The translations under genes were made by a program, and so were the position numbers. From the IMG/VR virus record IMGVR_UViG_3300030101_000406, positions 1-26,345 of that record: a stretch of DNA of 26,345 bases; one strand, written 5' to 3'. This DNA comes from a virus. Position 1 is the stretch's first letter. The number at the start of each line of letters is the position of its first letter. Positions 1 through 26,345 of this stretch are shown in pieces. The notes under the pieces were generated by a model. That model was not told where the DNA came from. It saw nothing but the letters and a program-made list of their open reading frames with translations, and did no database searches.

Positions 1-2073
1 GTTTACACCACTTAACTTATTTAATTCAGCAGCTGTAGCACTGACTGTAGTACCATTAATTGATATTGCATCTGTTTCTAATGATCCATCAACATCCACA
101 TCTCCAGATATATCTAAAGAAGAGGCAGTTAAAGCACCTATGATTAAATTAGCAGCTGCATATCCAGTAGCACTTATATTTACTGTTGTAGATGGTTCTG
201 TTTGAGTATCACAAAATAATCTGAAGGTATTGTCAGTTGAAGCGTCATAAAAAATACCTGCGTATTTTGTTGTGCTAGATTCTACGTATTTACCTGCTAA
301 ACCAAAATCTGTGTTATTAGCAGTATTATTATTAGATAATATATTAAAATTATCGTTTGTGGTCACAGCACCTGTTTGTGTGGTTGTACCAGATACAGTT
401 AAGTTTCCTGAAACTGTAAGATTGTTGCTTACTGTAACATCATTAGGTAAACCAATTGTTATTGTTCCAGAACTCTCTGCAACATCAACTTCATTACTCG
501 TTCCAGAAAATGTTATTGTGCCACCTAATGCAGTGGCAGTTGTATTAGAACCATCTGATACTGTAATTGAACTATTAGCTAGTTTAGAATTAGCGATAGA
601 ACCTGCGAGTTGTGCATTTGTAATTGTACCAGACAAACTACTTGTTGGATAATTTGTTGCGTCAGATAAATCAAAAGCAGGTGTCGCATCAGAAGCACCT
701 AAAGCTAAAGATATTCCTCCAAAACTAACAGAAGAATTTGCTAGTTTAGAATTAGCTATTGATCCTGCAAGTTGTGTGTTTGTAATACCACTAGACTTAA
801 TTGTAACTGCACCAGAACTTACACTAAAATCATCTGAAGAAAAAGAAGCTAATCCTTTTGCGCTTGTAGATGCATCAGCAATAACTAAATCAATCGTACC
901 ATCATCATCTTGATAATCAACTGTGATACCTGTTTCTGTGTTGGAACTAAACATGGCTCCTATAAGGTCTTGTATTTGTTCTGTTGTTTGAACATCGGAG
1001 GTTAATGCAATTGTTCCAGTAGTGGCAGGCATCGTTAAGGTAATGTTACCACTAAAAGCTGAATGTGCAGGTGCTTGCAATCTTGCGTAGTGAGCATTTG
1101 ATGACTCACAATAAAAATCTACATAAGACTGAGTACCACCATTTTTTATTGAAATTGCACCTTGTGATATACTTACACCACTAGCTCCACCAAAAGTTGC
1201 AGTGCCAGTAATCGCAGGACTTGCTATTGTTGTAGATGCACCACTAATTGTAGGGCTTGTAAGTGTCTTATTTGTAAGAGTATCTGTAGTTGTTTTACCT
1301 ACTAAAGTATCGGTTGTTGCAGGTAAGGTAAGAGTAATATTGCCACTGAAAGCTGAATGAGCTGGTGCTTGAAGCCTGGCATAGTGAGCGTTACTTGATT
1401 CGCAGTAGAAATCTACATAGGATTGAGTGCCACCATTTTTAATAGATACTGCACCTTGAGATATGCTTACTCCACTAGAACCACCAAATGTAGCCGTTCC
1501 AGTTATGGCAGGACTTGAAATATTAGGACTTGTTAATGTCTTATTAGTTAATGTATCTGTCGTTGTTTTTCCTACAAGTGTATCTGTCGTTGCAGGAAGA
1601 GTAATCGTAACATTTCCAGAAAAAGCAGAGTGTGCTGGTGCTTGTAGTCTAGCGTAGTGTGCATTGCTTGATTCACAGTAAAAATCAATACGAGATTGTG
1701 ACCCTGCGTTTTTAAGAGATATCGCTCCACCAGTGAGTTCAACATGATTATTAGCATCAAGAAACACAGATTTCTCTGCAGGATACGTCATAAATATTTG
1801 TTTAGTTCCTGCTCCAAAGTCTACAGCGCTGCCAGAATTAGAACTTTCTAGCACAGTTGTTCGGGTTATAGTATTGCCACTTGAAGCAAATGTACCTAAA
1901 CCAACTTCAAATTCGTTGTTAGTATCGTCAATAATAGCGTAAAAAGTAGTGTCTGCATTAGACAAAACAGAAGAAAAAGTTTGAAAATTAGCAGAAGCTC
2001 CTGATAAAGTGACAGCACCCGTACCTGTAGTTGTAGTGCTTTCTTTAACTCTATCTCTTACTTTTAGAGCCAT
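1..2073 (-). CDS. Tail fibre / receptor-binding structural protein, C-terminus beyond the left edge
   Basis: The minus strand is open from an ATG at 2073 to position 1, giving at least 691 residues with no stop. The translation is rich in Thr, Ser, Gly, Asn and Ala and contains motifs typical of phage fibres: the TDTLTNKTLTSP linker, repeated SIANSKLANSS and TNAQLAGSIANS segments, and SATAAELNKLSGV close to the left edge. These are known from trimeric fibre shafts and tail-spike stalks of many phages. A unit carrying SYVDFYCESSNAHYARLQ occurs three times in its N-terminal half. The ATG overlaps the stop of the upstream gene by one base (TAATG), so the two are translationally coupled. The role at the virion tip is inferred from family style; the host receptor is unknown. 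The real C-terminus is missing from the window. Confidence 0.85.
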   Translation of the reverse strand, partial: MALKVRDRVKESTTTTGTGAVTLSGASANFQTFSSVLSNADTTFYAIIDDTNNEFEVGLGTFASSGNTITRTTVLESSNSGSAVDFGAGTKQIFMTYPAEKSVFLDANNHVELTGGAISLKNAGSQSRIDFYCESSNAHYARLQAPAHSAFSGNVTITLPATTDTLVGKTTTDTLTNKTLTSPNISSPAITGTATFGGSSGVSISQGAVSIKNGGTQSYVDFYCESSNAHYARLQAPAHSAFSGNITLTLPATTDTLVGKTTTDTLTNKTLTSPTISGASTTIASPAITGTATFGGASGVSISQGAISIKNGGTQSYVDFYCESSNAHYARLQAPAHSAFSGNITLTMPATTGTIALTSDVQTTEQIQDLIGAMFSSNTETGITVDYQDDDGTIDLVIADASTSAKGLASFSSDDFSVSSGAVTIKSSGITNTQLAGSIANSKLANSSVSFGGISLALGASDATPAFDLSDATNYPTSSLSGTITNAQLAGSIANSKLANSSITVSDGSNTTATALGGTITFSGTSNEVDVAESSGTITIGLPNDVTVSNNLTVSGNLTVSGTTTQTGAVTTNDNFNILSNNNTANNTDFGLAGKYVESSTTKYAGIFYDASTDNTFRLFCDTQTEPSTTVNISATGYAAANLIIGALTASSLDISGDVDVDGSLETDAISINGTTVSATAAELNKLSGVN
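1021..1740 (-). repeat. Three protein-level repeats in the fibre gene, heavily recoded in DNA
   Basis: Three units encode almost the same stretch ending in ARLQAPAHSAFSGN plus a T-rich tail. The corresponding Gly-Ser codons lie near 1050, 1344 and 1617, so the periods are 294 and 273 bases. The proteins of the two left-hand copies are nearly identical, yet about half of the codons I aligned differ at synonymous positions. The third copy (near 1600-1735) is more diverged after the CESSNAHYARLQ core. Confidence 0.85.
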
Positions 2074-2555
2074 TAGGCAATCCTTATAATCGCATTATTA
2101 ACATCGTTTGTTGGAAAAGTTATTGTAAAATTACCACTACTTGCTGCCTTATCACTGCCAAAATCAAGAACTGCAACTGCTTTATTAGATTCAGAACTAT
2201 TATATATAATAGCTCCCCTTACTTCAATCACAGTTACGCTTGAAAATGTAACATTGTTAAATGTAACAAACGCTGTAGTGCCAGATGTAGTTGGTGATCC
2301 AGATGGTACAGTTAAGTTTTCACCCCCACTGGTGATATTTGTCGAACCACCTGCTACCTCGTTGTTAGCTGAAAAAGTAGTAACGCTTCCATTCATATCA
2401 GTTCCAGATCCACCAAAAGATCCTTGTGTTGGTTCTGCGTTATTAGTAAATAAAGCAATTTTAAATTGATCCCCACCTGAATTAGCAAACGTATGTGTAC
2501 CTTGTAATAATTCTTTTTTAAATGAGGTACATAAAAAATTTCCACTAAAAGCCAT
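2073..2555 (-). CDS. Virion structural protein, fibre-adjacent (conserved in marine phages)
   Basis: This 160-residue protein starts MAFSGNFLCTSFKKELLQG and ends in a beta-rich half with the motif AVAVLDFGSDKAASSGNFTI and a final NAIIRIA. I recognise this style from uncultured marine phage structural modules, where such proteins sit next to fibres and neck proteins. The exact virion role is not established; a baseplate- or fibre-attachment protein is my inference. It has no signal peptide or membrane segment. It overlaps the next gene in a TAATG junction, and its own ATG overlaps the stop of the gene upstream the same way. The sequence before it (rc of ATAATCTCCTTA) gives a clear AAGGAGA ribosome-binding site. 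Confidence 0.7.
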   Translation of the reverse strand: MAFSGNFLCTSFKKELLQGTHTFANSGGDQFKIALFTNNAEPTQGSFGGSGTDMNGSVTTFSANNEVAGGSTNITSGGENLTVPSGSPTTSGTTAFVTFNNVTFSSVTVIEVRGAIIYNSSESNKAVAVLDFGSDKAASSGNFTITFPTNDVNNAIIRIA

Positions 2556-2848
2556 TATAATCTCCTTATGTACTCTGCTAATTTATCGTTACCAGAATCT
2601 TTTAATGCGTTATAAATTGTAGTTCTATCACTATTAATGGCTTCTTTCATATAATAAGCAATTAAACTTTCCAACTGTTTTTTATACTCCAAAGCCTGAT
2701 CTTTAATTACAGGTGGTGCTGTATCTGATACAGATATAATTTTTTCAACACACATTTCTGCAACTTCTTCAGGTGTGAAACCCCTATGATTAGTTGTTCT
2801 TACTCCCACTGAAAAATTGTTTGACATAGATATTGAGTTTGTTTGCAT
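2555..2848 (-). CDS. Conserved hypothetical protein, structural module
   Basis: This is a 97-residue, mostly helical protein. The central GFTPEEVAEMCVEKIISVSD, followed by a pair of prolines and a charged helix, is a pattern I have seen in small proteins of marine phages, but no function is known to me. It has one cysteine, no membrane segment and no catalytic signature. Its ATG overlaps the stop of the adaptor-like gene upstream by one base, and its stop overlaps the start of the next gene, so it is co-translated with neck and fibre genes. A head-tail or fibre assembly accessory role is plausible from position only. Confidence 0.6.
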   Translation of the reverse strand: MQTNSISMSNNFSVGVRTTNHRGFTPEEVAEMCVEKIISVSDTAPPVIKDQALEYKKQLESLIAYYMKEAINSDRTTIYNALKDSGNDKLAEYIRRL

Positions 2849-3702
2849 TACGATTTAGCCCTTTTAATTTGTCCAACACTGTATTCATCAGTAACTTCTT
2901 GCGCTTCTCCGAGATTTTTAAGTCTTCCGATAGCTTCTGCAACTCTTGAATTATACGTAGCCATAACATCAGGTTCTCCTTTCATAAATGTATAAGCTTC
3001 AACCAAAGATGAATACAACAAGGCAATTTTAGCATTTTCACTTAACCATGTGGAGGTAGTATCAGATGATATTGATGACAATGTACCTGTAGCGCCACTT
3101 GAACTGCCAGTGATTGTTTCTCCTATAGTAAAGTCACCCGTAGGTATTGGAACTGTTAATGTTGTGGAAGATGGAACTGCACTTACTGTTGTACTTTGAC
3201 TGCTAGTACCACCAGTTATTGTATCGCTTGTTGTGAATGTCCCACTCACACTTGTTAAAGTTAAAGTAAACGTACTAGCAGTCAAACTTGCTGGTCTAAA
3301 TAAATAACTTAGAGATGTTGTGAAATTACTATTTGGAGTAGGTCCAAGTATAAAATTATTAACATCAAATTGTGCGTAATATTTAGGTGTACCTGTAGTT
3401 GAAGAATTTGGGTTGTAAGATTGCACAAACTCTAATTCTTTAAATTGTAAAAACTCATAGCTACTACTGTTTGTTATACTTAATGAATAAGGAGCTAAAA
3501 AATCAGAAGGGCAAGCTAAATATTGATTACCAGAACTCATTGTTCCACTCACATTTTTCTGAAAAAAATTCAATTGTACAGATTTAATAATTCTTTCTTC
3601 AGCTAATTTAATAAAATTATCTAATTGAGATACAAAAGTAGTTTCATCGTTTTGTGTATAATCTTTAATCGCTGTTTTTAATGTAGTATATGTATAGCTC
3701 AT
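2848..3702 (-). CDS. Head-tail adaptor-like neck protein with an inserted beta-repeat domain
   Basis: The 284-residue protein begins MSYTYTTLKTAIKDYTQNDETTF and continues with a helix containing AEERIIKSVQLNFF. It ends with NAKIALLYSSLVEAYTFMKGE and a helical tail. That N- plus C-terminal framework matches the adaptor/neck proteins of marine podoviruses that join portal to tail. Between residues about 140 and 218 there is a Ser/Thr/Gly-rich stretch with two similar units (SDTITGGTSSQSTTV and GETITGSSSGATGTL), which looks like an inserted beta-sandwich or solenoid domain. Its overlap with the gene upstream is 4 bases. The adaptor call is inference from fold-level style and position. Confidence 0.7.
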   Translation of the reverse strand: MSYTYTTLKTAIKDYTQNDETTFVSQLDNFIKLAEERIIKSVQLNFFQKNVSGTMSSGNQYLACPSDFLAPYSLSITNSSSYEFLQFKELEFVQSYNPNSSTTGTPKYYAQFDVNNFILGPTPNSNFTTSLSYLFRPASLTASTFTLTLTSVSGTFTTSDTITGGTSSQSTTVSAVPSSTTLTVPIPTGDFTIGETITGSSSGATGTLSSISSDTTSTWLSENAKIALLYSSLVEAYTFMKGEPDVMATYNSRVAEAIGRLKNLGEAQEVTDEYSVGQIKRAKS

Positions 3703-3998
3703 GTTGTCACCGATACTGTTCCTATGTTTGTTACTCCAACGATATCTTTACCTCTATCAGGAAAACCACCTCCACCAACAGAAACTTCAAAATCAAGTTT
3801 TTCTTGTGGCCTCGGATCTCTGACAGCCTCACGATCTACTCTTCTTCTTATTGGTTCTAGTTGTGGATGTTTCTCTTCATATTCATCAGGTCCAACTAAT
3901 AATCCATTCCACTCTTTTCTCATATCTTTTAAACGATATCGAAAACCAGAACGATCTGATATACCATAAGCTCTTTTTGATGTAGCAAATTTAGACAA
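3699..3998 (-). CDS. Small conserved neck-module protein
   Basis: This is a 99-residue protein starting MSKFATSKRAYGISDRSGFRY. The YGISDRSGFRYRLKDM core followed by KEWNGLLVGPDEYE and a PRPQEKLDF segment recurs in marine phage structural clusters as a short Arg-rich protein. No function is established. The N-terminal half is basic, and the C-terminal half has a Gly-rich turn followed by a beta-like VTNIGTVSVTT end. It lies between two adaptor-like genes and overlaps both (8 bases with the upstream gene, 4 with the downstream), which argues for a stoichiometric or assembly role in the neck. This is inference. Confidence 0.6.
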   Translation of the reverse strand: MSKFATSKRAYGISDRSGFRYRLKDMRKEWNGLLVGPDEYEEKHPQLEPIRRRVDREAVRDPRPQEKLDFEVSVGGGGFPDRGKDIVGVTNIGTVSVTT

Positions 3999-4659
3999 CT
4001 CTATAAAACCTCAATTCTGGGCTAATGGTAGTAGATGCTCTATCTCTATCTTCTGCCATAGCTCTATCAAACTCTTCTTCATAGACAGATTTAAGTAATT
4101 GTATTCTATCTGGCGCTCTTTTAATTGCTATGTAATAGGCCAACCCTGCTGCTAAACAAGGATAAAACCTAAATGGTACCTCTAATGTGTTTGTATATGA
4201 ATCTGCATCATCCATCCTAGTCAATGCATCGTAAACTATAACATCTGTAGTATTTTCAGGAACAGGCCATATTTTTAGATTAGGTGTTATTTGTCTATCT
4301 AAAAAAAACTGTGTGGGTCTACCTTTTGTTGTTTTGGTAGGTATCGTTAGAAAAGCATCTCTACTTATTCTTTCTAATGGAAAACTCGTACCATCTCTCG
4401 TAACAGATGCAGATAAAATATCAATGATATCTGTGTTAAGAGAATATTCTCCATCACTTACAGTTAATGATTGCGTTCTTTGTACGATGGTCCATTGATT
4501 TAAACCTCTATTAGCCCATTCGACTAACATTAAATTTAAAGATCTTTTAGCAGTTTTTAAATCGTAACCAGTTTTTACCTCTAATCCACATCGTTCAAAG
4601 GCTTCTTCTATATAGTCTGAAACATCAAGTTCAAAGTTTGTGCTGCTGGAAGTCGCCAT
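3991..4659 (-). CDS. Head-tail connector / tail adaptor protein
   Basis: The 222-residue protein has an all-helical N-terminus (FELDVSDYIEEAFERCGLEV, then SLNLMLVEWANRGLNQWT), a central beta-rich part with RGRP-like KGRPTQFFLD and LKIWPVPENTT, and a helical C-terminus including ALAYYIAIKRAPDR-type residues. This arrangement is that of adaptor or tail-tube-like proteins that dock under the portal in podoviruses. Family knowledge supports a neck role; which ring it forms cannot be told from sequence. The 9-base gap to the upstream gene contains a weak ribosome-binding site. The product overlaps the next small gene by 8 bases. Confidence 0.7.
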   Translation of the reverse strand: MATSSSTNFELDVSDYIEEAFERCGLEVKTGYDLKTAKRSLNLMLVEWANRGLNQWTIVQRTQSLTVSDGEYSLNTDIIDILSASVTRDGTSFPLERISRDAFLTIPTKTTKGRPTQFFLDRQITPNLKIWPVPENTTDVIVYDALTRMDDADSYTNTLEVPFRFYPCLAAGLAYYIAIKRAPDRIQLLKSVYEEEFDRAMAEDRDRASTTISPELRFYRVV

Positions 4660-4668
4660 TTTATCATC

Positions 4669-5355
4669 CTAATTTTTTTCTTTTTCTACCTCTGTTGCAT
4701 ACATATTATCAAATATTTGATTTACGTCCAATACATAATCCAAATCAGATTTAGAATAATGTATATGATGTGATGGTTTAAAATCAGGTGGACCCTCTCC
4801 AGTTTTAAACCAAGCAGGGTGAGTAACTCTCACTCTGTTATTAGGCAATGCAACAATATTACCAGTGTACTCTCCAGCTTCTAACAACTGAAGAACATGA
4901 CTTTGTTTATGTTGTGCTGGATCATCAGCAATTTCACTTTCTGAATAATCTACTGTAAATAAATATTTTGCTGGAAAAAACTCAGAACCTATTTTAGCCA
5001 TCCAAGGACAAGGTGTTGCTCTATTTAACACATAAACACTATGATGGTGAGATGCACAATCCCAAGGTTGAGCTAAGTAAGTAGGCATAGGTTCAGGCCA
5101 ACCTTCAAAATCAAAATCACCGACTAAAGCTGTTATAGGCATTCTAGCCCACATAGCTCCACCATGAGGATTTGTCTCTTCTTCGTTTTCACATCCTGTA
5201 AATATAATTTGAAAACTTAAACATCTACAAGGCATGGTTGTTACAGCTATAGCCATAGCGTGTAAAAATTCACCATGATATTTCTCATGATTATGAGTAT
5301 ACTCTCTACGTACCCAACATTTAAAGTAAGGTATATTACTTTGTAAATATGACAT
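4669..5355 (-). CDS. Conserved protein of unknown function, Cys/His/Trp-rich
   Basis: This is a 228-residue protein, MSYLQSNIPYFKCWVRREYTH and onward. It is unusual for the module because it is rich in aromatic residues, Cys and His, for example WDCASHHHSVYVLNRATPCPW around residues 98-118 and MPCRCLSF near residue 41. These could bind a metal, but I recognise no defined enzyme motif. Long, unbroken, typical codon use and conserved-looking segments (ALPNNRVRVTHPAWFK) make it a real gene. It stands in the structural block between the neck genes and the small basic proteins. Function is unassigned; a virion protein or an injected protein are both possible. Confidence 0.6.
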   Translation of the reverse strand: MSYLQSNIPYFKCWVRREYTHNHEKYHGEFLHAMAIAVTTMPCRCLSFQIIFTGCENEEETNPHGGAMWARMPITALVGDFDFEGWPEPMPTYLAQPWDCASHHHSVYVLNRATPCPWMAKIGSEFFPAKYLFTVDYSESEIADDPAQHKQSHVLQLLEAGEYTGNIVALPNNRVRVTHPAWFKTGEGPPDFKPSHHIHYSKSDLDYVLDVNQIFDNMYATEVEKEKN

Positions 5356-5358
5356 AGT

Positions 5359-5601
5359 TTATCTCTTTTTTACTGAACCACCCTTACTCATCATTCTCGG
5401 TTTTTTAATTGAACCACCTTTACTCATCATATTAATTTTTTTGACCGAACCACCTTTACTCATCATCTTTACTTTACCACCTTTAGTCATCATGGTGATT
5501 TTGCCACCTTTCATTTTCATATTGATAGGCACAGATTTTGTGGTATCCTTGATACCATTTTTCATAGTACCACCCTTAGTGTTTTGTTTTTTCATAACCA
5601 T
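5359..5601 (-). CDS. Lys/Met/Gly repeat peptide (SKGGSVKK repeats)
   Basis: An 80-residue, very basic protein made almost entirely of degenerate repeats around MMSKGGSVKK. Successive units read KMKGGKI, MTKGGKV, MSKGGSV, MSKGGSI and MSKGGSV, at intervals of about 8-14 residues. It has no acidic patches or membrane segment. The ATG at 5601 has an AGGAGA ribosome-binding site about 8 bases upstream. Such proteins are seen in marine phages without known role; nucleic-acid binding or charge neutralisation of packaged DNA is inference from composition. The GG-S-V core is shared with the 941-residue protein at 18156-20981. It overlaps the upstream membrane protein by 26 bases. Confidence 0.65.
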   Translation of the reverse strand: MVMKKQNTKGGTMKNGIKDTTKSVPINMKMKGGKITMMTKGGKVKMMSKGGSVKKINMMSKGGSIKKPRMMSKGGSVKKR

Positions 5602-5785
5602 ATTCTGATCTCCTTTTAATAAAATCTTCCCATAGAGGTTTAATCATTTCGTAATTAGCATTTACTTGAACAGCCATAACTTCTGTTCTTTTATCAACAG
5701 ATATTAAAGTTGATGCCATCCAAGCAAACACACCAAAGGAAAAAGTTGTAACAACACCAACAAATATTTCTTTTTTTATCGACAT
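5576..5785 (-). CDS. Small single-pass membrane protein
   Basis: I chose the ATG at 5785 because AGAAGG lies 5-6 bases upstream; a GTG two codons earlier (5791) is less well placed. The 69-residue product has a short basic N-terminus (MSIKKE), one hydrophobic segment around residues 7-27 (IFVGVVTTFSFGVFAWMAS) and a charged, cytoplasmic or periplasmic tail ending RRSEYGYEKTKH. The topology resembles phage small membrane proteins such as spanin-like or holin-accessory proteins, but there is no lipobox or spanin signature. It may be an accessory lysis or ejection factor; this is inference. It overlaps both neighbours. Confidence 0.55.
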   Translation of the reverse strand: MSIKKEIFVGVVTTFSFGVFAWMASTLISVDKRTEVMAVQVNANYEMIKPLWEDFIKRRSEYGYEKTKH

Positions 5786-6063
5786 TTCCACCTTCTTCTT
5801 GCTTGTCTTAATCGACTATTAGGATCTTTAGCTGCTTTAGGGAACTTTTTCATCTGACCAGCTGATCTGGCGCAAAATGATTTTCTCCTTTTAGCGTCCT
5901 TACTTCCTTTTTTAACTTTACCAGTTACTGCAGTTTTAAGTTTTGAACCAGGATTGTCTCTTCTGTATTTTGCAACACCTGCCTTAGTCATACCTGCGCC
6001 CTTTTTAGTAGGGCGAAAGTACTTCTTAGTTTTAGGTGGCTGTTTATCTTTCTTTCTAGCCAT
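5776..6063 (-). CDS. Small basic Lys/Arg-rich conserved phage protein (DUF6321-like)
   Basis: The 95-residue protein is strongly basic and has a highly conserved-looking core: GAGMTKAGVAKYRRDNPGSK, LKTAVTGKVKKGSKDAKRRK, SFCARSAGQMKKFPKAAKDP and a terminal RRRWKC. I know this family from cyanophages and other marine phages, where it is annotated as a domain of unknown function (DUF6321 by memory). The two cysteines (in SFCARS and at the C-terminus) may be structural. ATG 6063 overlaps the upstream stop as TGATG, so coupling is tight; the TTG one codon earlier is not needed. DNA binding is an inference from charge. Confidence 0.7.
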   Translation of the reverse strand: MARKKDKQPPKTKKYFRPTKKGAGMTKAGVAKYRRDNPGSKLKTAVTGKVKKGSKDAKRRKSFCARSAGQMKKFPKAAKDPNSRLRQARRRWKCR

Positions 6064-6347
6064 CAAGATATAAAGATTGTAAGTTTATTACCACTTCCAG
6101 AAAATGATGAAACAAAAGCACCATCTGTAGCGAGTATACCATTATCAGGAATATTAACTGTATGAAACCCTTCAGGAAAACTTTGAACAAGCAAACTTGT
6201 TCCACTGTTGGTTCCATTTTTTATAGTAACTGCTCCACTAGCTGCAGCAAATATAACCACCTGTCTTATCCTTGCTCTAGCTGGTCCAACAACTGCTGCT
6301 GAACTACCTTGATCAAAGTTAAAGGCTTTTACATCTGAATTTGCCAT
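6063..6347 (-). CDS. Small beta-rich virion protein
   Basis: This 94-residue protein begins MANSDVKAFNFDQGSSAAVV and is built of alternating beta strands with Gly/Ser turns (RQVVIFAAASGAVTIKNGTN, GILATDGAFVSSFSGSG). The composition is that of capsid decoration or fibre-base proteins. It lies just downstream of another beta-rich structural gene and is preceded by an AGGAGGAT ribosome-binding site, a strong site that fits a highly expressed structural protein. The exact role is unknown; a decoration or tail-associated protein is my inference. There are no membrane segments or cysteines. Confidence 0.6.
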   Translation of the reverse strand: MANSDVKAFNFDQGSSAAVVGPARARIRQVVIFAAASGAVTIKNGTNSGTSLLVQSFPEGFHTVNIPDNGILATDGAFVSSFSGSGNKLTIFIS

Positions 6348-6359
6348 GATATCCTCCTG

Positions 6360-6839
6360 CTACGATGCATCAGAGGAGCTTGATAAACCAAAAAACTTTA
6401 ACACAACTGTTGTATCTGCTCCCGGATCACCTGAAAGAACAATCTCAACTTCATCTGCTGTTTCTGTTGCAGCAGTTGTAGTTCCTCCAGACATTCCTAA
6501 AACACCATTGCAAGGGAAAAATCCCTTAAAACCTGTAGAGTTTACTGCTGCTGATATACCATCAACAAATCCATCTGTATCAGCGTCTGTGCCAATATCA
6601 TTTAAAGTTACAGAATTACTTGCAGCACCTGTGACCGCAACTGTAACCCCCATAGGAATAAAATTAGATGGTATTCCTATTGAAGACTCTTTACCAGTGG
6701 TTGCTCCATCAGCTACAGTTATTGTTGCAACGTAAGTTTCCATTGCCATTGTACTAGTGACAGCTCCACTAGAATTTTTTATAATAGTATCAAATCCATC
6801 TTGAGATCTGACGGGACCTGAAAAAGTAGAATTTGCCAT
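6360..6839 (-). CDS. Capsid decoration-type structural protein
   Basis: The 159-residue product starts MANSTFSGPVRSQDGFDTII and continues as an all-beta, Thr/Ala/Gly-rich protein (TYVATITVADGATTGKESS, VTVAVTGAASNSVTLNDIG). The first 20 residues are a signature I recall from marine phage genomes next to the major capsid gene, where proteins of this type are called structural. The start has a good GGAGAT ribosome-binding site 5-8 bases upstream. The gene is the first after a spacer that contains a promoter-like sequence, so it may also be transcribed independently of the capsid gene. The specific role (decoration or head-tail interface) is inferred. Confidence 0.65.
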   Translation of the reverse strand: MANSTFSGPVRSQDGFDTIIKNSSGAVTSTMAMETYVATITVADGATTGKESSIGIPSNFIPMGVTVAVTGAASNSVTLNDIGTDADTDGFVDGISAAVNSTGFKGFFPCNGVLGMSGGTTTAATETADEVEIVLSGDPGADTTVVLKFFGLSSSSDAS

Positions 6840-6859
6840 TTAAATCTCCTTGTCTTGGC

Positions 6860-6888
6860 TAATGTCAGTTACACGATGTAACTGTCAA
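6860..6888 (-). promoter_or_regulatory. Promoter-like element with a palindrome in the spacer
   Basis: On the minus strand TTGACA (6888-6883) is followed by exactly 17 bases and then ACATTA (6865-6860), a weak -10. The 17-base spacer, with two bases of the -35, is almost wholly a perfect 8-base inverted repeat, CAGTTACA, 3-base centre, TGTAACTG (6866-6884). That places a possible operator between the two boxes, ahead of the gene at 6360-6839. The geometry is visible; function is inferred. Confidence 0.45.
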
Positions 6889-6910
6889 GGTATTTATATT
6901 TTATAGTAAT

Positions 6911-6947
6911 AAGGGGCAACTCGCAAGTCACCCCTTTTATTTTTTTA
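6911..6947 (+). terminator. Hairpin after the capsid gene, T-tract on the plus-strand side
   Basis: AAGGGG (6911-6916) pairs with CCCCTT (6931-6936), with an inner four-pair stem (AACT/AGTC side) closing a small loop. The T-rich run (TTTTATTTTTTT) follows it only when read on the plus strand; on the minus strand, the coding direction, it is followed by ATTACTAT. It therefore looks like a terminator for antisense transcripts or an RNA 3'-end stabiliser after the capsid gene, rather than a normal late terminator. Confidence 0.45.
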
Positions 6948-7853
6948 TGCTCCGGGTGAACCGAATACACATCTTGGATCAGAGAAACCAAAAGAATATC
7001 TTTCTCTTGCTTTAAATCTCATATTTCCTGTATCAAAGTCAGCTTCCATAGATGTTGCTAGTGGTGATCTTTCAAACATTTTAAAACCATTTGGTACATC
7101 AGTTTTAATGAAAAAAGCATCTGTATCGGTTAAAAAGTGATTTACTACAACACCATCAGGTAACATACCCATGTTACGCAAAGCATTTACATCATTGTCT
7201 GATGTAGCTGTACGTAATGTTGAAGACACTAATCTGTCTGCAACAAACTGTAGAGCTGGTGGAATAATTAACTTCATTCCACGTAGAGCAATAATCATAT
7301 TTCTCTCATCTACTAATGTTGAAATATCAATCAACATATTTTCTAGAGAAGTCTCATTTAAATCGGCAGCGGTTGAAAGTTCATTTCTGAATGTTCCACC
7401 CATTGCCAAAGGATGATCAGTTGCACATAATTCTTTTCCGTCACCACCAGCAAAGCTACTATCAAATGCATTGTTTAAAACTGCAGCTGATTTAACTTGT
7501 TTTGTGTGAGCCATAGAACGTGCTAATGCTCTTGTGTAACGAGCGCCTAATCTATCATATAGATTATCCTCTATTGCTTCTTCTGTTAAAGCAAAAGCTA
7601 ATGCAATCGTTTCATGCGTATAACGAGCAGTATATGCTTCATTAGCAGTGTCAAATTGCACACCTGAACCTTCACTTTTAGTTGGAGCATTACCAAAACC
7701 TACCAACATAACTTCTTCTTCAAATGCACGATCAGAAGTTTCTGTATCAAAGATTTCAGCGTGTTCGTCTTCATAACGATCATACTCCATACCAAAGAGA
7801 GCGTTAAGTCCAGGCTCTAACTCTTTTGCGAGTTGCGATCTTGAAATAGCCAT
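6945..7853 (-). CDS. Major capsid protein (HK97-like fold, marine phage type)
   Basis: The 302-residue protein reads MAISRSQLAKELEPGLNALF, then EHAEIFDTETSDRAFEEEVM and YTARYTHETIALAFALTEEA. I recognise this as the major capsid protein type of many uncultured marine phages. The later TRALARSMAHTKQVKSAAVL long helix and a C-terminal region with MRFKARERYSFGFSDPR fit the spine helix and P-domain of an HK97-like fold. There is no prohead protease gene nearby, and the separate scaffold two genes upstream explains assembly. It follows a capsid-associated gene by a 12-base gap with an AAGGGG ribosome-binding site. The fold assignment is family knowledge; the gene order (scaffold, small protein, structural protein, capsid) supports it. 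Confidence 0.9.
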   Translation of the reverse strand: MAISRSQLAKELEPGLNALFGMEYDRYEDEHAEIFDTETSDRAFEEEVMLVGFGNAPTKSEGSGVQFDTANEAYTARYTHETIALAFALTEEAIEDNLYDRLGARYTRALARSMAHTKQVKSAAVLNNAFDSSFAGGDGKELCATDHPLAMGGTFRNELSTAADLNETSLENMLIDISTLVDERNMIIALRGMKLIIPPALQFVADRLVSSTLRTATSDNDVNALRNMGMLPDGVVVNHFLTDTDAFFIKTDVPNGFKMFERSPLATSMEADFDTGNMRFKARERYSFGFSDPRCVFGSPGA

Positions 7854-7865
7854 TATCTAATCCCC

Positions 7866-8450
7866 TTATGCTAATCCGGCAGCTTTAGCGCCAAATATAT
7901 GGTTTTGTATTACAACAAGTACATTAGTATTTGCTGATGACACATCTGAATTTTCTGGATCCTCAGAAATATCAATAGCCTTTAAGGGTAAAGTAGCAGT
8001 TGTTGCTCCATCGGAAACATTTAATTCTGATCCTGATAGGCCAGTTGTTGTACTACCTGCTGATGTATAAACAACATCAAAATTTCCAAACAAATCTGCA
8101 ACTGGAAAAGCTGCGTTTGCTTGGATTTCAAAAACGACCATCGGATCGTCTATGATAAAAGCTATTATATCAGAAGCATTTGTGCTTGCTGGGTAATGAG
8201 CGCTAAATATAGTCTCCTTAGTTGTAGGATCAGTATATTGACACCCGTTAAAAACACCAACTATAGGAACAGTTCCTCCATCTGCATGGATTTCTATACC
8301 TCCACCAGTAACTTGGGCTACCATGTCACCAGTGAAAATACTTGTTCCGTAATTGGCAGCGATTCTATATCGGCTTTGGCCTCCCGTAAATGGAGTGCCT
8401 CCTATTCTCTTAACAGGACGCAAGCCAAAAGCAGCATCTTTATTTGCCAT
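7866..8450 (-). CDS. Capsid-associated structural protein (head-decoration type)
   Basis: The 194-residue protein starts MANKDAAFGLRPVKRIGGTP, a signature that recurs next to capsid genes in marine phages. Its middle (YGTSIFTGDMVAQVTGGGIE, VPIVGVFNGCQYTDPTTKET) is beta-rich and its C-terminus ends NHIFGAKAAGLA. No enzyme motif is present. Position between scaffold and capsid genes, no signal peptide, and the family style support a head decoration or minor capsid role, which remains inferred. The AGGAGA-type ribosome-binding site lies about 9 bases before the ATG at 8450. Confidence 0.65.
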   Translation of the reverse strand: MANKDAAFGLRPVKRIGGTPFTGGQSRYRIAANYGTSIFTGDMVAQVTGGGIEIHADGGTVPIVGVFNGCQYTDPTTKETIFSAHYPASTNASDIIAFIIDDPMVVFEIQANAAFPVADLFGNFDVVYTSAGSTTTGLSGSELNVSDGATTATLPLKAIDISEDPENSDVSSANTNVLVVIQNHIFGAKAAGLA

Positions 8451-8477
8451 TTTTTTGTTCTCCTTCTAAAAAACAAA

Positions 8478-8939
8478 TTAATCTTTGGTTGGCTTCTGTG
8501 ACCCAAAGGTTACAGAAGTACTTCGTTGTGGAGCCAGTTTAGGCATATTTGGATTGTTTTCACGCATCCAATCACGATCTACAGCCTCCATTTGATTTTG
8601 TGCCACATTTTTATAGTGTTTATTTCGCTGTTCTGCAATTTCTTCTGGTATTCTTGCCAATACTAAACCACCTACGCCTATAACGCCTGCGTTTCTACCT
8701 TCATCTATTACAGGTGCGTCAAATTCAGGATACTCTTCTGCTTTGACCAGTTCATACCCCTCTCTTCTTTTTTTGTGAATATTATTTCTGTCGTCATATT
8801 CTAAAACAGATTCACGAATCCAACGATGTTTATAACCAACGGGAGCCTCTGGAGCCTCTAATGTTGAAGGAGGTTTCCATTCAGTTGATCTTTCCTCTTT
8901 TTGTCGAGTTTGAGATTCTCGTGATATTCTTTCAACCAT
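8478..8939 (-). CDS. Conserved hypothetical protein between scaffold and capsid genes
   Basis: I take the ATG at 8939 (153 residues): a GGGAAG ribosome-binding site sits 6-7 bases upstream and the upstream scaffold stop is one base away, whereas the longer frame needs a TTG at 8969 inside the scaffold gene. The product is charged and polar (MVERISRESQTRQKEERSTE, then KPPSTLEAPEAPVGYKHRWI) and reads like a capsid-assembly accessory. The motif YKHRWIRESVLEYDDRNNIH is conserved in marine phages that I recall, without a function. The middle GVGGLVLARIPEEIAEQRNK is the only hydrophobic patch. No membrane segment or catalytic motif is visible. Confidence 0.65.
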   Translation of the reverse strand: MVERISRESQTRQKEERSTEWKPPSTLEAPEAPVGYKHRWIRESVLEYDDRNNIHKKRREGYELVKAEEYPEFDAPVIDEGRNAGVIGVGGLVLARIPEEIAEQRNKHYKNVAQNQMEAVDRDWMRENNPNMPKLAPQRSTSVTFGSQKPTKD

Positions 8940-8940
8940 T

Positions 8941-9885
8941 TTATCTTCCCGATTGTTTTCTATTTTCAATTTTTAACACTTCTTGAGCGTATTTTTCCAG
9001 AGGTATTCGCATTTTGTTTGCGAAAGCCACCTGACCAGGTGTTAATTGAACCTGTTTTTTCCGTCCAGATTTTACAGTCCGTCCATTAGACGCAGGAGTA
9101 ACAGCTTGGACGTTTGCACGTTTCTCCTGAAATTTGTGTGGAAAGTTTTCTCTCATCCTTTTGTCAATTTCTGAATAATATTCATCAGTTGATGGATTGA
9201 AACCTTCTTCCAAAACGAGTTGTTCATGTATAGCTTGTGCGCCTCTTGTCATAACCCTATCTGCGTTAAACCATTCATTTTTGGACAACCAACTTTGTAG
9301 TTTAATATCGTCAGCAGGATTAGATTTAGGTTGTTGCTGTACAGGTTGTTGTTGATTTTGCTGTGCTGGTTGAGCAGATCTTGCTTGATTTTCCTGCTCC
9401 ATCCTTTGCTTTTGCACCCTTATTCTTTCTTCTTCAACAGCTAATTTTGACAAAATACTTTGAGCTTCTGCCTGTCTAGCATGATCTTGAGCTTCATTTG
9501 CCTCCTCAAGTATTTTCTTGGCTTGAGCTGTTTGACTCTTAACTCTGTTCTCATATTCAGTGACATAGCCTTGATCTAGCTGTTGCAAACGACTTTTAAG
9601 TTGTTCATTCTCATTTTTTTGCTGTTCTGCATATTGATAAGCAGCCTGCGCTTCCTCTAAGGCTTGCTTTCTTTTAGCTGTAAGCTGATTAATTCTTTTT
9701 TTGACGTTATCACTATAGGATTCAAGCTCAGTATCTCCCTCTTGTTCTGGCGCTGCAGTTTGCTCATCCTGAACAATTGTTCGGCTTTCATCTTTTTTTA
9801 CGTCTTCTTGATCATCCACAGCTGCATCAACAACTATGGGAGCTTCAACATTTTCTTCTATATTTTCTTGTGTTTCTACAGACAT
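8941..9885 (-). CDS. Scaffolding protein
   Basis: The 314-residue product has the composition of a phage scaffold: acidic N-terminus, long coiled-coil or helical region (about residues 65-165, with KKRINQLTAKRKQALEEAQA and YAEQQKNENEQLKSRLQQLD), a Gln/Pro linker (QQNQQQPVQQQPKSNP) and a helical, basic C-terminus of about 100 residues (TPGQVAFANKMRIPLEKYAQ). In scaffolds the C-terminal part usually contacts the capsid protein. The gene lies two genes before the major capsid gene and after the GroES-like gene, the usual place. ATG 9885 has GAGGT 8 bases upstream. The internal GAACAATTGTTC palindrome at 9771-9782 is noted separately. Confidence 0.85.
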   Translation of the reverse strand: MSVETQENIEENVEAPIVVDAAVDDQEDVKKDESRTIVQDEQTAAPEQEGDTELESYSDNVKKRINQLTAKRKQALEEAQAAYQYAEQQKNENEQLKSRLQQLDQGYVTEYENRVKSQTAQAKKILEEANEAQDHARQAEAQSILSKLAVEEERIRVQKQRMEQENQARSAQPAQQNQQQPVQQQPKSNPADDIKLQSWLSKNEWFNADRVMTRGAQAIHEQLVLEEGFNPSTDEYYSEIDKRMRENFPHKFQEKRANVQAVTPASNGRTVKSGRKKQVQLTPGQVAFANKMRIPLEKYAQEVLKIENRKQSGR

Positions 9886-9903
9886 TTTTATACCTCAACT
9901 ACT

Positions 9904-10350
9904 TTATACATAAGAAATATCTTTGGGGTCAAGTATTTTCGCAATAACATTGTCATCATTTATGATACGAACCTCAAGATCTTCCACTTTAAACCTGTTT
10001 CCTGCATATCTTCCCATAATAATCCATTCTTTTTCACTGCACCAGGCACCAGAAGGGAACTTATTAGCGTCTTTATATGCATCAGGTCCACACTTAATGA
10101 CATATGCTGCAACTGTTGCAAAACTCTCACGATCTCGAGTTTCATCAGGTACATATACACCACCTTTTGTTTTTTGATTCATGTAATAGGGTATAACCAA
10201 TAGTCTGTAACCTGTTGGCTGTGGTAGCCTATCTATAACAGATGTTTCAAACTTTGAGGGGTCTTCAGAGTTTTTAGACTCTTTAGTTTTGAAAACCTTT
10301 GGTGGTACCTTGGGAACCATCCTATCAGGCACAAATAATTTTTTATTCAT
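9904..10350 (-). CDS. GroES-like co-chaperonin (Cpn10 family)
   Basis: The 148-residue protein carries a Cpn10-type core at about residues 43-145. It shows LPQPTGYRLLVIPYYM at the first strand, a mobile-loop region NQKTKGGVYVPDETRDRESF, then ATVAAYVIKCGPDAYKD and YAGNRFKVEDLEVRIINDDN, matching the strand order of GroES. The N-terminal 40 residues are an extra Lys/Pro-rich extension absent from bacterial GroES. It is one of the phage co-chaperonins that replace or modify GroES for capsid folding, as T4 gp31 does; here it directly precedes the scaffold and capsid genes, supporting that job. The ATG overlaps the upstream stop within AATGAATAA. The family call is strong; the specific requirement for capsid folding is inferred. 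Confidence 0.85.
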   Translation of the reverse strand: MNKKLFVPDRMVPKVPPKVFKTKESKNSEDPSKFETSVIDRLPQPTGYRLLVIPYYMNQKTKGGVYVPDETRDRESFATVAAYVIKCGPDAYKDANKFPSGAWCSEKEWIIMGRYAGNRFKVEDLEVRIINDDNVIAKILDPKDISYV

Positions 10351-10543
10351 TTTCTAACTCAATACCTTTCATCGCAGCTTTAATTAAATCTTCAACATAG
10401 GTCATGCCACGTACTTGACCTACTGTGAACCGATAGTTTTCTATAGTGTCTATCGAACCATTCACCAAAGAATCAGAAAAATCCTGCTTTCTCTGGCGTA
10501 TGTCTTTGAGCAGATATTCTGCCAAATGTATTGCATCCATCAT
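10343..10543 (-). CDS. Small conserved hypothetical protein
   Basis: This is a 66-residue, helical protein, MMDAIHLAEYLLKDIRQRKQ, with a second half VGQVRGMTYVEDLIKAAMKG. It is compact and acidic-to-neutral with no cysteines or membrane segment. Its start overlaps the endolysin stop (ATGA) and its end overlaps the GroES-like start by 8 bases, so translation of the three genes is coupled. I know of similar short proteins in marine phages in this position but no function. A helical regulator or assembly cofactor is conceivable and not supported further. Confidence 0.55.
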   Translation of the reverse strand: MMDAIHLAEYLLKDIRQRKQDFSDSLVNGSIDTIENYRFTVGQVRGMTYVEDLIKAAMKGIELENE

Positions 10544-11022
10544 ATTAATTCAAAATGTGGACCATCAATAAAAGGTCGTCTACCTTCGCTACGCCTTAAA
10601 TCAATGTAACTATTCATAGCACCTTCCATAGTGCTATTCCATTGAGCAATATTCCCTATACTCCATGCTGCACCCCATTTAATAGGGACATTATGTGTTT
10701 TAGCAGCTTTAGCCATTGCATCAGCAATATCATCATAAAGATTTAATTCCCAAGATGCCCTTGAACCACTTCCATCATTAACATAAGCCATAAGATCTAC
10801 AGCGTGTGAAAAACCATCAACCTCTTGAGGTAAATGTTTGCTATTCATGGTCTGTGAAGCTCCAGACTTAACCAACTCAGCCTGCTGACTTTTCGTTCTT
10901 GTGCCACAAATCACACCAAAATCCACCTTAGACCACTCTATTGCAGAGGTAACACACTTTACCATATTTGGATGCACACCCTCTAATCGATCCATAGATC
11001 TTTGACTTAATTTAAAACTCAT
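10540..11022 (-). CDS. M15-type endolysin (L-alanyl-D-glutamate or D-Ala-D-Ala peptidase)
   Basis: The 160-residue protein shows the zinc-peptidase signature: a His in SKH (H63), an Asp in HAVD (D76) and a His in PHFE (H156), within the usual length of single-domain phage M15 endolysins. The residues between SKH and HAVD are longer than in the canonical SxHxxGxAxD motif (PQEVDGFS is inserted), and the usual GGDW before the last motif reads WGAAW, so one conserved Asp is replaced; activity is still likely since zinc ligands remain. There is no signal peptide, so it needs the holin at 11498-11854. It sits three genes after the holin. It would cut peptide cross-links of Gram-negative cell wall; that is family knowledge. 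Confidence 0.8.
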   Translation of the reverse strand: MSFKLSQRSMDRLEGVHPNMVKCVTSAIEWSKVDFGVICGTRTKSQQAELVKSGASQTMNSKHLPQEVDGFSHAVDLMAYVNDGSGSRASWELNLYDDIADAMAKAAKTHNVPIKWGAAWSIGNIAQWNSTMEGAMNSYIDLRRSEGRRPFIDGPHFELI

Positions 11023-11318
11023 TTCTTTTTCCCTTTTCTTGTTTTCTTTTTAACAATCGTCTTAACATTTGTTGGCTTTCCACCAACTCCTTGTGGCTTT
11101 GCTCTTTTACGAGCTACAGCACTTTTTATTTGTGACTTAGACATAGAGTTTGCTTTACTTCTAGGAACACATTTTGGATAAGCTCTTTTAGACTTTGTTG
11201 CAGATTTTCTACCACAAGATTGAAACTTGCCTTTTTTCTTTGGCGCTCCAATATCTACCCAATCGCCTTTAGGACCTTTACCAAACCATTCTTTTAGTCC
11301 ACCAGAAGGTTTTGCCAT
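11019..11318 (-). CDS. Small basic conserved phage protein with Cys pairs
   Basis: The 99-residue protein begins MAKPSGGLKEWFGKGPKGDW and has SCGRKSATKSKRAYPKCVPR and SKANSMSKSQIKSAVARKRA, followed by a Lys-rich tail KKKTRKGKKK. The pattern CGR...YPKCVP with basic flanks is a family recurrent in marine phages and cyanophages; I have no function for it. The two cysteines about 16 residues apart could form a small zinc site or disulphide. It starts immediately after the stop of the 59-residue gene (TAAATG). DNA binding is an inference from composition. Confidence 0.65.
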   Translation of the reverse strand: MAKPSGGLKEWFGKGPKGDWVDIGAPKKKGKFQSCGRKSATKSKRAYPKCVPRSKANSMSKSQIKSAVARKRAKPQGVGGKPTNVKTIVKKKTRKGKKK

Positions 11319-11498
11319 TTACTTATATCCTCCACCACGTTTCTTATAAGTACGCACTAACCATGCATTTGCATAGGCACTAGGATAAACTTTAAATTTT
11401 CTTTTGGCCTCTGCTTTTACTCTAGCGTATAAAGATGGATTTGTTGGTGTTGCTCCACCCCTTTTTTTCTTAGTTGTTTTCTTCTTTTTTTCTGCCAT
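11319..11498 (-). CDS. 59-residue basic protein (NPSLYARVKAEAKRKF family)
   Basis: This short ORF is real by position: its ATG at 11498 overlaps the holin stop (TAATG) and its stop directly abuts the next ATG. The sequence reads MAEKKKKTTKKKRGG then NPSLYARVKAEAKRKFKVYP, then SAYANAWLVRTYKKRGGGYK at the C-terminus. The core PS-AYANAW and terminal KKRGGGY are strongly conserved across marine phages and algal viruses, where the family has no known function. It is very basic. A DNA-associated or virion-internal role is inferred. No cysteines or membrane segments are present. Confidence 0.75.
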   Translation of the reverse strand: MAEKKKKTTKKKRGGATPTNPSLYARVKAEAKRKFKVYPSAYANAWLVRTYKKRGGGYK

Positions 11499-11854
11499 TA
11501 TTTTTTACCTCCAAAAAATTTAGTTACTGAGCGAATACCAAGAGAACTAGCTATGACAACTCCAAAAGAATATGTATACCAACTTGGGGCCTGTTGAATA
11601 GCATCAAAACCTTTAAATGCCATCTCTCTTGTTGTGTCACTAATGAAGCACATCAGGAAAGGCAGGGACATCAAAATTACAACCCATTCGTCCTTCCAGC
11701 TGGATTGAGTAGCTTTTATAGCTTCAAGATCCCAATCAATCTCACCTGTCAGTTGCTTCTTTTGTATTTCAGCTTTTATTTTTTGAGTCTGTACCTTACC
11801 ATCAACATAACTGGATGCTAAAGATCCTATTGATTTAACAATGGTTAAAATCAT
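11498..11854 (-). CDS. Holin, 3TM type (GTA-holin-like)
   Basis: The 118-residue protein has an amphipathic N-terminus, the EIDWDLEAIKATQSSWKDEW motif in front of the first clear membrane segment (VVILMSLPFLMCFISDT), then a second segment around YTYSFGVVIASSLGIRSV and a basic FFGGKK end. This layout is that of the 3TM holin family linked to gene-transfer-agent and marine-phage lysis. It would form lesions in the inner membrane to release the M15 endolysin encoded downstream. The ATG lies just after the upstream basic gene; it overlaps the next gene by one base. The family call is good; the number of true membrane passes is uncertain (two or three). Confidence 0.75.
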   Translation of the reverse strand: MILTIVKSIGSLASSYVDGKVQTQKIKAEIQKKQLTGEIDWDLEAIKATQSSWKDEWVVILMSLPFLMCFISDTTREMAFKGFDAIQQAPSWYTYSFGVVIASSLGIRSVTKFFGGKK

Positions 11855-11857
11855 TTT

Positions 11858-12148
11858 CTAACTCTTTTTGTGTTTCTTCCTAAGTTGCTCTTTGGCTTTT
11901 TTGGCAACTTGCGCTTGCTTGGTTTTCCCAGATACCTTGGCTCTTTGCTCCATAACAGTAAGGATTTGAATTTTTCTAGCATAAGGCTTATTGATATTTT
12001 TAACTTTTCTAACAGTAGCTTGAGCATCTGCCAAGGTAGCATACTTAATTGATACAGTATCTTTAGGATTTTCATCAGTATATAATCTCCTTCCAGAACC
12101 TTTAGGTTTTTTTCCTGTTCCTTGTTTGGGGTCTTTTCTTTTTGCCAT
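11858..12148 (-). CDS. Small basic conserved protein (GTGKKPKGSGRRLYTDENP family)
   Basis: The 96-residue protein starts MAKRKDPKQGTGKKPKGSGR and has RRLYTDENPKDTVSIKYATL, a core I recognise from many marine phage genomes where a charged helical domain follows. The C-terminal half is Lys/Gln/Ala-rich. Function is unknown. The length and codon use fit its neighbours; the ATG at 12148 lies within the 3' end of the upstream basic gene (overlap of 47 bases), which is a large overlap for this block but both frames encode plausible conserved proteins. It precedes the holin gene by 3 bases. Confidence 0.65.
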   Translation of the reverse strand: MAKRKDPKQGTGKKPKGSGRRLYTDENPKDTVSIKYATLADAQATVRKVKNINKPYARKIQILTVMEQRAKVSGKTKQAQVAKKAKEQLRKKHKKS

Positions 12149-12329
12149 ATGATTTAAACCTTTTATTTTTTAATAGTGTTCCTAAAGATTTAGCTTGTTC
12201 TTTATGTAATTTAGATGCTTTTTTTAAACCTTTAACAACTTTTCTTACTTTTCTAACGTGCATTTTATTTTTCCTCTTAGCTGGAGCTTTCGTAATTTGT
12301 TTAGACATATGACTTCTAGTAATCGCCAC
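12102..12329 (-). CDS. Small Lys-rich basic protein
   Basis: The 75-residue product is more than one-third Lys/Arg and contains VRKVVKGLKKASKLHKEQAK. It starts at a GTG (12329) that has GAGAGG 8 bases upstream; an in-frame ATG (12308) has no good ribosome-binding site, so I favour the GTG. It has no known family function; the KASKLH-Q-AK stretch recurs in marine phages. It overlaps the SNase-like gene by 14 bases and the next basic gene by 47. A DNA-associated role is an inference from charge only. Confidence 0.55.
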   Translation of the reverse strand: MAITRSHMSKQITKAPAKRKNKMHVRKVRKVVKGLKKASKLHKEQAKSLGTLLKNKRFKSYGKKKRPQTRNRKKT

Positions 12330-12714
12330 TAGATAAACCTCTCTTTTCTCTTAACTCATCTAGGTTAGTGTTTTTTGAACCACCAGCATAAACCCAAGCA
12401 TAACCTAAATCTGTCATATCTCTGTTTATGCTCCTATTATCATCAAATAACCAACCTAACATTCTACCATATTTACCATCTTTTTCAGTTTTAACAATTA
12501 AATTCTTACTAGACTCTAATCTCATTGATAAATATTCTTTTGCATCTATTCCAAGTTTTTTCTCTTCCTCATCTCTAGTTCTAGTTTCTGGTGTATCAAT
12601 ACCTGCTAATCTAATACGTTCTTTTTTAGTCAAACTAAAACCTAAATCTATTTCAACATCAACAGTATCACCATCAACAACTTTTACAATTTTTTTTACA
12701 GCGTATTCATACAT
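12316..12714 (-). CDS. Staphylococcal-nuclease-like (SNase) protein
   Basis: The 132-residue protein shows the SNase fold signature: VVDGDTVDVEI (residues 12-22, with calcium ligands D14/D16), then RIRLAGIDTPETR with R35, D40 and E43, and YGR with R84. These correspond to the metal-binding and catalytic residues of micrococcal nuclease, so an active calcium-dependent DNA/RNA nuclease is likely. It lacks a signal peptide, so it acts in the cytoplasm or within the virion. It lies in the late block between membrane protein and basic protein genes. A role in host DNA breakdown or in DNA processing at ejection is inferred. The EF-hand gene immediately upstream is another possible calcium link. Confidence 0.8.
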   Translation of the reverse strand: MYEYAVKKIVKVVDGDTVDVEIDLGFSLTKKERIRLAGIDTPETRTRDEEEKKLGIDAKEYLSMRLESSKNLIVKTEKDGKYGRMLGWLFDDNRSINRDMTDLGYAWVYAGGSKNTNLDELREKRGLSSGDY

Positions 12715-13079
12715 TATTTTGCTTGCACAGATAAATCATTATTTCTTTTACTGTAAGCTGTAGCACCCATAAATACAGATACAACAGCAGCTTGAGACAC
12801 AAAAAACGTGTTTAAAAAACCACTAAATAAATTTATTCTCTCTGGATCTACAAATGGAGTCATCATGATAGCTACAAATACAACCATAGAACCCATAGCA
12901 AGCCAAGCCATCATACGTTGTTGATCTTGCATCTTATCAAGGTTTTCATTCATATTTCTTTGATGTTCAAGCTGGGCTACTTTATGAGCCATAGCCATTT
13001 CTCCATCACTGATCTCACCATCATTATCAAGATCAAACTTTTCGTATTGAGAACCTTTTTGTAATTTTTTCTGTACCAT
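12714..13079 (-). CDS. Membrane protein with a canonical EF-hand
   Basis: The 121-residue protein carries a full EF-hand loop at residues 16-27, DLDNDGEISDGE, with all ligand positions filled. Two hydrophobic segments follow (about residues 55-75, MMAWLAMGSMVVFVAIMMTP, and about 85-107, FSGFLNTFFVSQAAVVSVFM). The EF-hand plus membrane layout suggests a calcium-sensing or calcium-dependent membrane protein. Related small proteins exist in marine phages without defined function. A ribosome-binding site AGGA is 6-7 bases upstream of the ATG. The stop is followed by the SNase-like gene at once (one base overlap). Its role in lysis or superinfection exclusion is speculation. Confidence 0.7.
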   Translation of the reverse strand: MVQKKLQKGSQYEKFDLDNDGEISDGEMAMAHKVAQLEHQRNMNENLDKMQDQQRMMAWLAMGSMVVFVAIMMTPFVDPERINLFSGFLNTFFVSQAAVVSVFMGATAYSKRNNDLSVQAK

Positions 13080-13087
13080 ACTTTATC

Positions 13088-13180
13088 CTATTTTATAAAA
13101 AGCCATTTTGGTGGAAAAACAGTTGTCCAATAATAAGACAATAACACAAGAAAAATAAAAATTAAATCTTTCTCACTCAT
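13088..13180 (-). CDS. 30-residue membrane micropeptide
   Basis: Between the 172-residue and the EF-hand genes there is a short ORF with an ATG at 13180 overlapping the end of the upstream gene by 8 bases. It encodes a 30-residue peptide with a short acidic start (MSEKD), a hydrophobic stretch of about 17 residues (LIFIFLVLLSYYWTTVF) and the end PPKWLFIK. It stops 8 bases before the EF-hand gene. The single membrane span and translational coupling argue for a real gene, but its ribosome-binding site is weak and I know no family. A small membrane effector is only an inference. Confidence 0.45.
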   Translation of the reverse strand: MSEKDLIFIFLVLLSYYWTTVFPPKWLFIK

Positions 13181-13691
13181 TCAACCACTCACTAAAACTT
13201 GGACTGCCCCTCTCCATTGCATTTAATAATAACGCACCAAAAACAGTAGCTGCAAGACCAACTACAAGTAAAATACCTATTCCTATGGCTACCATCTCCA
13301 TCATCTCTTCTTTTTTCTCTTGTCTTTCTTTTGCCATCTGCTTGGCCTTTTCTTTAGCCTCCTGAATGCGCTTTGCACGTAGATCAACAATGGATTTGAA
13401 TGTACCATGACCAAACCTCTGATCAATAAGGACTGACATATTATAACGCTCCTCTGCAGCCAATTTAGCATTTATAACCTCTGTAGCGACATTTTTAATA
13501 CCAAGTTGGTCCTTAATACCCATTCCTGCTTGTTTATTTCTTTGAGCATTTATCTGTTGTTCCCCATCTAATAAATCATCTATAGCACCAACAATATCAT
13601 TTACATCTTTTGCTGTGTTAATAGTCGATTTTATAAATTCCACACTTTGTTTAACAAGATTAATACCAGTGACTATATCTCCTAAAACCAT
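13173..13691 (-). CDS. Coiled, C-terminally anchored membrane protein
   Basis: The 172-residue protein has helical N-terminal and central parts (MVLGDIVTGINLVKQSVEFI through about residue 100), a highly charged coiled-coil-like stretch rich in Lys, Glu, Ala and Gln (KRIQEAKEKAKQMAKERQEK), and one membrane segment near the C-terminus (MVAIGIGILLVVGLAATVFG). Proteins with this layout occur in marine phage structural blocks and are thought to be internal or membrane-directed, but no function is proven. It follows the 76-residue gene by 6 bases. An ejection or membrane-channel role is a possibility by analogy with internal virion proteins. Confidence 0.6.
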   Translation of the reverse strand: MVLGDIVTGINLVKQSVEFIKSTINTAKDVNDIVGAIDDLLDGEQQINAQRNKQAGMGIKDQLGIKNVATEVINAKLAAEERYNMSVLIDQRFGHGTFKSIVDLRAKRIQEAKEKAKQMAKERQEKKEEMMEMVAIGIGILLVVGLAATVFGALLLNAMERGSPSFSEWLNE

Positions 13692-13697
13692 CTAACA

Positions 13698-13928
13698 TTA
13701 TTTCTTTTTCTTGGTGGTTTTCTTTTTTTTAGTCTTAGTTACCTTCTTCTCAACCCAAGCTTCGTCAATCTCTGGTGTATCAGGATTATCAGGTATAAAG
13801 TGGCCTTTTTCATCTCTGGCTCTTACCATGATGATTTCCTCACCCGGCTTTGCAGCCTCTTCTTTTTTTCTTTGCTCTATTTTTTCTTGCTTAATTCTTC
13901 TAGCATATTCTTCATTTATTGATGACAT
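13698..13928 (-). CDS. Small charged conserved phage protein
   Basis: The 76-residue protein is strongly charged: an N-terminal helix with EYARRIKQEKIEQRKKEEAA, a conserved-looking core EEIIMVRARDEKGHFIPDNP followed by TPEIDEAWVEKK, and a Lys-rich tail ending KKKTTKKKK. The RARDEKGHFIPDNPDTPEID stretch recurs in marine phages in the gene after the portal, as here. Its start has an AAGGA ribosome-binding site, and it begins 4 bases after the portal stop. No enzyme motif or membrane segment is present. Function is unknown. Confidence 0.6.
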   Translation of the reverse strand: MSSINEEYARRIKQEKIEQRKKEEAAKPGEEIIMVRARDEKGHFIPDNPDTPEIDEAWVEKKVTKTKKKKTTKKKK

Positions 13929-13931
13929 AAT

Positions 13932-16370
13932 CTATCCTTTCCTTGATGCGTTAAGTGCAGCTATATCTCTTTGTGTTTGTATTCTATCCTCTGCTACCCT
14001 TGTTTTTTCATTTAATGCTTGTTGAGAAATATTAATTCTTTCTTTTTCTAACATAGCATCTGTTTGTTCACTCTGCTTTTGCATTTCTTGCTTTTGCTCA
14101 AACTCTCTTTCTTTTCTTTGTATATCAGCACCTTTCAACGATAATTCTTGTTTTCTAATTTCTACAAGAGGATCGCCTTGATTTGGCGGTGTAACTGTTT
14201 GAGCATATTGTTCAATCATCTCACCAATAAGCTTTGATGCAACAGCTTGAACTTGTATTTGTATCTGTTGTTGCATGTTAGGATCTTGCTGTAACATTTG
14301 CTGTTGCTCAGGTGGTATTTGACTCATTACCTGCTCTTGAGCCTTTTGTTCAGCTAATAACCCTATATGTTCCTGTATATGGCCTTGTAAAGCAGCTGCT
14401 ATCGCTACATTAGCCTGTACTGGTGGTGTAGCCATAATAGCCAAATGAGCCTGTATATGCGCCTGATGATCTTGCATAGGGAATGCTTGCATCGGTTGCC
14501 CCATCAAGGCATTCTGGTTTTCTTTGGCTGGATTTAAAGGTTGTGGTTGAGGAGGTGGTGGCAAAATAGCATCAATGTTAGATACACCAAGAGCCTCGTA
14601 CATATTTCTATAAGCATGATATAATCCTTGTGGTCCACCATGAACTTGTGGATTTGATTGTACTAATTGTAATTGTGTTTGTGCTAATGTCACTCTTTGT
14701 GACATAGAGAATATATTTGGATCACTTACTGGTAATATATCGATCCTAGCATCAAAATCCTGTATTTTAATCATGGGATTAGATCCTACAGAATATGGAT
14801 ATGGCTTAGGATTATTCGCAAATATATTAGATAATAAACGAAACTCTATCTTCTGTGAGTAATGAAGGCGCTTGTGTATGGCTGACATAACTTTCGTACC
14901 ACGCTCCATAATAGCCATCGTAGTACCAACTGGCGTTTCTCCCCCCATTTCGCCAACTTTCATATCAGCCATTGACGCAAATCTCCTCCCTGCGTCCACA
15001 AGCGTACCCATAAGCTGATATAATGTGGCTGATGGCTCTTTAAAAGGTAAAGGCATTAATGAACTACGTATATCACCACTTGCTACGTCAATATCTCTAA
15101 ATTCACCAGGTTGTAATGCACTATCTTCATCTCTAATCCTAGCCCCTCTAGATTTGAAACCTGCTGGTAAGTTACTTAATGTTCCTGAATCTATCAATTG
15201 TCTAAGTATGGATGTAGATGCTTGTGCTAAACCACCTATCATATGTGTTAAACCTAAACCATAAAAGCCTAGACCTGGCATAAATTTAAAATGCACAAAA
15301 TAGTCTTTCTTTCTTTTTAATGGATCTTGCTCACCATAATTACGTCTTATTGACAATATTTCATTCGTGTCTTCTAAGATCGTAACCACATAAGGTAATT
15401 TCAATCCTGTAGGCTCACCAGATGCATCCATATCTTCAAAGCCTTCAATATCCAAATCAGTATGAACTTCATAGATAGTTAGGTCCTCTGAACTTCTATT
15501 TGGCTGTACACCCTGTATTTCATTTACAGCTTCATCAATCTGGCTATATTCGGTATCATAACCACCAGAAGGTAAATCAATCTGCTTATAAAAGCCATTT
15601 AGCTGCATTTTAAGTATTTCATTAGAATCAAGCTTAATAACGTGCGTTGTTCTTGGACTTGTTAATAAATCTGTTGCTGAATATGGAACAATTAAATCTT
15701 CAGCGTGTATAAACTTACTTACTGCCCTTTGTAACAAAGGATCAAAATATACTTTCTTAAATGTAGAACCTACAACAGGAAGATAAAACAACATTTGATC
15801 TAATTCTGGATCATACTCTTCCATCTCATAGGTAATCATGTAATTCATGTAGTCCTTGATTCTCTCAGCTTGGAGAGAGAGCTGTGGATTAGGAGAACCA
15901 AGGATCTGTGTTCTAACAGGACCACCAGAGGGTAACATCTCTCTGTATGCCTGTGCTTGAAACTGTGTAACGGCTTCTGATAGTAATGGATGAATAACGC
16001 CAGCTGCACCTTCAAAAGGTTGCGCTCTATCCTCATACTGCATACCCAAAAGCTCTAAACCTTTTTTGTATGAATCCTCCCATTCTTGCCTAGAGGATTT
16101 ATCATCATCAATACTTGCTGTTAGTTCTGATGCTATGCCTTTTAAAATAGACTCGTCTAAACTTTCTGCTATGTTGCCATCAAAAGGAACAGTAGTAACT
16201 TCTATTTCTTCTGAATACTCTCCAACAATCGCACTACCATCATCAAATTCTGTAATATTCGGCTTTTTATTTGCTTCAACGACATCAATCATCGCCTCCT
16301 GTAATTCTTTAGAGGGTTGATTGATATTATCTGGTAAACCACCGGGACCTGTTTGTGCTTCTATTGCCAT
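13932..16370 (-). CDS. Portal protein (P22-like type)
   Basis: The 812-residue protein matches large portal proteins: an N-terminal segment, then WEDSYKKGLELLGMQYEDR, FEGAAGVIHPLLSEAVTQFQ, AQAYREMLPSGGPVRTQILG and DQMLFYLPVVGSTFKKVYFD. It ends with a Gln/Met/Pro-rich low-complexity C-terminus and a coiled tail, as in podovirus portals with a long barrel. It forms the dodecameric DNA entry ring of the head. It lies downstream of TerL and the EF-hand gene, and upstream of small proteins and the head genes. The ATG at 16370 has AAGGAG 5-10 bases upstream. Expression may be affected by the structured leader just upstream. The portal family call is firm; the P22 subtype is by length and layout. 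Confidence 0.88.
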   Translation of the reverse strand: MAIEAQTGPGGLPDNINQPSKELQEAMIDVVEANKKPNITEFDDGSAIVGEYSEEIEVTTVPFDGNIAESLDESILKGIASELTASIDDDKSSRQEWEDSYKKGLELLGMQYEDRAQPFEGAAGVIHPLLSEAVTQFQAQAYREMLPSGGPVRTQILGSPNPQLSLQAERIKDYMNYMITYEMEEYDPELDQMLFYLPVVGSTFKKVYFDPLLQRAVSKFIHAEDLIVPYSATDLLTSPRTTHVIKLDSNEILKMQLNGFYKQIDLPSGGYDTEYSQIDEAVNEIQGVQPNRSSEDLTIYEVHTDLDIEGFEDMDASGEPTGLKLPYVVTILEDTNEILSIRRNYGEQDPLKRKKDYFVHFKFMPGLGFYGLGLTHMIGGLAQASTSILRQLIDSGTLSNLPAGFKSRGARIRDEDSALQPGEFRDIDVASGDIRSSLMPLPFKEPSATLYQLMGTLVDAGRRFASMADMKVGEMGGETPVGTTMAIMERGTKVMSAIHKRLHYSQKIEFRLLSNIFANNPKPYPYSVGSNPMIKIQDFDARIDILPVSDPNIFSMSQRVTLAQTQLQLVQSNPQVHGGPQGLYHAYRNMYEALGVSNIDAILPPPPQPQPLNPAKENQNALMGQPMQAFPMQDHQAHIQAHLAIMATPPVQANVAIAAALQGHIQEHIGLLAEQKAQEQVMSQIPPEQQQMLQQDPNMQQQIQIQVQAVASKLIGEMIEQYAQTVTPPNQGDPLVEIRKQELSLKGADIQRKEREFEQKQEMQKQSEQTDAMLEKERINISQQALNEKTRVAEDRIQTQRDIAALNASRKG

Positions 16371-16383
16371 TTTATTCTCCTTG

Positions 16384-16476
16384 ATGAGGTAGAGGTGGCT
16401 CGACTGTGGGAAAGGGAGGACACCACAGGAACTGCTTTGTGTACCCCTACCTCAATGCGTGTTTGTTTAAAACAAA
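16384..16476 (-). promoter_or_regulatory. Structured, GC-richer leader between EF-hand gene and portal gene
   Basis: A perfect 8-base inverted repeat (16385-16392 TGAGGTAG, 16447-16454 CTACCTCA) encloses a second one (16404-16409 CTGTGG, 16423-16428 CCACAG). Beside it is a third palindrome, TTTGTTT, A, AAACAAA (16462-16476). It lies directly in front of the portal start, in the only sizeable gap of the late operon between TerL and the endolysin. No T-tract follows the stems on the minus strand, so it is not a normal terminator. It may be a processing or regulatory RNA structure or a promoter/operator; this is inference. Confidence 0.5.
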
Positions 16477-16482
16477 TCATTC

Positions 16483-16671
16483 TTATTTAACACCACTAAA
16501 ACTTGTTCCAGCTATAGCAGCACCTCCTCCTCGGCATTGCTTTGATGAATTTTTACTTGATGGTTTGACTGGCTCAACCTCACCACCATATTTCATCATT
16601 TTAAAATCAGCACCAGATATTTTACCATCTTTGTTTTTATCTAATTTATATTGTTTACCTGTTAAAGCCAT
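16483..16671 (-). CDS. Small EF-hand protein
   Basis: The 62-residue protein contains a canonical EF-hand-like loop at residues 11-22, DKNKDGKISGAD, preceded by MALTGKQYKL and followed by FKMMKYGGEVEP. The C-terminus is a separate segment, KQCRGGGAAIAGTSFSGVK, that I recall from other marine phage proteins. The acidic final loop position is Asp instead of Glu, which EF-hands allow. It begins 9 bases after TerL with a strong AGGAGA ribosome-binding site. Calcium or magnesium binding is a reasonable inference; the biological role is not known. It is one of two EF-hand proteins in the late operon. Confidence 0.7.
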   Translation of the reverse strand: MALTGKQYKLDKNKDGKISGADFKMMKYGGEVEPVKPSSKNSSKQCRGGGAAIAGTSFSGVK

Positions 16672-16680
16672 ATTAATCTC

Positions 16681-18156
16681 CTAATAATATTCGTATCGTG
16701 TTGGTTTATATCGATCTTCATCTTCATAGTCAGAAGGTGTAATAATAAATCCACCTTGTCTAAATCGTAGTATAGCTTGTGTCATGCTATCTGCCAAGTC
16801 ATCATATTCACCATTTGGAAAAGAAGCACATTCCTCTACAACTTCTTCTGCAAAATTTGTATCTGGTCGCCATACCATACCACTTTCAAATACTGGAGCG
16901 CAAGCATTCATTCTGGTAAATTTATCAGAACCTCTACTTGGAGTAAAAGGTGTTACAGCAATACCCATACGTCTAAGCTCCTGTGTTAAAGGTGTACCAC
17001 TGGCTTTTTGCTCTATCAAAATCATGTCAGGATCATACATCTCCTCTAGTTCCTGTGCTTTATTTTTTAGCTCAGGAAAGTCCCATCTACCACGAACAGC
17101 ATCTAACAATACAATCGCTTCACCCTCACCATCAACAGGTTCAAAAATACCCCATGTGGTAATCGCACTATAGTCAGCTCTATCTGATTTACTAAACGCA
17201 GTATCGTAACTTTGTATTACATAAGAACACATGGGAGGTTCTTTACTCTCCCATATCTTCCACCATTCTCTTTTGATAATCGCTCCCTCTTCTGCTGTAG
17301 GATTCTGCATATACTGTGCATTCCATTTCGCTACAGGAATAGAAGCCTTAACACCCTCAAGCTCATCCAAGTTCCAGAACTCAGGCCACAGAGGTTTACC
17401 AGATGGCATAATAGCAGGAAACTCCACTACTTCCCACGTATCTGCACCAACATCACTTTGCTTATTCAATACTTTAGCTGTTAAATCACGAATACTCCAA
17501 CGAGTCATAACAATAATCAAAGATCCACCTGGCTGAAGTCTTTGTCTTGGACCTGACGTATACCATTCGTAAATATTATCTAACGCTGTAGAACTCAAAG
17601 CATCTTGCTCTGATACTGGATCGTCAATAATACAAAGGTCAGCGCCACGCCCAGCAAGAGCGCCACCGACACCCACAGCGTAATACTCGCCACCACTCGA
17701 AGTAGACCATCTGCCAGAAGCTTTTGCATCCGTAGCGAGTCTGACTTGTGGGAATACTTCTTTAAATTCAACCGAATCGATAAGGTTTTTAACTTTTCTT
17801 CCGAAGCCGACAGCCAGTTCTGCCGTGTGTGTCGCTTGAATAATTTTTTTCGTAGGATCTCTACCCATGAGCCAAGCTGGAAATAAATAGCTGGCAAACT
17901 CAGATTTAGTATGACGAGGGGGCATATTAATAATAAGACGCTTGATCTTACCATCTGCAACATCCTGTAACTTCTGAGCATATATTTTATGATGCTTGCC
18001 CTGTATGAAAGAAGGCCAAACAGATCGCACAAATTCAAGAAAGTTTTTTTCCTTCTGTTGCCTAGAATCCAGTTGGTTAAGACGCTCCACCAAAGGCGCT
18101 ATTTTGGCAAGCTCATCATCTGTAAAATACTGACTAAAGTCCTCTATTTTAGACAT
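16681..18156 (-). CDS. terL: Terminase large subunit (packaging ATPase and nuclease)
   Basis: The 491-residue protein has a Walker-A-like loop NMPPRHTKSE (residues 77-86), a Walker B LCIIDDP (174-180), a coupling-type MTRW at about 217-220, and the nuclease acidic cluster: YDTAF near 317-321, LIEQKASG and YDDLADS towards the end. It drives DNA translocation through the portal and cuts the concatemer. Length and domain order are normal. It begins directly at the stop of the 941-residue gene, overlapping one base. The small subunit is not adjacent but more than 6 kb upstream at 24223-24732, an unusual split. Confidence is high from the complete motif set. Confidence 0.95.
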   Translation of the reverse strand: MSKIEDFSQYFTDDELAKIAPLVERLNQLDSRQQKEKNFLEFVRSVWPSFIQGKHHKIYAQKLQDVADGKIKRLIINMPPRHTKSEFASYLFPAWLMGRDPTKKIIQATHTAELAVGFGRKVKNLIDSVEFKEVFPQVRLATDAKASGRWSTSSGGEYYAVGVGGALAGRGADLCIIDDPVSEQDALSSTALDNIYEWYTSGPRQRLQPGGSLIIVMTRWSIRDLTAKVLNKQSDVGADTWEVVEFPAIMPSGKPLWPEFWNLDELEGVKASIPVAKWNAQYMQNPTAEEGAIIKREWWKIWESKEPPMCSYVIQSYDTAFSKSDRADYSAITTWGIFEPVDGEGEAIVLLDAVRGRWDFPELKNKAQELEEMYDPDMILIEQKASGTPLTQELRRMGIAVTPFTPSRGSDKFTRMNACAPVFESGMVWRPDTNFAEEVVEECASFPNGEYDDLADSMTQAILRFRQGGFIITPSDYEDEDRYKPTRYEYY

Positions 18157-20981
18157 TAACTATATGCAGAGATAAACTTATCAATTGCCATATTTAAACC
18201 TGGCGAAACTGCACCTCCCTGTTGGTATCCACTCGCTTTCATAATATCTGTAATGTTCGTTGTATCAGGCGTGAAAGCTTTTGGGGCTGTTTTATCTTCA
18301 TCGATGTCTAGAAACTTCTGCAAATCTATAGCAGCTGATTGACTAGGATCAATGGATAAAGCTGAAAAATCTGGCATATCTGTCAAGAAATTAGGATTGT
18401 AAATATCTGTTGATGCTAAAGGTGTAAAACTAGGATTAAAACTAGCGTCCACTGTTCTTGTTGATGGCACTACAGTTGCCTGCTCTATTTGTGCAAAAGG
18501 CGATATAGGTGTCGTAGCCGTACTCGTCATAGTAGTACCTGTGTTTGTTGTGTCAGCTCCTAAGTTTGTATCATCAACTACATCATCATCATCATCTACA
18601 ACGTCTTCACCCTCCTGACGATAAGTTCCTGTAGCAGCTCCACTGGCTATGTTTTTATCAGATGCCAGTTTATTTTCCTGACCATACCCTGCTATTTCAG
18701 CTGCTTGTTTAAAGTCATCAAACTTAAAGTTTGGATCGCTAAAGGTATAATTTTTAAAAGTATCTAAATTAGAATAATCCCCAGTAAAACCTTTCGTAGT
18801 AGGAGCCATGTTACTAATATACATTTGTGCCTCCTCTGGTGTCATGCTTGCAATATCAGGTTTAGGTCCACCTGGAGTGCCTTTAGCTGTTTGGCTATAT
18901 CTATCTGCGCTGTAGGAGGGATTACTATCATCACCAAAAGGATTTCCAGTGCTAGTAGGAGTTGATAATCTTAAAATATTATCGCCAATAGGATAACTGT
19001 AGCTTGTAGCACCAAAAAAACTTTTGCCTTTGTTTTCCGCAGCAGCTTGATCCTTAGCACTAGCGTACTGACCTCCCGCTCCTGTATCTGCAGGTCCAAA
19101 TGTTTGGTTAAATTTATCTAATACGTTTTCAAAAATATTATCTTGGTCAAAAAATGATTTAGTTTCTGGAGAACCACCATTAGTAAAACCCTGTATAGGA
19201 ACAACGCCACCTTGGTTTTTAAATAACATATCTTTACCATCAACAAATCTTTCTTGTTGAGCAATCCTATTAGGACTAAAACCAGCTACGATACCACTTC
19301 CTTTTAGAAAAGTGCCAAGACCCCTTTTTAACATATTCATAAGTATCTTCTTCTTATTAAGTGGTTTATAATCAACCATATAGTCTGGCCTCTCTCTACC
19401 TAAGAAATCATAATCACCACTCATTAACATTTTTTGTAATCTATCTTTAAAAGGCAAGGCTGCTGCTGCAGTGCCTGTTGCAATAAAAGCTTCAGGATTT
19501 TCTGTAGGAAACCTTGATGTCCCTATCAAAGCTTTAATTATAGCATTCATCTCGGCATCTTTAGGCTCTCCACCTTTCTCAAGTTTAGCGATAGCATCAG
19601 TGACAGAACCACCCTCTCTCATGCCTACTCCTTTTTGTGCATTTCTGATAGCCATTTCTATAACCTCTTTCATAATAAGAGGAACATCATCAAACTCTTC
19701 TTCTACATTTTTAGTGTTATCACTCACACGCTCTTTAGGTTGTGCTGGCATTGTGCCAATTAGACTAGATCTTGTTGCATCTTTCATAAATTCAGGTGAT
19801 TGTTGTATTATTCCTACAGCTTCAAGTAATTGAGAAACATCTTCATCATTAGCTTCAGCCTCTTTAAAAGTCGTAAACATTTCTTGCAATTTTTCTTGAG
19901 GATTACTTGATTGAAGTATAATACTTTTTAATTTTTCAACCATAGGATTGCCACCTTCGGTCATTCCTAAAGCTTCCCTAACATCTCTTATGCTTCTTGA
20001 AGAAGTCAATCCACTTAATTGATCTAATTTATCATTTATGCTACTAGATAACTTATCACTTAAACCCATCCTTTGTAAATTCTGAAGTAAACTTTGAATT
20101 TTCTCACCAAGACCCAATGGCTTTACACCTCCCGTAAGACCTGCAGGTAAATTAGGTTGCTGATTAGATATATTCATCAAAGCATTTAATTGAGCTTCTA
20201 TGGGTTCTACACCGGAGTACAACATGACAGGTAGTTTATTAGCAGGTAAATCATTTATTTTTTGTACATCATCAGAACTTATTGTTTTACCTTCAACATT
20301 TGGAGCATCAGCTCCTGCTGCCATCTGAAATTCATCACCTTGCCTTAATGGAACAGGTCTACCTCCTGGTGGAACTTTTGGGTCAAAACCAGTAAACTGT
20401 GGCATAGGTGCAAAATCCTCTGGACCTCTTCTCTGAACATCAAACTCATCACCCATCGGGGGTGTGGATGCCATAATCTCATCATAAGGATCTTCCATCG
20501 CAGGAATTGTAGGACCAGTATATCTTCTTGCTTTACGACTATCTTCCTCCTCTTGCGCTATCCTAGCATCTTCTTCCTCTTTAATCTCTGTCGTGTACAT
20601 TTTGCCGTTATATTCAAAGACTTTCTTTCCTGCTCTACGTGCAGCTGCAAAAGCACGATTAAAATCATCTAGGGTACCTGAACTTCTTTGTTCCTGACCA
20701 CCGCCAAAGCCAAATAAACGACCTAATCCCTGTATTAACGCCATCAAAGGATTTACAGAGCCACCCTCGTTCATACGCATCGGCATCGGTGGAATCATCG
20801 ACTGACTTTGTATGCCACTCATCAGATTATTAAAATTTTGCCTAGCCATAGGATCCAAATTCATCTCCATTGGTGGCATTTTACCCATCGGGGGCATCGG
20901 AGGCATCATATTCATCGGGGGAGTGGTATTCATGGGTGCCATACCTCCTATTGGAGGTGTTTGCATAGGATTTGGGAGCAT
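18156..20981 (-). CDS. Large Pro/Met- and GG-motif-rich virion-associated protein, function unknown
   Basis: The 941-residue protein opens with a Pro/Met-rich stretch (MQTPPIGGMAPMNTTPPMNM and more, to about residue 70), then has GG-S-V motifs at about residues 73 (MNEGGSV), 457 (MREGGSV), 591 (NQGGVV) and 922 (YQQGGAV). In between it is mixed, with helical segments near residues 340-420, and a Gly/Asp/Thr-rich region with a run of Asp near the C-terminus. I know large proteins with such GG-V motifs from marine phages ahead of TerL, without defined function. A role as an injected or internal protein is speculation. ATG 20981 has an AAGGA site 7 bases upstream. Confidence 0.65.
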   Translation of the reverse strand: MLPNPMQTPPIGGMAPMNTTPPMNMMPPMPPMGKMPPMEMNLDPMARQNFNNLMSGIQSQSMIPPMPMRMNEGGSVNPLMALIQGLGRLFGFGGGQEQRSSGTLDDFNRAFAAARRAGKKVFEYNGKMYTTEIKEEEDARIAQEEEDSRKARRYTGPTIPAMEDPYDEIMASTPPMGDEFDVQRRGPEDFAPMPQFTGFDPKVPPGGRPVPLRQGDEFQMAAGADAPNVEGKTISSDDVQKINDLPANKLPVMLYSGVEPIEAQLNALMNISNQQPNLPAGLTGGVKPLGLGEKIQSLLQNLQRMGLSDKLSSSINDKLDQLSGLTSSRSIRDVREALGMTEGGNPMVEKLKSIILQSSNPQEKLQEMFTTFKEAEANDEDVSQLLEAVGIIQQSPEFMKDATRSSLIGTMPAQPKERVSDNTKNVEEEFDDVPLIMKEVIEMAIRNAQKGVGMREGGSVTDAIAKLEKGGEPKDAEMNAIIKALIGTSRFPTENPEAFIATGTAAAALPFKDRLQKMLMSGDYDFLGRERPDYMVDYKPLNKKKILMNMLKRGLGTFLKGSGIVAGFSPNRIAQQERFVDGKDMLFKNQGGVVPIQGFTNGGSPETKSFFDQDNIFENVLDKFNQTFGPADTGAGGQYASAKDQAAAENKGKSFFGATSYSYPIGDNILRLSTPTSTGNPFGDDSNPSYSADRYSQTAKGTPGGPKPDIASMTPEEAQMYISNMAPTTKGFTGDYSNLDTFKNYTFSDPNFKFDDFKQAAEIAGYGQENKLASDKNIASGAATGTYRQEGEDVVDDDDDVVDDTNLGADTTNTGTTMTSTATTPISPFAQIEQATVVPSTRTVDASFNPSFTPLASTDIYNPNFLTDMPDFSALSIDPSQSAAIDLQKFLDIDEDKTAPKAFTPDTTNITDIMKASGYQQGGAVSPGLNMAIDKFISAYS

Positions 20982-21025
20982 ATTAACATCCTTTTTTAAA
21001 AAAATTGTCTTATGTTAGTACAGAT

Positions 21026-21379
21026 TTAGTATTTTGACAACATATTATCAAATTCTTTTGAAGATTGTTTTAAAATTTTCTCCAATCTATCTATATCTAC
21101 GCTACCAATACCCAATATATCATCGATTTCTTTCCTCAAAGCCTTGATTCTATTCAAATCAAACATCGAAAACCCGTCTAAAGGCTCTTTCGCTCCCAAA
21201 TTAGCCTTTACACTTTGCTCAATCGCTAAAGGAATAGGTTTTTCTCCCTTTTCATAGTAGCAATACATACGCATACCCACACCTAGCTGGTCAGCCATCT
21301 GCTGCAACGTCAATCCCAAGCTCTTACGAGCCGATTTCAGCTCCTCACCACTCATCATACTGTTGTATTTACGCTTCAT
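21026..21379 (-). CDS. XRE/Cro-type helix-turn-helix regulator
   Basis: I choose the ATG at 21379 because GGGAGAG precedes it and it overlaps the stop of the upstream gene; the upstream frame has no better start. The 117-residue protein has an HTH of the XRE type: SGEELKSARKSLGLTLQQMA, then DQLGVGMRMYCYYEKGEKP and IPLAIEQSVKANL. A second helical domain (about residues 60-117) may dimerise. It is most likely a transcription regulator of the accessory region; the AACATTTGTCAAATGTT palindrome over the -35 of its own operon (21602-21618) is a candidate autoregulatory site. No integrase is visible, so lysogeny control is not proven. Confidence 0.75.
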   Translation of the reverse strand: MKRKYNSMMSGEELKSARKSLGLTLQQMADQLGVGMRMYCYYEKGEKPIPLAIEQSVKANLGAKEPLDGFSMFDLNRIKALRKEIDDILGIGSVDIDRLEKILKQSSKEFDNMLSKY

Positions 21380-21579
21380 ATCTCTCTCCCTTCCAATTTT
21401 ATTTCCTGACATAGCGCCTTTACATGGTAAACAGATGGCTCATCAAACAAAATTAACGCTTTTTCTTGTGAAATAGCCAAACAATCGTCCCAATTGTCGT
21501 AGAACTCCCAATTTCTAGTGACAACCATGCAACTTTCGGCAAAAACACTCGAACATATCAGTATAATTGGCATAAACAT
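21376..21579 (-). CDS. Small secreted protein, coupled to the HTH gene
   Basis: The ATG at 21579 gives 67 residues; the longer TTG start at 21594 would lie upstream of the predicted transcription start. The N-terminus is a signal peptide (MFMPIILICSSVFA, cut before ESC). The mature protein of about 53 residues has three cysteines (ESC, DDC, ALC) and several aromatic residues (NWEFYDNWDDC), so a periplasmic disulphide-bonded peptide is likely. Its stop overlaps the HTH start (ATGA type). I recognise no family. A role in superinfection exclusion or host envelope change is possible by analogy with secreted phage peptides; not demonstrated. Confidence 0.6.
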   Translation of the reverse strand: MFMPIILICSSVFAESCMVVTRNWEFYDNWDDCLAISQEKALILFDEPSVYHVKALCQEIKLEGREI

Positions 21580-21584
21580 GATTA

Positions 21585-21618
21585 AAAGTAGCAATGATTA
21601 CAACATTTGTCAAATGTT
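21585..21618 (-). promoter_or_regulatory. Promoter with operator for the secreted protein/HTH operon, possibly leaderless
   Basis: TTGACA (21613-21608), 17-base spacer, TACTTT (21590-21585) is a good sigma70-type promoter. The -10 lies only 5 bases before the ATG at 21579, so transcription would start at or near the start codon: a leaderless mRNA. A palindrome AACATTTG, T, CAAATGTT (21602-21618, 8-base arms) is centred on the -35, the right place for a repressor. The HTH product encoded in the same operon is the obvious candidate. Confidence 0.55.
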
Positions 21619-21737
21619 TTGTGATTGTTTGTGAAAAAGTTGGTATAGAGCCTGCTTGCCAAACTTGTGTCTTGTGGGGGGTCCCTAGGATCCATTTTCC
21701 CCGACCCTTTTTTGGTCCGGTGGTTTAGGGTACCTTA

Positions 21738-21750
21738 GCACAATTGTTCG
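21738..21750. repeat. Outlying copy of the AACAATTGTT palindrome family
   Basis: GCACAATTGTTCG at 21738-21750 is a member of the palindromic site family that is concentrated at 23088-25044. It lies in the 21619-21780 gap, which is otherwise GC-rich in part (GGGGGGTCCC at about 21675, then CCCGACCC) and holds no ORF I can support. Confidence 0.6.
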
Positions 21751-21782
21751 CCTGTGCGGTTAAATTTACCTGAATACAGGTC

Positions 21783-21808
21783 AAAAAAAAGGCCGTTTTG
21801 AAACGGCC
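21783..21808 (-). terminator. Rho-independent terminator after the amidoligase gene
   Basis: GGCCGTT and AACGGCC (21791-21808) form a 7-base stem (8 with a 2-base loop); on the minus strand it is followed by eight T (21790-21783). It lies 24 bases after the stop of the amidoligase gene and ends that transcript. Confidence 0.88.
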
Positions 21809-21832
21809 TCTTCTAATTATGTTAATTATAGG

Positions 21833-22996
21833 TCATGAAAACCTATTAATTAATCTATTGTATACATCATGATCTAGACCATAATGAACATGAGCAGAAC
21901 CAATTCTATTTGGTGGTAAATAACTTTCTACATTATTAGATAATGTTCTAGTTATTGTATATTCTTGAGCTAACTCATAGCCATTTAAATTATATAAACC
22001 ATTGCTTGCACCATACACATTATTGTAATGTTGTTGGTTATAGGTCGCAATTGCTTGCGGATTATCTCCTAGTCTATCATCTCTTCTCATTTCAGAAATT
22101 CTAGCTCTATCCCACCTTAAACCTTGTCTATTTAATTCATCTTCTAATTCAATGGCCGTTGCGCCACCAGTGCGAGAAATCATCTCATATATGGCGTGGT
22201 ATGTAGTATTGGATCTAAATGGGTTTCTTGTGGGTCTGGTCCACGTTGTAGTTTCCTGAGTAGTGCCAGAACCTAAAGTAATTCTATTCTTAACAGTGTG
22301 ATCAATCATATTAAGTAAGAATGTACACCAATCAATAATCTTCTCAGCAACAATTGTTCCATCTCTTTGTCTAAACTCAATAGTCTCTTTTGATGATGTT
22401 AGAGGAATAAAATTTACTGCATAAAACTTATTAGAGCCTTGTATTCTTGCCAATTCATCAATGGTATTAGCATTCATTATTTTATCAAGATAATTACTCA
22501 TTTTTTTTGCATAATAGTTATTGTGTCTGCTAGGCGCTAAAGTAGTACATATCTCAGCAAAGTGATCATAATATCTAATACCAATGTCTTTAAGCGCTAA
22601 CAGTGATATTTGATTAGTATAATCTAGCATCGCTAAAACTTCAGCTTTATTAGTTGAAAATTTATCCCAAGATAGATGATTAAATGAAACGGGATCTACT
22701 GTGCTAGCTAATTGTCTAGATGATACGTGGACGTGTAAACCACACTTAGAATTGATTTTAGCACTAATGGCATTCAATTTATCTTCTATTAACTTATATT
22801 TTTCTATAGCAAATTCATTTAATATCATTGGTGGCATATTAATTTCGAAAATTTGCTCAGAATTTGGTGTGGCATCGTATTTTAAAACCACATGATCCAT
22901 AATCTCAGAACCTAATAATCTAGATACATCACGTAAACTATTAGTGTTTTCTACTGTAAATTCTTTTTCTACACTAAATAAATAATTGTAAGTCAT
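21833..22996 (-). CDS. Amidoligase (GCS-like COOH-NH2 ligase, Amidoligase_2 type) with a winged-helix-like tail
   Basis: The ATG at 22996 is chosen: it starts just before the conserved FSVEKEF and has AAAGGT upstream, whereas an upstream extension is Cys-rich and unlike the family. The 387-residue protein shows E10/E12 of the metal-binding ExE motif, a D41...EINMPP (E51) stretch, HVH at 88-90 in GLHVHV, FYAVNFIPL, and ETIEFRQRDGT (E204-R209) near 203-213: the full set for a GCS-fold amidoligase that joins a carboxylate to an amine using ATP. Residues about 262-310 (YHAIYEMISRTGGATAIELE to SEMRRDDRLG) look like a winged helix. The substrate is unknown. It has its own promoter and terminator. 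See the finding on pairing with the cyclotransferase at 25114. Confidence 0.82.
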   Translation of the reverse strand: MTYNYLFSVEKEFTVENTNSLRDVSRLLGSEIMDHVVLKYDATPNSEQIFEINMPPMILNEFAIEKYKLIEDKLNAISAKINSKCGLHVHVSSRQLASTVDPVSFNHLSWDKFSTNKAEVLAMLDYTNQISLLALKDIGIRYYDHFAEICTTLAPSRHNNYYAKKMSNYLDKIMNANTIDELARIQGSNKFYAVNFIPLTSSKETIEFRQRDGTIVAEKIIDWCTFLLNMIDHTVKNRITLGSGTTQETTTWTRPTRNPFRSNTTYHAIYEMISRTGGATAIELEDELNRQGLRWDRARISEMRRDDRLGDNPQAIATYNQQHYNNVYGASNGLYNLNGYELAQEYTITRTLSNNVESYLPPNRIGSAHVHYGLDHDVYNRLINRFS

Positions 22997-23050
22997 TGTT
23001 TTTATTACCTTTTTTGTTGTTTCGATTAAATATTGGGTCTTATACCTATA

Positions 23051-23078
23051 AATATAATGATTTTTGCAATGATTGCAA
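23051..23078 (-). promoter_or_regulatory. Promoter of the amidoligase gene, with palindrome over the -35
   Basis: TTGCAA (23078-23073), 16 bases, TATATT (23056-23051), followed by TATAGGTAT. The palindrome TTGCAAT, centre, ATTGCAA (23064-23078) covers the -35 and part of the spacer. Nearly the same arrangement precedes the cyclotransferase gene. Confidence 0.6.
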
Positions 23079-23087
23079 GTAAAAAAA

Positions 23088-23290
23088 TACAATTGTTCGG
23101 ATTTTTTTTATTGGATATCCAGCCAGCTTTTTTTTACCAGCTGGTAAACACGAACAATTGTTCGGATTATTTTTAAAAAAATAGCTGGGAAAAAATCCAG
23201 CTTTTTTTGTTGTGTTTTTTTTGGTGTGTTTTTTTTGGGCTGGGGTTCGGATCTATTTAAGACCCGATAAAACCCGAACCCCGAACCCCG
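23088..23290. repeat. Palindrome cluster in the spacer upstream of the amidoligase promoter
   Basis: The 300-base gap from the amidoligase start to the micropeptide holds, from left to right: TACAATTGTTCGG (23088-23100), a 16-base perfect palindrome TTTACCAG/CTGGTAAA (23133-23148), CGAACAATTGTTCG (23151-23164, 14-base perfect), a stem AGCTGG...CCAGCT with a T run on the plus strand (about 23183-23208), and GGGGTTCGG (23242-23250) paired with CCGAACCCC (23274-23282). No gene is seen here. A control region or origin is the likely use; inferred. Confidence 0.65.
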
Positions 23291-23297
23291 ACCCGAC

Positions 23298-23381
23298 TTA
23301 CAAGGCCAGCCCGATTGCTATGATCATATAAATCATAACTAATAAAAACACCGATTGTAATAAGGCTAATACTTTTAACAT
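23298..23381 (-). CDS. 27-residue membrane micropeptide
   Basis: The ATG at 23381 overlaps the stop of the 99-residue gene by one base (TAATG), the same coupling seen for confirmed neighbours in this genome. The peptide MLKVLALLQSVF then LLVMIYMIIAIGLAL is almost entirely hydrophobic, with one Lys near the start: a single membrane span. No family is known to me. Position and coupling support translation; the function may be a membrane-perturbing or toxin-like peptide, or simply a membrane anchor, which is speculation. Confidence 0.5.
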   Translation of the reverse strand: MLKVLALLQSVFLLVMIYMIIAIGLAL

Positions 23382-23680
23382 TATAGCCACCTTTGTTTGA
23401 TTGCATACCCATCCCCGTACAGTTCCGAAGATAAATGATGCACTAAGTGAAAACCCATATCCATACCGCAACCCGATATCCCAACCGAGTTCGTCTTATC
23501 TTTATAAGTATAGCCTAAAAGTTTGGCAATATTATAAGATTGATTGAGAAGGTTGTCACCCGATTTAACAATAATAGAAATGTGTCTGTACATTCCTGAA
23601 GGTGAAACCTTTCTAACTACTGTGTGAACAGTGTCACCCTTTTTGATTTGGCTTTTTAAAGTTTCTTTAATTTCTTCCAT
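23381..23680 (-). CDS. Conserved phage protein of unknown function (SGMYRHI / CGMDMGFHLVH motifs)
   Basis: I choose the ATG at 23680 (99 residues), with AAGGAGC about 9-10 bases upstream. The motifs SPSGMYRHISIIV, LGYTYKDKTNSVGISGCGMD and MGFHLVHHLSSELYGDGYAI match a family that is widespread in phages and bacteria and often annotated as hypothetical; the CGMDMGFHLVH block is a signature. No enzymatic function is established. It has a promoter about 35-60 bases upstream and is followed by the 27-residue micropeptide. A regulator or host-takeover protein is possible; not supported further. Confidence 0.7.
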   Translation of the reverse strand: MEEIKETLKSQIKKGDTVHTVVRKVSPSGMYRHISIIVKSGDNLLNQSYNIAKLLGYTYKDKTNSVGISGCGMDMGFHLVHHLSSELYGDGYAIKQRWL

Positions 23681-23713
23681 AGCTTTTAAGCTCCTTTGTT
23701 TTACTAATACCAC

Positions 23714-23742
23714 AAATTACCATATATATTATATAGTGTCAA
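23714..23742 (-). promoter_or_regulatory. Promoter of the 99-residue gene
   Basis: TTGACA (23742-23737), 17 bases, TAATTT (23719-23714) on the minus strand, with an AT-rich spacer. It lies 35 bases before the start codon at 23680 and directly after the GC-rich repeat array. Confidence 0.6.
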
Positions 23743-23779
23743 CAACTTTTTTTCAAAGTGTGGCGTGTCGAAAAAGGGA

Positions 23780-24120
23780 GTAGCTGCATGGAAGCGTCCG
23801 GGAAAAAACCCGCACAATTGTGCAAGTCTTCCTGGTGACAGCTGCCTGGGAACTGCTGCCAGGACCAACCGGCTGCCTGGGATATAAAACCGCACAATTG
23901 TGCAAATAGATTCCTGGAGGCAGCAGCTCCAGGGAACAACCTGCTGCCTGGGGTGTAAACCCGAACAATTGTGCTGGCCGGTCTTCCCCTGGAGGTCCGA
24001 AGTGCTGTTGCTGCCTGGGGCAGCGACCCAGTTCCCTGGCTGCCAGGGCTGCCGGAAGCCCGACCCCGAACAATTGTGCGGTGCTGCAAATGTCCCGAGT
24101 TGTCCCGATGTCCCGATTCT
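23780..24120. repeat. GC-rich palindrome/hairpin array next to terS
   Basis: This gap (23743-24222) has no convincing gene. It holds four copies of a palindromic box: GCACAATTGTGC at 23812-23823 and 23892-23903, GAACAATTGTGC at 23963-23974 and 24068-24079, spaced 80, 71 and 105 bases. Between boxes lie CCTGG/CTGCC hairpins: CCTGGAG..CTCCAGG (23913-23933), GCTGCC TGG GGCAGC (24010-24024) and CCCTGG CTG CCAGGG (24034-24048). Three TGTCCCGA direct repeats follow at 24091, 24101 and 24109. All three minus-strand frames stay open here only because of the GC content. It is a candidate origin, packaging or control site. Confidence 0.75.
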
Positions 24121-24222
24121 GGTGAGAATAGATACTTCTGGTAACTTTGGCATTGGAACAACACCCTTCACCAGCCCGATTCTGCTCCGTCCTGCTGGTA
24201 AACCCAAGTTATCCCGAACAAT

Positions 24223-24732
24223 TTATTGAACTGTGTTATCTTCTACTATCAGAGGCTCGGATTCTTGCGCTGGCGTGATATCCTTCATACGTTGCTGGGC
24301 TATTTTCATAAAATCGCCAAGTTTTTCTAACAATTGCTCCCGAGTCATAGCGTCAACATTCTCATGTTTGACATGGCTTTTATTAATCAGTAGTCCAGTG
24401 GCCTTTAATCTTAGCTCCTCGGCCCGTATTGCATCACCGAACTTCCCGACCATCATCGCTTGATCCCGTATGTGCTGTAAATCCCGAACAGATTTAGCTA
24501 CAGTCACCCCGAACTTGCTTTCTAGCTCCTGTCGCATCTCTTCCAGTCGTTCCTGTATGATCGGCCTTCTGAGAAGCCGAACAGCGTCTACTGTTGGATT
24601 GGCGTATCCTGCTGATCTCGCAGAAGCTGTCTGAGTCATGTCCTTATGAACATAGTTATCCAGAAACTCCTGCTGTTGTTTTGTTATTCTCCTGTTGTCT
24701 TTATGCTTTGAAGGTTCACCGAACTTTGACAT
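24223..24732 (-). CDS. terS: Terminase small subunit
   Basis: I favour the ATG at 24732 (169 residues, AGGAG 11 bases upstream) over the ATG at 24771, which has no ribosome-binding site. The N-terminal part reads ITKQQQEFLDNYVHKDMTQT, then ASARSAGYANPTVDAVRLLR and RPIIQERLEEMRQELE: the HTH-type DNA-recognition domain of the Terminase_2-like small subunits. The rest is helical, with VRDLQHIRDQAMMVGKFGDA, fitting the oligomerisation core. It recognises the packaging site for TerL. A CCCGAACAATT copy (24733-24741) lies directly at the start codon and another overlaps the stop (24213-24225). It is about 6 kb from terL, with accessory genes between. Confidence 0.85.
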   Translation of the reverse strand: MSKFGEPSKHKDNRRITKQQQEFLDNYVHKDMTQTASARSAGYANPTVDAVRLLRRPIIQERLEEMRQELESKFGVTVAKSVRDLQHIRDQAMMVGKFGDAIRAEELRLKATGLLINKSHVKHENVDAMTREQLLEKLGDFMKIAQQRMKDITPAQESEPLIVEDNTVQ

Positions 24733-24801
24733 CCCGAACAATTCTCCTGTTATTACTGCTGGTCCTATCATACAGCTACAGGTGAAGTTATCAAGTCTTT
24801 T

Positions 24802-25020
24802 GGTATGGTGGTGGTGGGGGACGTACTACAGTCCCCACCATACCCCTGTAAGGGGTGTACCACACTGTAGTAAATAGTTTGTTTAAAATCAATAACTTAC
24901 ACCGAAAACTTAACTGTAGTCTAGCCCGAACTGTACAACTGTAGTAAACCCCCGAACCCCTTACAAATAAGGTGTTTGCGAACTACAGTGTGACGAACTA
25001 CAGTGTACTGCAGTTTGTAG
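24802..25020. repeat. Hairpins and ACTACAGT/ACTGTAGT iterons upstream of terS
   Basis: The 340-base gap between terS and the cyclotransferase gene has no gene. It contains a long hairpin (GGTATGGTGG at 24802-24811 with CCACCATACC at 24835-24844), a small one (ACCCCT gta AGGGGT, 24842-24856), and six copies of an octamer: ACTACAGT at 24825, 24982 and 24997, and ACTGTAGT at 24864, 24913 and 24938. CGAACTACAGTGT is a 15-base-period direct repeat at 24979 and 24994. The two orientations are clustered. A replication origin, packaging site or operator array is possible. Confidence 0.65.
24864..24966 (-). promoter_or_regulatory. Two candidate promoters of terS with the iteron as -10
   Basis: On the minus strand TTGATT (24892-24887), 17 bases, TACAGT (24869-24864), and TTGTAA (24966-24961), 17 bases, TACAGT (24943-24938). 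Both use the ACTACAGT octamer as -10 and the same 29-base geometry, about 130 and 205 bases before the terS start. The -35 boxes are imperfect, so these are tentative. Confidence 0.35.
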
Positions 25021-25057
25021 TTGTAGTTCACCCGAACAATTATACGGAAGCAGCAGC

Positions 25058-25086
25058 AAAAAAAAGCCCCGCAAAAACGAGGCTTT
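25058..25086 (-). terminator. Rho-independent terminator after the cyclotransferase gene
   Basis: On the minus strand AAAGCCTCG, TTTTT loop, then CGGGGCTTT (one T.G pair) followed by a run of T. It lies about 28 bases after the stop of the cyclotransferase-like gene and separates it from terS. Confidence 0.8.
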
Positions 25087-25113
25087 CAGTTATGGAGAAA
25101 ATACATGAATATT

Positions 25114-25614
25114 TTACTTAGTCTTAACATCATACCACCAATCACCCTTTCTGTAACCAAAAAAATCATAATCGTTAACAGTTTTTTCTCTGGCCTCTGC
25201 CAAAGCTTTGCGAAGGTGCTTGTCGTCAAGTCCGAAGTCAGCATAACCCTCTTTGATGACATCGTAATAGAACCTGCTTGGCTCTGAGATACCTTTGTGA
25301 TTCATCATGTATGTCATCACTGTGCGATCATGGAAGATGTTATCTCTGAAGTAATGTCGTCTGTATAAACCATTGCCTATTTTAGATACACCCTCATAGC
25401 GATCAAGAGCGATCAAACATTTGTCAGTAATCTCCCATAATCCGATAGGTAGATAGCTACCCTTGGATGGCTCGATGTCAGCTACACCCCTAAACACAAG
25501 CTTGAAATCTGGTAAGATAAAGCCGTGTATAGGTCTTGCATCTGGACAACGATTAGCCATTTGACCAATGTTCATATTAGAACCATAGGCCATATATAAT
25601 GTTTTGTTTGTCAT
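25114..25614 (-). CDS. Gamma-glutamyl-cyclotransferase-like protein (GGCT/AIG2/BtrG type)
   Basis: The 166-residue protein has the hallmark YGSNM at residues 10-14 (MTNKTLYMAYGSNMN), the conserved FRGVADIEPSKGSYLPIGLW stretch, and an Asp-Arg-Tyr-Glu segment with E74 in LDRYEGV at the place of the catalytic Glu. These are the substrate loop and acid of the cyclotransferase fold, which removes gamma-glutamyl groups as 5-oxoproline. The C-terminal half (ending YDFFGYRKGDWWYDVKTK) is of usual length. It has an ideal promoter and an AAGGAGG ribosome-binding site, and is divergent from the plus-strand operon. The likely substrate is a gamma-glutamyl- or aminoacyl-tagged molecule, possibly made by the amidoligase at 21833; this link is inferred. 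Confidence 0.82.
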   Translation of the reverse strand: MTNKTLYMAYGSNMNIGQMANRCPDARPIHGFILPDFKLVFRGVADIEPSKGSYLPIGLWEITDKCLIALDRYEGVSKIGNGLYRRHYFRDNIFHDRTVMTYMMNHKGISEPSRFYYDVIKEGYADFGLDDKHLRKALAEAREKTVNDYDFFGYRKGDWWYDVKTK

Positions 25615-25638
25615 ATTGTCCTCCTTGTTGAATACCTA

Positions 25639-25667
25639 TATATATATGCAATCAATGCAAATGTCAA
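25639..25667 (-). promoter_or_regulatory. Strong promoter of the cyclotransferase gene
   Basis: TTGACA (25667-25662), exactly 17 bases, TATATA (25644-25639), then TAGGTAT. The spacer contains TTGCATTGATTGCA, the counterpart of the palindrome in the amidoligase promoter. It is read on the minus strand, away from the plus-strand operon. Confidence 0.75.
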
Positions 25668-25681
25668 GTCAAATAAGGCTG

Positions 25682-25723
25682 TTGACAATGTATGCTGTCT
25701 ATGGTATTATATGGTATTGTCAA
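25682..25723 (+). promoter_or_regulatory. Strong plus-strand promoter with an inverted repeat
   Basis: TTGACA (25682-25687), 17 bases, TATTAT (25705-25710). TTGACAAT (25682-25689) and ATTGTCAA (25716-25723) form a perfect 8-base inverted repeat around the -10, a possible operator. It drives the right-hand operon and is back-to-back with the cyclotransferase promoter. Confidence 0.75.
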
Positions 25724-25739
25724 TAAATAGGAGCAAATA

Positions 25740-25934
25740 ATGATATTAGATCCAAACAATAATGATTTAGATAGAGTGTTAAAAGAAGATTATTTACAAA
25801 AACATCCTGAGATTTTAAATTTTTGGCTTGGTGACGCAGCTAATAAGCAATCTAGAATTAATCTTTATTATGAATGTAAAGATGATCAAAAATTATTAGA
25901 GAGTGTTTTAAATCATTGGGAATGGAATAAATAA
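25740..25934 (+). CDS. Small acidic protein, first gene of the rightward operon
   Basis: The 64-residue protein MILDPNNNDLDRVLKEDYLQ continues with KHPEILNFWLGDAANKQSRI and a helical, acidic C-terminus. It has no cysteines or membrane segment and no family I recognise. The start is decided by AGGAG 7 bases upstream in the cassette GGAGCAAATAATG and by a strong promoter 30 bases further up. Lacking any homology call, I treat it as an early, phage-specific gene in a group of small ORFs. Confidence 0.65.
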   Translation: MILDPNNNDLDRVLKEDYLQKHPEILNFWLGDAANKQSRINLYYECKDDQKLLESVLNHWEWNK

Positions 25935-25949
25935 AAAAGGAGCAAAATA

Positions 25950-26129
25950 ATGAAACTTTCTGAAAAACAAATTACAGAAATAATTAAGAACAACCCTTTT
26001 AATTCTTGTTTTGATATTTGCAGTGTTTGTGATGGTGTAGAAAACTATGGTCAAATGTCAGATATTAATGAAGTAGATTTCGATTTGATTTGCAATGATT
26101 GTAAAGGAGCAAATAATGTACACATATAA
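25950..26129 (+). CDS. Small cysteine-rich (zinc-ribbon-like) protein
   Basis: A 59-residue ORF, MKLSEKQITEIIKNNPFNSC, with CSVC at residues 24-27 and CNDC at 48-51, a CxxC-x20-CxxC layout typical of a zinc ribbon, plus a further Cys at 20. The start has GGAGCAAAATAATG. It is below the length many gene finders report, but the shared ribosome-binding cassette and conserved-looking Cys pairs make it credible. A small zinc-binding regulator of early transcription is a reasonable guess. It overlaps the next gene by 14 bases. Confidence 0.6.
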   Translation: MKLSEKQITEIIKNNPFNSCFDICSVCDGVENYGQMSDINEVDFDLICNDCKGANNVHI

Positions 26130-26345
26130 TATTCATTATAAATCATCTGATAGGATTGGATTATCACCGAATTTTAAAACTATTAAAGCATTAAGAAATC
26201 GATATCTTGATGTTTTATCTTGGTCCAAAAAAATGAATTATAATGACATAGAAGAAATTGTAGTTTTAAAAGGCCGTAAAATTCATGGGTTTTATGATAA
26301 AGATTTTAAACTAGATAAATCAAAACCCGTTTTTGTTCATAATGT
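26116..26345 (+). CDS. Early-operon protein, C-terminus beyond the right edge
   Basis: The ATG at 26116 follows GGAGCAAATA, the same cassette as the two genes before it. The open frame encodes at least 76 residues (MYTYNIHYKSSDRIGLSPNF and onward) rich in Lys, Tyr and Asp, and it runs to the edge without a stop. I see no family. It would be expressed with the two upstream small genes from the promoter at 25682. Confidence 0.6.
   Translation, partial: MYTYNIHYKSSDRIGLSPNFKTIKALRNRYLDVLSWSKKMNYNDIEEIVVLKGRKIHGFYDKDFKLDKSKPVFVHN

Follow-up and report, generated by a model that had tools for sequence, protein, structure and literature searches.

The stretch of DNA analysed here (the window) comprises the full 26,345 bases of an IMG/VR virus record. 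Its terminase genes, terS for the small subunit (24223–24771; PF03592, phrog_51) and terL for the large subunit (16681–18156), both lie on the minus strand, and directions are stated below in terS orientation, the reverse of the window. The terL protein matches those of phage DSL-LC04 (61%), Pelagibacter phage HTVC027P (59%), phage 023Pt_psg01 (59%) and HTVC023P (55%), and the window therefore belongs to the HTVC023P-type podophages, a group of widespread marine viruses. The portal protein (13932–16370, minus strand) is related to that of phage SU10 (PF23899). A gene for a gamma-glutamyl cyclotransferase (25114–25614, minus strand) and one for an amidoligase-like protein (21833–22996, minus strand; PF12224, glutamine-synthetase/GCS-like fold) flank terS and the array described below, and the pair occurs in most of the relatives fetched. 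A gene for an XRE-type helix-turn-helix protein (21026–21412, minus strand; PF01381) is restricted to the clade of the window and some relatives.

Directly downstream of terS is a GC-rich, non-coding island (23780–24120, minus strand) with boxes 71 to 105 bp apart, spacers rich in CCTGG/GGCAGC, and TCGGG pentamers. The first-pass annotation had described four boxes in a GC-rich island of an AT-rich genome, and both statements stand. The positions given for the four boxes, each of 12 bp, are exact: boxes 1 and 2 (23812–23823 and 23892–23903) are the perfect palindrome GCACAATTGTGC, and boxes 3 and 4 (23963–23974 and 24068–24079, minus strand) read GCACAATTGTTCGGG in the terS direction (GAACAATTGTGC on the plus strand). 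The GC fraction is 0.589 in the island (against 0.371). Allowing up to two mismatches, the box pattern is found 12 times in the window as opposed to 1.4 ± 1.1 times in dinucleotide shuffles (maximum 5), and four of the eight window matches to MACAATTGTK fall inside the 341-bp island, a 68-fold density relative to the rest of the window. Between the island and a tandem pentamer cluster lies a small gene (phrog_12365; 23381–23713, minus strand).

The view that the island holds no convincing gene was borne out. Its open reading frames have no Pfam or PHROG match, and compared with L008, the closest relative, whose TerS is identical, indels of 19, 1, 73 and 11 nt break every frame; on these two grounds we consider the island non-coding and rule out a coding role. 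The 73-nt indel corresponds to approximately one box-plus-spacer unit, so that the copy number differs between the window and L008 by whole box units. A CRISPR-like or tandem protein-coding repeat was rejected as well, given the lack of coding continuity and of regular repeat-spacer units (spacings of 80, 71 and 105). The only RNA family found in the window, Mu-gpT-DE (RF03012, 68.5 bits, Rfam match), is located elsewhere, at 6837–6890 on the minus strand. The CCTGG/CTGCC hairpins reported between the boxes fared less well. Their words are strongly enriched, CCTGG/CCAGG being 73-fold and GCTGCC/GGCAGC 106-fold denser in the island, which folds better than shuffled sequence (z about −2.8). The hairpins themselves are not conserved: relatives L009 and L010 keep three boxes and have no CCTGG hairpins, indicating that these are spacer material rather than a conserved feature. 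The annotation had named a conserved protein encoded across the island, or absence of the array in close relatives, as evidence against its reading; no such protein is encoded, and virtually every relative has the array.

Boxes aligned across relatives give the dyad consensus TAACCCGA-n-AAATTGTTCGGGTTA; others take the form CCGAACAATTGTTC. The centre is AATT in 72 of 78 GAACnnnnGTTC sites. Exact ACAATTGT cores in the pooled loci occur almost only at +0.5 to +3.5 kb, and in the fetched relatives the boxes keep to the ~3.5 kb that follow terS. An unbiased search of 2.9 million viral contigs for CGAACAATTGTTCGGG recovered 75 new loci, of which 67 have genes of this phage group and the other eight are single, isolated matches. 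Some boxes match a terminator pattern. We rejected the boxes as pure terminators, since the stem is interrupted in half-changed boxes (GCAC/GTTC) and the central AATT is fixed. A host regulon was rejected as well: among the matches listed, the 16-bp box appears in scattered bacterial taxa with one site each. The Gram-positive-type LexA box is GAAC-N4-GTTC, and the box core GAACAATTGTTC fits it; unlike LexA boxes, however, the present family almost always has AATT at the centre, longer conserved flanks and common GCAC half-sites, and its bacterial matches, among those listed, are taxonomically scattered.

The boxes are one layer of a larger element. A one-strand TCGGG field and a tandem cluster, both absent from the first-pass annotation, form a second. 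The plus strand of the window contains 26 copies of CCCGA (TCGGG in the terS direction) versus four of TCGGG, and 24 of the 26 minus-strand copies lie in a polar TCGGG/GTTCGGG field at 23263–25037. At its distal end six tandem copies (23263–23314, minus strand) are followed, in the terS direction, by an A-rich tract.

Pentamer statistics were compiled from 80 loci retrieved for the similarity of their TerS proteins. After correction for composition, TCGGG scores highest of all pentamers in 78 of these, and its density follows a gradient relative to the terS start: 0.3/kb at −8 kb, 2–5/kb from about −7 to −1.5 kb, a peak of 19.2/kb at +0.5 to +1 kb (a 500-bp bin covering the terS end and the DNA past terS), 6–10/kb as far as +2 kb, and none past +4.5 kb. 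Density on the reverse strand is low throughout, the box region excepted. Upstream there are 733 copies versus 137 on the other strand, about 99-fold over the downstream DNA. The tandem runs, (TCGGGn)6–12, are found about 1.2–2.5 kb beyond the start of terS, and AT- or CA-rich tracts come after them. In upstream coding DNA the pentamer is bare, with little flanking information other than avoidance of C at −1. In G001, a 55-kb contig, 39 of 44 copies are within 44.0–51.5 kb, and those in the primase-helicase gene occupy all three frames; in G007 the copies run across opposite-strand genes. Codon use therefore fails to explain the field. Alignments of coding DNA between relatives show TCGGG kept at 63% of sites, as opposed to 49% for its own permutations (Fisher p=0.01, two-way counts halved). 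Scans for tandem TCGGA and TCGGG patterns each returned at least 120 matches, and few of those listed are recognisable as this phage family.

The array is kept in hundreds of relatives and the word differs between lineages. In HTVC027P the interval from terS to terL contains tandem (GCTTGNN)n and every one of the 16 forward copies of GCTTGNNGCTTG in that genome; 023Pt_psg01 has GCTCG/GCTTG runs in the same interval. A blind scan of viral contigs for (GCTTGNN)4 gave at least 80 matches; HTVC027P-type genes are present on 79 of the 80 contigs listed, with terS mostly beside the array. Pentamer polarity matches the terL strand in 20 of 20 cases in the SAR11 branch, in which terS is on the opposite strand (66 of 67), and in 16 of 17 cases in the TCGGG branch, in which terS is on the same strand (140 of 140). 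Since terL is followed even where terS is inverted, polarity is a property of genome direction and not of the terS gene.

A concerted switch of the word is seen between two close relatives, L012 and L013, which are 85–86% identical in DNA. L012 contains 34 copies of TCGGG, and L013 only three, together with 26 copies of TCGGA that include a tandem array; in the zone the L013 TCGGA copies are polar at 25:3 (p about 1e-16 versus the rest of the contig). None of eight aligned L012 TCGGG sites is kept in L013, versus 26 of 81 permuted words (p=0.055). The two TerS proteins share 94% identity and do not differ in the predicted recognition helix, which makes TerS an unlikely reader of the fifth base.

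This bears on the nature of the site, for which the first-pass annotation had offered an origin of replication, a pac site or a site-specific regulator array. That class is still the right one, although the hairpins are no conserved part of the element and the palindromes are secondary to the polar pentamer. Phage pac and cosB regions contain repeated TerS-binding elements, such as the P1 pac hexamers, the lambda R sites and SPP1 pacL. As in those regions, short elements are repeated at or beside terS in non-coding or overlapping DNA, and the location, together with conservation in relatives, is that of a pac site. Recognition is where the likeness ends. A pac site would naturally be read by TerS, yet the word changes between L012 and L013 without a change in the predicted TerS recognition helix, which argues against recognition of the pentamer by TerS. 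The bare pentamer also extends over about 9 kb on one strand, unlike pac or cosB elements. We know of no pac or ori that resembles a bare-pentamer field reaching 7 kb. The ends of near-complete contigs scatter around terS (−1.3, +0.5, +2.5 and +5.7 kb), and thus a fixed terminus is not indicated.

Our best explanation, to which we give slightly less than an even chance, is that HTVC023P-type podophages have a cis-acting zone for DNA processing, with the island as its core, and that packaging, or the replication that feeds it, most likely starts there. A phage-encoded, sequence-specific protein would bind the dyad boxes and the tandem pentamers, and the one-directional pentamers would mark the two sides of the start point in such a manner that the structural-gene side is taken. 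The zone would act in packaging or in replication, its polarity setting the direction, and the reader is probably a phage protein other than TerS. No cis-acting packaging or replication start site of HTVC023P-type phages has been reported in the literature searched, and the array would provide an exact address and a direction for such a site.

A strict replication origin is a narrower alternative. Here the tandem TCGGG iterons beside a low-melting AT/CA tract would be opened by a Toprim-AAA primase-helicase encoded upstream, in the manner of the P4 alpha protein. Origins consisting of iterons and an AT-rich element are found in phages and plasmids, lambda ori and P4 ori among them, and the present arrangement may be comparable: in most relatives (TA)n/(CA)n tracts come after the tandem pentamers, and the primase-helicase gene (PF13481, PF13155) is about 2.3–7 kb upstream. 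Iterons, however, usually measure 9–22 bp, longer than the 5-bp word here, and do not extend across kilobases of coding DNA. The SAR11 branch also has an array although its T7-like primase and helicase are separate, only in some genomes does a duplex-stability minimum coincide with the tandem array, and there is no consistent skew switch or stability minimum. The primase-helicases of L012 and L013 are 90% identical over 639 residues, and in L013, the TCGGA phage, what looks like a frameshift with a deletion interrupts the C-terminal domain (L013:1015–3130 versus L012); this could be an assembly error. We considered this domain as the pentamer reader and rejected it: its change in L013 fits, but TCGGG phages differ more in this domain than in any other part of the protein. 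Taken as a whole, we regard a strict origin as very unlikely.

A second alternative attributes the pentamer to the host, as a Chi-like recombination hotspot of RecBCD or AddAB, with the dyad boxes as a separate element. Copies would be situated on the strand that is 3′-terminated at an end made near the packaging site, where they would protect the unpackaged end and promote recombination. In lambdoid phages Chi is concentrated between the origin or replication genes and cos or the terminase genes (Bobay et al. 2013, PMC3784561). Recognition of Chi by AddAB is directional and takes place on the 3′-terminated strand, and arrays of Chi are functional (PMC5443536). The field described here is likewise a bare, strand-polar, asymmetric word clustered between the replication genes and the packaging region and densest near terS; its orientation is as expected if the end to be protected is made on the downstream side of the array, and the strand-polar clustering of Chi is seen, next to a DNA end that would have to be made there. 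In phage P1, used as a control, Chi is polar at 10:3 in the 15 kb left of pac (p=0.046). Array density and tandem runs, however, far exceed those of lambdoid Chi clusters, and the host side fits poorly in the SAR11 branch. In one SAR11-type genome, found by a 16S probe and read over 1.2 of 1.32 Mb, GCTTG has an O/E of 0.99 and a strand skew of −0.01, although this genome may not be that of HTVC027P's own host strain. The AddB/RecB-type nuclease PF12705 is missing in two of two SAR11 genomes versus present in 12 of 14 controls, and the matches listed in the GCTTG-array scan are from one phage group and include no unrelated SAR11 phages. For the host of the TCGGG branch, no close terL was found in two sets of 385 and 369 genomes. 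We consider the Chi reading unlikely: it is disfavoured as a general explanation and possible for the TCGGG branch, in which it would reveal a recombination hotspot of uncultured hosts.

Returning to the DNA-processing zone, a more specific form would be a phage-encoded directional code, in which copies of a five-base word form a one-strand gradient over several kilobases toward a centre of dyad boxes and tandem arrays. A phage protein that is not TerS would read the word, the code would give packaging or replication its direction, and a change of word between lineages would be matched by a change of reader. We find this form conceivable and put it forward with considerable doubt. Its logic would be that of KOPS or Chi, with the difference that it is viral and local. 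If the reader is viral, the zone would represent a polar motif field of a kind so far known mainly in host systems (Chi, KOPS), and the TCGGG, TCGGA and GCTTG lineages constitute a natural experiment for finding the reader protein.

One candidate reader is the amidoligase, which has a C-terminal helix-turn-helix-like segment and whose gene is bracketed by boxes in the window, with GAACAATTGTTC upstream (23152–23163) and GCACAATTGTTC after it (21738–21749, plus strand). The segment matches DUF3489 in 29 of 53 proteins and HTH_23 or HTH_24 in a few. An AlphaFold model of the window protein (mean pLDDT 92.8) has C-terminal helices at residues 265–273, 281–288 and 293–304; in a fold search the body resembled glutamine synthetase and YbdK/GCS folds, and the C-terminal helices had no separate match. 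Amidoligases of TCGGG phages share this segment, in which one acidic residue is almost invariant (R..[IV]SE.R; four sequences were unmatched and unscored and two matched elsewhere). In L013, which has only a 28%-identical version of the gene, that residue is Asn. This co-variation is a single event, and we treat it as a lead only.

The same protein could instead be a regulator. Under this reading the dyad boxes are operators bound by the amidoligase or, in the window's clade, by the XRE protein, a box being present ~330 bp upstream of the XRE start, and they would control an array-side promoter and the amidoligase operon. The palindromic form and fixed centre of the boxes would suit such a function, as would their occurrence before and after the amidoligase gene, the helix-turn-helix-like segment shared by the amidoligases of TCGGG phages, and a sigma-70-like promoter sequence directly after the array (23705–23756, minus strand; 11 of 12 matches). 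A recurrent box site within the amidoligase gene adds nothing to this, being accounted for by T-I-V codons on inspection of the sequence, and the L013 substitution is subject to the limit given above. The XRE gene, moreover, is absent from phages that have boxes (G007), and operators leave the frame-independent pentamer field and the tandem arrays unexplained. On balance we think it improbable that the boxes are operators of this kind.

Near the zone L012 and L013 have apparently different DNA methyltransferase genes, as judged by translation only (L012:9151–10089 and L013:5524–6687). In the SAR11 branch a GP88-family gene (PF17338; L340:16750–17349 and L342:15553–16152) is situated within the region of the pentamer array, at the place taken by the amidoligase gene in the TCGGG branch.
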